Positions 1 to 64,000 of a stretch of 64,000 nucleotides of DNA are shown piece after piece (within the stretch, counting starts at the first letter, position 1; each line of letters starts with the position of its first letter). Position numbers and translations under genes: made by a program. The notes beneath the pieces are model-generated. The model was given only the letters and a program-made list of their open reading frames with translations, had not been told where the DNA came from and ran no database searches. The DNA comes from Rummeliibacillus pycnus (GTDB taxonomy: Bacteria > Bacillota > Bacilli > Bacillales_A > Planococcaceae): NCBI RefSeq assembly GCF_002884495.1, contig NZ_KZ614145.1, forward strand, positions 558,001-622,000. The letters are read 5' to 3'.

Positions 1-83
1 TCTTTTAAATCATTTAATCTTTGCTCTGCGATTTGTTCTTCTGAAAGTTGTTGTTTTTTAATATTCGTAATGGGTGCTGCCAT
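1..83 (-). CDS. DUF1641 family protein, N-terminal fragment (runs off window)
   Basis: The first 27 codons are visible on the minus strand, beginning MAAPITNIKK and rich in Gln, Glu and Lys. The start follows an AGGAAGAGGTG ribosome site that overlaps the stop of the formate dehydrogenase gene, so the two are co-transcribed and probably translationally coupled. A DUF1641 gene directly behind an FdhF-type formate dehydrogenase is the arrangement known from B. subtilis (yrhE-yrhD, yjgC-yjgD). The role of the family is unsettled, probably an accessory subunit. The family call rests mainly on position, since most of the protein lies outside the window. Confidence 0.6.
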   Translation of the reverse strand, partial: MAAPITNIKKQQLSEEQIAEQRLNDLK

Positions 84-86
84 TTT

Positions 87-3023
87 TTACACCTCTTCCT
101 GATTCGTTGTTAAGTGAACGTAGCCAGGGCGTTGCCATTTTCGCTGTACTTCAACACCATTTTGTGGATGGCGTTTTTTATAGCGTGGATTTGTACGTGG
201 GAGTGGATTTTTCCCTTTTCTTTTTAAAACTTCCACGCGTACTTTTGTTTGTTTATAAGCAGGTGTAGATGTATTCTTATCGCCTGCTGGCCCAGTTAAA
301 AAGTTGATCGATGAATCTTTATCAACGGAGTTCATCGGTAAGAATAATTCATTGCCACGTACGCGATCAGTGATAAGAGCATTTAGTTTTAGTGCGCCAT
401 ATGGTGAAACAAGACGTACAAGTGCACCATCTTCAATACCACGTTCTTTCGCAAATTCAGGAGAAACCTCAACGAAAGTTTCAGGTACTTTTGATTGAAT
501 ACCATTGGATTTGTTCGTTAAATTTCCTTCGTGGAAATGTTCAAGCATACGCCCATTGTTGATATGGCAATCATACTCAGCAGGGAATTCCACTGGTTCT
601 ACCCAATCATATAAAGCGAAACGAGCTTTTTTGTCTGGGAAGTTAAAGCCGTCTGTATATAAAAGTGGTGTATCTTTTCCGTCAAGGCTACCCCAACAGA
701 AGCTATTCCAACCTTCAAGTACATCGTAATTTGCTTGGCTGAAAATAGGGGATAAGCTCGCCATTTCTGCGAAAATTTCGCTTGGATGACTGTAGTTCCA
801 ATTAGCCCCTAAGCGATTCGCAACATCTTGGAGAATTTTCCAATCTGGTTTTGAATCACCGAGTGTTGGTAATACTTGATATAAACGTTGAACGCGGCGT
901 TCTGTATTTGTAAAGGTTCCTTCTTTTTCAAGAGAAGGGGCTGCTGGAAGAACGACATCCGCATATTGTGCTGTACGAGATAAGAACACATCTTGTACGA
1001 CGAAGAAATCAAGTTGTGAAAGTACTTGGTCTACATGGTTGGCATTACAGTCAACAAGTGCCATTTCTTCTCCAACAAGGTACATTGCCTTCATTTTTCC
1101 TTGGCTAATGGCATCAAGCATTTGCATATTATTGCGACCAGGTTCTGGCTGAATTTTGACACCGTATGCTTTTTCAAATTTTGCGCGTTCCTCATCATTT
1201 GTTACTTTTTGGTATCCTGGTAGTAGGTTTGGTAATGTCCCCATATCACAAGCGCCTTGTACGTTATTGTGACCACGAAGAGGATAAGCACCTGCTCCAG
1301 GACGACGGTAGTTGCCAGTCGCTAATAGTAAGTTAGAAATAGCGGCCGATGTATCGGAACCACCTGTGTTTTGTGTAACACCCATACCCCAAAGAACACA
1401 AGTACCATCTGCATCGCGAATCATTTCTGCTACGTCAATAAGTGTTTCTTTTGAAATGCCTGTTTCTTGTACGGCATAATCGAGTGTATATTTTTCAAGT
1501 ACTTCTTTGAATTCATCAAAGTAGTTAACGTTTTCTTTGATAAATGCTTCATCATGCCAACCTTGGTCGATGATATATTTCGTAACAGCCATAAGCCATA
1601 CTTGGTCTGTACCTTGCTTAGGTCGCATGAAAATATCTGAGCGTTCGGCCATTTCATGTTTTCGCAAATCGGCTACGATTAATTTTTGACCATGTAATTT
1701 ATGAGCACGTTTGACGCGAGTTGCTAAAACAGGGTGGCCTTCTGCTGGGTTGGCACCTACGATGATCACAAGTCCCGCTTTTGCAATATCTTTTACCGTA
1801 CCTGCATCGCCCCCCATACCAACTGTGCGGAACAAACCGTCTGTTGCAGGAGATTGGCAGTAACGTGAGCAGTTATCGACATCATTTGTTCCAAATAACT
1901 GACGAGCCATTTTTTGAATTAGATAATTTTCCTCATTTGTGATTTTTGAAGAGGAGATAAAGCCCACAGCGCCTGGACCGAATTCTTGATGAATACCACC
2001 TAATCTTGAAGCAATTAAATCAAGTGCTTCATCCCAAGAGGATTCCACAAATTCCCCATCTCTTCGAATCAACGGTTTTGTTAAACGTTGTTCAGAATTT
2101 ACAAAATCCCAACCAAATTTCCCTTTGACACATGTAGAAATAGCATTTACAGGACCATCAGATGGTTGCACTTTTAAGATTTTGCGCCCCTTCGTCCATA
2201 CTTCGAACGAACAACCAACACCACAGAAAGTACATACGGTTTTTGTTTTCTTAGTTCGCTTGCTACGCATTGCAGCTTCAATTTCAGATATAGCAAAGAT
2301 GCCACTATATCCAGGTTCCACTTCTTTGATTACATCAATCATTGGGTTAAGCATATCTTGTTTCATGCCTGTCATAAATCCAGCTTCACCAAGCATTGAT
2401 TTCTCCATTAATGCATTACATGGACAAATTGTTACACATTGCCCACAGCTAACACAGGAAGAATCATTAATCGCAACGCCTTCATCCCAAATAACGCGTG
2501 GGCGCTCTGCTTCCCAATCAATTGATAGTGTTTCGTTTACTTGCAGACTTTGACAAACTTCTACGCATTGACCACAAGCGATACATTGGTTTGGATCGTA
2601 GCGATAAAATGGATGAGACATATCAACTTCTGTTGGCTCCACTTTCGGCTTGTACGGATATTTTTGATGCTCAATTTCCATCATTTCCACCGTATTGTGT
2701 AGCTTACAATTCCCGTTATTATTGTCACAAACGGTGCAATAGAGCATATGGTTCTCAAGCAGTCGATCCATCGCTTCTGTTTGTGCTTCTTTTGCTTTTG
2801 GTGATGCAAGTTGTACATTCATTCCCGCCTGTGCTTTTGTACTGCATGAACGAACAAGCTCGCCATCTACTTCAACGATACATGTATCACATGTTTGAAT
2901 CGGATCTACTTCAGGTACATGACAAATTTGTGGATGGGAAATTTGATTTTTGTTTAGGACATCTAAAATCGATTCGCAGGGATTTATTTCGTAGGGGGTA
3001 CCGTTAATTTTCATCATTGTCAT
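87..3023 (-). CDS. Formate dehydrogenase, NuoG-like N-terminus plus molybdopterin catalytic domain
   Basis: 978 aa; oxidises formate to CO2 at a bis-molybdopterin guanine dinucleotide site and passes electrons through a chain of Fe-S clusters. Visible in order: a [2Fe-2S] domain (Cys34, 45, 48, 60), a His-Cys3 cluster site (His92, Cys96, 99, 106), two ferredoxin clusters (Cys147/150/153/157 and Cys190/193/196/200), the molybdopterin-domain [4Fe-4S] site (Cys264, 267, 271, 298), then the catalytic region NCSRYCQSP with Cys389 where E. coli FdhF has selenocysteine. No membrane segment or Tat signal is present, so it should be cytoplasmic, like YrhE/YjgC. AAGGAGG lies 8 nt before the chosen ATG. 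All cofactor genes follow within 12 kb. Confidence 0.95.
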   Translation of the reverse strand: MTMMKINGTPYEINPCESILDVLNKNQISHPQICHVPEVDPIQTCDTCIVEVDGELVRSCSTKAQAGMNVQLASPKAKEAQTEAMDRLLENHMLYCTVCDNNNGNCKLHNTVEMMEIEHQKYPYKPKVEPTEVDMSHPFYRYDPNQCIACGQCVEVCQSLQVNETLSIDWEAERPRVIWDEGVAINDSSCVSCGQCVTICPCNALMEKSMLGEAGFMTGMKQDMLNPMIDVIKEVEPGYSGIFAISEIEAAMRSKRTKKTKTVCTFCGVGCSFEVWTKGRKILKVQPSDGPVNAISTCVKGKFGWDFVNSEQRLTKPLIRRDGEFVESSWDEALDLIASRLGGIHQEFGPGAVGFISSSKITNEENYLIQKMARQLFGTNDVDNCSRYCQSPATDGLFRTVGMGGDAGTVKDIAKAGLVIIVGANPAEGHPVLATRVKRAHKLHGQKLIVADLRKHEMAERSDIFMRPKQGTDQVWLMAVTKYIIDQGWHDEAFIKENVNYFDEFKEVLEKYTLDYAVQETGISKETLIDVAEMIRDADGTCVLWGMGVTQNTGGSDTSAAISNLLLATGNYRRPGAGAYPLRGHNNVQGACDMGTLPNLLPGYQKVTNDEERAKFEKAYGVKIQPEPGRNNMQMLDAISQGKMKAMYLVGEEMALVDCNANHVDQVLSQLDFFVVQDVFLSRTAQYADVVLPAAPSLEKEGTFTNTERRVQRLYQVLPTLGDSKPDWKILQDVANRLGANWNYSHPSEIFAEMASLSPIFSQANYDVLEGWNSFCWGSLDGKDTPLLYTDGFNFPDKKARFALYDWVEPVEFPAEYDCHINNGRMLEHFHEGNLTNKSNGIQSKVPETFVEVSPEFAKERGIEDGALVRLVSPYGALKLNALITDRVRGNELFLPMNSVDKDSSINFLTGPAGDKNTSTPAYKQTKVRVEVLKRKGKNPLPRTNPRYKKRHPQNGVEVQRKWQRPGYVHLTTNQEEV

Positions 3024-3052
3024 AGTAATTGCCTCCTTTTTTCCTCAAACAT

Positions 3053-3115
3053 AAAAAAATCCACCATGAATGAGCATACTTCCAGCTAAAAAGTATGACT
3101 TAATTCATGGTGGAT
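3053..3115 (-). promoter_or_regulatory. Terminator-like hairpin in the fdh leader (candidate attenuator)
   Basis: A 13-bp inverted repeat, ATCCACCATGAAT at 3059-3071 and ATTCATGGTGGAT at 3103-3115, encloses a second 6-bp stem (CATACT/AGTATG, 3075-3080 and 3092-3097). Read on the minus strand it is followed at once by seven U residues and then, about 30 nt on, by the fdh start. That is the geometry of an intrinsic terminator within a 5' leader. A further short self-complementary stretch (TAAGAT/ATCTTA) lies just upstream in the transcript and could form an alternative fold. No known riboswitch class is recognised here, and the ligand or factor is unknown. Confidence 0.5.
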
Positions 3116-3280
3116 AAGATTTTTAGCAGATCTTACTAAAAGACCAATCCAGATTTTTTTATGAGATGTAGAAATAAAATCAAAACATTTGTAGAAAATA
3201 TTTTGACCTCATTTGTATCATGAATATCATTATATCCCCTAGTGAAAAAATAAACAATATGAATTATAAAAGCTCTTAGT

Positions 3281-3295
3281 TGATAATGATTCTCA
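3281..3295. promoter_or_regulatory. Fur-box-like 7-1-7 palindrome
   Basis: TGATAATGATTCTCA matches the B. subtilis Fur consensus TGATAATNATTATCA at all but one defined position. It lies in the 384-bp gap between the divergent fdh and DUF2294-fdhD-moaA-FNT units, about 110 bp before the latter. PerR and Zur boxes share the 7-1-7 form but differ in the outer bases, and Fur fits best. Iron control of an Fe-S-rich dehydrogenase is plausible; binding is inferred. Confidence 0.5.
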
Positions 3296-3407
3296 AAAAA
3301 ATAGACTTTCAATTTTTTAAAAGTTGCTTTATGATTAACAAACTGTAGAGATGAAATAGCTTTTTTGCAAACAAAAACTGTTTTTTTATGTTAGGAGGAT
3401 GCTAATT

Positions 3408-3758
3408 ATGTCGAAAAAAGTGCATGAATTTAATGACATCATCCGGAAACTTCGCAAAGATTTATTTGGCAAAGGTCCTGAACGTATTCATACCATCTTT
3501 GTGCAAAATATGGCTGTATCAACGCTATATGGCAATGTAACACCAACTGAAAAATTTATTGCTAGTACGCAAGAAGGTCTGGCAATGGTACATGCCGCTC
3601 GCACAAAAATGATTCAAGATTTGTATTCCAAGCAAACGCCTGAAGGTATGGAAGAATTGATGGAAGCCAAATTATTGCATCTGTTTTCAGATATCAAAAT
3701 TGAAGAAGATATTGCTGTATCTGTTTTTATTTTTGATCAAAATATTGAGGAACACTAG
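3408..3758 (+). CDS. DUF2294 (MpsC-like) family protein
   Basis: 116 aa, soluble, with the family core (IHTIFVQNMAVSTLYGNVTP, then an acidic helix ending in a beta-strand). An ATG 9 nt upstream is in frame, but AGGAGG at 3393-3398 sits 9 nt before ATG 3408, which sets the start. Proteins of this family are found beside formate dehydrogenase genes (YrhF in B. subtilis, as I recall) and one relative has been named MpsC; the molecular role is unknown. It is the first gene of a run with fdhD, 8 bp later, so it probably serves formate metabolism. Confidence 0.75.
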   Translation: MSKKVHEFNDIIRKLRKDLFGKGPERIHTIFVQNMAVSTLYGNVTPTEKFIASTQEGLAMVHAARTKMIQDLYSKQTPEGMEELMEAKLLHLFSDIKIEEDIAVSVFIFDQNIEEH

Positions 3759-3766
3759 GAGGAGCT

Positions 3767-4576
3767 ATGGATACTGAGATCACGAGAGAAATCCTTCGAC
3801 TAGAAAATGGACAAGTGCAAAAAGTTACGGATACCATTGTAACGGAATATGCAGTGACTGTTAAAATTAATCAACAGGAATTTGTCACGATGGTTTGCAC
3901 ACCTGAATTTGTGGAGGATATGGTCGTTGGCTATTTAGCCTCTGAGAAAGTGATTACTCACTTTGATGACATAGAAAATATTTGGTTTCAGGAAAAAGAG
4001 GGCGTAGTACATGTCCAAACCAAAAAGGTCAATCCATTTGCAACGAAGTTACAAAATAAGCGCTACATTACATCATGTTGTGGAATGAGTAGACAGGGCT
4101 TTGTGTTTGCAAATGATGCATTGACTGCCAAGAAAATGGAGCGCATTCATATTCAATTGACACCACAAAGTTGTTTTCATCTCATGCAAACGATGCAGCA
4201 AAATGCGGTGACCTTTCAAAAAACAGGTGGAGTTCACAATGCAGCATTATGTGATTCCAAAGACATCTTACTGAGTCGGAAGGATATTGGTCGCCACAAT
4301 GCACTTGATAAAATATATGGCTATTGCTTACAACATGACATTTCGATTCAGGATAAGGTTATTGTATTTAGTGGTCGTATTTCATCGGAAATTTTACTAA
4401 AGGTGTCTAAAATTGGATGTGAAATGATTCTTTCTAAGTCAGCTCCAACAGAATTGGCTCTACAACTAGCGGAACAATTAGGAATCACAACTGTTGGATT
4501 TATCCGTCAAAATTCGTTAAATGTTTATACACATCCGGAACGAATTCTTTTCGATGATTCAATTGGCAGTATCTGA
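3767..4576 (+). CDS. fdhD: FdhD, sulfurtransferase for formate dehydrogenase
   Basis: 269 aa. FdhD moves sulfur from the cysteine desulfurase to the Mo-bisMGD cofactor before it is inserted into formate dehydrogenase, and is needed for activity. The active loop reads SCCGMSR with Cys104 and Cys105; Gram-positive FdhD proteins commonly have this adjacent-Cys version rather than the enterobacterial CxxC. GGVHNAAL and GRHNALDKI, typical of the family, follow at about residues 155-185. GGAG precedes the ATG by a few bases. It is co-transcribed with the DUF2294 gene and moaA. Confidence 0.93.
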
Positions 4577-4592
4577 ACAAGGAGATGAAACC

Positions 4593-5603
4593 ATGAATTT
4601 GATACAAGATCAGTTTAAGCGACCGTTAAGAGATTTACGTATATCCGTTACGGACCGTTGTAATTTTCGTTGTCGCTATTGCATGCCAGCTGAAATTTTC
4701 GGACCAGATTATGCCTTTTTACCATCACAGCAAATTTTGACGTTTGATGAAATTGAGCGACTTGCTAAAATCTTTGTTTCTTTTGGCGTGAAAAAAATAC
4801 GCATTACTGGTGGTGAGCCACTACTGCGAAAAAACGTTGCGCAGCTAATTGAGCGACTTCATCATGTGCAGGGGATAGAAGATATTGCGATGACCACAAA
4901 TGGCACCTTGCTGAAAAAGTTTGCAGAGGATTTGGCGAAAGCTGGATTGTCGCGTGTCTCTGTAAGCTTAGATTCACTCAATGAAGAACGCTTTTTATCG
5001 ATGAATGGTCGCCGTGGGAAAGTTAATAATGTGCTGGAAGGTATTGAAAAGGCAAAACAAGTAGGCTTGCAGGTCAAAATTAATATGGTTGTGCAAAAGG
5101 GACAAAATGAACAGGATATTATACCAATGGCTCATTTCTTCAAAGAAAAAAAACATATTTTACGCTTTATTGAGTATATGGATGTCGGAAACTCTAATGG
5201 CTGGCGCTTAGATGATGTTGTATCGAAAAAAGAAATTCTTCAAGCTGTTCATCGGTTTTCACCGATCGAGCCAGTAAGCCCCAATTATAAAGGGGAAGTG
5301 GCAACTCGTTATCGTTACAAAGATAGTGATCAAGAAATAGGTGTTATTTCTTCTGTCACCGATTCATTTTGTGCTACTTGCACACGAGCCCGCATTTCAG
5401 CAGAGGGAAAGCTATACACATGCTTATTTGCGACAGATGGTACGGATTTACGTGAGCTTTTACGCTCCGGACAAACTGATGATGTCATTGCAGAATGTAT
5501 TGCTGCCGTATGGCAAAATCGGACAGATCGCTATTCAGATGAGCGAACAGAACATACATCTCATCAGCAGAGAAAAGTTGAAATGTCTCATATTGGTGGA
5601 TGA
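4593..5603 (+). CDS. moaA: GTP 3',8-cyclase MoaA
   Basis: 336 aa radical-SAM enzyme; converts GTP to 3',8-cyclo-H2GTP, the first step of molybdenum cofactor synthesis. The SAM-binding [4Fe-4S] cysteines are Cys23, 27 and 30 (CNFRCRYC), the second cluster uses the C-terminal CATCTRA segment and a later Cys, and the chain ends in the conserved Gly-Gly. The open frame extends further upstream into fdhD, but AAGGAGATGAAACC directly before ATG 4593, and the MoaA N-terminus, fix the start. It lies 16 bp after fdhD and before the formate channel. Confidence 0.95.
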
Positions 5604-5640
5604 TCACAACAAAATAGAATAGACAAGAGGGATTAGTAGG

Positions 5641-6423
5641 ATGGCTTTTAACAAACCAGAGCAAATTACAGAAATCGCCATTGGTGCAGGTATAGGTAAA
5701 GCAAGTTATTCGATTTTTAAAATGTTAGTGTTAGGATTTTTAGGTGGAGCCTTTATTGCTTTTGGGTTTTTACTCGATATTCGTGTTAGTGGAAATATGC
5801 CGGAAGCATGGGGCAGCTTTGCTGGTTTCATCGGAGCAGCTGTGTTCCCATTAGGCCTTATTTTAGTATTATTAGCAGGTGCTGAGTTAATTACGGGGAA
5901 TATGATGTCTGTCGCAATGGCTTTTTATGCAAAGAAAATTTCCATTCCGGCATTAGTGCGAAACTGGTTTTGGGTGACACTTGCCAATCTAATTGGCGCT
6001 TTATTTGTAGCATTTTTCTTTGGACATGTAGTTGGTTTAACAGAAACGGGTCCGTTTTTAGCTAAAACAGTAGCAATTGCGAAAGCCAAAACAGCAGATT
6101 CGTTTTTACAAACATTTATTTCAGGGATAGGCTGTAACTGGCTTGTATGCTTAGCTGTTTGGTTGGCTTATGGCGCAAATGATTTTGGTGGAAAAATTGC
6201 AGGCATTTGGTTCCCTGTCACAGCTTTCGTTGCGATTGGCTTCCAACACGTTGTCGCAAATATGTTTGTCATTCCAGCTGCTATTTTTGCTGGACAAGCT
6301 ACATGGACAGCCTTTTTAAGTAATGTTATTCCAGCCTTTTTAGGGAATGTAGTTGGTGGCGCTATTTTCGTTGGATTGATTTATTTTATTTCTTATCAAA
6401 AGGAATTCGCTACAACTAAATAG
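5641..6423 (+). CDS. Formate/nitrite transporter (FNT) family channel
   Basis: 260 aa, six predicted membrane helices, with family sequences such as LAGAELITGNMM (about residue 80) and the late GFQHVVANMF motif containing the pore-lining His. FNT proteins form pentameric channels for formate, nitrite or hydrosulfide. Its place between moaA and a terminator, in a unit with fdhD, points to formate; B. subtilis yrhG occupies a similar position next to yrhE. Whether it imports or exports depends on conditions and cannot be read from sequence. Confidence 0.9.
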   Translation: MAFNKPEQITEIAIGAGIGKASYSIFKMLVLGFLGGAFIAFGFLLDIRVSGNMPEAWGSFAGFIGAAVFPLGLILVLLAGAELITGNMMSVAMAFYAKKISIPALVRNWFWVTLANLIGALFVAFFFGHVVGLTETGPFLAKTVAIAKAKTADSFLQTFISGIGCNWLVCLAVWLAYGANDFGGKIAGIWFPVTAFVAIGFQHVVANMFVIPAAIFAGQATWTAFLSNVIPAFLGNVVGGAIFVGLIYFISYQKEFATTK

Positions 6424-6430
6424 CACAAAT

Positions 6431-6455
6431 AAAAAACCGGCATATGCCGGTTTTT
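6431..6455. terminator. Bidirectional terminator between the FNT gene and moaC
   Basis: A perfect palindrome with core AACCGGCATATGCCGGTT, flanked by A and T runs, serves both converging genes. The T run overlaps the moaC stop codon. Confidence 0.9.
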
Positions 6456-6942
6456 ATGCACGTTCATGTAAAAAGTGGCCGCTTTTTCCGCCTGTTTTTT
6501 GCACAAGATAGGTATCTTGAATAACCATCGATTTATCGACAGCCTTGCACATATCATAAAAAGTTAAAGTAGCAATGGATACGGCTGTTAATGCCTCCAT
6601 TTCAACGCCCGTATTACCTTTGCATTTGACGAGTACTTCAATATGCAATGCATAGCCAGTATCCTTTTTTTCATAGCTAAATGTAAAATCCGTACCTTGT
6701 AGCATAATCGGATGACACATCGGAATAAGTTCAGATGTTTTTTTGGCACCCATAATACCTGCGATTTGGGCAACTTGTGTGGGATCACCCTTTTTGATAT
6801 TCCCTTGTTGAATTGCTTCGTATAATTCGGTTGATAGTAAAATTGTACTGCGTGCAATAGCTGTTCGTTTCGTATCGCTTTTTTCGGAAATATCGACCAT
6901 TTTAGGTCGACCTTCTTCATTCCAGTGAGTAAAATTAGTCAT
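6454..6942 (-). CDS. moaC: Cyclic pyranopterin monophosphate synthase MoaC
   Basis: 162 aa. It rearranges 3',8-cyclo-H2GTP to cyclic pyranopterin monophosphate, the second cofactor step. Family sequences are clear: MVDISEK near the N-terminus, IPMCHPI (substrate pocket) near residue 77, [11 protein letters not shown], and DMCKA around residues 130-134 with the catalytic Lys/Asp region. AAAGGAGA lies 6 nt before the ATG. The start overlaps the end of mobA by 8 bp, so moaB-mobA-moaC form one tightly packed unit read toward moaA. Confidence 0.95.
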
Positions 6943-7537
6943 GATAATCTCCTTTATTCTCTAAAGTATTTGTGGATTGGGGCCAGTCACTTAGAGTATT
7001 GATATTGATGAATGCTTGCTCATCATCTGAAACGGGTACATAGTAAACGCTCAGTTGATCGAGTAGCGATTTCATACTTCTTTTATGTTGCTGCAATAAT
7101 TTTTCTGTTTTGTGTAAAATGCTACGGTGATAAAGGGCAGCAAGAGGCTGTATTTTGTCCGATTGCTTTGGAACAATCGCATCATAAGTATCATCTACAA
7201 ATGAAAGCATCATTTTGACAAAGGATTCGGTAATATAGGGCATATCACTTGCCAGTACGAAAAACCAATCTGCATCCGTCGTTTTGGATAGAACATGATG
7301 AATCGCAAAAAGTGGTCCTTGATGTGGCAATTCTTCGATAAATATACGGACGTCCTTTTCTATAAATTGAGGAGATAACGATGCATTAGTTGAGATAATA
7401 AGTGGCTTCAGTGCATTCTTTTTAAATGCTTGTAAGCTATATTGATATAAAAATTGACTATCCAATTTTTCAAACATTTTGGGTTTTCCATATCGTGAGG
7501 ATTGACCACCAGCTAATACGATACCTGCAATCTTCAT
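6935..7537 (-). CDS. mobA: Molybdenum cofactor guanylyltransferase MobA
   Basis: 200 aa nucleotidyltransferase that adds GMP from GTP to Mo-molybdopterin, giving the guanine dinucleotide form used by formate dehydrogenase. The N-terminal loop [13 protein letters not shown] binds the nucleotide, and ASDMPYI near residue 97 carries the metal-binding Asp. It overlaps moaB by 4 bp and moaC by 8 bp. The presence of MobA agrees with an MGD-dependent enzyme in the same cluster. Confidence 0.92.
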
Positions 7538-8025
7538 CGATGTAACTCACCAATAAAATGCTGCACTGTAGGAATGATGAGTTTACGCATGCCAAGCTTA
7601 ACGGCATTGGTTGAACCAGGTAATGCATAAATAGCAGTCTGCTGTAAACAACCGGCAACTGCACGACTAAACATAGCTCGTGGCCCTATTTCCTCATAAC
7701 TTAATGAGCGAAATAGTTCGCCAAACCCATGCATTTCTTTTTCAAAAAGTGGTGTTAACGCTTCGTATGTGACATCTCGTGACGTGAAGCCTGTACCGCC
7801 TGTTACAATGATTGCATTGATGTCAGCATCATCACACCACGCGCGCACTTGCTGAGTAATGGTAGCGGCATCATCTTTTACAATAAGGTATTGGGCTGTA
7901 TGAAAACCAGCGTCTGCAAGAAATGCTTTGATTTGCTGACCACCCTTATCCGTCTCTATTGTACGGGTATCACTAACAGTTAAAACAGCGGCATGAATGG
8001 CAAGATCTTTATGGGTTGAATGCAT
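7534..8025 (-). CDS. moaB: MoaB/Mog-type molybdopterin-binding protein
   Basis: 163 aa. This fold adenylates molybdopterin before metal insertion by MoeA. Visible: VLTVSDTR at the N-terminus, the GGTGFTSRD substrate loop near residue 76, and ALPGSTNAV near residue 135. CAGGAGG lies 7 nt before ATG 8025; an in-frame extension of 9 codons upstream has no ribosome site. It is the first gene of moaB-mobA-moaC and diverges from moeB across 94 bp that must hold both promoters. Confidence 0.93.
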   Translation of the reverse strand: MHSTHKDLAIHAAVLTVSDTRTIETDKGGQQIKAFLADAGFHTAQYLIVKDDAATITQQVRAWCDDADINAIIVTGGTGFTSRDVTYEALTPLFEKEMHGFGELFRSLSYEEIGPRAMFSRAVAGCLQQTAIYALPGSTNAVKLGMRKLIIPTVQHFIGELHR

Positions 8026-8119
8026 TGTAAATCCTCCTGTTGATAGAATCAATGATTAATTATAACGATATAAATTGAAAGGTCAAATAAAATTCAGTAA
8101 GAGAAAGGCAGCGTTTTAA

Positions 8120-9136
8120 ATGAGTGATCGATATTCTAGACAGCAACTGTTTCAGCCGATTGGGGAAAAAGGACAGGTGCTATTACAACAAAAACATGTA
8201 CTGATTGTAGGGGCAGGCGCATTAGGTAGTGCAAGTGCAGAGGCGATTGTAAGAGCCGGTGTAGGTAAAGTGACGATTGTCGATCGTGATTATGTGGAAT
8301 GGAGTAATTTACAGCGTCAGCAGTTGTATAGTGAACAAGAAGCAGAGCAAAAAATACCGAAAGCTATTGCAGCACAAGAAAGGCTCATACGTATTAATTC
8401 AAACGTACAGATTAAGGGGCTCGTCATGGATGCAAGGGCAGATTCATTGGAGAGTATCGTACAAGATGTCGATGTGATGATTGATGGTACCGATAACTTT
8501 GATATTCGATTTGTGATGAACGATTTAGCTCAAAAATATCAGATTCCGTGGATATACGGCTCGTGCGTAGGTAGCTATGGTACGACTTATACGATTATTC
8601 CAGGAAAAACACCTTGCCTTCATTGCCTACTACAATCAGTACCGAATATGGCGATGACCTGCGATACGGCAGGAATCATTAGCCCAGCAGTGCAAATGGT
8701 AGCTGCTTATCAAGTAGCCGAGGCATTAAAAATTTTAGTGGAAGATTGGCAAGCAGTATGTGAAACGTATCGAACCTTTGATGTATGGCATAATCAACAT
8801 TATGATATGCGTGTACAAACAGCGAAAAAAAGGGATTGTCCATCATGCGGTGAACAGGCAATTTACCCTTACTTAGCTTATGAAAACCAAACAAAGGCGG
8901 ATGTATTATGTGGACGAAATGCTGTACAAATTCGCCCTATCCGATCAGATGCCTATAATTTAGATTTCTTAGCACAGAAGCTTCAAAAGCATGGTACGAT
9001 TCAGCAAAATCCATACTTGTTATCATGTCAATTAAAAGATTATCGCCTCGTTATTTTCCAAGATGGTCGAGTGCTTGTACATGGTACAAATGATGTGCAA
9101 CAGGCAAAAAATTTATATTATCGTTTATTAGGATAA
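8120..9136 (+). CDS. moeB: ThiF/MoeB-type adenylyltransferase
   Basis: 338 aa E1-like enzyme. It adenylates the C-terminal Gly-Gly of MoaD so that sulfur can be loaded for molybdopterin synthase. Seen: the ATP-binding GAGALGSA at about residues 31-38, the acidic IDGTDNFD segment, and two Cys pairs (CLHC and CPSC) that should bind structural zinc. The last 75 residues after the second Cys pair are not a rhodanese domain. It begins the moeB-moeA-mobB-moaE-moaD operon. A ThiS-activating role cannot be excluded, but context favours MoaD. Confidence 0.9.
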   Translation: MSDRYSRQQLFQPIGEKGQVLLQQKHVLIVGAGALGSASAEAIVRAGVGKVTIVDRDYVEWSNLQRQQLYSEQEAEQKIPKAIAAQERLIRINSNVQIKGLVMDARADSLESIVQDVDVMIDGTDNFDIRFVMNDLAQKYQIPWIYGSCVGSYGTTYTIIPGKTPCLHCLLQSVPNMAMTCDTAGIISPAVQMVAAYQVAEALKILVEDWQAVCETYRTFDVWHNQHYDMRVQTAKKRDCPSCGEQAIYPYLAYENQTKADVLCGRNAVQIRPIRSDAYNLDFLAQKLQKHGTIQQNPYLLSCQLKDYRLVIFQDGRVLVHGTNDVQQAKNLYYRLLG

Positions 9137-9148
9137 GGAGTGTTGAAC

Positions 9149-10438
9149 ATGTTAGAAAAGAGAAACCCTATTGCAGTCGGTGAGGCAGTTCGTCGCGTCA
9201 TGCAATTTGCTTTTACGGGAACAAAAGAAATGGTACCGCTACCTAGGGCATATGGTCGATTTTTAGCCGAGGCTTTAAAAGCGGACCATGATGTACCAGC
9301 TTTTGATCGCTCACCCTATGACGGTTTTGCCATTCGTGCTGAGGATAGTAAATCTGCTTCCGCCGAGCATCCTGTTACTTTTGAAGTCGTTGGAGAAATT
9401 GGAGCGGGCTTTGTTTTTCCAGAACAAGTCCAAGAGGGGCAAGCTGTTCGTATTATGACAGGTGCTCAAATTCCAGCAGGTTGTAATGCAGTTGTTATGC
9501 TGGAGTTAACACGGACTTTTGAAAAAGAGGGTAAGTCCTATATAGAAATTAAACGTACTTATCAAGAGGGCGACAATATTTCGTATCAAGGTGAGGATAT
9601 GAAAAAGGGAGAACCGCTTGTTCAAAAGGGAACGTATATTAATCCTGGTGTCGCAGCATTATTAGCAACCTTTGGTTATCATGAGGTACCTGTCACACGT
9701 AAACCAGTCATTGGTGTAATTGCAACGGGAAGTGAATTATTAGAAACTGATGAGCCACTTCAACCTGGTAAAATTCGTAACAGCAATGCGTATATGATTA
9801 TGGCACAAATTGAACGTGTTGGAGCAGAGGCACGTTATTTCGGGAAATTTAGCGATGATTTAGACATTTGTATTGATGCAGTGAAGTCGGCTTTATCGGA
9901 AGTAGATATGCTCATCACAACTGGTGGCGTTTCAGTAGGTGATTATGACTACTTGCCTGCAATTTATCAGGCGCTTGGTGCAGAGGTGTTATTCAATAAA
10001 GTGGCAATGCGTCCAGGCAGTGTAACAACAGTTGCACAAAGAGATGGACAGCTTTTATTTGGACTTTCAGGAAACCCCTCTGCTTGTTATGTTGGTTTTG
10101 AGCTATTTGTTCGCCCAATAGTACGGTCTGCCTTTTTAAATCAAGCACCCCATTTGCATAGAGAGCAGGCAATTTTAGGTGAGGATTTCAAAAAGGCCAA
10201 TCCATTCACACGCTTGATCCGTGCGCGTATTACTTTTGAAAATGGACAACTTGTAACAGTACCTTCAGGCTTTAATAAATCGAGTGCTGTTTCCTCATTA
10301 GCAGAAGCACAAGCTTTCATTGTACTTCCTGGTGGTACACGTGGCTATGAAAAGGGGATGCGTGTAGACGTATTATTAGTAGAAGATGGACAAGGAAGTG
10401 AATGGCCTTGGGACAACATTGTGCCGTCCTACAGATAG
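9149..10438 (+). CDS. moeA: Molybdopterin molybdenumtransferase MoeA
   Basis: 429 aa; inserts molybdate into adenylated molybdopterin. Family signatures: PAFDRSPYDGFAIRA near residue 50, GDNISYQGED, GVIATGSEL, TTGGVSVGDYDY and LSGNPSACYVGF. An in-frame GTG nine bases earlier is possible, but AAGGAG at 9135-9140 places the start at ATG 9149. It follows moeB by 12 bp and overlaps mobB by 37 bp. Confidence 0.95.
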   Translation: MLEKRNPIAVGEAVRRVMQFAFTGTKEMVPLPRAYGRFLAEALKADHDVPAFDRSPYDGFAIRAEDSKSASAEHPVTFEVVGEIGAGFVFPEQVQEGQAVRIMTGAQIPAGCNAVVMLELTRTFEKEGKSYIEIKRTYQEGDNISYQGEDMKKGEPLVQKGTYINPGVAALLATFGYHEVPVTRKPVIGVIATGSELLETDEPLQPGKIRNSNAYMIMAQIERVGAEARYFGKFSDDLDICIDAVKSALSEVDMLITTGGVSVGDYDYLPAIYQALGAEVLFNKVAMRPGSVTTVAQRDGQLLFGLSGNPSACYVGFELFVRPIVRSAFLNQAPHLHREQAILGEDFKKANPFTRLIRARITFENGQLVTVPSGFNKSSAVSSLAEAQAFIVLPGGTRGYEKGMRVDVLLVEDGQGSEWPWDNIVPSYR

Positions 10439-10917
10439 TTGGCTATCAAAATAGTGGCAAAACGACATTAATGGAGAAATTAATTGCTGCAGCCTCAGAA
10501 GAAGGGGCCCGCGTTGCAACCATTAAGCATCATGGGCATGGTGGAGTTCCAGCAGCAGTCTATCGAAAAGATAGTCAGCGTCATGAAAAGGCTGGGGCGG
10601 TGATTGCTGGTGTAGAAGGAGCAGGTACATTATGTTTGACTATTCAGCAGGCATCCTGGGAACTGGAGGAGCTCGTCGAATTATATCAATCATTTCGGCC
10701 TAATATGATTTTAGTTGAGGGCTATAAAAAGGCAGATTATCCAAAGGTCGTATTAATTCGTCATCAGGAGGATGTCGCCACTTTACAGAAATTGACGAAT
10801 ATCATTTGTGTGCTTTATTGGCAAAATGTAGACCTTTCTCCTTTTACATGCCCTGCATATTCAATAAGAAAAGAAGCTCTTTATATGGAACTTTTACTGG
10901 AAAAAGTGAGGAATTAG
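10402..10917 (+). CDS. mobB: MobB, molybdopterin-guanine dinucleotide biosynthesis adapter
   Basis: 171 aa P-loop GTP-binding protein with Walker A GYQNSGKTT near the N-terminus and the family's IKHHGHGG segment. MobB helps MobA but is not essential in E. coli. The ATG lies inside the end of moeA behind AAGGAAGTGA, and the reading frame overlaps moeA by 37 bp. moaE follows after one base. Confidence 0.92.
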   Translation: MALGQHCAVLQIVGYQNSGKTTLMEKLIAAASEEGARVATIKHHGHGGVPAAVYRKDSQRHEKAGAVIAGVEGAGTLCLTIQQASWELEELVELYQSFRPNMILVEGYKKADYPKVVLIRHQEDVATLQKLTNIICVLYWQNVDLSPFTCPAYSIRKEALYMELLLEKVRN

Positions 10918-10918
10918 A

Positions 10919-11398
10919 ATGGAAGAAAATTTATTTGTTATTACAGATCAGCCTATTCATGTAGAGGAAGTTACAAAAAAAGTAGAAAGTCGTAATGCAG
11001 GGGCAATCACAGTTTTTATTGGAACGGTTCGAGAATTGACAAAAGGCAAAAAAACATTGCATTTAGAGTATCAAGCGTATCCATCGATGGCCATTAAAAT
11101 GTTTCAGCAAATTGCTAAAGAAATAAAAGAAAAATGGCCGGAAGCACATATTGCTATTACACATCGTACAGGGCGATTGGAAATTTCAGATATTGCGGTT
11201 GTTATCGCTGTTTCCTCACCACATCGAAAAATAGCCTATGAGGCAAATGAATATGCCATTGATCGCATTAAGCAAATTGTGCCAATTTGGAAGAAAGAAT
11301 TTTGGGAAGATGGTACAGCTTGGATTGGCGATCAGCTCGAGAATGTACCTTATCCGTCTGGAAAACCTGTAGTGAAGGGAGGAGAAAAGCATGATTAA
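10919..11398 (+). CDS. moaE: Molybdopterin synthase large subunit MoaE
   Basis: 159 aa catalytic subunit of molybdopterin synthase, which puts two sulfurs from MoaD thiocarboxylate onto cyclic pyranopterin monophosphate. Family sequences: GAITVFIGTVRE near residue 28, LEYQAYPSMA, HRTGRLEI and the active-site Lys region IPIWKKEFW near residue 120. It overlaps moaD by 8 bp, fitting a fixed subunit ratio. Confidence 0.94.
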   Translation: MEENLFVITDQPIHVEEVTKKVESRNAGAITVFIGTVRELTKGKKTLHLEYQAYPSMAIKMFQQIAKEIKEKWPEAHIAITHRTGRLEISDIAVVIAVSSPHRKIAYEANEYAIDRIKQIVPIWKKEFWEDGTAWIGDQLENVPYPSGKPVVKGGEKHD

Positions 11399-11624
11399 GA
11401 TCCTACTTTTTGCACAATTACAAGAGGAAGTTGGTCAATCACAAGTGACTATGGATACTTCAGAAGCAACCGTGCAACAAGTAAAAGTCTGGTTAGAGAA
11501 GCAGTATACTTTAACATCCTTACAGCAAACAATGGCTGCCGTGAATGAGGAATTTGCGACGGATGATACGATTGTAACATCAGGGGATACAGTAGCTTTT
11601 ATTCCACCGATTAGTGGTGGGTAG
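11391..11624 (+). CDS. moaD: Molybdopterin synthase sulfur carrier MoaD
   Basis: 77 aa ubiquitin-like sulfur carrier ending in SGG, the terminal Gly being the residue activated by MoeB. The strand sequence IKILLFAQLQEEVG and the late VAFIPPISGG fit the family. GGAGG within the end of moaE provides its ribosome site. It is the last gene of the operon. No clear U-run terminator is visible after it. Confidence 0.94.
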   Translation: MIKILLFAQLQEEVGQSQVTMDTSEATVQQVKVWLEKQYTLTSLQQTMAAVNEEFATDDTIVTSGDTVAFIPPISGG

Positions 11625-12094
11625 ACAGACTATTTACTATAAATAATGTTGCTTTAAAATAACAAGTGTCATTTCTATGAGTAAAATAGGACTTTTAAGC
11701 TTTAATGAAGTACGCTTAATCTAACTGAATGTTGATGAAAAAAACTTGCAGAGGGATTCGCATAGATTCCAGTGGGGACGCGAAGTAGACCAGAACTTAC
11801 AGGAATGAGGATTCTCGTCAGTTCGCTTACTGAAATCGGAGCAAATTATACTTTATTTAATAGCGAATATATCCTGTAAAATTTACGTTACTACACTTTT
11901 TCAGTGTTATTGAAGTTAGGAAATGGTTTGTTGGAAAATCCGATGGTATCGTAACCTCATCTAATTAGAAATACCTTATAAAATGCGAAAAACTCTATCG
12001 ATAGAACTGATTTACTAATATGAATAGGAAATGGAAATTAGAATATTGAATTCTTATTAATAGCTAGATGATTCTATCGCAAAGGGGAAATCGT
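11625..12094. other. 470-bp intergenic region, no gene seen
   Basis: No open frame with a ribosome site was found. The stretch near 11755-11840 is GC-richer than its surroundings and carries words such as GGGGACGCGAAG that recall degenerate Bacillaceae extragenic repeats, but no full copy is recognised. Confidence 0.4.
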
Positions 12095-13549
12095 ATGAAG
12101 AAAAATTTAAGTATGTTTCTAACAACTTGTCTCGTCACTTTGGGGTTATTTGCTGGGCATATTTCAGCAGAAGCTAGTACTTCACAGATTCAAACGCTTG
12201 ATCAATCCGTCAAAAAAATTGTTGATGAAAAAATGGCAGGTGCTGATGTTAGTCTTGCCATTAGAGATGAGAAAGGAAATGTTATCTATGATTTGAATGG
12301 AAATCAGAAACAAAAACCTGCATCCAATATGAAATTACTAACTACTTCTGCAGCTTTAGAGACTTTAGGAGAAAACTATCGGTTTAAAACAAATGCTTAT
12401 TATACTGGTAAGATAAAAAATGGTGTCTTAAAGGGAGATATTTACCTTCAAGGGACAGGTGACCCTACTTTAAATAAGGAAGATCTTGAACAGTTTGTTG
12501 GTAGTATTGCAGCTTTAGGAATTAAACAAATTGATGGTCGAATTGTAGCTGATGATTATTGGTTTGATCAAGATCTATTGACGCCTGGTATTGCAGAAGA
12601 GGATGAATCTTATTATTATGCTGCACCAATTACCGCATTAACGACTTCGCCTAATAGTGATTATGATTCGGGTACGATTATAGTTGAAGCGAAAGGTGAG
12701 GAGGTAGGAAAGAAACCAACTCTTACAATTACACCTGAACTTGGGGATTTAGTCATTGAAAATAATGCGCAGACAGTTGAAGCAGGTAAGGAAAATACAT
12801 TAACCATTGAACGTCAATTTAGAACAAATCGAATCATTGTAAGTGGAAATTTACCAGTTGATAAGAGTTTGAAAGAATGGGTAACAGTACAAAATCCTAC
12901 AATTCACACATTAACAACATTTAAAAATCTACTTGAACAAAATAAGATTCAATATTCTAAGGACAAGCTGTATCGTGCAAAAACACCTAACAGCGCAAAA
13001 CTAATTACTCAAAAACAGTCCATGCCACTTTCTCAATTACTGATTCCATATATGAAATTAAGCAATAATGGAATTGCAGATATTTTAGTAAAGACCATGG
13101 GACAAGTGAAAATGCATAAAGGTAGTACAGAAGCGGGGCTAAAAGTTTTAAAACAATACGCAAAATCCCGTCATTTGAATATTGGAGATTGGTCTTTTGA
13201 AGATGGTTCGGGCATGTCGCATAGTAATCGAGTGTCGAGTATCCATTTAACACAACTTTTGTTCATGGTTCAAAAGGAGAAATGGTTCAACACATATTTT
13301 ACCAGTCTACCAGTTGCCGCAAATCCAGAAAGAATGATAGGTGGAACACTTCGCAATCGTCTAAAATCACCACTTACAGCAGGAAAAGTTATTGCTAAAA
13401 CTGGATCATTGACTGGTGTCAATACACTGAGTGGCTACCTAAAAGGAAGTAGTGGAAAAACTTATACATTTAGTATTTTAGTTCAAAATAAATCTGGAAC
13501 AATTCCAGTAATAGATGAAATTGTAGAAGTAATGGCTAAGCAATTATAG
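12095..13549 (+). CDS. dacC: D-alanyl-D-alanine carboxypeptidase/endopeptidase, PBP4 (S13) family, copy 1
   Basis: 484 aa, near the length of B. subtilis DacC (PBP4a). An N-terminal signal peptide ends about ISAEA. The three penicillin-binding motifs are present: SNMK with Ser77 and Lys80, SNN in KLSNNGIADIL, and KTG in IAKTGSLTG. It trims cross-links or stem peptides outside the membrane. AAAGGGGA sets ATG 12095; nine upstream in-frame codons lack a ribosome site. A colinear paralogue lies 1.1 kb downstream. Sporulation or stationary-phase expression, as for DacC, is possible but not shown. Confidence 0.9.
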   Translation: MKKNLSMFLTTCLVTLGLFAGHISAEASTSQIQTLDQSVKKIVDEKMAGADVSLAIRDEKGNVIYDLNGNQKQKPASNMKLLTTSAALETLGENYRFKTNAYYTGKIKNGVLKGDIYLQGTGDPTLNKEDLEQFVGSIAALGIKQIDGRIVADDYWFDQDLLTPGIAEEDESYYYAAPITALTTSPNSDYDSGTIIVEAKGEEVGKKPTLTITPELGDLVIENNAQTVEAGKENTLTIERQFRTNRIIVSGNLPVDKSLKEWVTVQNPTIHTLTTFKNLLEQNKIQYSKDKLYRAKTPNSAKLITQKQSMPLSQLLIPYMKLSNNGIADILVKTMGQVKMHKGSTEAGLKVLKQYAKSRHLNIGDWSFEDGSGMSHSNRVSSIHLTQLLFMVQKEKWFNTYFTSLPVAANPERMIGGTLRNRLKSPLTAGKVIAKTGSLTGVNTLSGYLKGSSGKTYTFSILVQNKSGTIPVIDEIVEVMAKQL

Positions 13550-13854
13550 CAAAAGTAAGGGAAGAGGATATTTAATCTTCTTCCATTTTTGTTATTTGGG
13601 AAATATTTGAAGAAACAAGACTACATCATGAATAAAAACAACGGATTTGTGCTAAATGAACAAGTTCTGACCTCGGTCAAAAACATAAATTGTTTTGAAC
13701 GCGGATAAAAAACTTAAATTTGATAAGAGATTCAAATTACATAGATAAGACCACTCGAAACATGGATTACACGGATAATCCAAGCATTCGTCCCAAAAAG
13801 TTACTATAAAAAGTGCTATAATAGCATTAATTGTATATAGAAGGAGTGAGCTGT
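13550..13854. other. 305-bp intergenic region with a weak hairpin and yqeY promoter
   Basis: A weak GGAAGA...TCTTCC hairpin at about 13560-13587 with a following T-rich stretch may end the upstream gene. The middle contains words (ACGCGGATAAAAA, ACACGGATAATCC) resembling the GCGGAT repeat units at 16.2 kb. The yqeY promoter lies at the right end. Confidence 0.4.
13814..13822 (+). promoter_or_regulatory. Extended -10 promoter element for the yqeY-like gene
   Basis: TGCTATAAT has a perfect TATAAT with the TG extension, 32 bp before the start codon. No good -35 is visible, which is usual for extended -10 promoters. Confidence 0.55.
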
Positions 13855-14280
13855 ATGTTAAAAACAGCTGTTTTTGATCAACTTAAAAAAGCAATGAAAG
13901 AAAAGAATGTTCTTGCGAAGGGTGTACTCACTATTGTCAAGTCTTCACTTGATTTAGCTGAAAAAGAAAAGGGCTCTGAGTTAACGCATGAAGAAGAAAT
14001 TGCGATTATCAATCGTGAGATCAAACAAACGAACCAAGCTTTAGAAGGTGCTGAAAAAGCAAATCGCTCTGACTTAATTGAACAAGAGCAAGCAAAATTG
14101 GCTCTATTAAAAACATTCCTACCAGAACAATTATCGGAAGAAAAAGTAATTGAACTGTTAAAAGAAGCAGGTATTTCTTCTGGCATGAACATGGGAGAAG
14201 CAATGAAAATTGCCAAACCATTACTTGCTGGCAAAGCAGAAGGTTCTGTGATTGCAAAAGCGGTCAAAAGCTTAATTTAA
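13855..14280 (+). CDS. yqeY: GatB/YqeY domain protein
   Basis: 141 aa, all-helical and soluble. It matches the YqeY family throughout: an N-terminal helix AVFDQLKKAMKEK, a middle KEKGSELTHEEEIAII and a C-terminal domain resembling the tRNA-binding tail of GatB. The function is not well defined; relatives are fused to or resemble amidotransferase subunits. AAGGAG lies 9 nt before ATG 13855. It sits between two PBP4 paralogues with its own promoter and terminator, so it is probably a separate unit. Confidence 0.88.
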   Translation: MLKTAVFDQLKKAMKEKNVLAKGVLTIVKSSLDLAEKEKGSELTHEEEIAIINREIKQTNQALEGAEKANRSDLIEQEQAKLALLKTFLPEQLSEEKVIELLKEAGISSGMNMGEAMKIAKPLLAGKAEGSVIAKAVKSLI

Positions 14281-14287
14281 TTAGGTG

Positions 14288-14327
14288 AAAAAACGTTGAA
14301 TTCTTTAATGGAATTCAACGTTTTTTT
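14288..14327 (+). terminator. Terminator after yqeY
   Basis: AAAAACGTTGAATTC pairs with GAATTCAACGTTTTT around a short loop and ends in a run of T. Confidence 0.92.
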
Positions 14328-14630
14328 AATGATTATATGCAATAAAAAACACTGGTTGGTTCAAGCGGTTTAATCGTGTGGAAACCTCGCTCATAATATG
14401 GGTAAAAGCTGTATTCGATTTACAAATACCAAAAATATTCCTTTCAAATTAATTAGAGAGTTCGTAACACGAATGTCTATACAAAAATGGATTGAGTGCT
14501 ATGAAGCTCAAAAAAAATAATACTTTGATCTATAAATGGGCAAAATAGGTGATGTTGATCCATAACTTCCAATATAAAAATGAAATATGACTATGAAAGT
14601 TAGAATATTCAACTACCAAGGAGAGATCAA
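14328..14630. other. Intergenic region before the second PBP4 gene
   Basis: About 300 bp, AT-rich, with no credible gene or structured element seen beyond the AAGGAGAG ribosome site of the next gene at its end. Confidence 0.4.
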
Positions 14631-16088
14631 ATGCTAAAGAAGATAAGCATCCTTCTAATTTCGTATATGCTCGTTTTGGGTTTGATCAGTATACATGCAT
14701 CAGCTGAAGTAGATTCCTCGACAATTCAAAGACTTGATCAATCAGTTAAGAAAATTGTCTACGAGAAAATGCCGAATGCTGAAGTAAGTATTGCAATTCG
14801 AGATGATTTTGGCAATGTCATTTATGATTTCAATGGTAATAGGCAACAAAAGCCCGCTTCTAACATGAAGTTATTAACGAGTGCTGCCGCATTAACTGAA
14901 TTAGGTGAAAATTATCGATTTAGGACAAATATTTATACCACTGGTTATGTCAAAAAAGGAACATTGCATGGTGATCTTTATCTTCAAGGCACTGGTGACC
15001 CGACTTTGACCGTTGACGATCTGGATCAATTTGCTTCTTTTTTAGCTGACCAGGGTATTAAGAAAATAGATGGTCGAATTATAGGCGATGATTTTTGGTT
15101 TGATCAAGATTTGTTAACACCCGATATTAAAAAGGATGATGAGTCCTATTATTATGCAGCGCCAATTACGGCATTAACGCTGTCACCTGATAGTGACTAC
15201 GATTCTGGAACTGTTATTATCGAAGCGCTAGGGGAGATTATAGGAGAAAAACCTAGACTAAAAACCACACCAGAATTAGGTGAATTGGTCATTAAAAATG
15301 AAGCAAAAACAGTCGCAACAAACCAAAATACCACACTAAAAATTGAACGCGAATATAGAAAAAATAAAGTGGTAGTTAGCGGCAATTTACCTATCCATAA
15401 GAGTTGGAAAGAATGGATCACTGTTCCGAATCCTACTTTGCATACAGTATTGTTATTTATACACGCACTAGAAAAACATAACGTTCAATATACGCAAGAA
15501 CAACTATTTCGTGGGAAAACCCCTACTAGCGCAACACTAATGGTACAAAAACAATCCATTCCATTAGCTCAAATAATCATACCTTACATGAAATTAAGCA
15601 ATAACAGTATTGCAGATATTTTAGTCAAGACAATGGGAAAGGTTAGGGTGGATCAGGGAAGTACAAAAGCTGGATTGAGAGTAGTAAAACAATATGCACT
15701 ATCAAGACATCTCAATATGGATGATTGGTTCTTTGAGGATGGCTCAGGTATGTCGCATAATAATAGCGTGTCGAGTATCGATCTAACAAAACTACTATAC
15801 AGTGTACAAAAAGAGAAACAGTGGTATAGTACTTTCTTTAATAGTTTACCCGTCGCTGCAAATTCAGATAGGATGATTGGTGGGTCATTAAAAAATCGCT
15901 TGAAATCCCCTTTTACTGAAGGGAGAGTTTTTGCAAAAACAGGCGCAATTGATGGTGTCAATACACTAAGTGGTTACCTAATCGGAAACAGTGGCATGCC
16001 TTATTCTTTCAGTATTTTAGTACAAAATCAAAATGGGACGATTCCTGCGATTGATGAGATTGTAGAAAAAATGGCAGAGGAATTATAG
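14631..16088 (+). CDS. D-alanyl-D-alanine carboxypeptidase/endopeptidase, PBP4 (S13) family, copy 2
   Basis: 485 aa, colinear with the copy at 12.1 kb and very similar throughout (by eye well over half the residues). A signal peptide ends about HASAE; SNMK again has Ser77 and Lys80, followed by SNN in KLSNNSIADIL and KTG in FAKTGAIDG, so it should be active. Differences concentrate in the signal peptide and the region around residues 220-290. AAGGAGAG precedes the ATG. The pair is a local duplication now separated by yqeY; whether the copies differ in timing or substrate is unknown. Confidence 0.9.
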   Translation: MLKKISILLISYMLVLGLISIHASAEVDSSTIQRLDQSVKKIVYEKMPNAEVSIAIRDDFGNVIYDFNGNRQQKPASNMKLLTSAAALTELGENYRFRTNIYTTGYVKKGTLHGDLYLQGTGDPTLTVDDLDQFASFLADQGIKKIDGRIIGDDFWFDQDLLTPDIKKDDESYYYAAPITALTLSPDSDYDSGTVIIEALGEIIGEKPRLKTTPELGELVIKNEAKTVATNQNTTLKIEREYRKNKVVVSGNLPIHKSWKEWITVPNPTLHTVLLFIHALEKHNVQYTQEQLFRGKTPTSATLMVQKQSIPLAQIIIPYMKLSNNSIADILVKTMGKVRVDQGSTKAGLRVVKQYALSRHLNMDDWFFEDGSGMSHNNSVSSIDLTKLLYSVQKEKQWYSTFFNSLPVAANSDRMIGGSLKNRLKSPFTEGRVFAKTGAIDGVNTLSGYLIGNSGMPYSFSILVQNQNGTIPAIDEIVEKMAEEL

Positions 16089-16094
16089 ATTACT

Positions 16095-16124
16095 CAATTC
16101 ACCCCAGTAAACATGGGGTGAATT
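16095..16124 (+). terminator. Hairpin after the second PBP4 gene
   Basis: AATTCACCCC and GGGGTGAATT form a 10-bp stem directly after the stop codon. There is no strong T run behind it, so termination may be weak. Confidence 0.5.
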
Positions 16125-16153
16125 GATCATTATTAGAAACATATAATGAAAGC

Positions 16154-16281
16154 GCGGATGTCGCACTCAAAATCGCGGAAAGAGATGAAAAACCTGCGGA
16201 TGTCGCACTCAAAATCGCGGAAAGGAATTATAAAAACCGCGGATGTCACATCGAAAACCCCGGATAACATGAAGTACTCTT
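16154..16281. repeat. 21-bp-phased GCGG repeat array
   Basis: GCGG tetramers begin at 16154, 16175, 16196, 16217 and 16239, with a degenerate CCGG at 16260, so the spacing is 21, 21, 21, 22 and 21 bp. Two unit types alternate, GCGGATGTCGCACTC... and GCGGAAAG.... The same phasing is seen in the array at 18.6 kb. No reading frame with a start signal crosses it. Confidence 0.8.
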
Positions 16282-16392
16282 CGTCCTTAAAAGTCTGCTA
16301 AATCATTTTTTATGCCAAAATAAAAATGAGTTATTAGTTCTTCTGTCGAATACTATTTCATAAGATTATTTCAATAACTAGAGGGGATTTCT

Positions 16393-16576
16393 TTGAATCA
16401 AAGAATGCTATACATTGTGATTGTTTTTATGCAAATTGTCGTTTTAACGAATGTTACCCTTTTTTAGCAAGTGGAATGGAATAATGATGTTTATCTGTAC
16501 GGGTTTATTTATTCTAGGTACTTATTTTTATGTCAAAGGTAAAGGAAAGTTAGATCCAGAAAGTGACGCACTTTAA
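16393..16576 (+). pseudogene. Small two-helix membrane protein, frameshifted
   Basis: A TTG start behind AGGGGA opens a hydrophobic reading frame (MNQRMLYIVIV...) that meets TAG within a run of six T at about 16464-16469. Removing one T would continue the frame through a second hydrophobic segment to a Lys-rich tail and stop at 16574, giving about 59 aa. Two complementary halves in adjacent frames joined at a homopolymer indicate a frameshift, either real or a sequencing error. The family is not recognised. Confidence 0.5.
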
Positions 16577-16677
16577 TCTAATATTCCGATTAAATGGATG
16601 TGTTTTAAAACAACTACTTTGAAAACCTTTGAAACACCTGTTATAGTAATAAATGAAGTTGAAAGGAGCGATATAGA

Positions 16678-17118
16678 ATGAATATGGATTATGATTTATT
16701 TATGCAAGACATGCTTCGTCAAGCACGTAGCGAAATGACTGAAAATGGTTATGAAGAACTTAAAACAGCAGAAGAAGTAGACGAGGCATTTAAACGTAAG
16801 GGTACTACTTTTGTAATGGTTAACTCAGTATGTGGTTGTGCAGGTGGTATCGCACGTCCAGCAGCAGTTAATGCAATCAATTACGATAAACGTCCAGATC
16901 ATTTAGTAACAGTATTTGCAGGTCAAGATAAAGAAGCAACTGCTCAAGCACGTATGCACTTTGGTGAAGATCATATTCCTTCATCTCCATCATTTGTATT
17001 ATTAAAAGATGGTAAACCTGTAGCAGAAATTGGTCGCCATGAAATTGAAGGACATGATCCAATGTCAGTAATTACTGCTATTCAAGGCTACTTCGAAGAT
17101 TTTTGCGAAGAAGTTTAA
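16678..17118 (+). CDS. brxB: Bacilliredoxin, BrxA/BrxB (YphP/YqiW) family
   Basis: 146 aa thioredoxin-fold protein with the CGC active site in [12 protein letters not shown] near residue 52. Bacilliredoxins remove bacillithiol from oxidised protein thiols after hypochlorite or disulfide stress. GAAAGGAG precedes the ATG. The yqjA-like gene follows directly, as yqjA follows yqiW in B. subtilis, which favours BrxB over BrxA; the two paralogues cannot be told apart by motif alone. Confidence 0.9.
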
Positions 17119-17130
17119 TCGTTTAAATAG

Positions 17131-17164
17131 AAGAGCGCTATTTTACTATAGTGCTCTTTTTTTT
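17131..17164 (+). terminator. Terminator after the bacilliredoxin gene
   Basis: An AGAGCGCTA / TAGTGCTCT stem with one mismatch is followed by eight T. The T run lies just before the ribosome site of the next gene, so read-through could still feed it. Confidence 0.85.
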
Positions 17165-17177
17165 AGGGGTGAAATAT

Positions 17178-18212
17178 GTGAAAAGGTATCATATTGGTTA
17201 TCGTATTTTGAAAACAGGACTAGGTGCAGGACTATCTATCGGTATTGCACAATATTTTCATTTAGATTTTTTCTCATCCGCAGGGATTCTAACCATACTT
17301 TGTATTCAGCCAACAAAGCGAAAGTCAATTCATGCAGTATATACAAGAGTAATGGCAACTTTAATAGGTATTGTCATGTCGCTTATCTTTTTTGAGTTGC
17401 TGGGCTATCATCCATGGATTTTAGGGTTGATGATCTTATTCTTCTTACCAATTTTGGTAATGATTAAAGTTACGCCAGGATTCGTTTCATCTGTTGTCAT
17501 TATTTTACATATATTTTCAACTGCAAATTTCACATGGGGTTTATTAGTAAATGAATTATCACTGATGTTGATTGGATTTGGAACTGCATTAGCTGTCAAT
17601 ATGTATATGCCCGATATCCAACACAAACTAGACGACTATCGTTTGCAGATTGAGAAATTATATAGTTCAATTTTCAAAGAAATTACAAAATATCTACGTA
17701 ATGGTGATACCAGTTGGGATGGGAAAGAATTGGTTGAAGCAACGAGTATGATTAATAAAGCAAAAGCACTCGCATATCAAGACGTTGAAAACCACCTTAC
17801 CCGACATGAAAATCTCTACTATCAATATTTTGATATTCGTGAACGACAACTAGAAATTATCGAAAGAGTATTACCGAAGATCACAAACTTACCGGTCATA
17901 GTAGAACAAGCAGAACTTGTAGCTGATTTTATGGAAGAACTATCTGAAAATGTCCATTCAGGAAATACAGCCAAAAAATACCGCAGTAAATTAGATGATG
18001 TAAAAGGAGACTTTGCAAAATTACCACTACCAACAACACATGAGAAATTTTTAGCAATGGCCTCACTTTACCAATTCATTGAGGAAATGGATCGATATCT
18101 TGCCATTAAACAGGATTTTAAGGGAATAACCCCGTCAAATCGACGTTTGGCCAAAAAATCGAAAGGTGAAAAACAGGAGGATACCCAAAAAAGTTCTCCA
18201 ACAAATGAATAA
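17178..18212 (+). CDS. yqjA: Aromatic acid exporter family membrane protein (YqjA-like, DUF939)
   Basis: 344 aa. The N-terminal half has about four membrane segments including the CIQPTKRKSI turn and GFGTALAVNMYMP, typical of the ArAE_1 family; the C-terminal half is a soluble helical domain with a charged, probably disordered tail. The substrate is unknown. Two in-frame GTG codons are possible; AGGGG at 17165-17169 is 8 nt before GTG 17178, so that start is used. The gene lies directly after the bacilliredoxin gene, matching yqiW-yqjA order. Confidence 0.85.
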   Translation: MKRYHIGYRILKTGLGAGLSIGIAQYFHLDFFSSAGILTILCIQPTKRKSIHAVYTRVMATLIGIVMSLIFFELLGYHPWILGLMILFFLPILVMIKVTPGFVSSVVIILHIFSTANFTWGLLVNELSLMLIGFGTALAVNMYMPDIQHKLDDYRLQIEKLYSSIFKEITKYLRNGDTSWDGKELVEATSMINKAKALAYQDVENHLTRHENLYYQYFDIRERQLEIIERVLPKITNLPVIVEQAELVADFMEELSENVHSGNTAKKYRSKLDDVKGDFAKLPLPTTHEKFLAMASLYQFIEEMDRYLAIKQDFKGITPSNRRLAKKSKGEKQEDTQKSSPTNE

Positions 18213-18216
18213 AAAA

Positions 18217-18272
18217 TAAAAATGTATCACAAGGAAGCTTAATCTTGAAGACTTCCAGTGATACATTTTTTA
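18217..18272 (+). terminator. Terminator after yqjA
   Basis: AAATGTATCAC and GTGATACATTT form the outer stem around an inner GGAAG/CTTCC stem, followed by a T run. Confidence 0.85.
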
Positions 18273-18359
18273 CTTTTTTGAAACCAGCACCATTACTTTT
18301 TCAGAGGAGTCCCCGAAATGAACAATAATGTAAACTTACTGACCGTAAAAAGTGAATTT

Positions 18360-18581
18360 TTAATATAAACGTTGACTCATACAAGGTGGGAAGCCATTGA
18401 TATCTTGAATCATGTGGAAATCATATTGTTTTAATGCAAATTGACTCTGATAGAGATATTCAAGAACAAGGAGCTTGCCATTGGATACATCACACAATAT
18501 TCCTGATGTACCTTGACCATTTGATAGCGATATTCCAACCGGTTTACCTATTAAATACGCAATTTTATGTTGCCACGGCAT
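18360..18581 (-). CDS. Small conserved-looking hypothetical protein
   Basis: 73 aa beginning MPWQHKIAYLIG, with a Gly-rich beta-strand part (GISLSNGQGTSGILCD) and a C-terminal FPPCMSQ. AAAGGA lies 9 nt before the chosen ATG; two earlier in-frame starts are too close to it. The pattern resembles small Sm-like or SH3-like beta-barrels, but no family is recognised. It is convergent with yqjA and may be a monocistronic unit at the edge of the accessory zone. Confidence 0.6.
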   Translation of the reverse strand: MPWQHKIAYLIGKPVGISLSNGQGTSGILCDVSNGKLLVLEYLYQSQFALKQYDFHMIQDINGFPPCMSQRLY

Positions 18582-18618
18582 AAGCATCAATCCTTTTAGA
18601 CTATTATATGTTTCCGGA

Positions 18619-19155
18619 GGTATTTAGTGATTACCAGGACATAAAATATCCGAAACGCGAATACAATTGGAAAATGTGCGAGTATTTTATAGGAGAACGC
18701 GAGTATTTCCCCAGAGAACGCGAGTAAATTCAATGAAACCGCGAGTAACCCCGAAACTCTTCTGATCCGCGGCAGTAGTTCGGTTGTAAAGGAAAATGAG
18801 TCCGCGGATAATATGAGCATCTGAGGTATTTAGTGGTTCCAGGACATAAAAAAGCCGAAACGCGGATACAATTGAAAAATGTGCGAGTATTTTATGGGAG
18901 AACGCGAGTATTTCCCCAGAGAACGCGAGTAAATTCAATGAAACCGCGAGTAACCCCGAAACTCTTCTGATCCGCGGCAGTAGTTCGGTTGTAAAGGAAA
19001 ATGAGTCCGCGGATAATATGAGCATCAAAGGTTTGAGTGATTCCAGGACATAAAAAAGCCGAAACGCGGATACAATTGGAAAATGTGCGAGTATTTTATG
19101 GGAGAACGCGAGTATTTCCCCAGAGAACGCGAGTAAATTCAATGAAACCGCGAGA
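18619..19155. repeat. Three tandem copies of a ~205-bp unit built on 21-bp GCGAGTA repeats
   Basis: Copies begin at 18619, 18825 and 19030, the last one incomplete. In the first copy GCGA/GCGAGTA words begin at 18657, 18678, 18699, 18720 and 18741, exactly 21 bp apart, then related GCGG words follow at 18769 and 18804. The other copies repeat this. The minus strand stays open over parts of the array, but the reading frame is not kept between copies and there is no ribosome site, so it is treated as non-coding. Confidence 0.9.
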
Positions 19156-19271
19156 ATTTCCATACAATTTTGCAGAATTTAAAATAAAACTTGCTGGAAG
19201 AAACTATTTATTTTGATTTAGATAAGAATGTTTGAACGAATAGTTTACCTTACTTTGTTGGATTAGAATAC

Positions 19272-19300
19272 TTTACATACCCCTATAGGTATGTTACGAT
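19272..19300 (+). promoter_or_regulatory. osmC-type gene promoter with operator-like palindrome
   Basis: TTTACA and TACGAT are separated by 17 bp. The spacer carries most of the palindrome ACATACCCCTATAGGTATGT (19275-19294), with arms ACATACC/GGTATGT. C-rich sites of this form are typical of CsoR/CstR-family repressors that sense copper or reactive sulfur. A near-identical site stands in the promoter of the DUF302 gene at 51.9 kb. Confidence 0.65.
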
Positions 19301-19398
19301 TTCATCGAGTTGGTATTGGATCAAGTAATAGGGAAATTAGTTTTGTCCTTTAAACTACTAACAAAAATATTATGAATTTCAATGGAGGCATCTTAATT

Positions 19399-19824
19399 AT
19401 GGATAATCAAAAAACAAATGTGAATGCAGTATGGAATGGAGGAATAGCAGATAATGGGACTCTAAAATCCGAACATTTTGATATACAAATTGCTCTCTCA
19501 AAATCTTCAGGTGGTAGCGGTAATGGAGCAGATCCAAAAGTTCTTCTTGTTAGTTCTGCAACAACTTGTTATATAGAGACTCTTATTTTTATGCTTGAAA
19601 GCAGGGGCCTACCTGTTGATGAACTTACCGTAAATACTGATACAACTGATGGATTTACTATTACTCACTATCCAAAAATCGTATTATCTGCTGATGCAAC
19701 AGAAGCACAAATTGAATCTGCACAACGAATTATTGAAGGAGCAGATAGAGGTTGTAAAGTTGGGAATTTATTAAGAAAAGCAGGTATTATAATTTCTGTC
19801 CAAGGTGAGGTTTCTATAAAATAA
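19399..19824 (+). CDS. OsmC family protein
   Basis: 141 aa. OsmC/Ohr-type proteins reduce organic peroxides or act on sulfur species. Two conserved Cys are present: Cys57 in SSATTCYIE and Cys119 in GADRGCKVG, the usual pair. GGAGG lies 10 nt before ATG 19399; an earlier in-frame ATG at 19372 precedes that site and is discounted. Relatives next to CstR-like regulators are linked to persulfide stress, and the palindrome in its promoter supports such control. The precise substrate cannot be read from the sequence. Confidence 0.85.
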   Translation: MDNQKTNVNAVWNGGIADNGTLKSEHFDIQIALSKSSGGSGNGADPKVLLVSSATTCYIETLIFMLESRGLPVDELTVNTDTTDGFTITHYPKIVLSADATEAQIESAQRIIEGADRGCKVGNLLRKAGIIISVQGEVSIK

Positions 19825-19940
19825 AATCATAATTAAGGAAATTTGAAAAAAGGTAAAATGATGTTCCGCGATGAGTGGGTTCGACCCCGACCACCGGGTG
19901 TCTTTAGGTTAATTTAAGCTGAGCTAATAAATTTCTGATA

Positions 19941-19983
19941 GCTCACAAACATTGATATATGAATGTTTGTGAGCTTTTTTGTT
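19941..19983 (+). terminator. Strong terminator
   Basis: GCTCACAAACATT pairs with AATGTTTGTGAGC, followed by TTTTTTG. It probably ends the OsmC transcript. Confidence 0.9.
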
Positions 19984-20111
19984 TTTTGAGAACACGATAG
20001 AAAACGATAAGAATTGAATTCATTTTACACAAATAGTTTAGTTGAAGGAAATATCATTTTATACAAAATATTCTTAAAGACTTTATGAGTAGTAATTATT
20101 TAATTGTATCA

Positions 20112-20146
20112 AAAAAAGCATATCCGATATTCAGATATGCTTTTAC
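20112..20146. terminator. Bidirectional terminator-like hairpin
   Basis: AAAAGCATATC and GATATGCTTTT flank a short loop, with A and T runs on the two sides. No gene ends directly at it. Confidence 0.7.
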
Positions 20147-20214
20147 TAAGGTTATTTTAAAGAAGAAAACATGTTAGTGAATAAATCTGTTGTAATCGAG
20201 TTTGGAGGTTTATT

Positions 20215-20570
20215 ATGGAGTTCTATAAATTTAGTGAAGATAGTGGGAAGAGGATTTAAAAATTTAATTCAGACTTTGTTATGTCACGAATTATCCAAAC
20301 TGAAAAACCAACACATATAGGTTGTATGTATTTAGATGTAAATGGAGTTATAGGCTATCACCAGCAGTAGTGCCTCAACTTTTTCTAATTATGAATGGAG
20401 TAGGTTATGTTAAATGTGATAAAAAAGAGTATGTTAAGGTTCAATCTGGAGATGCTGTTTTTGGGGATAAAGATGAATGGCATGAAACTAAAACTGACAC
20501 AGGATTAACTGCAATTGTTATTGAAAGTGAAGAGTTATGCCCGTCAACATTTATGCCATTAAAGAAATAG
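20215..20570 (+). pseudogene. Cupin-fold protein, broken by a nonsense codon and a frameshift
   Basis: ATG 20215 behind GGAGG opens MEFYKFSEDSGKRI, then TAA where a sense codon is expected, then the same frame goes on (KFNSDFVMSRIIQTEKP...). At about 20364 one base appears to be missing (CACCAG|CAGTAGTG), and the frame shifts to PAVVPQLFLIMNGVGY through to TAG at 20570. The reassembled chain, about 118 aa, is a single-domain cupin with DEWHETKT as its late metal-site strand. Two separate lesions argue for real decay rather than a single sequencing error. Confidence 0.8.
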
Positions 20571-20607
20571 TATTTTTTCAACTTTAGGAGTGCTTTAGTT
20601 AAATAAT

Positions 20608-20649
20608 GATCTTCCACAATCAGGCGCAATCATTTTAAATGATTGCGTC
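20608..20649. repeat. Dispersed CTTCCACAATCGGGCGC element, copy A
   Basis: GATCTTCCACAATCAGGCGC is followed by a hairpin, GCGCAATCATTTTAAATGATTGCG. Related copies are at 21.6, 23.05 and 23.66 kb. Confidence 0.75.
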
Positions 20650-20801
20650 TATTTCAATTATAAGAGCATGTTTAGTAAGGCAATATTAGAGAATGAAATA
20701 ATGCTCTTAGATATTCAGAAAGAACCTATCTTTAAAATAAAGGTTTAGAAAGTAAGAAATAGTAAAGTCTATTAGTGAAAAAAGTTAAATGAGGTGTTAA
20801 T

Positions 20802-21413
20802 ATGTATGAACATTTTGAGGTTATATTAAGGTCAATAACTGCTTTTGGACTGTTACTAATAGGCACGCGAATCCTAGGTAAACAAACGATCTCTCAAATG
20901 ACGATATTTGATTTCGTTGCAACCATTTCATTAGGCACCATAGCAGCCAACTTATCCTTTAATACATCTTTTGCTGGTGACCCGACAATTGTTATTGAAA
21001 ACGGACAAATACTAGAGAAAAATATGAATAAGATGCGTTATACGTTAGATTATTTAAATCAACAGTTACGGGAAAAGGACATCTTTAATATTGATGAGGT
21101 ACTGTTTGCAATTATAGAGACAAATGGGACATTAACCGTCTTAAGAAAGCCTCAATTTAGGAATGTCACTAGACAAGATTTAATGATACCGGTCACCCCT
21201 GAAAATAAATTGCCAATTGAACTTATTATGGATGGAGAAGTAATAAAGGAAAATTTAGAACAGAATCACCTAACGGAATCATGGTTACAAATTGAATTAA
21301 ATAAACGTAACTTAGATCAAAAGGATGTATTATATGCAGTCCTTTCCGGTAATGGAAATATGTATGTTAATCCATATGAGAATCATATTCATTCACCAAT
21401 TGATAAAGAATAA
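20802..21413 (+). CDS. DUF421 (YetF-type) membrane protein lacking internal helices
   Basis: 203 aa. The N-terminus (LLIGTRILGKQTISQMTIFD, FVATISLGTIAAN) and the C-terminal DUF421 domain (GDPTIVIENGQILEKNM, TLDYLNQQLRE) are clear. Family members normally carry two more membrane segments and a basic linker between these parts; here residue 56 joins directly to the FAGDPT motif, an in-frame loss of roughly 30 residues at about 20970. The protein may still be made but with altered topology. Family members are linked to spore or stress physiology; function unknown. Confidence 0.8.
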   Translation: MYEHFEVILRSITAFGLLLIGTRILGKQTISQMTIFDFVATISLGTIAANLSFNTSFAGDPTIVIENGQILEKNMNKMRYTLDYLNQQLREKDIFNIDEVLFAIIETNGTLTVLRKPQFRNVTRQDLMIPVTPENKLPIELIMDGEVIKENLEQNHLTESWLQIELNKRNLDQKDVLYAVLSGNGNMYVNPYENHIHSPIDKE

Positions 21414-21630
21414 ATGATATACCTCTTGATTTATTAAGAAAATTAGAATGTTTTCAGTAAAACAATCAGAGAAACGCAATTATAAAAAAGTTTTAAAACA
21501 AATAGATTGATAAATGGATATTAGCTGGATGTCCATACGAAGGCTTTTTATGGTTGAAGAAACTATATGGATCAGCTTCTTAATTAGGCATTAGTTCAAC
21601 AAACTAAGAAAGTATTCATAATCATTATCT

Positions 21631-21680
21631 TGATCTTCAGAAAACGGGCGCTTTCCTTTAATAAGTAACGGGTTCTCTTT
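21631..21680. repeat. Dispersed CGGGCGC element, copy B (degenerate)
   Basis: GATCTTCAGAAAACGGGCGC followed by TTTCCTTTAATAAG resembles the copy at 23.05 kb. It is the most diverged of the four copies. Confidence 0.55.
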
Positions 21681-21720
21681 TGAAGTGCAAAATTATAAAT
21701 AACAGTACAAATAACGTAGT

Positions 21721-21760
21721 AAAAAGCATGATGATTAGCAATTAAATCATCATGCTTTTT
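21721..21760. terminator. Long hairpin with flanking A and T runs
   Basis: AAAAAGCATGATGATT and AATCATCATGCTTTTT form a perfect 16-bp stem. It could terminate transcripts from either side. Confidence 0.85.
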
Positions 21761-22032
21761 CGCTTTCAAATATTATCCTTAATAATTCAAAGTTGTTATA
21801 TTTGGAATTACAATATCGGTTTAAGAGTGTAATGTAGTAGTTGGAACTTTTGAAGGATTTTGTGAAAAGGTGTACATAAGCTATTTTATAATGCAGTAAA
21901 TTACCTTTATATGGTAGAATAATTGATATTAGGAGTAATCTGAATTTTTAAAAAGTTCATTTTGTTAAGGAGGAAAAATTGAAATACAATTGAAATACAA
22001 GTGCAACTTTTATTCTATTTCTAATCCTATTA

Positions 22033-22953
22033 ATGCTCACTTCCTGTATGCAAACTGAAAAAAGTGAGGAACAACTTCATAAGAAAGAGCAAAATACTGA
22101 TTACAAAGAAATCAAGTACACATTCGAAGACCCTCAAACGAAACAAAAGTTTAAAATCGTTCATGCCAGTCAATTATTTGAGCGGTATATTGAAAAAGTG
22201 AAAGAGAATCCAAGCAAATCAACCTTGGAACTGTATAAAGAGGAAGTCATTCAGCCTGTTTACAAAGATTGTTTCGAAAATGGAGAATTCCTTTATATGG
22301 CAGAAGACCTTCTCAACTCGGCCCCTGATAGTTTAGCAGAATTAGAATTAATAAACGAAGAACTAGAAACTCGTAATCTAGTAATGAATAAAATCATTCA
22401 AGAATCACTTTTGAAATCCGCAGCACTTCTACCCTCTCAAAAGGATACAGCGGTGTGTGTATTTCCTTCTAGCCGTGCAAATATGCCGATGCTTACGGTT
22501 GGGGCTGGGAAAATTATTATCCCATATACTGGATATGATAAGGATGATTATATCAAGGTCAGTGTTGCCCATGAATATCTTCACAGTGTTTGGGCAGAAA
22601 AGTATTTAAGTAATTATTCTGGAACTGTTTTAGATAATTTTATATTTGAAGGAAAAGCGGTCATGTTCGAGAAAACCGTTTATCCTAATCTTGAAAGCAT
22701 CCCAGTGGATTTAACTTACGACAAAGAATTATGGTCTAAAATTGAACCTGATTTAAACAAAAAGGACTTGAATCGGCAGTTAGAAATTTTAGTTGGCGGA
22801 AAAGATTTACCGAGGTCATATGGTTATAGTGAAGGATATAAGATGATTAAATCCTATCTTGATTTAAATCCCGGCAAAACACCAGAAGAGTGGACTGGTC
22901 TAAGTACACAAGAAATCATCGAAAAAGGAAAATACTTTGAGAACTATAAATAG
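22033..22953 (+). CDS. DUF2268-type putative zinc protease, lipoprotein leader interrupted
   Basis: About 306 aa from the first available ATG. HEYLH near residue 178 is an HExxH zinc motif in the setting SVAHEYLHSVW used by DUF2268 proteins, with downstream FEGKAVMFEK and GYSEGYKM segments. MLTSC looks like a lipobox, but from this ATG no hydrophobic stretch precedes it. In frame upstream, TTG 21979 behind a perfect AAGGAGG would supply one, yet a TGA lies at its fifth codon (21991-21993). The exported form is therefore probably not made, or the gene is decaying. Confidence 0.7.
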   Translation: MLTSCMQTEKSEEQLHKKEQNTDYKEIKYTFEDPQTKQKFKIVHASQLFERYIEKVKENPSKSTLELYKEEVIQPVYKDCFENGEFLYMAEDLLNSAPDSLAELELINEELETRNLVMNKIIQESLLKSAALLPSQKDTAVCVFPSSRANMPMLTVGAGKIIIPYTGYDKDDYIKVSVAHEYLHSVWAEKYLSNYSGTVLDNFIFEGKAVMFEKTVYPNLESIPVDLTYDKELWSKIEPDLNKKDLNRQLEILVGGKDLPRSYGYSEGYKMIKSYLDLNPGKTPEEWTGLSTQEIIEKGKYFENYK

Positions 22954-23050
22954 AAACAAACCAGAGCGTTAGTTGAACAAGGACTTTCTTTTAAAGCCGA
23001 ACTATAATTCATTTTTTAAATTTTATTAAGTTAGGGATTTGGTTGAATAA

Positions 23051-23112
23051 CGATCTTCCACAATCGGGCGCTTTCCTTGAATAGGAAGGCTATCTCCGTC
23101 ATTTAAAGGGAC
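23051..23112. repeat. Dispersed CTTCCACAATCGGGCGC element, copy C
   Basis: GATCTTCCACAATCGGGCGC, then CTTTCCTTGAATAGGAAGGC, then TTTAAAGGGACAG. It is the fullest copy in the window and lies about 100 bp behind the DUF2268 gene. Confidence 0.8.
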
Positions 23113-23259
23113 AGTTAATGAAAGAAAATTTTGCAACTTTACTTTTAAATAAAATAATGCCTGTATTTCGTAAAATATGCACATCGTTGTTCAATAACTT
23201 TCAATTAAAGTAAGTAATGAGTTAAAATTAAAGTAATTGTAAAAGATGGGGGTCTTTTA

Positions 23260-23589
23260 ATGGCGACAATAGAGGATTTTTTGAAATTGGACATCCGTAT
23301 TGGTACTGTTGTTAAAGCGAAATTTTTTCCTGAAGCAAGAAAACCTGCAATAAAATTAGAAATTGATTTTGGGGAAATGGGCATTAAGCAGTCTTCTGCA
23401 CAAATTACACAAAGATATAAACCAGAACAACTTATTGGAAGTCAAGTAGTGGCAGTATTAAACTTCCCCCCGAGACGTATCGCAGGGTTTAAATCGGAGG
23501 TATTGGTAATTGGAGGGGTCCCAGAAGAAGGTGACGTGGTACTATTAAAACCAGATAAACCTGTTAAAAATGGAACACCAATAGCATAA
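23260..23589 (+). CDS. csaA: CsaA-like tRNA-binding domain protein
   Basis: 109 aa, a single EMAP/tRNA-binding OB-fold with KLDIRIGTV at the N-terminus and [15 protein letters not shown] in the nucleic-acid-binding face, the CsaA signature. B. subtilis CsaA has been described as a chaperone with secretion-related activity and binds tRNA. GGGGG lies 9 nt before the ATG. It stands alone, flanked by two repeat elements. Confidence 0.92.
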
Positions 23590-23657
23590 AAATTTCCAAA
23601 AGAAACTTAATGTTAGGTACATTTATTGTTTCGTTAGCGGGATCTTATGTATATCAT

Positions 23658-23718
23658 GATATTCAACAATCGGGCGCTATTCTTGTAAAAGAATTGTGCC
23701 TTCTTTAGCTAAAGGGCC
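23658..23718. repeat. Dispersed CAACAATCGGGCGC element, copy D
   Basis: ATTCAACAATCGGGCGC, then a CTATTCTTGTAAAAGAATTG hairpin, then TTTAGCTAAAGGGCC. It follows csaA by about 70 bp. Confidence 0.75.
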
Positions 23719-23809
23719 ATTTAATGGAGGATGAATGGTATGTAAAATGTAAAATTTTTTGTAATAAACAAAACAAGTGGATATTAAGAGAAAGGAGATT
23801 AACGCCAAA

Positions 23810-24091
23810 ATGATTTTTGATGATTTATCAGATTCAAATGAAGTTAACTACGAAGTATTTCTGTTTTTTTTAAAGCAGGGTAGAGAAATTGAATTTACTT
23901 ATAATGGAGAAGAGTATTTTATACCTAACCACAAAAAAGGTAGAGTATTATTAAATGAAGAAGGAGATCATTTGAATCACTATATTGAAAATATGGAGGA
24001 ATTTGTAAGTAATGCTAAAATAGATGGATTAACATTAAAAGAAATCTTCCAAAATCAAAATGATAAAATCGAATTCGGAATTATTTTCTAA
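23810..24091 (+). CDS. Hypothetical protein, small and acidic
   Basis: 93 aa from ATG 23810, which lies 12 nt after AAAGGAG; a GTG 33 bp earlier is also in frame but has no ribosome site. The chain is soluble, with a short beta segment (GREIEFTYNGEEYFIP) and acidic helices. The layout resembles small immunity-like or SMI1-like proteins of Firmicutes, but no family is recognised. It forms a unit of its own, ended by a hairpin at 24125. Confidence 0.6.
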   Translation: MIFDDLSDSNEVNYEVFLFFLKQGREIEFTYNGEEYFIPNHKKGRVLLNEEGDHLNHYIENMEEFVSNAKIDGLTLKEIFQNQNDKIEFGIIF

Positions 24092-24123
24092 GTTCATTTT
24101 TCAATTAAATATGGAATAACCAG

Positions 24124-24172
24124 GGAGTATTGAATCTACACAATATATTGTGTCATTTGGTACTCTATTTTT
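24124..24172 (+). terminator. Terminator after the 93-aa gene
   Basis: GAGTA...TACTC encloses the perfect palindrome ACACAATATATTGTGT; TATTTTTG follows. Confidence 0.8.
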
Positions 24173-24337
24173 GTTTAAAAGAATTGAATGTATATTGAAG
24201 TAAACACAAACAACAACTGGTATCGTAATTATGCTCAAAATATAAATATTTATATGTAGCATAATTCATCAAATTATATTCAAACTAAGTTCAAGCCGAG
24301 GAGGTAATTGCATTAAAAAACAAAGGAGGATTCAGAA

Positions 24338-24757
24338 ATGAATCATGTTGTTGCCATAATAGGCAAATTTATAATGGTCGCTGCGATTCTTATTATTATT
24401 AATTCCTTCATATTTGGTGGGACGGTAACAAATTCATTAGTAATAAGCCTAGTTGTAACCGTAGTAACTTACATTGCAGGGGATATGTTTATTTTCCCGA
24501 AATCAGGAAATCGTAAAGAGTATGTTAGACGAAATACAATTGCCACTTTTTCGGATGGTATATTAGCTTTTGTATTAATTTATTTTGTAGGAGCGCTTTT
24601 AAATGATTACTTTAACACTGATCTTCTTGGTTCAGCTATTGCTTCGGCTCTTGTAATAGGAATTGGTGAATGGATTTTCCATAGATATCTGGACTTAAAT
24701 GTATTTTATAATCGGAATGACCGTCCAACCCTTAATAAAGGGCATTTATCCGATTAA
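24338..24757 (+). CDS. DUF2512 (YndM-like) membrane protein
   Basis: 139 aa with four membrane helices; GDMFIFPKSGNRKEYVRRNTIATFSDG in the middle and a GEWIFHRYL C-terminal segment fit the DUF2512/YndM family of Bacillales membrane proteins. AAAGGAGG lies 8 nt before the ATG. Relatives are often sporulation- or general-stress-linked, but no activity is known. Confidence 0.82.
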   Translation: MNHVVAIIGKFIMVAAILIIINSFIFGGTVTNSLVISLVVTVVTYIAGDMFIFPKSGNRKEYVRRNTIATFSDGILAFVLIYFVGALLNDYFNTDLLGSAIASALVIGIGEWIFHRYLDLNVFYNRNDRPTLNKGHLSD

Positions 24758-24762
24758 TGATT

Positions 24763-24799
24763 TAACCTGTCTTCACTATTGAAGGCAGGTTTTTTTTCA
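24763..24799 (+). terminator. Terminator after the DUF2512 gene
   Basis: AACCTGTCTTC pairs with GAAGGCAGGTT (one G-T pair) and runs into eight T. Confidence 0.9.
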
Positions 24800-25042
24800 T
24801 AAATAAAAGTTGAATCATCAAAGACAGATTATTTTATAGTTTTATCTGTAATGATACACAAAAGCTAATCCGTAATCCGTCCATATTTTAATTGTCGAAG
24901 ATGCAAATAAAAATGCAATTGGGTTAGTATAGATTAACTTCTTACGTTTTAATATTCCATACATCAACTCAACATTGAATTATTCTTTCTTTTGTGGTAA
25001 ATTTTAGTGGTTGTTGAAAATTAAATGAAAAGGAGTTTTGAT

Positions 25043-25624
25043 TTGAAAATTAGATTTGTCACGGTTGTTATTATTTTCAGCATGTTTTTAAGTGCATTTG
25101 TTGGTTCGTCATTTGCATCTGCAAAAATGAAGGATAGCCCTAACAAAAACTATTATGTGAAGTTGGCTCAAAATGCACCCTATTATGATCGTCCCAATGG
25201 GAAAAAACAAGGCATCATAAAGAAGGAATTTAAGGGAAAAGATTCTGAAGGTAATGAGCAATATATGACAAATTCAGTGAAAGTCATTCAGTATACAAGT
25301 GAAAAATGGGTAAAAGTTCAATTTTCAAATAAAAAATCTGGTAAATCGAAGCAAATCAAATTCATTAAAAGTGACAACATTAGAGCGAATTTTTATTCCC
25401 TCGATTATGTAATTATTGCCCCACAAACCGGAGTCAATTTAAGAGCAAGTAATACTGTTAAATCAAAGATCCTTACAACAATTCCTATGGGGGCTTTGGT
25501 TGAAGTTTATTATAAAAGTAATTGCGTAGAAAGTCCTATTAAGGATAAATGGGTACATGTACAATATATTAAAAACAATAAGAAATATATTGGGTATGTT
25601 TATGAAGGATTAGTGAAATATTAG
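25043..25624 (+). CDS. Secreted SH3b-domain protein
   Basis: 193 aa from TTG 25043, placed 8 nt after AAAAGGAG; the ATG at 25025 lies before that site. A signal peptide ends about SFASA. The C-terminal 75 residues have the bacterial SH3 pattern (TGVNLRASNTVKSKILTTIP, then KWVHVQY and GYVYEGLV), and the N-terminal half may be a second, diverged SH3-like unit (APYYDRPNGKKQG). Such domains bind cell-wall peptide, so a wall-associated role is likely. No catalytic domain is present. Confidence 0.75.
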   Translation: MKIRFVTVVIIFSMFLSAFVGSSFASAKMKDSPNKNYYVKLAQNAPYYDRPNGKKQGIIKKEFKGKDSEGNEQYMTNSVKVIQYTSEKWVKVQFSNKKSGKSKQIKFIKSDNIRANFYSLDYVIIAPQTGVNLRASNTVKSKILTTIPMGALVEVYYKSNCVESPIKDKWVHVQYIKNNKKYIGYVYEGLVKY

Positions 25625-25702
25625 TTTAGTCTATTTTAAATTGCGTAAACTCAGCAACTATCTTTAATACTAAAGCTATATAAAGTTTTAATACAGAACA
25701 TT

Positions 25703-25738
25703 ACAAGCCCCTAAACTTTTCGATTTAGGGGCTTTGAT
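25703..25738. terminator. Bidirectional terminator between the SH3b gene and ku
   Basis: AAGCCCCTAAA and TTTAGGGGCTT form an 11-bp stem shared by the converging genes. The T run on the plus side is short (TTTGATTT). Confidence 0.8.
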
Positions 25739-26563
25739 TTAAGAAGTCTTCTCTTTCAACGTTTTCGTCCGTTTTTTAGTTGTTGTTTTCTTCGTCTTGT
25801 TTAAAGAGGCTTGTAGAGCACTCATTAGATCTGTTACGTTATCTGGAAGTTCTTTTTCCACATCATTTGCCGTAACAGTATGCTCGGATTTTTTCTCCTC
25901 AATTAAATCCATTAATGCTGTTCTGTAATCATCTGTATATTTATCTGGGTCAAAAGCAGTTGTTAATTGTTCCACTAACATTATGGCAGTATCAAGTTCT
26001 TTTTGCACGACCAATTGTTCAGCAGGGATATTCGGAACATCGCTTATACTTCGAACTTCGTCAGGATAGTGAATGGTCTCCATCACCAATGTATCTTTAT
26101 ATACACGAACGACCGCAAGCTGCTCCTTAGAACGAATAATAATTTTAGCTACACCAATTTTTCCGGATTCTTCTAGTGTTTTTCTTAAAAGTGTATAAGC
26201 TTTACTACCAGTGGTGTCAGGAGACATATAATAACTTTTCTCAAAGTAGATGGGATCAATTTCCTCTAATTTGACAAAATCGATAATTTCAACGGCTTTA
26301 TCTTCGTTTTCTTTCCTCAAATTCTCAAGATCCTCTGCATCTAATACGACAAACTTATTTTTCGCATACTCATATGCTTTTACGATATCTTCCTCCACAA
26401 CTTCTTTGTTACAATTCTCACATACTTTTTTATAGCTAATCGGTGTATTACATTCTTTATGAAGCTGTCTAAGTTTTATATCTTTATTTTCAGTAGCAGC
26501 GTGAAGTTTAATGGGAATATTCACTAATCCGAAACTAATACTTCCTTTCCAGACTGTATGCAT
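25739..26563 (-). CDS. ku: Ku protein for non-homologous end joining
   Basis: 274 aa. It binds DNA ends as a homodimer and recruits LigD, chiefly important for double-strand-break repair in dormant or germinating spores. The start MHTVWKGSISFGLVNIP is the family hallmark. A GTG nine bases earlier overlaps the AAGGTGA ribosome site and is discounted. The tail is basic (TKKTTTKKRTKTLKEK), as expected for DNA binding. It diverges from ligD across about 90 bp, the usual linkage (ykoV-ykoU in B. subtilis). Confidence 0.95.
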   Translation of the reverse strand: MHTVWKGSISFGLVNIPIKLHAATENKDIKLRQLHKECNTPISYKKVCENCNKEVVEEDIVKAYEYAKNKFVVLDAEDLENLRKENEDKAVEIIDFVKLEEIDPIYFEKSYYMSPDTTGSKAYTLLRKTLEESGKIGVAKIIIRSKEQLAVVRVYKDTLVMETIHYPDEVRSISDVPNIPAEQLVVQKELDTAIMLVEQLTTAFDPDKYTDDYRTALMDLIEEKKSEHTVTANDVEKELPDNVTDLMSALQASLNKTKKTTTKKRTKTLKEKTS

Positions 26564-26651
26564 CAGGGTCACCTTCTTTTTCTTCTTATTATTAAAAACT
26601 TTGTCCGTTTTTATGTATTAGTTCACATCATAATTCAAAAGATAACTAAAA

Positions 26652-28511
26652 ATGAGAAAGTTGGATTGTATGAAACCCATGCTATTAACGCTTGCAATGG
26701 AAATACCTCAGGGACAAGAATGGTTATATGAAACAAAATATGACGGATTTCGCTGCATGTTAGAGTGGGATGAAGAACCGATTTTAATAAGTAGAAATGG
26801 GAAAGTGCTAAATCGTCAATTTCCTGAGATTATGGATGATCTAATGGATAAAAAAGAAAGTATAAGCCCTTTTTTACCATTAAAACTAGATGGCGAATTG
26901 GTCTTTTTAACGAATAATTTTCAAAGTAATTTTTCGGTTGTTCAAACAAGGGGAAGAATGCGCAGTCAAGAATCGATTCAAAAACATACTTTGACCTTTC
27001 CTTGTCATTTAGTCGTATTTGATCTACTGGAGTTGAAAGGAGAAAGCCAGACAAACCTCAATTTAACGGAGCGTAAAGACAAACTACAAACATTATCTAA
27101 AGCTATTCGTATGCCAATTTCCATCAATTATGAAGATTTCAATCGTCTGCAACTAATCGATGTCTTCCATGATGATCAAGAGTTATGGAATAAAATTATC
27201 ATCCACAATGGAGAAGGTCTAATCGCTAAGAAAAAGAATAGTCATTGGATAGGCGATATAAGAACTACAAACTGGCTAAAAATTAAAAATTGGCGATATG
27301 TCAGTGTTATTTTAACCAAATTTGATAAAAATAATGGTTATTTTAATGGGGCCGTTTATCGAGAAAATAAACTAATTGATGTGGTCTCATTTCGTCATGG
27401 ACTAAAAGAAGAAGAGTTCGGCACTTTAGTAACTTTTTTCGAAGCAAATGGAACAAAGTTAAAGGGAGAAGTTTGGGAATTGCAGCCTTCTATTTGTGCG
27501 GAAATTGCATGTATCGATTTCCTTGGAGGGATGCTGCGAGAGCCTAGATTCCATACATTTAAGCTAAATAAAGAACCCGAAGAATGTACATGGAGACAAA
27601 TGCAACGACAACTTCTCCCCATACCTGAATCTGTGCAAATTACACATCCTGATAAACCCGTATTTCCTTCTCTTGATATACAAAAAGATGATTATCTCTG
27701 CTATTTACAAAACATCGCATCGCTCATGTTACCTTTCCTTCGTAATCGGCCACTAACTCTAATTCGTTATCCTCATGGTGTACCTGGAGAAAGTTTTTAC
27801 CAAAAAAGCAGTCCCGAAAATACACCTGAGTTTGTAACGACTACAAAGGTTGAAGATACACAATGTATCGTTTGCAACAATGTTGAAACACTACTTTGGC
27901 TAGGAAACCAATTAGCAATTGAATATCATATACCATTTCAACCGATTCAAACAGATCACCCAACTGAAATTGTGTTTGATTTAGATCCTCCTTCAGTTGA
28001 AGAATTTTCTTTGGCAGTTGAAGCAGCGCTACAAATGAAAGCAATATTTGACCAGTTTGCGTTAAAGTCATTTATCAAAACATCAGGTGGAAAGGGAATG
28101 CAACTCTATATTCCATTACCAAAAGGTGCATTTTCGTATGAACAAACTGGATTATTTACAAAATTTATATGTGATTTTTTAATAGAGCAAAATCCAAAAT
28201 GGTTTACAATTGAGCGATTAAAAAAGAATCGGCACAACAAACTCTATTTAGATTACGTTCAACATCGAGAAGGGAAAACCATTATCTCTCCTTATTCACC
28301 AAGAGGGAATGACAAAGGTTTAGTTGCGACTCCATTGTATTGGGATGAAGTCAATGATTCATTAAAACCAGATCTATTTACGATTCTGGCTGTTGAAGAA
28401 CGAATAAAGAAACAGGGAAATCCATTTCTTTCATTTAGAGATATGGAAACTGCTAATGGACAATCCTTTTCAAATTTACTTGAACAGTTAGATGGAATAA
28501 AAAATGAATAA
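26652..28511 (+). CDS. ligD: ATP-dependent DNA ligase LigD (ligase plus polymerase domains)
   Basis: 619 aa in the Bacillus domain order: ligase domain at residues 1-300 with adenylated Lys29 in YETKYDGFR, then a primase-polymerase domain from about residue 325 with FDLDPP (catalytic Asp pair) and KTSGGKGMQ. The phosphoesterase domain of mycobacterial LigD is absent, as in B. subtilis YkoU. The start is uncertain: ATG 26652 and ATG 26670 are both in frame and neither has a strong ribosome site. It works with the divergent ku gene. Confidence 0.94.
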   Translation: MRKLDCMKPMLLTLAMEIPQGQEWLYETKYDGFRCMLEWDEEPILISRNGKVLNRQFPEIMDDLMDKKESISPFLPLKLDGELVFLTNNFQSNFSVVQTRGRMRSQESIQKHTLTFPCHLVVFDLLELKGESQTNLNLTERKDKLQTLSKAIRMPISINYEDFNRLQLIDVFHDDQELWNKIIIHNGEGLIAKKKNSHWIGDIRTTNWLKIKNWRYVSVILTKFDKNNGYFNGAVYRENKLIDVVSFRHGLKEEEFGTLVTFFEANGTKLKGEVWELQPSICAEIACIDFLGGMLREPRFHTFKLNKEPEECTWRQMQRQLLPIPESVQITHPDKPVFPSLDIQKDDYLCYLQNIASLMLPFLRNRPLTLIRYPHGVPGESFYQKSSPENTPEFVTTTKVEDTQCIVCNNVETLLWLGNQLAIEYHIPFQPIQTDHPTEIVFDLDPPSVEEFSLAVEAALQMKAIFDQFALKSFIKTSGGKGMQLYIPLPKGAFSYEQTGLFTKFICDFLIEQNPKWFTIERLKKNRHNKLYLDYVQHREGKTIISPYSPRGNDKGLVATPLYWDEVNDSLKPDLFTILAVEERIKKQGNPFLSFRDMETANGQSFSNLLEQLDGIKNE

Positions 28512-28630
28512 TAACTTCGATCTCTTCAGCTTTCATTTTTAGATGTTCTTGCCTTCCTGTATTACGAATAAAGTGAAAAAAGAAAAGCAAACTAATAACG
28601 TAATTTAAAAAATATCAAGGAGGCGATCAA

Positions 28631-28804
28631 ATGTCAGAAAAAAATTTTCCGAAATCGCATGGAAGATTTGGTCATGAGGAAATGGGGAAGGACTTTACAA
28701 ATCAGGGAGAAATCTTTGATGGTCCAAAAATCAACATAGTTCAAAAACTATTCAAGAAAAAAAAACAGAAAGCAAATGAAGTTGCTCGACAAAATTTAGA
28801 ATAG
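28631..28804 (+). CDS. Small basic hypothetical protein
   Basis: 57 aa, MSEKNFPKSHGRFGHEE..., with a Lys cluster (KKKKQK) near the C-terminus. AAGGAGG lies 9 nt before the ATG and a strong terminator follows, so it is very likely expressed. It is soluble and probably nucleic-acid-binding or disordered; it recalls small acid-soluble or plasmid-type Bacillus proteins without matching a family I know. It lies 120 bp behind ligD. Confidence 0.6.
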   Translation: MSEKNFPKSHGRFGHEEMGKDFTNQGEIFDGPKINIVQKLFKKKKQKANEVARQNLE

Positions 28805-28816
28805 GCAAAGAATTGG

Positions 28817-28860
28817 CGGTAAAAAAAGAGTTTTTCACTCTTTTTTTACCACTTTTTTTT
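28817..28860 (+). terminator. Terminator after the 57-aa gene
   Basis: GGTAAAAAAAGAG pairs with CTCTTTTTTTACC, followed by AC and eight T. Confidence 0.85.
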
Positions 28861-28881
28861 GTTAGTCCAAATACCTCAATA

Positions 28882-29508
28882 CTAAATGAATTTTGCGATT
28901 TTTTCTAATGGTAATCGTGAAGAATTGTGAGCAGGTACTGCTGCTTTACCAATGGCAATCAGTAAAATTGGTTTAATATGATCTGGTAATTCAAAACGTT
29001 TGGCAAATGCATTTTTATCGAATCCACCCATTGGAACTGTATCGTACCCCATGTCCTTAGCTAAAAGCATAATTTGCATTGAAATTAAGCCAGCATCAAA
29101 AGTTGCGATATTTGTTAATGCTTCTTTAGGAAGATTTGAATAGAGATTTAATGAGTTTTCAATCATCATATTTTTTGTAGCTTCATCCATATAACCAAGT
29201 TCAAAGTTTTGATTGTAAACTTCTTCGACTTTTTTATACATTTCAATGTCACCTAAAACCGCAATAATCGCTGAAGAAGTTTCAACTTGTTCTTGATTAA
29301 ATGCAATAGTACGCAATTCTTTTTTGATGGCTTCATCTTGAATGACAAGAAAACGCCAAGGCTGTAAGTTGCTTGATGATGGAGCAGATGTAGCTTCTAG
29401 TAATAATTCCTCTAATTGTGCTTGAGAAATTTTAAATTGTGGATCGTATTTACGAACAGATTTACGTTCGTGCATAACTTTATTTAAAGTACTATGTGTC
29501 ATTGTCAT
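28882..29508 (-). CDS. NAD(P)H-dependent nitroreductase family protein
   Basis: 208 aa FMN-dependent oxidoreductase. RKSVRKYDP near residue 15 and SAPSSSNLQPWRF near residue 42 form the flavin-binding site, and PMGGFDK with the C-terminal RLPLEKI complete the family pattern. It resembles B. subtilis YodC/YdfN, which reduce nitroaromatics or quinones and answer to electrophile stress. AAGGAGAG lies 8 nt before the ATG. A good promoter is seen upstream. Confidence 0.9.
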   Translation of the reverse strand: MTMTHSTLNKVMHERKSVRKYDPQFKISQAQLEELLLEATSAPSSSNLQPWRFLVIQDEAIKKELRTIAFNQEQVETSSAIIAVLGDIEMYKKVEEVYNQNFELGYMDEATKNMMIENSLNLYSNLPKEALTNIATFDAGLISMQIMLLAKDMGYDTVPMGGFDKNAFAKRFELPDHIKPILLIAIGKAAVPAHNSSRLPLEKIAKFI

Positions 29509-29547
29509 TATTCTCTCTCCTTGAATGGAATATCATGTTGAGATTAT

Positions 29548-29576
29548 ACTATACGACAAAAATATTTTTAATCCAA
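29548..29576 (-). promoter_or_regulatory. Sigma-A-type promoter of the nitroreductase gene
   Basis: On the minus strand TTGGAT and TATAGT are 17 bp apart, about 40 bp before the start codon; an overlapping TATAAT lies a few bases further on. Confidence 0.6.
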
Positions 29577-29617
29577 GTAAATTGCTTGTACTAATACAGT
29601 TAAAGATTAATAGATAA

Positions 29618-29881
29618 TTGAGTCAATCTCATAATTCAAAGTTTTGATATAAAATACGAACATTAAAAGATTAAATTGTTGTGCAATATCTATTAGGATA
29701 TTGTCTAAGGAGCGGAAGATGGCGAGTCCTCGAAAATGCATTCGCATTTTCTTCGTGCATTGCGAATTCAAGGAAGCTTATTCAATGTCCTGTGGGAAAG
29801 CGAGACAAGTGAGACCCCGCAGGTAGCGTAAGCGGACGAGGAGGCTCACTGCTCGCCCACGGAAAGCGCCATCTGGAGTGG
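29618..29881. repeat. Bacillaceae-type extragenic repeat with a 61-bp insertion
   Basis: The core GGAGCGGAAGATGGCGA ... GAAAGCGAGACAAGTGAGAC ... CGCCATCTGGAG is the kind of GC-rich palindromic repeat found many times in Bacillaceae genomes, as I recall. Between the two GTCCT words (29726-29730 and 29787-29791) lies an extra segment containing GAAAATGCATTCGCATTTTC. About 80 bp of AT-rich sequence before the core is shared with the copy at 30.4 kb. Confidence 0.75.
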
Positions 29882-30089
29882 CATATTCAGTAAATAGTAT
29901 AGTTGAAGTGTAATCCGAATTATTGGATCGTATATTTAAATAACATTCGCGTTTTACGACTAGAATAGTATTTATGAAATTGATACACTTATATTTTTTT
30001 AATTTTCAGCACCTTCTCGAAAGTCTAATCCAAAAAGATTTACAGACATATACTAAGTTAGAATTATAATCATGATAGGGGGTGAATTG

Positions 30090-30275
30090 ATGCCATTTTC
30101 TCAACCGAATCCTAGAAGAAGACCAGTCCCACCTATGTATAGACAAGGTTTCGGGCCCCTTTATCAAGGTAGGAGGGAGCAACGATTTTTTTATCCTAAT
30201 CAACAACATAATGTTTCTAGATTTGGAAGATTACCAGAACATTTCAATACTATAATGGACATGCAGGAACAATAA
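30090..30275 (+). CDS. Small proline/arginine-rich hypothetical protein
   Basis: 61 aa, MPFSQPNPRRRPVPPMYRQG..., rich in Pro, Arg, Gln and Phe with no membrane segment. The ATG lies 6 nt after AGGGGGTG; an in-frame ATG six codons earlier precedes that site. The composition is like small Bacillales spore or YppG-like proteins, but no family is recognised. A terminator follows at 30361. Confidence 0.6.
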   Translation: MPFSQPNPRRRPVPPMYRQGFGPLYQGRREQRFFYPNQQHNVSRFGRLPEHFNTIMDMQEQ

Positions 30276-30360
30276 CAAATGGGATAAATATGATGAGGCA
30301 AGTAGGATCAATTATAAGATTATTTAGATAGTTTACCTCGAAGGAAGAAGAATATTCTTA

Positions 30361-30392
30361 TGCACATCATGGGGAATTTGATGTGCTTTTTT
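30361..30392 (+). terminator. Terminator after the 61-aa gene
   Basis: GCACATCA pairs with TGATGTGC and is followed by six T. Confidence 0.85.
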
Positions 30393-30427
30393 ATGTATTA
30401 TATGTTTTCTTTAGAATAATCATATAG

Positions 30428-30580
30428 CTGAGTCAATTTCATAATGCAAAATCTATACTAAAACTCCGAACATTAGATGTTATCTACTTTTGTTCATTAT
30501 GGGGCGGAAGACGGCGACTCCTACGGGAATAGCTTTAGCTAAATACCCCTCAACTAGTAGAAAGCGAAGTCTGCAGCGTA
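30428..30580. repeat. Degenerate second copy of the extragenic repeat
   Basis: The GAGTCAATTTCATAATGCAAA lead-in and GGGGCGGAAGACGGCGACTCCTACGGGAA core match the copy at 29.6-29.9 kb. The copy then degenerates (TAGCTTTAGCTAAATACCCC, GAAAGCGAAGTCTGCAGCG). Only the 5' half is well kept. Confidence 0.65.
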
Positions 30581-30676
30581 AATATTAAAAAATTAATTCA
30601 AGAGTTTTGCGAATAATTTCTCTATCAAATAAATAATCTAATACTATATATATTATTTATGATAGGAGGGGCGTTC

Positions 30677-31000
30677 ATGGTAGACGTTAATGGAATAACA
30701 AAAGATACAGCGACTTTGTTATTGAAAGAGATTGAATCAAGCATTCAGCATTTTACGGAGGATTCCATTCAATCTCTTGATAAGCAAAGGAATTTAGCAC
30801 AAAGAAGGCAACTATTAATTAATGCTTACGCAAAAACTAGTAGTGGAATGACACAACTCATTATGACAGATATGATTAACGAAATCGATCAAGAAATTGC
30901 TCACCTCGAAGAAAATGCTCGATATTGTGAAACACAAAAGGGTTACTATATAGAAATTTTAAGGGTAGTAAAAGAAACTGCGGTAGAATTAAAACTATAA
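30677..31000 (+). CDS. Hypothetical helical protein
   Basis: 107 aa from ATG 30677, behind ATAGGAGGGG; an ATG 18 bp earlier overlaps the ribosome site. It is almost wholly alpha-helical, soluble, with two likely coiled-coil stretches (residues 10-45 and 65-100). The family is not recognised. It lies between repeat-bearing gaps with its own terminator, so it is probably monocistronic. Confidence 0.6.
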   Translation: MVDVNGITKDTATLLLKEIESSIQHFTEDSIQSLDKQRNLAQRRQLLINAYAKTSSGMTQLIMTDMINEIDQEIAHLEENARYCETQKGYYIEILRVVKETAVELKL

Positions 31001-31003
31001 AAA

Positions 31004-31038
31004 TAAAAGCATCTCAAAAAGGGATGCTTTTTATTTTT
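31004..31038 (+). terminator. Terminator after the 107-aa gene
   Basis: AAAAGCATC and GATGCTTTTT form the stem, with a T-rich tail. Confidence 0.85.
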
Positions 31039-31300
31039 ATATGGAATTGTATAGTACAAAATTAAATGGTATCAGATGGTTATTCATCATGAAAAGAAGC
31101 AAGTGGAAACCGAGGTCTGTAGCGAAACATCTAATCGTGATATAGAAAAGTTAATGTGTTGAAATGTTTGCTATTTAAAACCAAAACTCGATTTATAAAA
31201 GTGATCCAAATAAATAATATACATAGAAAATAAATAGATTGGCAATCATGACAAGAGAGGATCCATCAACAAACTTTTCTTTATGGGGGTGTGAATAGAA

Positions 31301-31477
31301 TTGGGGCTAGCTGAAACCTTAACGGTTATATTAATCATTTTAAAAGTATTAGGTGTCATCTCTTGGGCTTGGTGGATTGTTTTGGTCCCAGAAATAGTCG
31401 CAATGTGTATATATCTGGTCGTTTGGTTCGTGTGGATATTTTATTCTGTTAAACAACATAAGCAAAAAGAAAATTGA
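31301..31477 (+). CDS. Small membrane protein, Fragile-X-F-like
   Basis: 58 aa from TTG 31301, 9 nt after GGGGGTG. Two hydrophobic stretches, LTVILIILKVLGVISWAWWIV and the segment after IVAM, enclose a short turn, and the tail is basic. The sequence resembles small phage or Bacillus proteins annotated as transmembrane Fragile-X-F protein. It converges with the 95-aa gene 16 bp downstream. The function is unknown; a phage origin is possible. Confidence 0.55.
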   Translation: MGLAETLTVILIILKVLGVISWAWWIVLVPEIVAMCIYLVVWFVWIFYSVKQHKQKEN

Positions 31478-31493
31478 AAATAAAATTTTAATA

Positions 31494-31781
31494 CTATCTT
31501 TCTTCCAAAGTAAGTAGCAGGAATCTATAAAGTAAAAAGACGCCGAGATATGCACCGGTTATTAAGAAAAATGGATTAAGGAATATTCCGTGAATGGTTG
31601 TCATAAAAACAGCGTGATCAACAATGATTTGATAAATAGAAGTTGATGCAATGCCTCCAAAAATAACAGTTGTGATAAAAGCCAATACATTAAAAATAGT
31701 TCGGAAACTTTTCATTTTATTTTGGATATAAACCATGAGAATAGGAAAAATAATGCTAAAAATAATCAATAATAACTTCAT
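31494..31781 (-). CDS. Hypothetical membrane protein with three helices
   Basis: 95 aa. Hydrophobic segments lie at about residues 2-20, 28-50 and 62-88, with a short basic loop (QNKMKSFR) and a charged end (TLEER). CAGGAGAG lies 9 nt before the ATG. The family is not named here with confidence; similar small proteins occur in Bacillales genomes. Confidence 0.6.
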   Translation of the reverse strand: MKLLLIIFSIIFPILMVYIQNKMKSFRTIFNVLAFITTVIFGGIASTSIYQIIVDHAVFMTTIHGIFLNPFFLITGAYLGVFLLYRFLLLTLEER

Positions 31782-32141
31782 AAATAGGGCTCTCCTGAAA
31801 AATTATTTTTAGCTAATTATGATCTTTATTGTAGTGAAATATACGAAAAAATTTAGTTTGTAAAATATGTATGCTCGTATCTTACAGAGATATTTTAAAT
31901 ACTTATCGCATTTTCCACGGAAAGCGCAGTCATTTGCGAAGTAAGGGTTATATATTTATAGTAAAATCGAATGAAAGGAATCTTTTTTGTGAAATCGCTT
32001 AATATAAAAAAACATCTCTCCTATTGAAAGATGCTAATGTTCATACATATATAGTGTAATTTTTGATTTATAAAGTAAAATTAGTATATAACAATATGTG
32101 TAACAGCAGACTCATAGGAGCCGTATGAGTCTGCTCTTTTA
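31782..32141. other. Intergenic region
   Basis: About 360 bp with no gene. A fragment near 31917-31950 (CCACGGAAAGCGCAGTC, GCGAAGTAAG) looks like the 3' remnant of the Bacillaceae extragenic repeat at 29.7 kb. The right end holds the hairpin behind prli42. Confidence 0.4.
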
Positions 32142-32143
32142 CT
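32103..32143 (-). terminator. Hairpin behind the prli42 gene
   Basis: AGCAGACTCATA and TATGAGTCTGCT form a 12-bp stem immediately downstream of the prli42 stop codon. On the minus strand the T run is missing (GTTACAC), so efficiency is uncertain. Confidence 0.65.
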
Positions 32144-32237
32144 ATTTAATCATAGCTAAACCAAATGTTAACATAGACATAACCATAATTACTGCCATTA
32201 ATATTACGACAATTTTCTGTATTTTCTTATTGCTCAT
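32142..32237 (-). CDS. prli42: Prli42, stressosome membrane anchor miniprotein
   Basis: 31 aa, MSNKKIQKIVVILMAVIMVM..., one membrane helix after a basic start. Length and sequence closely match Prli42, first described in Listeria, which tethers the stressosome to the membrane and is needed for sigma-B activation. AAGGAG lies 8 nt before the ATG. It is short enough to be missed by automatic gene finding. It diverges from the mce gene. Confidence 0.88.
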   Translation of the reverse strand: MSNKKIQKIVVILMAVIMVMSMLTFGLAMIK

Positions 32238-32363
32238 TGCTCGTTCTCTCCTTTTTTTCCTTAAAAATATTTTATCAGATATTATTTATTTAACAAGTAC
32301 TAGAGTTTTCAGAAAAATTTATGTACAATTGTGTTATACAACAAAGAAGGAGTTGGGGGACGC

Positions 32364-32774
32364 ATGGATAACATCGATCATATTGGTATTGCGGTCAAGG
32401 ATTTAGATGAGCGCGTTACATATTATACAAATGTGTTGGGAATGAAACTTATCAATGTTGAAGAAGTAGAGTCTGAACAAGTACGTGTTGCATTTATAGA
32501 TGCAGGAAATACACATATTGAACTCTTAGAGCCTCTTACAAAAGAAAGCGCTATCTATAAATATTTGGAAAAGCGTGGAGAGGGGATTCATCACATTGCA
32601 CTAGCTGTTACTGGCATTGAACAAGAAATGGAGAAAATGCGTGGAGAAGGTGCACGTCTTTTATCTGAACAACCGAAAATCGGTGCTGGTGGAGCAAAAG
32701 TAGTTTTCATACACCCTAAATCATCTTATGGTGTGCTTTACGAATTAGTAGACAGAAGTTCAGCAAAGGAGTAA
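32364..32774 (+). CDS. mce: Methylmalonyl-CoA epimerase
   Basis: 136 aa vicinal-oxygen-chelate protein that interconverts (R)- and (S)-methylmalonyl-CoA. Metal ligands are expected at His6 (DHIGIAV), His79 (IHHIALAV) and the Glu in VLYELV, and IELLEP gives the other strand. ATG 32364 is preceded by AAGGAG at a longish spacing and GGGGGA at a short one; the 11 upstream in-frame codons are not family-like. pccB follows by 7 bp. Homologue of B. subtilis yqjC. Confidence 0.92.
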   Translation: MDNIDHIGIAVKDLDERVTYYTNVLGMKLINVEEVESEQVRVAFIDAGNTHIELLEPLTKESAIYKYLEKRGEGIHHIALAVTGIEQEMEKMRGEGARLLSEQPKIGAGGAKVVFIHPKSSYGVLYELVDRSSAKE

Positions 32775-32781
32775 TAAGCAT

Positions 32782-34335
32782 ATGGATATGTACGATAAAA
32801 TCAATGAATTATATGATAGAAAACGCGAAATCGAACTTGGTGGCGGTGAAGCGCGTATTGACAAACAACATGCAAAAGGTAAGTTAACAGCTCGTGAGCG
32901 TATTGAATTATTACTAGACGAGGGAACATTTGTAGAAATAAATCCCTTTGTAAAACATCGCACAGTAGACTTCGGTATGGCTAAAAAAGAAGGACCTGGA
33001 GATGGTGTTGTAACTGGTTACGGTAAAGTCAATGGTCGTCCAGTTTATCTATTCTCACAAGATTTCACAGTTTTTGGTGGAGCTCTTGGAGAAATGCATG
33101 CTATGAAAATTGCGAATGTTATGGATTTAGCTGCGAAAAACGGTGCGCCATTTATCGGCATTAACGATTCAGGCGGTGCGCGTATCCAAGAAGGTGTATT
33201 ATCACTTGATGGATATGGACATATTTTCTATCGCAACTCTATTTATTCTGGCGTAATTCCGCAAATCTCAGTGATCATGGGACCATGTGCAGGGGGTGCT
33301 GTATATTCACCAGCCATCACTGATTTTATCTTAATGGTTGATAAAACATCTCAAATGTTCATCACTGGTCCAAAAGTTATTGAAACCGTTACAGGTGAAA
33401 AAATTTCATCTGAGGGACTTGGCGGAGCAAAAGTTCATAACTCTGTAAGTGGTAACGCACACTTCCGTGCAGAAAATGAAGAAGCAGCAATTGAACAAAT
33501 TAAACAATTACTTAGCTACTTACCACAAAATAACACAGAAAAAGCGCCAACTGTTGAAGTGGAAAAAGACTCAGAAGATGACTACCGTTCAGAATTACTT
33601 GATCTTGTGCCAGTAGACCAAACAAAGGCATATGATGTACGCAAAGTAGTTGAACAAGTTGTAGATGCTGGTTCATTCATGGAAGTTCAAAAAGATTTTG
33701 CAAAAAATATTGTAGTAGGTTTCGCTCGAATCGGTGGTGAGTCAGTTGGGCTTGTATGTAACCAACCGAAAGTTCTTGCAGGTGGTCTAGATATCAATTC
33801 ATCTGATAAACTTGCACGTTTCGTTCGTACTTGTGATTCATTCAATGTACCAATTATTACATTTGAAGACGTTTCTGGTTTCTTCCCAGGTGTAAAACAA
33901 GAACATGGTGGAATCATTCGTCACGGTGCAAAAATCCTATTTGCTTATTCAGAAGCAACCGTTCCAAAAATCACAGTTATTCTTCGTAAAGCATATGGCG
34001 GTGCATATGTTGCACTTAACTCTAAATCAATTGGTGCAGATATGGTATATGCTTGGCCAAACGCTGAAATCGCAGTTATGGGTGCATCAGGTGCAGCAAA
34101 CATTATCCATGCAGGAGAAATTGCAAAATCAGAAGACCCAGAAGCAACTCGTGCACAAAAAATTGAAGAATATAAAGAAAAATTCGCAAATCCTTATGTT
34201 GCAGCGTCTCACGGCTTAGTAGACGATGTCATTGACCCACGTGAAACACGTATTAAATTAATGCAATCACTAGAAATGCTTCGTACGAAGAAAGAATCTA
34301 GACCATATAAAAAACATGGTAATATTCCATTGTAA
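32782..34335 (+). CDS. pccB: Acyl-CoA carboxylase carboxyltransferase subunit (propionyl/methylmalonyl type)
   Basis: 517 aa crotonase-fold carboxyltransferase, homologue of B. subtilis YqjD. It moves the carboxyl group between biotin and propionyl-CoA. Clear family segments: KGKLTARERIELLLDEG, INDSGGARIQEG with the oxyanion-hole glycines, GPCAGGAVYSPA, and AYGGAYVALNSKSIGAD near the C-terminus. AAAGGAG precedes the ATG by 10 nt. With mce it forms a propionate/methylmalonyl-CoA module; biotin carboxylase and biotin carrier subunits are not in the window. A strong terminator follows. Confidence 0.94.
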   Translation: MDMYDKINELYDRKREIELGGGEARIDKQHAKGKLTARERIELLLDEGTFVEINPFVKHRTVDFGMAKKEGPGDGVVTGYGKVNGRPVYLFSQDFTVFGGALGEMHAMKIANVMDLAAKNGAPFIGINDSGGARIQEGVLSLDGYGHIFYRNSIYSGVIPQISVIMGPCAGGAVYSPAITDFILMVDKTSQMFITGPKVIETVTGEKISSEGLGGAKVHNSVSGNAHFRAENEEAAIEQIKQLLSYLPQNNTEKAPTVEVEKDSEDDYRSELLDLVPVDQTKAYDVRKVVEQVVDAGSFMEVQKDFAKNIVVGFARIGGESVGLVCNQPKVLAGGLDINSSDKLARFVRTCDSFNVPIITFEDVSGFFPGVKQEHGGIIRHGAKILFAYSEATVPKITVILRKAYGGAYVALNSKSIGADMVYAWPNAEIAVMGASGAANIIHAGEIAKSEDPEATRAQKIEEYKEKFANPYVAASHGLVDDVIDPRETRIKLMQSLEMLRTKKESRPYKKHGNIPL

Positions 34336-34747
34336 TAAGGGAAATACCATTAAAATAATCAAAAACACATAAAATACTATCTTAATTTTCACAAAAATAA
34401 TTATTAACTGATAAAGGCTATCTCTACCGTCCTGCGGTATGGAGATAGCCTTTTCTCTTTCTAGGATTTGTAGATTATTGAATTTAATAGGTATTTAACG
34501 ATCGATTCCAAGGTTATTGTGAATCTTGAAACTAAAAAAATAACAACAATATGATGAAACATGTCTTAAAATCATCGAACGGGTCTATATAGAAGATATA
34601 AATGAAGTTTTCAGGTACTAAGAAAGAAATAATACTTCTTTTTATATGACTGAAGCCTTTTCTTTATCGTTGATTTTTGCGTATATTACTATAGCTTACT
34701 ACTATTTAATATTCTCTCTATCTGTGAAAAGAAGTCGGGGTGGGAAA
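34336..34747. other. Intergenic region at the left edge of the lysis cassette
   Basis: After the pccB terminator about 290 bp of AT-rich sequence precede the holin. An open frame runs from 34646 into the holin but has no ribosome site at its start. No attachment-site-like repeat was recognised by eye. Confidence 0.4.
34411..34456 (+). terminator. Terminator after pccB
   Basis: AAAGGCTATCTC pairs with GAGATAGCCTTTT, with an inner TACCG/CGGTA stem. Confidence 0.9.
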
Positions 34748-35146
34748 ATGGAGCATGTAGTAAAATCAATTATTTCAATAATAGGGAGTTTTACCTCCTA
34801 TTTATTGGGTGGATGGAGCTTATTACTAACTACACTATTGCTATTAAATGTATTTGATTATTTAACAGGGATGGCAGCAAATTGGGGAGAGATATCAAGT
34901 AAGCAGGGTCTAAAAGGTATCATAAAAAAATGTGTCATGTGGGTATGGATTGTAGTTGCAAACCTTCTCTATTTAGTACTTGCCAAAGAAGGGTTTGATT
35001 TATCGCAAGTCATCCCGGATGGGGTAGTTATTCTTTTTATCATTAACGAAATAACTTCTCTTGGCGAGAACAGTATTAAATTAGGGATTAATGTACCGGA
35101 GCCCATAAAAAAAGCACTACTAATTATGAAGGGAGATAAAAAATAA
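34748..35146 (+). CDS. Phage holin family protein
   Basis: 132 aa with three to four membrane helices; the LLLLNVFDYLTGMAANW segment and KGIIKKCVMW fit the toxin-secretion/phage-lysis holin family (Phage_holin_4_1). The ATG at 34748 follows GGGGTGGGA. Its stop overlaps the start of the amidase gene in TAATG, the usual coupling of holin and endolysin. Without other phage genes nearby it is probably the remains of a prophage or of a phage-tail bacteriocin. Confidence 0.85.
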   Translation: MEHVVKSIISIIGSFTSYLLGGWSLLLTTLLLLNVFDYLTGMAANWGEISSKQGLKGIIKKCVMWVWIVVANLLYLVLAKEGFDLSQVIPDGVVILFIINEITSLGENSIKLGINVPEPIKKALLIMKGDKK

Positions 35147-35934
35147 TGGTAAATCAATTTGTCATCAGTTCTGGACATGGGAAATTCGTCCCTGGAGCAA
35201 AAGGGTATTTAGATGAAGTAGAGGACGCAAGAAAAGTTGTGAATCGTGTGTATTCTATTTTAACGAATGATTTTAACGGTGTTGGTTTCAAGTTCCATGA
35301 TGATACTTCAACAACACAAAACCAAAATCTCACAACTATTGTCAATTTTCATAACAGTAAAACCCGCTCATTAGATATAAGTGTTCATTTTAATTCAGCT
35401 GAAGAAACTGCAACTGGATCAGAATGTTTATATTATAATGCACAAGCATTATCGGGAAAAATGTCCAAAGCTATGGCAAAGTCTCTTGGAATTATGGATC
35501 GTGGTGCGAAGGAAAGAAAAGAATTATATTTTCTGAAAGAGACAAAAGAAGTAGCTATCCTATTAGAAGTTTGCTTTGTTACAAGTAAAAAAGATACGGA
35601 AGCGTACACAAAGAATTTTGAAGTATTATGTCAAGCGATATCGCAAGTAATTGCAAGTGAACTTGGGTATTCAAAGACAAACTATAGTCAGAATTACCTC
35701 ACAAAAAAATCCGATACATTCATTGCAAAGAATGATATGCCAAAATTTAAAGGAGGTGATCGATATGTAAAAGTATCTAGCATAACACCTGAATATTATA
35801 TTGTAAAATCAGGCGATACATTTTTTCGGATTGCCAAAAATTACAATACGACTATGGAGAAATTAAAAAATCTAAATAAAGAGATTAAAAACATTAATAA
35901 AATTAAAGTTGGACAAAAAGTTCGAGTTAAATAG
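35146..35934 (+). CDS. N-acetylmuramoyl-L-alanine amidase (endolysin) with LysM domain
   Basis: 262 aa, no signal peptide. The amidase_3 domain (residues 1-170) has likely zinc ligands His11, Glu24 or Glu26, and His81, and catalytic Glu141. After the ASELGYS end of the last helix comes a shortened SH3-like linker, then a LysM domain at about 217-262 that binds glycan. It is coupled to the holin gene. The linker lacks about 40 residues found in the tail of the next gene, so its SH3 domain is truncated. Confidence 0.88.
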   Translation: MVNQFVISSGHGKFVPGAKGYLDEVEDARKVVNRVYSILTNDFNGVGFKFHDDTSTTQNQNLTTIVNFHNSKTRSLDISVHFNSAEETATGSECLYYNAQALSGKMSKAMAKSLGIMDRGAKERKELYFLKETKEVAILLEVCFVTSKKDTEAYTKNFEVLCQAISQVIASELGYSKTNYSQNYLTKKSDTFIAKNDMPKFKGGDRYVKVSSITPEYYIVKSGDTFFRIAKNYNTTMEKLKNLNKEIKNINKIKVGQKVRVK

Positions 35935-36071
35935 GTAGTTAAAAAAATTTGAATACATTATTTATGGAAATAGAAATGGATTTTAATAATAGATTTTGGT
36001 GCAAAACATGGGAAGAAAAAATTGATTTTTATTTATGTAAACTTTTAAAAAAGTATTGGAGGAAACTTACA

Positions 36072-37829
36072 TTGGATAATAATGATCATATTGATGCAAC
36101 TGGAATAAGCAAAAACGTTGATGCAATGAATGCATTTAACATGAGAGATAGTGATCTAAGTTCTATAAATAGTAAGTCTAATGCTAAATTTGTAAGTGTT
36201 ACAGGCAAAAATTCTAATCCAGGTACAATAGCTAAACCTTTTAAATCTATACAGTATGCGATTAACCAAGCCAAACCAGGAGATATTATTTACCTTTTAG
36301 AGGGTACGTATCGTGAACGGATTATTTTACCTAAATCTGGGGATGAAAACAATCCGATTAAACTTGTTAATTATCCTGGAACTTCTCCTATTATTGATGG
36401 GAAGAATATTGTTTGGGATGGTGGTTATCATGGAGGATTAATTAGTATTGATGGAAAGAGTAATTGGATTTTTGAGGGAATTAAACTTATAAATGCGAGC
36501 GCAATGGGATTTGGTATGGAGAAAAATAAAGGAGGTTCCGAAAATGTAACCATTAAGAATTGTTCGGTAATAGGTGCTATAACTTCCGGTATCTATTTCG
36601 AAGATGCAAAGAACATTATCATTGAAAATTGTTATATAGAGAATGTTTGTAAAAATTTATTAAATGAATGTATCACAATTCAAAATGTAGATGGATTCGA
36701 AGTATTAAATTGTACTATTAAAAATAGTTACAAAGAAGGAATTGATGCTAAGAACGGATCTCGAAATGGATCTATACACGACTGCAGAATTGATAATACG
36801 AAAGCGGTTGGTATTTATATAGATGCGTATTCGAGAAACCAGTACAATATCAAGGTATTTAATAATATGATTACTGGAGTAAATGGTGCCGGTATTTCTA
36901 CAGGTGCAGAATATGGGGGAAAGCTACAAGATGTGCTAATTCGTAACAATATCGTGTATGATTGCTCACGAGGATATAATGTAGCTGCATACAATGATGA
37001 ATCTAATCTACCGTATAGTATCAAAAATATAACTATACGGAATAATATAGCATTTAACGTAACATTTACAGGGGTATTTATTACATGTGATGTAAAAAAT
37101 CTAATCATTGAGAATAATATACTTTTCTCTAAACAAGAAAGTTATGGAATCCATGTGTATGATTTATCAGTAACAGATATAGCAGAAATAACAATACGTA
37201 ATAATCTTTTTAGAGATATGATTAAATCAAAATTTTTGCCAATAGGTACCGACTATATATTACTTTCGAAAGTTGCCGGAGCGAATAATGCATACGATAA
37301 AGTATTTAAAGATGCAACAGGTAAATCTGGCAAAAGAGATTTTACACTTGCCGCTAATTCTCCAGCAAAAGGTAGTGGGTATCAAGGTGTAGACATGGGG
37401 GCATATGGTTACCCAAAAGAAGGGGCAAGTGAACTGGGGTATTCTACGAAAAAAGACTATAGTAAAAATTACTACACCAAAAAATTCGATAAATTAGTTG
37501 CGCTAACCAATATTAATGTATATGCTGATTTGGAATTTAAAAAGAAATTAAATCAATATAAAAAAGATACAAATTTAACCATCTTAGATATTGCCTATGC
37601 TAAGAGTGGTGTCCCAAGATTCAAAGTAAATGGTGGCTATGTAACGGCAAATCGTAAATATGTAAAAGCATCTAATGTAACACCTGAATTTTACGCTGTA
37701 AAATCAGGCGATACCCTTTCTAAAATCGCAACAAAAAATAATACGACGATTGAAAAGTTAAAAGAACTGAATAAAGATCTTAAAAACTTTGACACATTAA
37801 CAGTTGGACAAAAAGTTAGAGTCAAATAA
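36072..37829 (+). CDS. Right-handed beta-helix protein with SH3-like and LysM wall-binding tail
   Basis: 585 aa from TTG 36072, set by GGAGG at 36058-36062; the frame is open 41 codons further up, to TTG 35949, without a ribosome site. Residues about 30-430 are a DUF1565-like parallel beta-helix (GTIAKPFKSIQYAI at the start, then many I-x-N-N-I rungs), as in pectate-lyase or tail-spike folds. From residue 452 (ASELGYS) the tail repeats that of the upstream amidase: SH3-like domain, then LysM at about 541-585. There is no signal peptide. A polysaccharide-binding or -cleaving role is likely but the substrate is unknown. Confidence 0.75.
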   Translation: MDNNDHIDATGISKNVDAMNAFNMRDSDLSSINSKSNAKFVSVTGKNSNPGTIAKPFKSIQYAINQAKPGDIIYLLEGTYRERIILPKSGDENNPIKLVNYPGTSPIIDGKNIVWDGGYHGGLISIDGKSNWIFEGIKLINASAMGFGMEKNKGGSENVTIKNCSVIGAITSGIYFEDAKNIIIENCYIENVCKNLLNECITIQNVDGFEVLNCTIKNSYKEGIDAKNGSRNGSIHDCRIDNTKAVGIYIDAYSRNQYNIKVFNNMITGVNGAGISTGAEYGGKLQDVLIRNNIVYDCSRGYNVAAYNDESNLPYSIKNITIRNNIAFNVTFTGVFITCDVKNLIIENNILFSKQESYGIHVYDLSVTDIAEITIRNNLFRDMIKSKFLPIGTDYILLSKVAGANNAYDKVFKDATGKSGKRDFTLAANSPAKGSGYQGVDMGAYGYPKEGASELGYSTKKDYSKNYYTKKFDKLVALTNINVYADLEFKKKLNQYKKDTNLTILDIAYAKSGVPRFKVNGGYVTANRKYVKASNVTPEFYAVKSGDTLSKIATKNNTTIEKLKELNKDLKNFDTLTVGQKVRVK

Positions 37830-37905
37830 AAGTAAAACTTCAGTAGGTTGGCCAAGATCACACATAAATTTGCGTTCAAGGTTTAAATTGAAAATAGGTA
37901 TTCGT

Positions 37906-37944
37906 AAAAGCCTGAGATTAATCCTATAAAACTCAGGCTTTTTA
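37906..37944 (+). terminator. Terminator after the beta-helix gene
   Basis: AAAAGCCTGAG pairs with CTCAGGCTTTTT. Confidence 0.9.
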
Positions 37945-38090
37945 TAATGTATTAATAGGTCATATAAATGGCTTATTGAAGGAATACAGCTTGTCATTAA
38001 ATTTCAGCTAAAGTAGCTATGGATCAAAAAATTTTGAGAGTGTAGATAGGTTATTTCCATAAATTTATGATAAAATTGTCTAGGAATAAG

Positions 38091-38106
38091 GTGGTAAAGT
38101 TACCAC
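38091..38106. promoter_or_regulatory. Operator-like palindrome before the yqjE-type gene
   Basis: GTGGTAAAGTTACCAC is a 7-2-7 inverted repeat, about 20 bp behind a -10-like TAAAAT and 9 bp before the AAAAGGAG ribosome site. It could be an operator or a short mRNA hairpin; the cognate factor is unknown. Confidence 0.4.
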
Positions 38107-38127
38107 ATATAAAAGGAGTCTTATAAG

Positions 38128-39249
38128 ATGACAAGTCGTATCGTTGAAGAATTTTTAGAGTTAGTACAAATTGATTCAGAAACATACCACGAAGAAAAAA
38201 TTTCACCAGTATTGGTAAATAAATTAGAAGCATTAGGTTTTGACGTTTATGAAGATGATGCAGCTAGTCGAAATGGTCACGCATCAGGTAACCTTATTGC
38301 AACATTAAAAGGGACATTAACGGATGTTCAACCAATTTACTTTACATCACATATGGATACTGTAGTACCTGGTGTTGGTATCAAACCAATCATCAAAGAA
38401 GATGGTTATATTTATTCAGACGGTACAACAATCCTTGGTTCAGATGATAAAGCAGGACTTGCTGGATTATTAGAATTAGCAAAACGTTTAAAAGAAGAAA
38501 AAATTGAACATGGTGATATTCAATACGTAATCACTGCAGGTGAAGAATCTGGACTTGAAGGTGCAAAAGAATTAGAACATGAAAAAGTTTATGCAAAATA
38601 TGGATTCGCAGTAGACTCAGATGGTAAAGTTGGTGAGATTGTAACTGCAGCACCTTTCCAAACAAAAATATTTGCAACATTAAAAGGAAAAACTGCCCAT
38701 GCTGGAGTGGAACCAGAAAAAGGAATTTCAGCAATTACAATTGCTTCAAAAGCGATTGCAAAAATGAAATTAGGCCGTATTGACTCAGAAACAACTGCAA
38801 ATATCGGACGTTTTGAAGGCGGTAAAGCTACGAATATCGTTTGCGATGAAGCTTCAGTACTAGCTGAATGTCGTTCTTTAAACGAGGCAAAACTTGTTGA
38901 ACAAGAAAAACATATGAAAGAAGCTTTTGAATCAGCTGCGAAAGAAATGGGTGGCGTTGCAGAAGTCGAAGTAAAACGTATGTACCCAGGCTTCCACTTT
39001 GGGCCAGAAGATCTTGTTGTTAAAGTAGCTGTAGAAGCAGCTAAAAACATTGGTCGTGAACCAAAACTTGTTCAATCAGGTGGAGGTAGTGACGCAAATG
39101 TAATCGCTGGATATGGTATCCCAACTGTAAATTTAGCTGTTGGCTATGAAAAAATTCATACAACTGAAGAACGTATTCCAGTTGAAGAATTAGAAAAACT
39201 AGCTGATCTCTTAGTGGAAGTTGTCAAGTGTGCAGCAAAAGTAAAATAG
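38128..39249 (+). CDS. M20-family peptidase, PepT-like (YqjE homologue)
   Basis: 373 aa zinc aminopeptidase-like enzyme. Metal and catalytic residues lie in HMDTVVPG (near residue 74), LGSDDKAGLAG (near 108) and AGEESGLEGAKEL (near 140), with a late VSGGGSDANV-like segment (QSGGGSDANV). Length and sequence fit B. subtilis YqjE, annotated as a tripeptidase-type peptidase. AAAAGGAG precedes the ATG. It is the next backbone gene after yqjC-yqjD, and cheW follows by 27 bp. Confidence 0.9.
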   Translation: MTSRIVEEFLELVQIDSETYHEEKISPVLVNKLEALGFDVYEDDAASRNGHASGNLIATLKGTLTDVQPIYFTSHMDTVVPGVGIKPIIKEDGYIYSDGTTILGSDDKAGLAGLLELAKRLKEEKIEHGDIQYVITAGEESGLEGAKELEHEKVYAKYGFAVDSDGKVGEIVTAAPFQTKIFATLKGKTAHAGVEPEKGISAITIASKAIAKMKLGRIDSETTANIGRFEGGKATNIVCDEASVLAECRSLNEAKLVEQEKHMKEAFESAAKEMGGVAEVEVKRMYPGFHFGPEDLVVKVAVEAAKNIGREPKLVQSGGGSDANVIAGYGIPTVNLAVGYEKIHTTEERIPVEELEKLADLLVEVVKCAAKVK

Positions 39250-39276
39250 CCCATCTTACGAAAAGAGAGTGAGTTT

Positions 39277-39762
39277 ATGTCAAATGTGAAAGTTGTTGTA
39301 TTTCGATGTGGACAAGAGGAATATGCAATTCCGGTTGAAAATATAGTTTCAATTGAAAAAGCTGAAAGAGTCAATCGTATTCCTCATTTGCCTGATTATG
39401 TATTGGGCTTAACACGAATGAGAAACGAACTTCTACCAATTCTTGACTTTGAACAAATTTTATATCATCAGACAGGTAATTCCTCAGAAGCTAAAATCAT
39501 TGTTGTACAAGCAGATGATTTTATCTTTGGTCTATTAGTTTTGGAAGCGAAAGAAATTTTAGATATTCAAGACGAACAACTAAAACAAGTTGGACTTGTT
39601 AATTATGCAAAAACACAATACTTCAGCTCAGTTGCCAATCTTGAAGATCGGATGATTACGCTAGTGTCACCTGAAGTACTAGTGAATACTTTAGATGGTA
39701 TCAAAGAAATTAAAGCATATATGAAATCTCTTACTGAAGAAGAAATGCAAGAAATCCTATAA
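39277..39762 (+). CDS. cheW: CheW-domain chemotaxis coupling protein
   Basis: 161 aa, a single CheW domain (VFRCGQEEYAIPVENIVSIE, then GLTRMRNELLPILDF with the conserved Arg-Asn region) plus a short C-terminal helix. CheW couples receptors to the kinase CheA. No other chemotaxis gene is in the window, so it is an orphan, perhaps serving a second receptor set or acting as a CheV-like partner. It is co-directional with the peptidase gene; GAGAGTGAG precedes the ATG. Confidence 0.85.
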   Translation: MSNVKVVVFRCGQEEYAIPVENIVSIEKAERVNRIPHLPDYVLGLTRMRNELLPILDFEQILYHQTGNSSEAKIIVVQADDFIFGLLVLEAKEILDIQDEQLKQVGLVNYAKTQYFSSVANLEDRMITLVSPEVLVNTLDGIKEIKAYMKSLTEEEMQEIL

Positions 39763-39767
39763 TACAA

Positions 39768-39802
39768 GAAAGAGGTAGCTTTTATTGCTGCCTCTTTTCT
39801 TA
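39768..39802 (+). terminator. Terminator after cheW
   Basis: AAGAGGTAGC and GCTGCCTCTT form the stem (one G-T pair), with TTCTT behind. Confidence 0.8.
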
Positions 39803-39819
39803 TAATGAACGATATTCTT

Positions 39820-41004
39820 TTAAATTACTTTAGCTGTGGATGTTTTCGTATTTAATTTTATCTGTGAATATTTTTTACCAAATAATAGAAGGCATAATGC
39901 GGAAGCAACAACACTTCCTGCGAAAATGAGCGCACTATTATATCCACCAAAATATGTAGCGAGTTTACCAGCAATAAGTGGTCCAATTATTTGGCCAACC
40001 GCATAATAAGTGGTAAGAGTTGAAACTACACTTGCACTTTTAGTCGGAAAAAGTTCTCGGCAATAAGAAGTTGTTAAAACCACAATCCCCACAAAAGTGA
40101 CCCCAAATAGGAGGGCAGAGACCATTACGCCAATAATAGTTGTGGAAATAACAGGCAAAATAATACCAATAATTTGTAGAATATATGCTGACGTAATAAT
40201 AACCATAGGTTTATATTTTGACATGAGTAAACTCCAGATAGGTGCTGAAGGTATAGCGCCAATCCCTACAATAACCCAACTGTAACTAGCGTAATTCTGT
40301 AAACTTGGCATTTCGTGAATCATATCTACCAAAAAAGTTCCTGTAATAATATACCCTAATCCTTCTAATCCATAGGCGATTGTAATCCATGGCATAAAAC
40401 CAGTCCAGAATTTTTGCGTGGTTCCTTTTATTTTTTCATATGCTGGATCCTCTAATTTCTGCCATAAGAAGTGATTTGTAAGTACAAAAACAGCAGATAG
40501 AATACTAAGTCCTATAAAAGCTCCTTGCCAGGCAAAGAATTTTTGCAAATATGGTACCAAAATTCCTGATAAAGCAATTCCAACTCCAATACCGCTAAAA
40601 ACATAGCCAGACCATTTAGTAAGATAATGACGAGCTAAATAATCCAATAGCATGCTGGAAGTTAAAACAAATATAAGACCACCAGTAATTCCGTTGATTA
40701 AACGCAAAACTAACCATACATAAAAGTTGTGAACAATTCCCATGCCCAATATGGAAATCACACAAATCCAAGCATTCATGTAAAGTCCTTTTTTCTGATT
40801 TTTTACAATAAAACCTGCCCATAGAGCACCAATAAAATAACCAATGTAATTTGCAGAAGCTAACCATCCACCTTTTTCAACAGACAATCCCTCTGCTTCA
40901 CGTAGAAAGGGTAGGATAGGTGTCAGCGAAAAACGACCAATTCCCATTGCAACTACCAAAAATAAAACCGCCCCAACAATGATCGTTGCATGTTGACGAT
41001 TCAT
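39820..41004 (-). CDS. MFS transporter, YbfB/YjiJ family
   Basis: 394 aa with about twelve membrane helices. GIGRFSLTPILPFL at the N-terminus and LASANYIGYFIGALWAG in helix 2 are typical of the YbfB/YjiJ group (MFS_4). The substrate is unknown. GGGGGTG lies 5 nt before ATG 41004, so the in-frame codons further up, which include the ribosome site itself, are not translated. It faces cheW and is not part of the yqj backbone. Confidence 0.85.
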   Translation of the reverse strand: MNRQHATIIVGAVLFLVVAMGIGRFSLTPILPFLREAEGLSVEKGGWLASANYIGYFIGALWAGFIVKNQKKGLYMNAWICVISILGMGIVHNFYVWLVLRLINGITGGLIFVLTSSMLLDYLARHYLTKWSGYVFSGIGVGIALSGILVPYLQKFFAWQGAFIGLSILSAVFVLTNHFLWQKLEDPAYEKIKGTTQKFWTGFMPWITIAYGLEGLGYIITGTFLVDMIHEMPSLQNYASYSWVIVGIGAIPSAPIWSLLMSKYKPMVIITSAYILQIIGIILPVISTTIIGVMVSALLFGVTFVGIVVLTTSYCRELFPTKSASVVSTLTTYYAVGQIIGPLIAGKLATYFGGYNSALIFAGSVVASALCLLLFGKKYSQIKLNTKTSTAKVI

Positions 41005-41224
41005 GAAAACACCCCCATTAAGTAGAAAAAAATGACGCAAACGATAAATACAGTATAACTTAATTAAGGGCTAATTTGGTATATATTGGTTTAGGATGAT
41101 AAAAAAGTTTTTGTTCAGAATGAAAGAGAAGAAAAGTAGATAGGTAGTTGAAACCTGCCCATAAAGGCCTAATTGGTTCAACTAACCCTAAGTGGGGTTG
41201 GAGAAACCTCCACTTAAGGAAGTT

Positions 41225-41761
41225 TTACTGATCCCATTCGTCAGCAAGTATGCCATAAACAGCATGGTCTACAAAATGGTCATAAAGCCATTCGTTACTG
41301 CGAAGTGTTCCTTCGTGAACATATCCTAAACGTTCAGGAATACTTCTACTTTTTTTATTTTTAATAGCAGCGCGTATTTCAACTTTATTCATATTTAATT
41401 CTTTAAAAGCATAGTTGGTTAAAGTTTGAACTGCGCTTGTCATAATGCCGTTTCCTTGGTATTCGCTCCCTAACCAATAGCCAATAGAAGCTAAACGATT
41501 TGTACGATTAATATTGTTGAAACCTGTGATTCCAACGACTTTTCCCTTCCAAATAATCGCTAAATTTAATAGTGTACCATCATTTTCACCTTTTTGACTA
41601 AAGGTAATATAATTATGTGTATCTTCTTCTGTCTTCGTGCCATCAACCCACGGAAGCCATTCTCTTAAATATGCTCGATCATCATCTGTTAATGAAAATA
41701 GGGCCTTTGCATCTTGTAGGTTTACAGGTCTTAAAATAAGATCATCAGAGACTTTTAACAT
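41225..41761 (-). CDS. GNAT acetyltransferase, RimJ/RimL (YdaF-like)
   Basis: 178 aa. LILRPVNLQDAKALFSL at the N-terminus, then the acetyl-CoA loop YWLGSEYQGNGIMT near residue 92 and NKKSRSIPERLGYVHEG give the standard RimL fold. Such enzymes acetylate N-termini of ribosomal proteins or small amines. The substrate is not predictable. Only a modest AAAGG ribosome site precedes the ATG. It is separate from the MFS gene by 220 bp and probably independent. Confidence 0.88.
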   Translation of the reverse strand: MLKVSDDLILRPVNLQDAKALFSLTDDDRAYLREWLPWVDGTKTEEDTHNYITFSQKGENDGTLLNLAIIWKGKVVGITGFNNINRTNRLASIGYWLGSEYQGNGIMTSAVQTLTNYAFKELNMNKVEIRAAIKNKKSRSIPERLGYVHEGTLRSNEWLYDHFVDHAVYGILADEWDQ

Positions 41762-41923
41762 ATGTATCTACAACCTTTCAAAATATTCTTACTATTGTAA
41801 TGGATATTACTGTAAAATTGCAATAGATTTCTGAAATTTCTTTTGGATTTATGAATATTTAGTCTTCCGAATATTTTTGTTATACTAGAAGGAGAACGTT
41901 TGGTCGATAATGGAGGAGAAGCA

Positions 41924-43165
41924 ATGACTGCTCATGGGAAAATTATTTTTCATATTGATATGAACTGTTTTTATGCTTCTGTTGAACAGGCATACGATCC
42001 TCGACTAAAGGGAAAGGCACTTGCGATAGCTGGAAATCCAAAAGAACGTAGGGGAATACTTGTTACTTGTTCTTATGAAGCAAGGGCGAAGGGTGTTTAT
42101 ACGACAATGTCTGTATGGGAAGCAAAACGTAAGTGCCCTGAACTAATCTTAATGGCACCAAATTTTGAACGATATCGTCATGCATCACAGGCTATGTTTG
42201 CGATATTACGTACATATACGGATCTTGTTGAACCTGTTTCCATCGATGAAGGATATATGGATGTAACGGAAATTGTACATGGAAAAGAAGCAATTGAGCT
42301 GGCAGAGTCAATCCAAAGGCGCATTTTAAACGAATTAGATTTACCTTGTTCTATAGGAATTGCACCCAATAAATTTCTTGCTAAAACAGCTTCTGATATG
42401 AAAAAGCCTATGGGTATTACCATTTTAAGAAAACGCGATGTATCGAAAATGCTTTGGCATCTTCCCGTTATTGAAATGCATGGAGTAGGAGAAAGTACTG
42501 CCAAAAAGCTTGAAGAAATAGGGATTCATACAATTGGAAATCTTGCCAATATAGAAGAACATCGAATCAAAACGATTCTTGGTAAAAACGGACTTCGCTT
42601 AAAAAATCGTGCCAATGGAATTGATAGGCGTGAAGTAGATCCTAACGCTATTTACGATACAAAATCAATTGGTAATTCAATGACTTTTCCTATTGATTTG
42701 ATGGAGTTTTCAGAGTTAGAAAATGCGATTCAAAAACTATCTGAAAAGGTTGCTAAACGATTAGATGCAAAAAATTTAGCAGGGCATACTGTTTCGATTA
42801 TGATACGTGATACGGATTGGCATAATAGTAGTCGAAGTAAAACTGTGTCAAATGCAATTTATAAAAAAGAAGAAATTGCTGAATTAGCAGTAGCTCTAAT
42901 GAAAAATAATTGGGATGGATCGCCCGTACGATTAATGGGGGTAACTGTCAGCAATGTGATCGATAAAAAAGAAACAGCAGAGCAGTTATCCATCTTTACG
43001 TTTGAAAAGTACGTAAAAGAAGAACCAGTATTGAAAATTGTTGAAGAATTACAACGTAAATTTGGCAAAGATATTATTACAAAAGGGATTAAGGATGTAA
43101 AGAAAACAACTTACGAGTCCCAAACAAGTTTTAGTAAAGACTTTTTGGATGATCATAAAAAATAG
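41924..43165 (+). CDS. dinB: DNA polymerase IV, Y family (YqjH/DinB)
   Basis: 413 aa translesion polymerase. IIFHIDMNCFYASVEQ carries the first catalytic Asp and SIDEGYMDV the second Asp-Glu pair; a helix-hairpin-helix (MHGVGESTAKKL) and little-finger domain follow. A clamp-binding-like motif (QLSIF) is seen near residue 350. TGGAGGAG precedes ATG 41924. No LexA box (CGAACN4GTTCG) was found upstream, so SOS control is not evident. It corresponds to B. subtilis yqjH and is followed by rnz. Confidence 0.94.
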   Translation: MTAHGKIIFHIDMNCFYASVEQAYDPRLKGKALAIAGNPKERRGILVTCSYEARAKGVYTTMSVWEAKRKCPELILMAPNFERYRHASQAMFAILRTYTDLVEPVSIDEGYMDVTEIVHGKEAIELAESIQRRILNELDLPCSIGIAPNKFLAKTASDMKKPMGITILRKRDVSKMLWHLPVIEMHGVGESTAKKLEEIGIHTIGNLANIEEHRIKTILGKNGLRLKNRANGIDRREVDPNAIYDTKSIGNSMTFPIDLMEFSELENAIQKLSEKVAKRLDAKNLAGHTVSIMIRDTDWHNSSRSKTVSNAIYKKEEIAELAVALMKNNWDGSPVRLMGVTVSNVIDKKETAEQLSIFTFEKYVKEEPVLKIVEELQRKFGKDIITKGIKDVKKTTYESQTSFSKDFLDDHKK

Positions 43166-43176
43166 GAGGAAAACAA

Positions 43177-44121
43177 TTGCAAATTCAATTTTTAGGTACA
43201 GGTGCAGGAATGCCTTCTAAATCACGTAATACAAGCTCATTAGCACTAAAATTATTAGAGGAGAGAGGGACTATATGGTTATTTGATTGTGGCGAGGCAA
43301 CACAACATCAAATTTTACATACAGCCATCAAACCGAGGAAACTAGAGAAAATTTTTATCACACACTTACATGGGGATCATATCTATGGATTACCAGGATT
43401 ATTAGGCTCTCGCTCCTTTTTAGGTGGGGATCAACCGTTAACAATTTATGGACCAAAAGAATTAAAAGAATGGATTCAAGTAACCTTGCAAACATCACAA
43501 ACACACCTCAATTATTCGATCGAGTTTGTTGAAGTGAAAGAAGGGGTTATTTTTGAAGATGAAGATTTTATAGTAACTGCAATGCCTCTACAACATGTCG
43601 TTCCTTGTTTTGGCTATCGTATTGAACAAAAACCATTGCCAGGAACGCTTCAAGTAGAAAAAGCTCTAGCATTAGGTGTTCCAAAAGGCCCTTTACTCGG
43701 ACAATTAAAAAATGGACTTGATGTCACATTAGAAAATGGGACAATCATTCAAAGTGCATCCGTCACAGAACCACCTAAAAAGGGATTTACTGTTACAATT
43801 TTAGGAGATACTAGATATTGTGAAAATGCCATCAAACTTAGTCAAATGGCAGATATTGTCGTACACGAAGCTACTTTTGACCATGCAACTGAAGAGTTAG
43901 CAGCAAATTATGGTCATTCTACAAATATAGATGCAGCAAATGTAGCACGAATAGCAGGTTCTAAAAATTTATTGTTAAATCATTTAAGTGCCCGTTTTTT
44001 TCCAAAAGATATTGAAAATATGCTGAAAGAAGTGAAAGAATTATTTCCAAGTACAATTATTGTAAATGACTTGGATGAATTTAATTGGCAACAAGGCGAA
44101 CTAAGAATATCGGATCAATAA
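43177..44121 (+). CDS. rnz: Ribonuclease Z
   Basis: 314 aa metallo-beta-lactamase-fold tRNA 3'-endonuclease that trims tRNA precursors lacking encoded CCA. THLHGDHIYGLPG is the main zinc motif, with GDTRYCENA and a final LNHLSARF completing the site; the PKGPLLGQLKNG exosite region is long-form bacterial. The TTG start at 43177 follows AGGAGG by 8 nt. It corresponds to B. subtilis yqjK and probably shares a transcript with dinB (11-bp gap). Confidence 0.95.
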   Translation: MQIQFLGTGAGMPSKSRNTSSLALKLLEERGTIWLFDCGEATQHQILHTAIKPRKLEKIFITHLHGDHIYGLPGLLGSRSFLGGDQPLTIYGPKELKEWIQVTLQTSQTHLNYSIEFVEVKEGVIFEDEDFIVTAMPLQHVVPCFGYRIEQKPLPGTLQVEKALALGVPKGPLLGQLKNGLDVTLENGTIIQSASVTEPPKKGFTVTILGDTRYCENAIKLSQMADIVVHEATFDHATEELAANYGHSTNIDAANVARIAGSKNLLLNHLSARFFPKDIENMLKEVKELFPSTIIVNDLDEFNWQQGELRISDQ

Positions 44122-44158
44122 AACAAGCAAGGAAATTTAATTTTCCTTGCTTGTTTTG
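44121..44158 (+). terminator. Terminator after rnz
   Basis: AAAACAAGCAAGGAAA pairs with TTTCCTTGCTTGTTTT. Confidence 0.92.
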
Positions 44159-44189
44159 AGGTATAGAGGAAATGTCATCTCATGAAAAT

Positions 44190-44259
44190 CCAGACTGGTT
44201 GATGGCGCTAAAGTAGACAGGGCGTAAGCAAAGGAAGAAAAACACATCTACCAGTCTGA
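44190..44259. repeat. Long-range inverted repeat
   Basis: CAGACTGGTTGATG and CATCTACCAGTCTG are the ends of a 70-bp element whose middle contains GGGCGTAAGC, like degenerate Bacillaceae extragenic repeats. No T run adjoins it. Confidence 0.5.
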
Positions 44260-44271
44260 AATAAGGAGGAT

Positions 44272-44334
44272 TCAATCTCAAGCTTTAACTTTAATGATTC
44301 ACCGATAAATCATTATTGCTAGAGCTTGGATTGT
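44272..44334. repeat. Compound inverted repeat behind the esterase gene
   Basis: CAATCTCAAGCTTTA and AGAGCTTGGATTG form an imperfect outer stem around AATGATT/AAATCATT. It lies about 60 bp behind the stop of the minus-strand esterase gene and may contribute to its 3' end. Confidence 0.45.
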
Positions 44335-44393
44335 ATTATATGTTCAATTTAGAAAATTAGCTTGTGCGTATGACACGAGCAAGAAGCTGACGT

Positions 44394-45320
44394 TTATGAC
44401 TTTTTTGTTCCAAAGAAATCAGCAATCCATTCAGTCGTCTTTTTCGTATCTTCTTCAAAGAATTCCATTTTACTAAAATAACTGTGAATAAGACCAGGCA
44501 TGAGGATATGTTTTGCTTCAACACCGCATTCTCTTAAGCGTGTTATGTAAGCGATACCTTCATCCAATAAAACATCGTATTCAGCAGCAATCAAGATCGT
44601 TCGAGGAAGACTTTGAAAGTCCTCTGCTAATAACGGTGATACGGACGGGTTTATGCTTTCATTCGAATCTCCAATATACTGTTTTGTGAACCAAATCATA
44701 CCATCTCTATCTAAACCGTACCCTTTACCGAACTTTTCGTATGAAGATGTATTAAAATTAGTATTTGTAACAGGATAGATCAATGCTTGTCCTGCAATTT
44801 TAGGGCCATTTTTTGCAACCGACCATTGCGATACAACAGCAGCAATATTCCCTCCAGCGCTGTCCCCGGCAACATACATTTTCGAAGCATTGCCATGTAA
44901 TGTAGATGCATTTTCTACTGCCCAAAGAAACGCATCATAGCTATCCTGAACAGGAATTGGAAAAGGAAATTCAGGTGCAAGACGATAGTCAACGGATATA
45001 ACGATCGAATGAGCAGAAGCAGTTAAGTATCGACATCCTCCATCTGCATAATCTGGATTCCCGAAAACCCATCCTCCACCATGATAATAGACGATTATGG
45101 GAAATGGACCATTACCTTCTGGAGTATAAATGCGTACGGAAATTTGTGCTCCATCAGAGACAGTAATGAGCCGATCTTCAATTTTAGAAATTCCACCAAC
45201 TGAAACTTGATGAATTGGTGAAGCAGCTCTTTCTGCTCTAGCTTCTTCTGGTGTTTGCTCATAATATGGTATACCTTGGTGCGCATCTATATATGCGAAG
45301 GATCCTTTAGTCAAATTCAT
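44394..45320 (-). CDS. Alpha/beta-hydrolase, HSL/Aes-type esterase
   Basis: 308 aa. The oxyanion-hole motif YYHGGGWVFGN is near residue 80, the nucleophile Ser is in AGDSAGGNIA near residue 150, and the acid and His are in AEYDVLLDEG and GLIHSYF. It is a cytoplasmic carboxylesterase or lipase-like enzyme without a signal peptide. The natural substrate is unknown. The start follows GGGTGGG. It is a single-gene unit. Confidence 0.9.
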   Translation of the reverse strand: MNLTKGSFAYIDAHQGIPYYEQTPEEARAERAASPIHQVSVGGISKIEDRLITVSDGAQISVRIYTPEGNGPFPIIVYYHGGGWVFGNPDYADGGCRYLTASAHSIVISVDYRLAPEFPFPIPVQDSYDAFLWAVENASTLHGNASKMYVAGDSAGGNIAAVVSQWSVAKNGPKIAGQALIYPVTNTNFNTSSYEKFGKGYGLDRDGMIWFTKQYIGDSNESINPSVSPLLAEDFQSLPRTILIAAEYDVLLDEGIAYITRLRECGVEAKHILMPGLIHSYFSKMEFFEEDTKKTTEWIADFFGTKKS

Positions 45321-45590
45321 TTAAACCCACCCTTTCCAGAAAAAAATTGTAAAGATAGTATACCATAATAAATTAATTAAACCAATAGAATAACTAGGTT
45401 TTAAGAGAGAATTGGAAATAAAAATAGAAAATATGAATTTGAACATGTTTTGTCATAATTCAAAGATAAAATTGATTCAATTAAAAGAAACGCAGAGTAT
45501 GAAATTCCTCTACGTTTACATATTCAATAAGCATTTAGTGGATGGATGTATTTTTGTTTTAGTAACACTATGGTAAATTTTTTTAATATA

Positions 45591-45965
45591 TTATTCTATG
45601 ACATTAAACCAAAGAGGTGAGTGATCATCTGTATCACCATTGTAGTTGATCGTTAGTTCTTCTCCTTCTTTAATATCTTCTAATGCATAAAAATCAATGG
45701 ATTGATTTTCTTCGTTATTATAAAAAGTTACATTTGGGGTATAAGAATGATTAAATAGTGATCCAAGACCAAGTGCAATCGCTGTATCGTCCTCTCCCCA
45801 ATAAAAACAGTAATAAAAGAGAACTGTTTTTTTTAAATATTTCCACTCAGAACTTAAAGATATGACTACAGGTGAAACTTCAATAAGTTCATCTTTTTTA
45901 ATATCTCGTGTAGCAAAAAGTCCTCTTCCGTATTTACCAGTATCTTTCACCATTATTGGTAACAC
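45591..45965 (-). CDS. SET-domain protein
   Basis: 124 aa, a compact SET domain: KYGRGLFATRDIKKDELIE at the N-terminus, LFNHSYTPNVTF with the Asn-His core, and ELTINYNGD as the closing segment. SET domains methylate lysine with S-adenosylmethionine; bacterial stand-alone versions are little studied. The GTG at 45965 lies 10 nt after GGAGG and is preferred to the ATG four codons later. It lies between the esterase and the CotH cassette, with no gene it clearly belongs to. Confidence 0.85.
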   Translation of the reverse strand: MLPIMVKDTGKYGRGLFATRDIKKDELIEVSPVVISLSSEWKYLKKTVLFYYCFYWGEDDTAIALGLGSLFNHSYTPNVTFYNNEENQSIDFYALEDIKEGEELTINYNGDTDDHSPLWFNVIE

Positions 45966-46074
45966 AGTAGTAATTCCTCCTTACATGTTAAAAGTATTTT
46001 CTAAATAAAGTAAGGTTAAAGAATATGTGTATTTTTTTTCAATTTCATCTATCGAAAATGGATTGATTTCGCTG

Positions 46075-46138
46075 CGGATTGCTCGCTTATCTACCGTGTA
46101 TTAAGCAGACATGCTTTTTCACATAATCGAGCAATCCA
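46075..46138. repeat. Inverted repeat between the SET and CotH genes
   Basis: GGATTGCTCG and CGAGCAATCC are 10-bp arms of a 62-bp element. It lies downstream of the minus-strand cotH copy and upstream of the SET gene; no T run follows it. Confidence 0.55.
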
Positions 46139-46205
46139 CTGCTAATGCAAAACAAATACCTTAACCTTGTTAGATAGTTTATAGAAGACTATTTTTCGGG
46201 ATTGG

Positions 46206-47291
46206 TTAGACAAGTAACTTTAACTGATTGATCAAAAAATGATTACGCATTTTTATAAACTGAAAAATGATTTCGGGTTCTTGATCAAATAGCTCGATTT
46301 TATTTTTTTTATAGGGATCAAGAATAAGATGAGGGCGTATCAATTCATGTAAAGATAAAACTTTGTCTTTCATATATTCAATTGTGAATTTTGTTTCAAG
46401 GGTTTCTTCTAATTTTTCTCGATACATTTTTCTGAATTCTGGTACTTCCAAGAGAAGATAGCAGAGCTTATTATCTGGTTTACCTCCTATTGGTACATAA
46501 GTATGATCCATGATCCCACCGCTTACTTTTCTTCCCCATGTAGCATCATAATCCCAAGGCATTATTTCGAACAAACCCGTTTCACTATTACGATAAAGAG
46601 AGTAATTGTGCGTAAAGCCATCATTATTCATCGTACAAACTGCACCAACTAGCCAGCAAAAGAATTTTTCGATGTCGATATACTTCTCAATTTTCTGGGG
46701 GAATGCAGAAGAAGGGGTTTTATTAATAATAGTAATTAGTTCACGTAATCGTTCATCATCGTCTGGTGTCCCACAAGCTTGATAATAACCTGATAAACGT
46801 GATTTTTTGGGTTTATCGTCTCTTGTCAAAGAAAAGTTAGCATCATTATTTTCTGCATAGTAGATGGGACCAGTGGGGAGATTTCTTTTCTTTAAGAACA
46901 TTTCATCAACCGATTCTAATTGTAAATAAACACCTTTTAATACACCATTTCGATAGAAGTTAATATGTTGAGAGTTTGGTGATAAGACACCAAGATCTTG
47001 AAAAAAGTCGAGGGATAGTTTATTTCGTATAAGGGATGGGTCTCTGTATTCTGCATTTAGATGTATTTTATGAGCTCCGAAAAGATAATCATTTTCATCG
47101 AAATGAATGGTATAGGATCTTTTTCGGAACTTTCGAGTGTATGAGCCTCGATAGCCGATTTCAATTTGGTGAGTAGTCTTACCTACCCTTAATTTGGCAG
47201 GTACAGTATCTTCATAAAGTAAATTTTCTCTTAAAGTGTCTAAGTCATCTTCTTCAATCATTAAATAATACGATGGAATTGATTTAGACAT
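46206..47291 (-). CDS. cotH: CotH-family spore coat protein kinase, copy 1
   Basis: 361 aa, cytoplasmic, near the length of B. subtilis CotH, an atypical kinase that phosphorylates coat proteins such as CotB and CotG. The active-site segments are clear: RKFRKRSY near residue 54, ESVDEMFLKKR near 126, MNNDGFTHNY with Asp224, and PWDYDATWG with Asp247 and Asp249. It lies behind the Ser/Lys-rich gene and a second CotH copy, all on one strand. Expression in the mother cell late in sporulation is expected from the family; no sigma-K promoter could be fixed by eye. Confidence 0.9.
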   Translation of the reverse strand: MSKSIPSYYLMIEEDDLDTLRENLLYEDTVPAKLRVGKTTHQIEIGYRGSYTRKFRKRSYTIHFDENDYLFGAHKIHLNAEYRDPSLIRNKLSLDFFQDLGVLSPNSQHINFYRNGVLKGVYLQLESVDEMFLKKRNLPTGPIYYAENNDANFSLTRDDKPKKSRLSGYYQACGTPDDDERLRELITIINKTPSSAFPQKIEKYIDIEKFFCWLVGAVCTMNNDGFTHNYSLYRNSETGLFEIMPWDYDATWGRKVSGGIMDHTYVPIGGKPDNKLCYLLLEVPEFRKMYREKLEETLETKFTIEYMKDKVLSLHELIRPHLILDPYKKNKIELFDQEPEIIFQFIKMRNHFLINQLKLLV

Positions 47292-47340
47292 TTATTCACC
47301 TTCTTGTTTTTTCTAAAAAATGATCATTTCTTTTATAACT

Positions 47341-47404
47341 TTTAGCCGACAACAAATATGTCTAGTAAAAACAATTCGACAAAGACAATATTTGTTGCCG
47401 GCTA
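47341..47404 (-). terminator. Inverted repeat upstream of cotH copy 1
   Basis: AGCCG-CAACAAATAT and ATATTTGTTG-CGGCT form a long, slightly imperfect stem. It may end or attenuate transcription coming from the Ser/Lys-rich gene; only a short T-rich stretch follows. Confidence 0.5.
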
Positions 47405-47416
47405 AACAATTTATGG

Positions 47417-47460
47417 ATAAAAGCCTTCCTTACTCATAGACTAAGGAAAGCTTTATTTTA
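47417..47460 (-). terminator. Hairpin after the Ser/Lys-rich gene
   Basis: AAAGCTTTCCTTA and TAAGGAAGGCTTT form the stem (mismatch near the base) just behind the stop. With the hairpin at 47341 it separates this gene from cotH copy 1. Confidence 0.6.
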
Positions 47461-47495
47461 CCTACATGCTTACACGGGATTTACTTCAGCTCATT

Positions 47496-48032
47496 TTAAC
47501 ATGGGTTATTTCCAGTAGAAGTATGATGTGTTGAAGTATTTCCTGAAGTTGTACTTCCCGTAGATGTTTCGTCAGTAGATGTATTTCCTGTAGAAGTAGG
47601 TGTAGTTGTACTTCCGTTAGTAGTAAAACCACTTGAAGTATATCCAGATGATGTATGACTAGATGAATTGCTACCTGAAGAATGACTAGAAGAAGAACTA
47701 GAGCTTATGCCTTTTTTGCCCTTTTTGCCTTTCTTTCCAGAAGACGAACTGCTAGTGGATGAACCGCCAGTGGATGAACCGCCAGTGGATGAACCGCCAG
47801 TGGACGAACCGCAGGTAGATGAACTAGATACCATCATTTTTTTGCCTTTTTTGCCTTTCTTCCCTTTACTACTTGAAGAAGAGCTACTTGAAGATGAATT
47901 ACCAGTGGATGAACTACTTGAAGTAGAATGTCCGGTAGAAGTATGACCAGTAGAAGTGCAACCACAAGAAGTAGTACTTTCAAAAGATGAACTTTCTGAA
48001 GAAAAATCTTGGAATCTTGCATTTTGCTCCAT
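47496..48032 (-). CDS. Ser/Thr/Lys-rich low-complexity protein, candidate spore coat kinase substrate
   Basis: 178 aa; well over half the residues are Ser, Thr or Gly. Two blocks of GKKGKKGKK-type sequence (about residues 56-65 and 99-108) lie between long Ser runs, with SSTGG repeats in the middle and STG repeats in the tail; Cys occurs near the N-terminus (CGC) and as the last residue. AAGGGGGTG precedes ATG 48032. It lies between two CotH kinase genes, the position that B. subtilis gives to cotG, whose Ser/Lys repeats CotH phosphorylates. The sequence is not CotG, so function is inferred from composition and context. Confidence 0.7.
   Translation of the reverse strand: MEQNARFQDFSSESSSFESTTSCGCTSTGHTSTGHSTSSSSSTGNSSSSSSSSSSKGKKGKKGKKMMVSSSSTCGSSTGGSSTGGSSTGGSSTSSSSSGKKGKKGKKGISSSSSSSHSSGSNSSSHTSSGYTSSGFTTNGSTTTPTSTGNTSTDETSTGSTTSGNTSTHHTSTGNNPC
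47755..47814. repeat. Four 15-bp tandem repeats inside the Ser/Lys-rich gene
   Basis: AGTGGATGAACCGCC occurs three times followed by one variant, encoding SSTGG units on the minus strand. Near-perfect DNA identity points to recent expansion and likely length variation between strains. Confidence 0.9.
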
Positions 48033-48140
48033 TATAAAAGGCACCCCCTTAACTAAGAATTAATTTTATAATACGCAAACCAAATATCTTGCCTTAGTCT
48101 AATACCTAATGCATGAGGGATATAGATAAATAATCTTCTA

Positions 48141-49223
48141 TTATAAATCATTCAGATGCATTTTTAGATAATTGTTCCGATGATGAACAAATTGAAAAAT
48201 CATTTCGGGCTCATAATCAAATATATCAATATTGCTGTTTACATAGGGGTCTAGTAAAATGTGTGGTCGTAGTAGTTTATGAAGTGTTAATACTTTGTTT
48301 TCAATATGTTCAACTGTGAACTTCGTTTCAAGGATTTCTTCTAACCTTTCTTTATACATTTTACGGAATTTTGGGACTTCCAATAAAAGCGCAGTTAGCT
48401 TATTACCTTGTTTTCCTTCAATTGGAACGTATTTATAATCCATAATGCCTCCACTGATTTTCCTTCCCCAAGTTGCATCATAATCCCAAGGGAGTATTTC
48501 AAATAAGCCTGTATTACTATCACGATAAAGTGAATAATTATGATTAAATCCATCATTATTCATTGTACACACTGCTCCAGCTAACCATTTTAAATACTGT
48601 TCAATATTTAGATAATTTGAAATTACATCGGGGAATCTATGGGGAGAGGTAGTATTAATAATCAAGATTAAATTAAGCAAATGTTGATCATCAGAAGGGG
48701 AGCCATTTGCTTGTAAAAGACCAGATAAGAGATTTCTTTTTCTTTTGCCGTCTCTTTCGATAGAAAAGTTAGCATCATTGTTAGTAGCATAGTAGATAGG
48801 ACCTGGGGGAAGAGCTCGTTTCTTTAAAAATAGATCATCTACTGATTCAAGTTGTAAATAGACGCCTTTAAAATTATTATTTCTGTATAATGCAATATGT
48901 TGACTTTCAGGTGCATGAACGCCGATATCTTGAAAGAAGTCTAGTGAGAGTTTATTGCGAAAAAGCGATGGGTCTTTATATTCTGCATTAAGATGAATTT
49001 TACGAACACCTAAAGAATTCTTTATATCCTCAAAATCAATTACATAAGATCGTTTTCTAAATTTTCGAGTATATGCACCTCGATAAGCAATTTGGATTTT
49101 GTGATCAATTTCTGCAATCTGTAAATTCGCCGGAACGGATTGATCTGTTACTAAATTTCTTCTAAGAAGATTTAAGAAATTTTCTTCAATCGATAAATAG
49201 TAGGAAGGAATAGCATTTGACAT
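48141..49223 (-). CDS. CotH-family spore coat protein kinase, copy 2
   Basis: 360 aa, a paralogue of the copy at 46.2 kb that aligns along its length with most active-site residues identical: RKFRKRSY, ESVDDLFLKKR, MNNDGFNHNY and PWDYDATWG. AAGGAGATG precedes the ATG. It is the first gene of the cassette, 108 bp before the Ser/Lys-rich gene. Both kinases look active, so they may differ in target or timing. Confidence 0.9.
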   Translation of the reverse strand: MSNAIPSYYLSIEENFLNLLRRNLVTDQSVPANLQIAEIDHKIQIAYRGAYTRKFRKRSYVIDFEDIKNSLGVRKIHLNAEYKDPSLFRNKLSLDFFQDIGVHAPESQHIALYRNNNFKGVYLQLESVDDLFLKKRALPPGPIYYATNNDANFSIERDGKRKRNLLSGLLQANGSPSDDQHLLNLILIINTTSPHRFPDVISNYLNIEQYLKWLAGAVCTMNNDGFNHNYSLYRDSNTGLFEILPWDYDATWGRKISGGIMDYKYVPIEGKQGNKLTALLLEVPKFRKMYKERLEEILETKFTVEHIENKVLTLHKLLRPHILLDPYVNSNIDIFDYEPEMIFQFVHHRNNYLKMHLNDL

Positions 49224-49438
49224 TTATTCATCTCCTTAGGACTCATTGCTCCAATTTCGAGATGAGCCAATGTTACGTCTAAAAATAAGATCCATTTGTA
49301 TCATACGTAACACAAATTTTTTCAATTAGATTTCAGCCTGATGAAATGAATTGGTTTTGATATGTATTTGATAATTTAAACATAGAACCATTAAATTTGG
49401 ACAAGTTAAGGAAAAGAAAAAATTCTGAGGTGATGAAA

Positions 49439-50968
49439 ATGATGATAGAAAGGTCGCCTGAATGGGAAGAAGGATTTCTAAATAGATTGGAAACCAACAG
49501 TGAATGGGATAATTGGAAACTATATACGATGTGTTACGAAGTCGTAAAAGCTAACCTAATTACAGAATTTACGGGTTTACAATCTCCAAAATATTTACCT
49601 AATTTAACGCCTCTTACACATCAATTAGAAGTTGCACAAAAAGTGATTGAAAGGATGAATGGTAAAGCGATATTGGCAGATGAGGTGGGGTTAGGTAAAA
49701 CGATTGAAGCGGGATTGATTCTGAAAGAATATTTAATACGAGGGCTTGTGAAAAAAGTATTAATATTAGTCCCAGCATCTCTCATAAACCAATGGATAGA
49801 AGAATTAAATAATAAGTTTTATATCCCTGCTATTCCTTATAAAAAGAACTCCTCGTTAGATCAGATTGACATTGTTGTAATGAGTATGGATACCGCCAAA
49901 AAAAGTCCTCATAAAGAGCTTATCTATGGTCAAGAGTATGACATGATCATCATCGATGAAGCCCACAAATTAAAAAACCACAAAACCAAAATCTATGAAT
50001 TTGTTCAAAGCCTAAAGAAAAAGTTTTGCTTATTGCTAACGGCAACGCCAATTCAAAATGATGTGTTTGAACTTTTTTATCTTATTTCCTTACTTAAGCC
50101 TGGGCATTTAGGGAATTTTGATGTATTTCAATCTGCATTTTCAGCGAGTAAACATGATTTAGAGAATGATGAATTTTTGAAGGAATTGGTCAATCAAGTA
50201 ATGGTAAGAAATAGAAGACAAGACACAGGGGTAGAGTGGACGAATCGTTGTGTCCAAAATATTCCAGTAGAGTTTACAAAAGAGGAAAGAGAAGTCTATG
50301 ACATGATTTTAGAACTGAAGGATGTGTCACCCATTTTCTCTGGTTCTTTTTCAATGATCACGCTCCAAAAGGAAATGTGTAGCAGTAAAGAGGCTACGTG
50401 CTTAACTTTAGAAAATTTACTCCAAAATTGTAATGAGGTCGAAGAAGTAAAATTTGTAGAGGAACTAATTGCAAAATTAATGGCTCTTCAAACGAATTCA
50501 AAAGCAGAGAAGGCATATGAAATTATAGCTAAAGCAAATGATAAAGTTATTATATTTACGGAGTACCGCGCGAGTCAAATTTATCTTCAATGGTATTTGC
50601 ATACAAAAGGAATTAAAAGTGTACTTTTTAATGGAAAATTCAACAAAAGCAAAAGGGATTATATGAAGAGGCTCTTTCAAGAACAAGCTCAAGTACTAAT
50701 TGCAACGGAAGCTGGAGGTGAAGGGATTAACCTACAGTTTTGTCATCATGTGATCAATTATGATTTACCATGGAACCCTATGAAATTAGAGCAACGAATA
50801 GGACGTGTTCACAGATTAGGACAAGAGCAAGATGTCCATATTTATAATCTTGCGATTGCAGATACAATCGAACAAAACATACTGGATTTACTTCAAACTA
50901 AAATTGAAGTATTTGAAAAGGTTGTGGGTGAGTTAGACGATATCTTGGCTATTGAAAAAACGATGTAA
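49439..50968 (+). CDS. SNF2-family helicase (YqhH-like)
   Basis: 509 aa from ATG 49439, which lies 6 nt after GAGGTG; the frame is open up to TTG 49397. Helicase motifs: ADEVGLGKTIEA (Walker A), IIIDEAH (DEAH), LTATP, then the second RecA lobe with ATEAGGEGINLQ and QRIGRVHRLGQ. It is a short bacterial Swi2/Snf2 ATPase without extra domains, as in B. subtilis YqhH. It probably translocates on DNA to displace proteins. The yqhG-like gene follows by 29 bp. Confidence 0.9.
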   Translation: MMIERSPEWEEGFLNRLETNSEWDNWKLYTMCYEVVKANLITEFTGLQSPKYLPNLTPLTHQLEVAQKVIERMNGKAILADEVGLGKTIEAGLILKEYLIRGLVKKVLILVPASLINQWIEELNNKFYIPAIPYKKNSSLDQIDIVVMSMDTAKKSPHKELIYGQEYDMIIIDEAHKLKNHKTKIYEFVQSLKKKFCLLLTATPIQNDVFELFYLISLLKPGHLGNFDVFQSAFSASKHDLENDEFLKELVNQVMVRNRRQDTGVEWTNRCVQNIPVEFTKEEREVYDMILELKDVSPIFSGSFSMITLQKEMCSSKEATCLTLENLLQNCNEVEEVKFVEELIAKLMALQTNSKAEKAYEIIAKANDKVIIFTEYRASQIYLQWYLHTKGIKSVLFNGKFNKSKRDYMKRLFQEQAQVLIATEAGGEGINLQFCHHVINYDLPWNPMKLEQRIGRVHRLGQEQDVHIYNLAIADTIEQNILDLLQTKIEVFEKVVGELDDILAIEKTM

Positions 50969-50997
50969 AAAAAAGCAGGAACATAGGAGGTGGATAC

Positions 50998-51777
50998 ATG
51001 TTCCCACAACAAGTTCATCGCTATTTACGTGATTTTTTTCAACAAACAGATTGTGCCATTATTGAGGAAGCAGATCATTATTTAACGGTTCAACTAACAA
51101 TTGAAATGGACAAAAGAATTATGAACCGACCTTTTTATTGGAAATATGTCGAAAGTACAAATGGTACACCATGTCCATCTACATTAACGTTTATCACCAA
51201 TCAGAATAAGATGAATGGCAGTTTAAATGGTGAAATAGTTCATTTTGGATCATTTCGGCTAAATCAACTTTTTCAAGTAACGAAAGAATTAGGAGCATAT
51301 GTTCAAATGTATGAAAGAGTGGATAAAACGGTATCGCAAGTTGTTTTAACACCCTTTTTAGGGATCAACTATAAAGTTTCATACTACTGCGATCAAACCA
51401 AGGAAATGCTCTATTCGCTTGGTATTAACTTAATGACTGGTAATATTATTGATGATTTTCAAATGTTATTGAATAATTTAGATTTAGGATCAGAGTTACC
51501 AGATTCATGTTACCCACTACCATATATCATTAAACCTGTTCGTGCTATACAACGATTAGATGCAGTAATTGAAAATATTATAAATCAGGAAGATCATTCA
51601 TGGGCCGAACAGGCAAAAAAAAGATGGCAACGTGATCAAAGAGTATTAGATTATTTTTATGAAGAGGTAGAGGAAAAACCTGAGTGCTATGAAATAGAGA
51701 AGAAAGCTTTAGAAGAACGATATGCTTCAAAGATTAAAATTGAAATCATTAATGGTGGACTTTTTTATTTAAAATGA
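50998..51777 (+). CDS. yqhG: YqhG family protein
   Basis: 259 aa, soluble. MFPQQVHRYLRDFFQQT at the start, RPFYWKYVE near residue 40 and CYPLPYIIKPVRAIQRLD near residue 175 are family features. No catalytic motif is apparent. In B. subtilis yqhG and yqhH are neighbours, and the same pairing here suggests the protein is a partner of the Snf2 ATPase. AGGAGG precedes the ATG. Confidence 0.85.
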   Translation: MFPQQVHRYLRDFFQQTDCAIIEEADHYLTVQLTIEMDKRIMNRPFYWKYVESTNGTPCPSTLTFITNQNKMNGSLNGEIVHFGSFRLNQLFQVTKELGAYVQMYERVDKTVSQVVLTPFLGINYKVSYYCDQTKEMLYSLGINLMTGNIIDDFQMLLNNLDLGSELPDSCYPLPYIIKPVRAIQRLDAVIENIINQEDHSWAEQAKKRWQRDQRVLDYFYEEVEEKPECYEIEKKALEERYASKIKIEIINGGLFYLK

Positions 51778-51908
51778 TAATTTAACTACATGTTTTTGAA
51801 TGATTTATAAAATGATAAAACCAAATTCAAAAATTGAAAAAACATTTTGTCTGGTATAAGGGGGGATGATGTAATTCACCCTTATACCAAAATGGCAACA
51901 CTTTAAAA

Positions 51909-51937
51909 TTGATTTCATACCCCTGTAGGTATATAGT
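51909..51937 (+). promoter_or_regulatory. DUF302 gene promoter with CsoR/CstR-like palindrome
   Basis: TTGATT and TATAGT are 17 bp apart, and the spacer contains ATACCCCTGTAGGTAT (51917-51932). This differs at one position from ATACCCCTATAGGTAT in the OsmC-gene promoter at 19.27 kb and sits in the same place. Confidence 0.65.
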
Positions 51938-52002
51938 TTATTTGTACTAGTGAGGAAATAGGGTAATCTATTTTTGAATATAAGTAAAGGGAGTGGAACG
52001 TG

Positions 52003-52386
52003 ATGTTTCATTATACAGCAGATTCTTCTAAAAATATGGAAGAGACAATTGAAAGTTTAAAGGAAAATTTAAAGAATGAACAATTTGGTGTTCAATGGAT
52101 TTTTAATATCAATGAAAAATTAGAGGCGAAAGGTCTTACTTTGCCACAGAAATATCAAATTTTAGAAGTATGTAATCCGGTTGAAGCACACCGTGTTCTT
52201 ACAAAGAATCCTCTTGTTAGTTACTTTTTACCTTGTAAAATAATTGTGTTTGAGGAGAATAATCAAGTTAAAGTAGGCATGCCGCTTCCAACTGCACTAA
52301 TTAGTATGGTGGAAGATCAAGATTTAAAAGAAATTGCTGAGTCAATCGAGAAACGACTTATTCATTGTATTGAGCAAAGTTTATAA
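52003..52386 (+). CDS. DUF302 domain protein
   Basis: 127 aa; the DUF302 pattern is visible (ESLKENLKNEQFGVQWIFNI, then the YQILEVCNPVEAHRVL segment with the conserved Cys and FLPCKIIVFE with a second Cys). AAAGGGAG lies 9 nt before ATG 52003. DUF302 proteins often occur with sulfide- or copper-responsive operons, and this promoter carries a matching operator. The biochemical role is unknown. A bidirectional terminator follows. Confidence 0.88.
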   Translation: MFHYTADSSKNMEETIESLKENLKNEQFGVQWIFNINEKLEAKGLTLPQKYQILEVCNPVEAHRVLTKNPLVSYFLPCKIIVFEENNQVKVGMPLPTALISMVEDQDLKEIAESIEKRLIHCIEQSL

Positions 52387-52410
52387 TTAAATCATTACTA
52401 TAGAAAATCA

Positions 52411-52464
52411 TTCAAAAAGCTGTTCCAAGGTGAGATCATTTACCTCAGAAACAGCTTTTTGAAG
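52411..52464. terminator. Bidirectional terminator between the DUF302 and spore hydrolase genes
   Basis: TTCAAAAAGCTGTT and AACAGCTTTTTGAA with an inner AGGT/ACCT pairing serve the two converging genes. Confidence 0.88.
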
Positions 52465-52468
52465 TCTA

Positions 52469-53740
52469 TTAAGGGTTCTTTTTAATAGTAAAAGTATCTC
52501 CGAGTAACACCCAATTTTGAGGATATGGGAATCCTAACGCCCAATAACTGACACCTCGTAGTTTAAACCTTTTTATTAAATCAAATTTTGCTTGAGCACT
52601 TCTGGCATCTTCAAACCAAACTTCATGTTGTTGTCCATTTTCATCTACATAGCGGAAGAATGGTGATTGGGTAGCGATATCATAGTGAATAATGGTTCCA
52701 AATTTTGCGGCACGTCGGATCGCTTCTTGTGGGCTGAATGTTTCGGCTTCTTGTCCTTTAACATGAGGTATTTTCCAATCTCTCGCATAAATTTGGAATC
52801 CTAAAAATAGTTTATTTGCTGGGATTACCGTCAAGGCATATTCGACAACCTTTTTCATTTGATTAATTGGTGAAATCGCTTGAGGCGGTCCTAATCGATA
52901 TCCCCATTCATAAGTCATCAATATCACGAAATCGGCTATTTTCCCGTGAGCCTTATAATCATGCGCTTCATATAAAAGCCCACCTTGTGTGGCACTTGTT
53001 TTTGGAGCAAGTGCTGTTGACACAAAATAACCCTTTGGATGAAGGCGATCAACAGCAAGCTGAAGAAATGCATTATAATTCTGTCGATCTGCAGGTAATA
53101 CACTCTCAAAATCAATATTTAAACCCTTATAGCCTTTCTGATCCATAATTTTAAGGACATTCGCAATTACTTTTTCTTGTAAAACTTTACTAGATAATAT
53201 GGTATGAGCTAAATTTGATCCTGTTTGAGTAGCTGTGAAGTTTGTAATGGACATCAACGGTACTACGTTTGTTGATTTTGCTGCCTTAATCATTAATTCA
53301 TCAGGAAACGGTTCTAATGTGGCATCTTCTTTCACTTTATAAGCGAACGGGCTCATATAGGTAAGTAGATTTCCAACATCTTTTATAGATTGTGCGCCCT
53401 CTGCAGGAGATTGATACGTATAAGCATTCACTTCAATGGTAGGTTTGAATTTGGGAATAACTAGACGCATTCCAACATATAAAGTAGACGCATTTGAAAG
53501 ATGATTTTCACTCACAATAGCTTGCACCGTTGTTCCATAACGGTTAGCAATTTGCCATAAGGTATCTCCAGGACGAACTACGTGGGTGATGCCATACGTT
53601 GGAATCACAAGTGATTGGCCAATTACAAGGTTATTTGGATTGGGTAATTGATTGATCTGAATGATGGAATTGATATCTACATTGTAGTGAGAAGCAATTT
53701 GCCAAAGTGTCTCGCCTCTGCTAACAATATGTATCTCCAA
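52469..53740 (-). CDS. LysM-GH18 spore cortex hydrolase, SleL/YaaH-like
   Basis: 423 aa from TTG 53740, 7 nt after AAGGAGA; earlier in-frame codons are unlike the family. Two LysM domains (residues 1-47 and 50-95) are followed by a GH18 domain with GYKGLNIDFESV holding the catalytic Glu. The enzyme class cleaves N-acetylglucosaminyl bonds in spore-cortex fragments during germination. There is no signal peptide, as is usual for SleL/YaaH made in the mother cell. YdhD and YvbX are similar alternatives. Confidence 0.88.
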   Translation of the reverse strand: MEIHIVSRGETLWQIASHYNVDINSIIQINQLPNPNNLVIGQSLVIPTYGITHVVRPGDTLWQIANRYGTTVQAIVSENHLSNASTLYVGMRLVIPKFKPTIEVNAYTYQSPAEGAQSIKDVGNLLTYMSPFAYKVKEDATLEPFPDELMIKAAKSTNVVPLMSITNFTATQTGSNLAHTILSSKVLQEKVIANVLKIMDQKGYKGLNIDFESVLPADRQNYNAFLQLAVDRLHPKGYFVSTALAPKTSATQGGLLYEAHDYKAHGKIADFVILMTYEWGYRLGPPQAISPINQMKKVVEYALTVIPANKLFLGFQIYARDWKIPHVKGQEAETFSPQEAIRRAAKFGTIIHYDIATQSPFFRYVDENGQQHEVWFEDARSAQAKFDLIKRFKLRGVSYWALGFPYPQNWVLLGDTFTIKKNP

Positions 53741-54017
53741 AGCATTCTCCTTCCAATAAAAAATAGTATCATTCCGTAATGTATATGTACAAAAGAATTG
53801 GATATGCAAATAACTTTTTAAGAGATTATTTTTTATGAATAAAAAAATTATATCTCGGACTTAATTAGTTACTTTCGAGGATTTGCCATTCTCGGTAAAG
53901 CAATGAGCTGTTCGGATTATTAGATGAAGTTTACATGATGAAATTGATGTAAATCAAATTCTACAAATCTATAAAAGGTAGTTCAATATTAACTAAGTGT
54001 TAATTTGAAAATGATTC

Positions 54018-54056
54018 GTAAAACCTAGATTGATTTATAAATCTAGGTTTTTTCTT
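54018..54056 (+). terminator. Orphan terminator
   Basis: AAAACCTAGATT pairs with AATCTAGGTTTTTT. No coding region ends here. Confidence 0.85.
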
Positions 54057-54146
54057 TGTTCTTTTTAATAAAGAAGAAATTAGCGATGATTTTTTATTAA
54101 TAAATAAAATTATCAATAGAATTATAGGGGATTAGAACTATTACTA

Positions 54147-54196
54147 TTTACAAATAAACCATAATAACCTTACAGATTTAGTAAATTAGATTAACA
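54147..54196 (+). promoter_or_regulatory. PhoP-box-like phased repeats
   Basis: TTTACA (54147), CTTACA (54169) and TTAACA (54191) are spaced exactly 22 bp apart, twice the 11-bp step of PhoP-binding TTAACA repeats; the intermediate repeats are not recognisable. TATACT at 54206 could be the -10. The adjacent pst genes make PhoP control reasonable, but the match is partial. Confidence 0.4.
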
Positions 54197-54298
54197 AATA
54201 TGACTTATACTACCAAATGTGGACAAGAAATTGCCCACTTTGAAAGGAGGATTTTTCGCAATACTTAGAAAAAATAGCGATTAAATGGAGGATGTAGT

Positions 54299-55720
54299 AT
54301 GAAACATCAAATTTCAAGTTTTTTAGTTGCATCAACAGTTCTAGCTTCAACAGCTCTTACGCCAATTTCCTTAAATGAGGTAAGTGCAAAAACTGTTCAG
54401 CAGCAAAAGGTAGAAAAAGGATCAATTCTTGTGGATGGTAAAACAAGAGCGATTACTTTTTCAAAATCAAACAAGCAAAAACTGTATTCAGCTGAACAAT
54501 TCTCAAAATTAATAACAGCTAAGTATAAATACAATAGCAAAACAAAGACTTATGAAGTATCAAAAATGGTCAATAAGAAACAAGTAAAAGTTACTTTTAA
54601 AGTCAATGTTAAAACAGCTGTTATTAATGGTAAGAAAACAAAAATCAACATAGCACCTAAATTGATTGGAAAAAAATTATATATTGAGGTTGGTACATTC
54701 GTTAAAGCTTTTGGTGTAGATTTTGATGGAAACTTTTTATCAACTACTGGTTTAGTTAGTGGAGATACATTCGAGCCGCAATGGGTAAATAATTCGACCA
54801 TTCTTGTTTCGAATGAGGATGTTCAAGATAGTAGAACACTATTACTCAATACTACTACTAAAAAAGTAGTACATACAGTTAAAAGTACAGGATTAGTAGC
54901 TTCTCCAAATGGTAAACAAGCTATTTATTCAGATGAAAATGGCTTTGTTTATCTAGTGGATTTAATGTCTAAAAAGACAAAGAAACTGAATGGAGAAGAT
55001 GATTCGATTAAAACTGAATTTGTATGGTCGCATGATGGCAAAAAAGTGTATTTCATTCAAGGTGATAAAAGTGAAAAGTTAGGTTTAATCAATATTCAAG
55101 ATGGATCAATAACCACAATTTTTTCAGATAGTTTAAATTATAAAGCAGATTTACATCTGTCAGTTGATGGCAATAAACTACTTTATACAGTAGGTAAAGA
55201 AGGTAGTACTTCATTTACTGATGGCAATAATCCAGAAGTAGATCATATTGATCTAACTGGTACAGAACCGCAAATCTACACCTTAAACCTAACTGAATCT
55301 ACACCAACAGCAGTTGCAGTCACAACTACAACTGACAATAAAGTTTTCCCTAACTTTTTAGCTAATGGAAATATTGTGTACTTAAGTGCAGATACAGAAG
55401 ATGAGAAACAACTTCCAAAGCTAAAGATGATTGATAAAAACAATAAAACAACTACACTAAGTTCTTCTAAAGGTATTATTTATTCTTGTGTATCACCCAA
55501 AGGGGACTTAATGATTTTAGTTGCCGAAAGCAATGGTTCTTCTGTCATTTATAAAGTCAATACGGTTACAAAAAAATTAACGAAGGTAGTTTCGACAAAA
55601 TTAAAGCTCACTTCATTTAGTGTCTCAAATAATCAGTTAATTGCAGGTACCGTTTCAGGTAAAAATGGTGAAAAAGTGGTTGTATTGAAAAAAGGTTCTT
55701 TTGAATTCCTAACAAAATAA
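54299..55720 (+). CDS. Secreted protein: copper-amine-oxidase-like N-domain plus beta-propeller-like repeats
   Basis: 473 aa. A signal peptide ends about EVSA. Residues 35-145 resemble the copper amine oxidase N-terminal-like domain common in Bacillales surface proteins (VINGKKTKINIAPKLIGKKL, then YIEVGTFVKAFG). Residues 160-470 show repeated blade-like strands (VASPNGKQAIYSDENG, VWSHDGKKVYFIQG, SVDGNKLLYTVG, VSPKGDLMILV), as in TolB/WD40-like propellers. It is the first gene before pstS, so it may be Pho-regulated and help phosphate capture at the cell surface; that role is inference. Confidence 0.7.
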   Translation: MKHQISSFLVASTVLASTALTPISLNEVSAKTVQQQKVEKGSILVDGKTRAITFSKSNKQKLYSAEQFSKLITAKYKYNSKTKTYEVSKMVNKKQVKVTFKVNVKTAVINGKKTKINIAPKLIGKKLYIEVGTFVKAFGVDFDGNFLSTTGLVSGDTFEPQWVNNSTILVSNEDVQDSRTLLLNTTTKKVVHTVKSTGLVASPNGKQAIYSDENGFVYLVDLMSKKTKKLNGEDDSIKTEFVWSHDGKKVYFIQGDKSEKLGLINIQDGSITTIFSDSLNYKADLHLSVDGNKLLYTVGKEGSTSFTDGNNPEVDHIDLTGTEPQIYTLNLTESTPTAVAVTTTTDNKVFPNFLANGNIVYLSADTEDEKQLPKLKMIDKNNKTTTLSSSKGIIYSCVSPKGDLMILVAESNGSSVIYKVNTVTKKLTKVVSTKLKLTSFSVSNNQLIAGTVSGKNGEKVVVLKKGSFEFLTK

Positions 55721-55742
55721 ATCATAAAGGGGTAAATAAATT

Positions 55743-56597
55743 ATGAAAATGTTTAAACGTATTACAATAGCAGCTTTATCTACAGTTGCAGCAGTAGGAT
55801 TCACATTTGGTAGTATTTCATCAACTAAAGCAGCTTCATCAAACAAGATTGTTGTAGCTGGATCAACTGCATTACTTCCAGTTACACAACAAGCTGCAAA
55901 AGAATTTAAGCGTTCTAATCCGAAAGTATCGATCTCTGTTTCAGGTTCATCTTCTGTTGCTGGTCCTCAATCTGTATTAAGAGGTTCTGCAACAATTGGA
56001 GCAGTGGACTGGGATGCTACAAAATCAGTTCCTGGTTTCAGCGCATTCAAAGGATTAAAAGCTCATAAAATTGCTGTCATTCCTTTTGCAACAATCGTTA
56101 ACAAATCTAATCCTGTTAAAAACTTAACATCTTCACAATTACAAGGTATTTTCTCTGGTAAAATCACAAACTGGAAACAAGTAGGCGGTAAAAATGCAAC
56201 AATCGTTGTAGTTAACCGTAAATTTGGTTCTGGTACACGCGTAAACTATCAAATGAAAGCCTTAAACGGTAAAAGTTTTATGACTAAAGGTAACTATAAA
56301 GAAGTAGGGAAAAGCGGAGAAATGGTTACTTCTGTATCTACAAATCCAAATGCAATTGGTTATGTAGACTTAGCATATGTTAAAGGCAATATCAAAGCTG
56401 TTAATTTTAATGGTGTTGCAGCAACAACTTCTAACGTGATCAACGGTAAGTATAAAGTATGGAGCTATGGTTACCTTGTTACGAAAGGAAATCCCACTGG
56501 CGCTAATGCAAAATACATTAAATATGTTCAAAGTAGCAAATTCCAAAACGGTTCTTTAAAGAAACTAAAATTCATCCCAGTTAGCAAAATGAAATAA
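55743..56597 (+). CDS. pstS: Phosphate-binding protein PstS, secreted without lipobox
   Basis: 284 aa. IVVAGSTALLPVTQQA and SVSGSSSVAGPQSV at the N-terminus, GAVDWDA, and FGSGTRVNYQM give the phosphate-binding fold of PstS. Unlike most Gram-positive PstS proteins, the signal peptide (ending about STKAAS) has no Cys, so it should be cleaved by signal peptidase I and released rather than lipid-anchored. The mature protein is rich in Lys and may stick to wall polymers. AAAGGGG precedes the ATG. It follows the propeller gene by 22 bp. Confidence 0.88.
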   Translation: MKMFKRITIAALSTVAAVGFTFGSISSTKAASSNKIVVAGSTALLPVTQQAAKEFKRSNPKVSISVSGSSSVAGPQSVLRGSATIGAVDWDATKSVPGFSAFKGLKAHKIAVIPFATIVNKSNPVKNLTSSQLQGIFSGKITNWKQVGGKNATIVVVNRKFGSGTRVNYQMKALNGKSFMTKGNYKEVGKSGEMVTSVSTNPNAIGYVDLAYVKGNIKAVNFNGVAATTSNVINGKYKVWSYGYLVTKGNPTGANAKYIKYVQSSKFQNGSLKKLKFIPVSKMK

Positions 56598-56625
56598 GTT
56601 CTTCTTTTCTAAAATATGAAATGAT

Positions 56626-56650
56626 GCCAGCCTTTTATAAGGCTGGCTTT
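56626..56650 (+). terminator. Hairpin between pstS and pstC
   Basis: GCCAGCCTT and AAGGCTGGC form a 9-bp stem with a 4-nt loop and a short T run (TTTAT). It probably attenuates transcription so that more binding protein than permease is made. Confidence 0.7.
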
Positions 56651-56671
56651 ATGTTAGCAGTGAGGGATATT

Positions 56672-57598
56672 ATGGCGAAAATAGAGTATGAGCTACAAGA
56701 ACCTAAACTTTTAATCAATAAAGACAAGATTGTAAAAGAAAAGGTCTATGTACAAAACCAATTGTTTAAGATATTTTGCTTACTAAGCGTATTATTTCTA
56801 GGATTTATCCTTCTATCAATCATCGTATTTATTGGAAAAACAGGATTATTAGTTTTTAAAGATGTGTCACTAAAAGAATTCTTTTTTTCAACTACTTGGG
56901 AACCTTTTGAAGAAAAATATGGAGCAGCATCTTTTATTCTAGGTACTTTAGAATTAACAGGTTTAACGCTTTTACTCGCTGCACCTATTTCGATTACTGT
57001 TGCGATCTTTACTGCTGAAATAGCACCCAATTGGCTCAAAAAAATCCTTCGACCAATTTTAGATTTATTAGTTGGCATTCCATCCATCGTATACGGATAC
57101 TTAGGTTTAACATTACTTATTCCATTTATAAGAAAAGTGACAGGGACGATGATGGGAGATGGATTGTTAGCAGCAGCTATTGTTTTAACGATCATGGTTT
57201 TACCTACGATTTCACGAATAAGTGATGATGCAATTACTGCCGTATCTTCTGAATTAAGAGAGGCTAGTTATGCATTAGGTGCAACCAGAATGCAAACAAT
57301 TTTTAGAGTAGTGATCCCTCATGCAAGCTCAGGGGTATTAACGGCAATAATTTTAGGGATGGCTCGTGCAATAGGTGAAACAATGGCTGTCGTGATGGTA
57401 ATTGGAAACACCCCACAACTAGCTACTGATTTATTAACACCAACAGCAGTACTTACTAGCAATATAGTGAACCAAATTATAGATGTAGAGTTTGATTCTA
57501 CTTGGAATTACGCTCTGTATATGATGGCATTTTTACTACTGATTCTTTCAAATGTACTAATTTTTATTATTAGAAAACTTCGTACCAAAGGAGTATAA
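56672..57598 (+). CDS. pstC: Phosphate ABC transporter permease PstC
   Basis: 308 aa with six membrane helices. The ABC-permease EAA-loop is near residue 205 (ELREASYALGATRMQTIFRVVIP). WEPFEEKYGAASFILGTL and LLVGIPSIVYGYLGL are typical of PstC. GTGAGGG lies before ATG 56672; 17 in-frame codons upstream overlap the attenuator hairpin and are not used. pstA follows after 3 bp. Confidence 0.92.
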   Translation: MAKIEYELQEPKLLINKDKIVKEKVYVQNQLFKIFCLLSVLFLGFILLSIIVFIGKTGLLVFKDVSLKEFFFSTTWEPFEEKYGAASFILGTLELTGLTLLLAAPISITVAIFTAEIAPNWLKKILRPILDLLVGIPSIVYGYLGLTLLIPFIRKVTGTMMGDGLLAAAIVLTIMVLPTISRISDDAITAVSSELREASYALGATRMQTIFRVVIPHASSGVLTAIILGMARAIGETMAVVMVIGNTPQLATDLLTPTAVLTSNIVNQIIDVEFDSTWNYALYMMAFLLLILSNVLIFIIRKLRTKGV

Positions 57599-57601
57599 AA
57601 G

Positions 57602-58507
57602 ATGAATAGAAGTTTACCTAATAAATTATATAAGAATGTGAATGGGATTAAAGATAAAGTATTTACCATTTTATTATGGGCTGTCACATTCCTTATCTTT
57701 ATGCTTATTCTAGGGTTACTATTTTATATTTTATCGAAAGGGTTACCTAAAATTACGCCTAGCTTTTTAATTGATTTACCAGATGAAATTGAAAAAGGTG
57801 GAGGGGTAGGACCATTTCTATTTAACTCATTTTATGTGTTAGTTATTTCTCTCATGATTTCCATCCCTATTGGAATTGGTTCAGGTATTTACTTGGCAGA
57901 ATATGCACCAAAAAACCGATTTACAGAATTTATAAGAACTTGTGTGGAAAGCCTAGCTTCAGTACCTTCCATCGTATTTGGTCTGTTTGGTTATATGCTA
58001 TTTGTGGATCTATTTGATATCGGTTTAACGATTTTAGGAGCGGGTGTTACACTCTCTTTACTAAATTTACCTGTTATTACATCCGTAACAGAAGAAGCTA
58101 TTCATGCAGTAGATCATGAATTAAGAGAAGCATCCCTTGCAATGGGTGCAACCAAATCACAAACAATCGTGAAAATTGTCATTCCCGCTGCTTTAACGGG
58201 AATTTTGAGTGGGATAAGTCTTGCTACTTGTCGTGGATTTGGAGAATCCGCGTTAATCTTATTGGTTGGAGGTACAGGAACTTCTGGTGAGATGTGGGAT
58301 TGGAGTCTATTTTCTCAAGGAGGAACTTTACCTGTTCAATTATGGTATGTTCAATCTGAAGCACTTGTGGAGGATGCACCTCAGATCGCTCAAAAAGCAT
58401 CTGCCTTGTTGGTGCTAATTACACTACTATTGAGTTTAGTAATTAGATTCCCAGTATGGATTAGAGATTTTCGTTTTAAAAAAAGTTCTACAAAGAACAA
58501 TAAATAA
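57602..58507 (+). CDS. pstA: Phosphate ABC transporter permease PstA
   Basis: 301 aa, six membrane helices, with IYLAEYAPKNRFTEFIRTCV, SVPSIVFGLFGY and the EAA-loop ELREASLAMGATKSQTIVKI. AAAGGAG in the end of pstC provides the ribosome site. The operon ends here at a hairpin; the ATPase gene pstB and phoU, which usually follow pstA, are absent. Confidence 0.92.
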   Translation: MNRSLPNKLYKNVNGIKDKVFTILLWAVTFLIFMLILGLLFYILSKGLPKITPSFLIDLPDEIEKGGGVGPFLFNSFYVLVISLMISIPIGIGSGIYLAEYAPKNRFTEFIRTCVESLASVPSIVFGLFGYMLFVDLFDIGLTILGAGVTLSLLNLPVITSVTEEAIHAVDHELREASLAMGATKSQTIVKIVIPAALTGILSGISLATCRGFGESALILLVGGTGTSGEMWDWSLFSQGGTLPVQLWYVQSEALVEDAPQIAQKASALLVLITLLLSLVIRFPVWIRDFRFKKSSTKNNK

Positions 58508-58529
58508 TCCAATAGTTTTATGGATGAAT

Positions 58530-58568
58530 AATAGCTATCCCATTATTTTCTTATAAGGGATAGCTTTG
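58530..58568 (+). terminator. Terminator after pstA
   Basis: ATAGCTATCCC and GGGATAGCTTT form the stem; the T run is short (TTTG). Confidence 0.75.
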
Positions 58569-58672
58569 CTTATTCCTGTATGTATTATTTAATATAATAA
58601 AATTTAAAATTGATAATATTTTTATGATAAAATAACTTTTTAGCAAATAGTTGTTAGTGTATAATCATAATA

Positions 58673-58764
58673 GGTAAATTTGTTTTTAACAACTTAGAAT
58701 TAGAAGATGGAGATATCATTGGTATCAATAATGGTTTGCAAATTAAATTCACACCAAACGAGTA
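58673..58764 (+). pseudogene. Possible coding remnant
   Basis: An open stretch of about 30 codons without a start codon reads GKFVFNNLELEDGDIIGI... to TAA at 58762 and is followed by a good terminator. The amphipathic pattern looks protein-like, perhaps the C-terminus of a lost surface or beta-roll protein. There is no ribosome site. It may equally be chance. Confidence 0.3.
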
Positions 58765-58794
58765 ATCCATTTATTGAAAAGATTTTTACAATTA

Positions 58795-58837
58795 AGACGG
58801 ACTGAAAGATTATTTTTCTTTCGTCCGTTTTTTTATT
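58795..58837 (+). terminator. Terminator behind the coding remnant
   Basis: ACGGAC-GAAAGA pairs with TCTTTC-GTCCGT, followed by seven T. Confidence 0.85.
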
Positions 58838-59159
58838 TGAGCATATCCAAGGTAATATCTTCTCAACCCCTTAACTATATAATGAGATTCACCAGAAAAG
58901 GAGCAAGTTCATAACGAATATATAAAGGTGGTAATATTCAGCGGGGGATGTAGAAAACCCCAATGATTAAGAATAAAAGAAAAACAAATTCCTATAAAAT
59001 GATTGTAAAAAAAATTCCCTTTTGGAGACTTTTTTGGATCAAATTTTTCCAAAATACTCTGTACTTGTAAGGATTAATACTCTAATTCGTGTGATAAAAA
59101 ATAAAAAAATTGAAACTATTTTCCTTTTCTATCGTAGAACATAATAGGAAGGATGATGA

Positions 59160-59696
59160 ATGAAAATGAAATATTTAAAACTTTTTTCCTTGATGATTGT
59201 TATGTTATTGCTCAGTGTAGGGTGTTCAGAACAAAGGGGAACTAAAGAAATCGAATCATTCTTAACTGCATATTACAATGTTTCTTACAAAGAAAGTAAT
59301 AAATTAATCGATAAAATGAACAAAGAACTAGAAGGAAAAAGTGAAGCCACAAATCTCACAGTTGATACACCAAAATTAGGTGAAATCTATCCGAAATCTT
59401 TTGAATCTTATTTCACAAAAAAAGGATTTGAAATGTCACTAAAAAATGGCGTATTTAGCATTTTGCCACAACTTGCTATGGGGAAAAAAGTTGATTTTGA
59501 ATTACAATCAATAAAACAATTATCCTTTGCAGAAAAAGAAGACTACTTGGAGTACGCCTATGAAGTTAAATTAAATGAAATAAAAAATGGTCAAAAAACA
59601 CTATATACCGATGAAGTGCGTTTTTATGTGGAAGATGAAAATGGCAAATGGAAGATTTCTAATGTTCGATTCTTAAATCGAGAATATGCAAAATAG
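59160..59696 (+). CDS. Hypothetical lipoprotein
   Basis: 178 aa. The signal sequence ends in LLSVGC, a good lipobox with Cys22. The mature part is soluble, mixed alpha/beta, with a C-terminal VRFYVEDENGKWKISNVRF hairpin like those of NTF2-like or DUF4829-type lipoproteins. GGAAGG precedes the ATG by 7 nt; a second in-frame ATG lies two codons later. No partner gene is evident. Confidence 0.7.
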   Translation: MKMKYLKLFSLMIVMLLLSVGCSEQRGTKEIESFLTAYYNVSYKESNKLIDKMNKELEGKSEATNLTVDTPKLGEIYPKSFESYFTKKGFEMSLKNGVFSILPQLAMGKKVDFELQSIKQLSFAEKEDYLEYAYEVKLNEIKNGQKTLYTDEVRFYVEDENGKWKISNVRFLNREYAK

Positions 59697-59819
59697 AGAG
59701 GTTAATTTAAAAAGAAAAAGAAGTGGCATCGTGGACTTAAAGGAATAAATTTACTTTCATAAGGGACTACAAATTTGCCCTAGAGATAGTATAAATACTA
59801 AATGATTGGAGGGATAGAA

Positions 59820-60458
59820 ATGATACTCGTTTTAAAAACAGTTTTTTTATTTGTAATCGTGCACTTATGCTATCAGTTTATTCGACTTTTAGTGAAAATG
59901 AAAAAAGCCAAAATCTTCCCAATTACGAATGAGGAGTTAGTGGCAATTAGAACAAATCCTCAAAAGGGTGTAAACTTACCAACTTTTTCAAAACAAAAAC
60001 TAGGAATAATCGTATATTCCATATTATTACTGTTCTTAATTGGTTTGTACATAACAAGTGTATTTCTTAAAGATTTAGATGTTTCGTTCTATTTATTGGT
60101 GCTTTTTCCTCTATCCGTATCATATAACACTCATTCATATAGCCTCTTAAATTTATTTGCAATAGATGATGATGGAATACTTAATGGTGCACGCTTTGTT
60201 CCATGGAAAAGAATGAAATCATTTCGTTTTGAACGGATTGATGTAAACCATCGTTATTATGGATATTCAAAAGAAGTCAATGATGGTTATGAATTGATCG
60301 TTGAAACAAAGTTTTCCAAGATAAGTTGTATCGTTACTACAGATGATTCGAAAGAAAAGTTAGGGAAGATTTTGTGTGAGCATGGATTATTGGAGGGAGT
60401 TAAAAGTGCAAAAATCGTGGGAAAGACCGAAAATAACTATCTCAAAAACGAAAAGTGA
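59820..60458 (+). CDS. Hypothetical membrane protein (DUF5673/PH-like)
   Basis: 212 aa from ATG 59820, behind GGAGGGATAG. One N-terminal helix is followed by a cytoplasmic segment, two more helices (about residues 62-105), and a beta-rich domain with FVPWKRMKSFRFE, the pattern of bacterial PH-like domains of the DUF5673 kind. The end overlaps the start of the next gene by 53 bp, so the two are coupled. Function unknown. Confidence 0.65.
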   Translation: MILVLKTVFLFVIVHLCYQFIRLLVKMKKAKIFPITNEELVAIRTNPQKGVNLPTFSKQKLGIIVYSILLLFLIGLYITSVFLKDLDVSFYLLVLFPLSVSYNTHSYSLLNLFAIDDDGILNGARFVPWKRMKSFRFERIDVNHRYYGYSKEVNDGYELIVETKFSKISCIVTTDDSKEKLGKILCEHGLLEGVKSAKIVGKTENNYLKNEK

Positions 60459-60912
60459 GTGGGTTTGGGATGTAATTGGTTATAGTATTTTTATAGGATC
60501 AATAATTATAATACTCTTCAATTGGAACTTACTTCCTGAAAAAGTGCCAGCACATTATAATGCGCTTGGTGAAGTGGATCGCTATGGATCCAAATGGGAA
60601 CTTTTGATTTTACCATGTATAGGTATTTTTATCATGATTTTTTTACAAGTATTAGAAAGACATCCTGAGTTCCATAATTATCCTAGTCGATTAAATGAAT
60701 CAAATGTAGAACAGTTTTATTTAAATAGCCGAAAAATTTTAAATAAAATAAAAAATATTTGTTTAATCATTTTTTCTTGTATCATAGTAGAATCTATTTC
60801 GATATCATTAGGTTGGGGAATTGGATTTGGAAAGTGGTTTTTACCAATCGCTTTTCTATGTACTGTCATTCCAATTATTTTAGGAATGATTGGGCAGAGG
60901 AAGATTCAATAG
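60406..60912 (+). CDS. DUF1648 domain membrane protein
   Basis: 168 aa from GTG 60406, 6 nt after GGAGGGAG; upstream in-frame codons lie before that site. The DUF1648 pattern LPEKVPAHYNALGEVDRYGSK is near residue 40 after one helix, with three further helices. Domains of this kind occur in SdpI-type immunity proteins and in regulators of membrane stress. It is translationally coupled to the PH-like protein upstream. Role unknown. Confidence 0.75.
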   Translation: MQKSWERPKITISKTKSEWVWDVIGYSIFIGSIIIILFNWNLLPEKVPAHYNALGEVDRYGSKWELLILPCIGIFIMIFLQVLERHPEFHNYPSRLNESNVEQFYLNSRKILNKIKNICLIIFSCIIVESISISLGWGIGFGKWFLPIAFLCTVIPIILGMIGQRKIQ

Positions 60913-61041
60913 ACAAAAGAATTGTCTTTCTTTATGTATCAAGTTTCAAAAATTTATTAATTCTTATGAATGTTTAGCAAGAGCAGTGATAGTGTTATGG
61001 TTGTGATTTTTTGCATATATGCATTTGCAATAATTGTTATC

Positions 61042-61084
61042 AAAGTGGACCTTAAAAGTGATTTCTTTAAGGTCCACTTTTTCG
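61042..61084 (+). terminator. Terminator before the GntR operon
   Basis: GTGGACCTTAAA pairs with TTTAAGGTCCAC, followed by TTTTTCG. Confidence 0.9.
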
Positions 61085-61121
61085 TCTTTCAAATGTGAAA
61101 TTATGTATTTGCAATTACTTA

Positions 61122-61187
61122 TTGACGGTATAATTGACTTTGTTATATAGTTAGTTACACAAGTAACTAACCAATCAACTAACTATG
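61122..61187 (+). promoter_or_regulatory. Promoter and repeat-type operator of the GntR-ABC operon
   Basis: TTGACG and TATATA are 16 bp apart. Immediately behind are the palindrome TTAGTTACACAAGTAACTAA (61150-61169) and a further AACTAACT at about 61176-61183. Repeated AGTTAGT/ACTAACT half-sites between the -10 and the start codon are well placed for autorepression by the GntR regulator. Confidence 0.6.
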
Positions 61188-61201
61188 TGAGGGGGGATAT
61201 C

Positions 61202-61567
61202 TTGAAATTAGATGTAAATAGTGAAGTGCCAATTTTCCAACAAGTAGCTGAAATCATTTCAAATGAAATATTGAATAAACATATTCTTGAAGGGGAGCAA
61301 GTACCCTCTACAAATGAAATTGCGGAATTTTATCAGATTAATCCAGCTACTGCACGAAAAGGATTAAATATATTGGTTGAAGATGAAATCTTAATTAAAA
61401 AAAGGGGAATCGGGATGTTTGTAAAAGAAGGTGCAAGCCAAAAAATTCTGACGCAAAGAAAAAATGAATTTTATCAACATTTTTTAATGCCTTTGTTAGA
61501 AGAAGCAAACCGTTTGGGAATATCGCTTGAAGAAGTAAAACAACTTATCGATAAGCAGGGGGAATAA
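61202..61567 (+). CDS. GntR-family regulator, YtrA subfamily
   Basis: 121 aa from TTG 61202, after GAGGGGGGA. The winged helix occupies residues 1-75 (VPIFQQVAEIISNEIL, STNEIAEFYQINPATARKGL, KKRGIGMFV), and only a short C-terminal helix follows, as in YtrA-type regulators that control ABC transporters for cell-envelope stress. The ABC genes follow by 2 bp. It probably represses its own operon through the repeats upstream. Confidence 0.88.
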   Translation: MKLDVNSEVPIFQQVAEIISNEILNKHILEGEQVPSTNEIAEFYQINPATARKGLNILVEDEILIKKRGIGMFVKEGASQKILTQRKNEFYQHFLMPLLEEANRLGISLEEVKQLIDKQGE

Positions 61568-61569
61568 GG

Positions 61570-62442
61570 ATGACTGTCATTCAAATGCAGAATGTTTCGA
61601 AAGAGATAAAAAGTCGTGTCATATTAAATCATCTAAACTTTAACTTTGAAGAGAACCAGATCATTGGATTCCTTGGGAAAAATGGATCTGGAAAAACATC
61701 ACTTATGAAAATCATTGCAGGTGAATGGGACACAACTTCCGGTGATGTTTTGGTAAATGGTCAAAAACCTTTTAACAATCAAAATGTGTTAGGGAAAATT
61801 TGCTTTATCCAAGAAGGAAATAATTTTCCTAGTCATATGAAAATCTCAGATTTGCTGAAGCTATGTAAAAATTTCTATCCAAATTGGAATCATGACATTG
61901 CCGATACCCTTCTAACTCTTTTTGATTTAGACAGTACAAAAAGAATAAAAGAACTATCCAAAGGGATGGAATCGGCAGTTGGTGTACTAGTAGGTATCGC
62001 CAGTCGCAGCGAAATCACAATTTTCGATGAACCATACATCGGCATGGATGCTAACGCTAGAAAGAAATTTTATCAATTTCTTTTAAATGATTATATAGAA
62101 ATGCCTAGAACGATTATTTTTTCAACACATTTAATTGATGAAGTTAGCACTTTGTTCCAAAAAGTATATGTGATTAATAAGGGAAAATTACTATTAGAAA
62201 TTTCAACAGAAGAATTACAAGAGGTTGTTTACTCTATTTCCGGACCGAGAGAGGAAATGGAGAAGATAAAAGATCAATTCATTATTTTAGACGAGAAGTA
62301 TTTTATGGGGAATGGTGAAATAGTCGTTTTTGATCAGGAGAAACAACATGATGATGCATTACCTTCAGGGTGTAAGAAAAATATAGTAAATGTGCAAGAC
62401 ATAATCGTTCATGTAACAGAGAAAGGGGAACAATTACGATGA
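61570..62442 (+). CDS. ABC transporter ATP-binding protein (YtrB-like)
   Basis: 290 aa. Walker A is GKNGSGKTS near residue 39, the signature is degenerate (LSKGMES in place of LSGGQ), Walker B is ITIFDEPYIGMD, and the switch His is in STHLIDEV. Proteins of this GntR-linked group commonly have the LSKGM form. The ATPase energises the permease encoded next. It overlaps that gene by 4 bp. Confidence 0.9.
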   Translation: MTVIQMQNVSKEIKSRVILNHLNFNFEENQIIGFLGKNGSGKTSLMKIIAGEWDTTSGDVLVNGQKPFNNQNVLGKICFIQEGNNFPSHMKISDLLKLCKNFYPNWNHDIADTLLTLFDLDSTKRIKELSKGMESAVGVLVGIASRSEITIFDEPYIGMDANARKKFYQFLLNDYIEMPRTIIFSTHLIDEVSTLFQKVYVINKGKLLLEISTEELQEVVYSISGPREEMEKIKDQFIILDEKYFMGNGEIVVFDQEKQHDDALPSGCKKNIVNVQDIIVHVTEKGEQLR

Positions 62443-63128
62443 ATCGTGTACTTTCGGCAAAAAAGATTATTGAAATAAAAAGCTTGCAATCGATCAATAT
62501 TTTTTGGGGATTCTTTATTTTCTTTTTAATTTTAAATTTTACGCTCGCCACTTCCTTCAATTACTCTTCAACGATGTATATGAGTAGTTTTGCAGTTTAT
62601 ATTTTCTTATTCATATCAAATCATATATCGATTAAAAATAGTTTTCATTATTGCATTCATTTTGGTGTAACGCGTGGTGAGTTTATCAAGGCCAGCTTTG
62701 TAAGTAGTATTCAAAGAACAATCATAATGGTGCTAATTAATATAATCTTACTTTTAGCTGTCAATGGAGTTATAACTGCATTCAATGTAAATAACTTTAC
62801 GATGTTTAGTTGGAGTAATGTATTTACAGGTCATTCATTCATCTTGTCCAATATTTGGATTGATTTTTGTATAGGGACTTTCGTTAGTAGTATGGCTATG
62901 TTAAGCGGTGCGCTACATTATAAATGGGGATTAGTCGGACCATTAAGCATTGCCGTGATCCTTCTTTTATCGACAACGATACCTACCACTCGGATTCATC
63001 TTCTGGATGTATGCAAGGATATTTTTGTTCAACAATCCATCGGCTCTTTTGGTTGGTTATTAGTTGCAGCCGTAATTGTATGGGGATGTATCTACTTATT
63101 GTTACAAAAAGTGGATTTAAAAAGATAA
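62439..63128 (+). CDS. ABC transporter permease, six-helix membrane protein
   Basis: 229 aa with about six membrane helices, including one at residues 22-45 and a final pair. FGVTRGEFIKASF in the cytoplasmic loop near residue 75 is typical of ABC-2-type permeases in GntR-linked operons. The ATG lies within the stop region of the ATPase gene (ATGA overlap). The substrate is unknown; similar systems respond to cell-wall antibiotics. Confidence 0.8.
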   Translation: MNRVLSAKKIIEIKSLQSINIFWGFFIFFLILNFTLATSFNYSSTMYMSSFAVYIFLFISNHISIKNSFHYCIHFGVTRGEFIKASFVSSIQRTIIMVLINIILLLAVNGVITAFNVNNFTMFSWSNVFTGHSFILSNIWIDFCIGTFVSSMAMLSGALHYKWGLVGPLSIAVILLLSTTIPTTRIHLLDVCKDIFVQQSIGSFGWLLVAAVIVWGCIYLLLQKVDLKR

Positions 63129-63217
63129 CTTAAGAATTTGATAAAAATGCAGATGCAACATTTTACGCAGATAATCGTCTATAATTGTTAATGAGTGAAC
63201 CAGTTAGGATGATATTT

Positions 63218-64000
63218 TTGAAAAAACTCATTAAAATTGTGATGGTGCTAGGTGCCTTTGTGGGGTTTATCTATATCAACCAACAATGGTTGCAGCTGAC
63301 AAAGTACTCCGTTGTTTTAAAGAAATTGCCTAAGAAAATGGACGGTTTACGTATTGTACAAATATCAGATCTACATCATGCAAGATTTGGTGACAAGCAA
63401 AGGCAACTCATTCAAAAGGTGAGGGAGCAAAAGCCAGATATCATTGTTATTACGGGAGATTTAGTAGATCGCTACAACTATGATTTAGATCGTAGTTTAG
63501 AGGCAGTCAGAGGTTTTGTGAAAATTGCACCTGTATATTATGTAGTTGGTAATCATGAAGTATCAACAAATGATACTGATCATATCAAAGCGAAGCTAAC
63601 CGAGATAGGCGTACATGTATTATCAAATCGTTCGGAAAACTTTTCAATGAACGGTGCAACCATACAAATTATCGGTATTGATGATCCTCTTAGTGGTAAA
63701 ACAACGGATGAAATGCTTAATCTAGCATTGAATGGTGTTGATCCATCAAAGTTCCAAATTTTACTTGCTCATAGGCCAGAATATTATAAGAATTACGTGC
63801 AACATGGTGTGGATTTAACATTCAATGGTCATGCACATGGTGGACAGATTCGAATTCCAGGGCTAGGAGGGATGATCGATCATCAACTCCATTTATTTCC
63901 TTCACATATTGATGGTGTGGAGCAAATTGGCGATATGACACAAATTATTAGCCGAGGTCTAGGTAACAGTGGATCAACTATTCGAATTTTTAATCGACCA
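63218..64000 (+). CDS. Metallophosphoesterase (YkuE/YaeI-like), 3' end outside the window
   Basis: At least 261 aa. A single N-terminal membrane helix (VMVLGAFVGFIYI) is followed by a calcineurin-like phosphoesterase domain: SDLHHARFG, ITGDLVDR, VVGNHE and FNGHAHGGQ supply the metal ligands. B. subtilis YkuE is a wall-associated relative. TTG 63218 follows AGGATGA; ATG 63209 and ATG 63191 are also in frame but have poorer ribosome sites. The frame is open to the window end. Confidence 0.88.
   Translation, partial: MKKLIKIVMVLGAFVGFIYINQQWLQLTKYSVVLKKLPKKMDGLRIVQISDLHHARFGDKQRQLIQKVREQKPDIIVITGDLVDRYNYDLDRSLEAVRGFVKIAPVYYVVGNHEVSTNDTDHIKAKLTEIGVHVLSNRSENFSMNGATIQIIGIDDPLSGKTTDEMLNLALNGVDPSKFQILLAHRPEYYKNYVQHGVDLTFNGHAHGGQIRIPGLGGMIDHQLHLFPSHIDGVEQIGDMTQIISRGLGNSGSTIRIFNRP

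Follow-up and report, generated by a model that had tools for sequence, protein, structure and literature searches.

The unit conserved at this locus of Rummeliibacillus pycnus consists of genes for a Ser/Thr/Gly-rich protein (SRP), a CotH-family kinase (CotH2) and a minimal SET-domain protein (SET), and not of the kinase-substrate-kinase cassette that was originally proposed. We read these genes as a Planococcaceae spore-coat module in which SRP would be phosphorylated by CotH2 and methylated on its lysines by SET, and judging from the sequences, we give this reading nearly an even chance. All positions refer to the window, the whole 64,000-nucleotide stretch of contig NZ_KZ614145.1 that was analysed.

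Organization of the locus

CotH1, SRP and CotH2 are consecutive and co-directional (Table 1), with SRP lying 204 bp upstream of CotH2. Both kinases score well in Pfam (the CotH cut-off is 23.8 bits) and carry the segments MNNDGF and PWDYD, which we take to be catalytic. The NxDGF/PWDYD segments are invariant in 25 aligned CotH rows, and a profile of these rows, the two from the window included, matches the solved CotH structure 5jd9 at 6.7e-155. The original prediction of two such CotH genes flanking a Ser-rich ORF was correct, and our composition count agrees with its description of a 178-aa Ser/Thr/Gly protein with two GKKGKKGKK blocks and a terminal Cys. The range considered at that time (46206-49223) omitted the SET gene. 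The gap between CotH2 and SET is 240 bp in the window versus -8 to 70 bp at the other loci; a search for a second copy of it in the genome, as expected of an insertion element, found none. NCBIfam gave no match for CotH1, SRP or CotH2, and its assignment of SET to a SET-bearing effector was disregarded (22.8 bits against a cut-off of 550).

Table 1. Features of the locus in window coordinates
Feature	Position	Strand	Basis
CotH1, CotH-family kinase, 360 aa	48141..49223	-	Pfam CotH PF08757, 256 bits; tree; neighbours
SRP, Ser/Thr/Gly-rich CotG-like protein, 178 aa, predicted substrate of CotH2 and SET	47496..48032	-	Composition; a counterpart at each of the remaining 17 CotH2 loci (one truncated by a contig end)
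SRP first Lys block, KGKKGKKGKK, residues 56-65, 7 Lys	47838..47867	-	
SRP second Lys block, GKKGKKGKK, residues 99-107, 6 Lys	47712..47738	-	
Pair of strong stem-loops in the SRP-CotH2 intergenic region	47310..47470	-	Folding z -3.8 and -5.95
CotH2, CotH-family kinase, 361 aa, predicted SRP kinase	46206..47291	-	Pfam, 271 bits; active-site segments; upstream of SET in 18/18 loci
SET, minimal SET-domain protein, 124 aa, predicted protein lysine methyltransferase	45591..45965	-	Pfam SET, 2.1e-20; model; linkage 18/18

Linkage of SET to the CotH2 clade

Our survey covered 261 genomes of the family and 398 of the class. SET lies directly downstream of CotH2 on the same strand in all 18 loci of the CotH2 clade in the family, and directly after none of the 53 other small CotH genes (for one of these, L060, the downstream sequence extends over 184 bp only). 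A profile of the 18 linked SET proteins, which themselves score 211-243 bits by construction because they built it, found no nineteenth match in the 261 genomes above an unlinked paralogue at 150 bits. Three further genera of the family carry the module, and the single case beyond the family comes from a genome (G427) flagged as 8% contaminated. The locus outside the family (L164) was left out of the 18, L015 and L091 denote one locus, and L092, where CotH has internal stops, was dropped from the tree and the counts. SpoIVA was present in all 21 genomes tested, 19 of them module carriers.

A cluster of genes that we presume, from sequence motifs, to be CotB-type adjoins the module in 11 of the 18 loci; Pfam gave only weak DUF2642-type matches for their products.

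SET proteins are lysine methyltransferases, and this activity is predicted for the protein described here. Residues N72, H73, S74 and Y108 are invariant across 37 SET proteins and pair in the alignment with the NHS motif and the Tyr of the viral protein vSET, which we take to be catalytic. A model built from the 37 sequences (pLDDT 87.9) found its best fold match in Set7 of S. pombe (5h6z; TM 0.79, Foldseek E 3.3e-11); it replaced a first model from 18 sequences, which was set aside at pLDDT 67. Set7 and vSET (1n3j/3kma), the best profile and fold matches, are likewise one-domain SET proteins of about 120 aa; unlike them, the SET protein described here is bacterial and tied to a spore-coat kinase operon, with a methylation target that is a prediction.

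SRP and its counterparts

SRP contains 67 Ser, 32 Thr, 26 Gly, 13 Lys and 4 Cys, one of which is its final residue, and its lysines are confined to residues 56-65 and 100-107, within the two GKK blocks. Read from a GTG at 48044, the ORF has 182 aa, whereas the ATG at 48032 gives 178 aa; by eye, a ribosome-binding-site-like stretch, AAGGGGGTG, precedes this ATG and is overlapped by the GTG. The exact string GKKGKKGKK occurs twice in the genome, both times in the SRP gene, and in none of the 260 other genomes of the family. The repetitive core, made of these two blocks and a 30-bp repeat in 2.7 copies, is weaker than in relatives.

A low-complexity ORF rich in Ser, Thr, Lys, Arg and Gly stands upstream of CotH2 in all 18 clade loci, including the one cut by a contig end. 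In three pairs of SRP genes from related loci, the window's own gene lying outside these pairs, changes at codon position 3 account for 53/70, 39/55 and 5/8 of the total, in a protein-guided alignment that is biased toward this position, and length differences are multiples of three. Judging by this pattern in the relatives, the SRP gene is unlikely to be a chance frame.

The repeats of the counterparts diverge and Ser is swapped for Thr, with S/(S+T) ranging from 0.06 to 0.93, while GKK or KGK clusters are kept in all 17 complete counterparts, in 14 of them within the first 14 residues; the SRP of the window is without the N-terminal KGKK motif. Lysine methylation of SRP is proposed because SET proteins methylate lysines and because these clusters persist while the repeats diverge. 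For 18 SET-linked SRPs from 17 loci, the median K/(K+R) is 0.71, versus 0.06 in the repeat neighbours of 13 SET-less clade-A CotH genes, i.e. those of 43 loci that passed our repeat-protein filter. Four of these 18 SRPs, all of them complete, have more Arg than Lys, and neighbours of the Ureibacillus-type CotH (so labelled after its sole named member, L015) are Lys-rich without SET in 3 of 5 cases. Among 17 kinases, no column of CotH cleanly followed whether the substrate is Ser- or Thr-type; Asp stands at position 257 in 6/6 kinases with a Thr-type substrate and in 1/11 with a Ser-type one, a pattern for which kinship may account.

These data bear on an unlikely alternative, an ordinary CotH/CotG-type module in which CotH2 phosphorylates SRP while the co-transcribed SET modifies a CotB-type or other coat protein, CotH2 itself or a target outside the coat. 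The linkage of CotH and CotG and the phosphorylation are established elsewhere, according to the excerpted text of PMC7821199. A different SET target would also fit the CotB-type neighbours, the genome G612, which has a SET protein of 173 bits with a B226-type gene and no CotH within the 11 kb read, and the scarcity of lysine in some SRPs: five in L098 and L102, and, assuming that the Ser-rich frame is correct (a second frame is also open), 3 Lys against 24 Arg in the 131 visible residues of the SET-followed counterpart from Rummeliibacillus POC4 (L113), which is truncated by the contig end, has an Arg-rich visible part and was excluded from the composition counts. Against it stand the invariable tie of SET to the CotH2 clade and the retention of the lysine clusters in every complete SRP amid divergence.

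Origin of CotH1

A joint action of CotH1 and CotH2 on SRP in R. pycnus would be in line with the gene order in the window and with the close relationship of these paralogues (64% identity), but we regard it as improbable. The bracket of two kinases was found in one of four Rummeliibacillus genomes: in POC4, where the contig ends just upstream of SRP, CotH1 and CotH2 are on separate contigs; R. suwonensis has only CotH1; and the fourth genome has neither. In POC4 and R. suwonensis, CotH1 adjoins a helicase gene that we take to be yqhH-like, and a repeat array upstream of CotH1 was found in none of the three cases, the window's included. CotH1 and CotH2 fall on one side of a branch with support 100/100, and by the tree CotH1 is a genus-level (Rummeliibacillus) duplicate of CotH2. 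The other 17 CotH2 loci have the order SRP-CotH2-SET with no neighbouring CotH1, so neither the kinase-substrate-kinase unit nor the expected conservation of its three-gene order in related genomes held up.

The reading of SRP as a mucin-like O-glycosylated or plain spore-surface spacer, linked to the enzymes by co-expression only, is improbable too: its TTG/STG repeats resemble glycosylated surface repeats, and composition alone cannot separate phosphate from sugar, but a CotH gene stands beside SRP at every clade locus and no glycosyltransferase was seen among the ORFs around the operon of the window, L096 and L105 (the latter two by eye).

Transcription signals

Of 16 SRP-CotH2 intergenic regions folded against shuffles that only roughly preserve dinucleotides, 12 reached z <= -2; L093, L095, L103 and L108 did not, and L094 and L113 were outside the set. 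A simple scan found no intrinsic terminators (1.9 expected), though folding gives strong stem-loops, which are possibly a leaky terminator or attenuator. Upstream of SRP, 18 regions (those of L164 and of 17 loci in the family, with L113 excluded) contained one strict sigma-K match, where base shuffling predicts 0.8, and a looser score failed to set the regions apart from shuffles. A stretch CAC - 16 nt - AATACA(A/T)TG recurs by eye at several loci; we make no promoter claim for it.

Comparison with known systems

With Rummeliibacillus CotH1 excluded, 60 of the 68 small CotH genes have, in the 1.4 kb upstream, tandem repeats whose period is a multiple of three. A kinase accompanied by a repetitive protein is the CotH/CotG arrangement already known and is common throughout Planococcaceae, and the earlier recognition of a CotH gene beside a CotG-like Ser/Lys low-complexity protein is borne out across the family. 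The cotB/cotH/cotG phosphorylation module of B. subtilis, with CotH as the kinase and CotG and CotB as its substrates, in which CotH adjoins the Ser/Lys low-complexity CotG (PMC7821199, PMC9765600, both in part), resembles our loci in this pairing and in the CotB-type neighbours, and differs in that here SRP is co-directional and upstream of CotH and is followed by SET. Positively charged residues make up 47.8% of CotG (PMC9765600) versus 20 of 178 (K+R+H) in SRP. The earlier argument for novelty from a substrate that differs from CotG is weak, since the literature describes CotG-like proteins as non-homologous in sequence; high positive charge, not found in SRP (+8 net on 178 aa), is ascribed to most of them, a B. 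licheniformis protein being weakly positive (excerpted text of PMC9765600).

SRP shares with these proteins its place beside cotH, its repetitive nature and the dispensability of sequence homology; in contrast to them, SRPs are linked to SET, have recurrent GKK/KGK clusters and swap Ser for Thr at one orthologous locus. The group of CotG-like modular proteins is reportedly due to Saggese (2016). The Thr-rich counterparts fit the Thr phosphorylation reported for ExsB of the B. cereus group (PMC7821199, in part).

Silaffins, as described in an excerpt of PMC11733937, are Ser/Lys-rich, dissimilar in sequence among members, and form a zwitterionic polymer through phospho-Ser and modified Lys. SRPs are alike in composition and in their dissimilarity, but silaffin lysines bear long-chain polyamines, and the likeness is one of analogy, a mineral role being speculative; the SET gene supplies a possible mechanism, lysine methylation, for the silaffin comparison made originally. 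BaSET of a Bacillus species, compared by description only, is likewise a SET protein of a spore-former, presented in the part of PMC3980110 available as a secreted histone H1 methyltransferase dispensable for spore formation.

Proposed function and significance

In the module that we propose, SRP would be an abundant, disordered CotG-like protein of the coat or exosporium, made presumably in the mother cell; CotH2 would phosphorylate its Ser/Thr tracts and SET would methylate lysines of the GKK/KGK clusters, giving a phosphate-rich, methyl-Lys zwitterionic polymer that may assemble an outer spore layer. The stem-loops after SRP could keep the level of the substrate above that of the enzymes, and the paralogue CotH1 may act in trans. 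More tentatively, and with rather less confidence, the operon may be dedicated to one structural polymer and its two decorating enzymes, with CotH phosphorylating tens of Ser/Thr and SET methylating the Lys clusters, so that a silaffin-like zwitterionic coat polymer would be a native, non-host target of a bacterial SET enzyme.

In the excerpted text of PMC3980110, bacterial SET proteins are treated mainly as modifiers of host histones, and an archaeal one was tested on an archaeal chromatin protein. No paper joining CotH, a SET domain and bacterial spores was found among the open-licence papers searched. CotH/CotG/CotB is the best-known system of spore-coat protein phosphorylation, and a conserved lysine methyltransferase in the operon would, if the prediction is true, add a second modification to it and give bacterial SET proteins a target of their own cell. 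The Ser-to-Thr swaps, together with Lys- versus Arg-rich proteins beside different CotH clades, would form a natural series on what a disordered coat polymer needs.

The conserved unit

The conserved unit is SRP-CotH2-SET, a Ser/Thr/Gly-rich CotG-like protein (SRP), a CotH-family (PF08757) putative kinase (CotH2) and a minimal SET-domain protein. A same-strand SET gene lies 3' of CotH2 in all 18 loci of the CotH2 clade among the matches listed, separated from it by -8 to 70 bp, or by 240 bp in the case of the window, and directly downstream of 0 of the 53 other small CotH genes among the matches listed, one of which (L060) has only 184 bp of downstream sequence. A profile made from the 18 CotH2-linked SETs was run on 261 Planococcaceae genomes. 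These 18 score 211-243 bits by construction, and the informative part of the search is the absence of further matches before 150 bits, where a separate, unlinked SET kind begins; the latter occurs in most genomes of the family and in some other Bacilli. The second SET gene of the window's genome (L168:4510-4944) is of this kind, and no CotH was found among ORFs of at least 100 aa in 10 kb of sequence around it. Among 398 sampled genomes of the class, one additional full module was found (G427; SET at 221 bits), with a CotH2-like gene, SET and an upstream protein; the genome is flagged as 8% contaminated, and its taxonomic place is therefore uncertain. Its upstream protein (L164:4012-4566) has a KGKGKGK / TTTGQ start fused to about 140 aa that lack a Pfam match. 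In genome G612, SET scored 173 bits, and no CotH was found in the 11 kb read around it. SpoIVA was present in every genome in which it was sought (21 of 21): 19 that carry the module and two Rummeliibacillus that lack it.

Genes of the CotH region in the window
Gene	Coordinates	Strand	Transcription order	Pfam match
CotH1	49223-48141	minus	first	
SRP	48032-47496	minus	second	
CotH2	47291-46206	minus	third	
SET-domain protein, 124 aa	45965-45591	minus	fourth	SET, 2.1e-20

Re-reading of the window bore out the coordinates, length and motifs of the original prediction for CotH1, SRP and CotH2, whose range omitted the SET gene. Its kinase-substrate-kinase order is not a conserved unit: the bracket is found in only one of four Rummeliibacillus genomes. 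SRP-CotH2-SET adjoins CotH1 in the window; in Rummeliibacillus sp. POC4, CotH2-SET adjoins a CotB-type cluster instead. CotH1 of R. suwonensis and POC4 is flanked by a helicase gene, which we take to be yqhH-like, and a protein of 120-123 aa. Next to CotH1 in two Rummeliibacillus (L014:6168-6539, L013:6314-6676) lies a conserved protein of small size that bears KKHR and NKKKKS clusters; it was not detected among the searched ORFs of window positions 41001-54000. In the CotH tree (72 rows, one from outside the family, rooted at the midpoint), the three Rummeliibacillus CotH1 form their own group (100/99) beside CotH2 of the same genus, and CotH2 and CotH1 together occupy one side of a branch with 100/100 support. 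Given this placement, CotH1 would most simply have arisen by duplication in or near Rummeliibacillus.

Small CotH genes and upstream repeats

PF08757 was found in at least 117 of the 261 family genomes at E 0.001, and the loci around the 72 small CotH genes among the matches listed (frames no longer than about 420 aa) were taken; dropping one with internal stops left 71, namely 18 of the CotH2 clade, 3 CotH1, 43 of clade A and 7 of Ureibacillus type. A longer kind, met in a number of family genomes, is exemplified by the genome's third CotH-domain protein (L117:4991-8104, about 1037 aa). Tandem repeats of at least 60 bp, with a period that is a multiple of three, precede 16/18, 0/3, 37/43 and 7/7 of these groups, respectively, among the matches listed, within 1.4 kb upstream (shorter at contig ends), compared with 24 arrays (each overlapping report counted on its own) in the remaining ~566 kb of the loci of the three non-CotH1 groups. 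Thus a repetitive stretch beside CotH is the rule in the family. Passages in two papers place such a stretch, in CotG-like proteins, next to CotH outside this family too (PMC7821199, PMC9765600).

Clade-A loci (e.g. L067:3557-4282, L074:3481-4185) have divergent Arg/Ser/Thr/Asn repeat proteins beside CotH, without SET; their repeat is TSRNRRRTSRVRV and their N-terminus MSLFFEEEIQRA..LNDFMFQDP. At Ureibacillus-type loci (L109:5705-6655, L112:1-580, L111:3715-4245), CotH is accompanied by divergent proteins, the longest of 316 aa, with GSRGSRG or GSKGNK repeats.

Predicted substrate, SET protein and proposed mechanism

Of the 178 residues of the window's SRP, 67 are Ser and 32 are Thr; its 13 Lys are restricted to two blocks, and the exact block GKKGKKGKK occurs in this SRP gene only among the 261 genomes. 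Complete counterparts in the family range from 64 to 286 aa, with varying repeats (SSSTG, TTGTT, TTGHK, STGSGSRG and others) and Ser/(Ser+Thr) from 0.06 to 0.93. Lys in GKK/KGK clusters is their recurring part, present at 17 of 17 loci with a complete SRP; at 14 of these it falls in the N-terminal 14 residues (e.g. MPKGKKAR, MPVMPGKKG), whereas the window, L110 and L095 have it elsewhere. When related SRP loci were compared in three pairs, substitutions were commonest at codon position 3. The SRP gene is tandemly duplicated at L095:5591-6236.

The SRP-CotH2 intergenic region holds strong stem-loops (z <= -2 in 12 of 16 such regions folded), which would fit an abundant substrate with scarcer enzymes; a simple terminator scan found no terminator. 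Sigma-K promoters looked for upstream of SRP could not be demonstrated.

SET enzymes are established lysine methyltransferases. Against solved structures, the profile of the 18 SETs matched S. pombe Set7 (5h6z, 2.3e-25) and viral vSET (2.9e-17); an AlphaFold model (37 sequences; pLDDT 87.9, pTM 0.81) resembles Set7 with TM 0.79 and 41% identity, and NHS and a catalytic-type Tyr are invariant. We infer that this SET is active and acts on SRP. The reading that we rank most likely, tentatively and at slightly under an even chance for all its steps together, is that SRP would be a polymer of the coat or exosporium which CotH2 phosphorylates and whose lysines SET methylates. Median K/(K+R) is 0.71 in 18 SET-linked SRPs versus 0.06 in 13 proteins at clade-A CotH without SET (13 of 43 loci). 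Against Lys as a distinguishing feature count the four of 18 SET-linked SRPs in which Arg exceeds Lys, the POC4 counterpart cut by a contig end (L113; 3 Lys versus 24 Arg in the visible part, if the Ser-rich frame is correct), and three of five Ureibacillus-type neighbour proteins that are Lys-rich though without SET. The best rival, which we consider rather unlikely, keeps the phosphorylation of SRP and has SET act on another target.

Among the open-licence papers searched, none was found on this module; those matching CotH, SET domain and spores deal with fungi by their titles, and a match for lysine methylation and spore coat is a metaproteomics paper. Phosphate plus modified lysine is a character of silaffins (PMC11733937). 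The modified SRP polymer predicted here would share both with silaffins by analogy of chemistry only; a mineral role is not supported.

In the window's genome, the cluster that we take to be CotB-type (G000:C1:2718330-2721125, L174:1831-4632; three genes of 159, 475 and 225 aa) is 2.1 Mb from the SRP-CotH2-SET operon, and a different gene then follows. CotB-type genes adjoin SRP-CotH2-SET in 11 of the 18 loci among the matches listed, and the module is therefore tied to the cotB/cotH/cotG theme.
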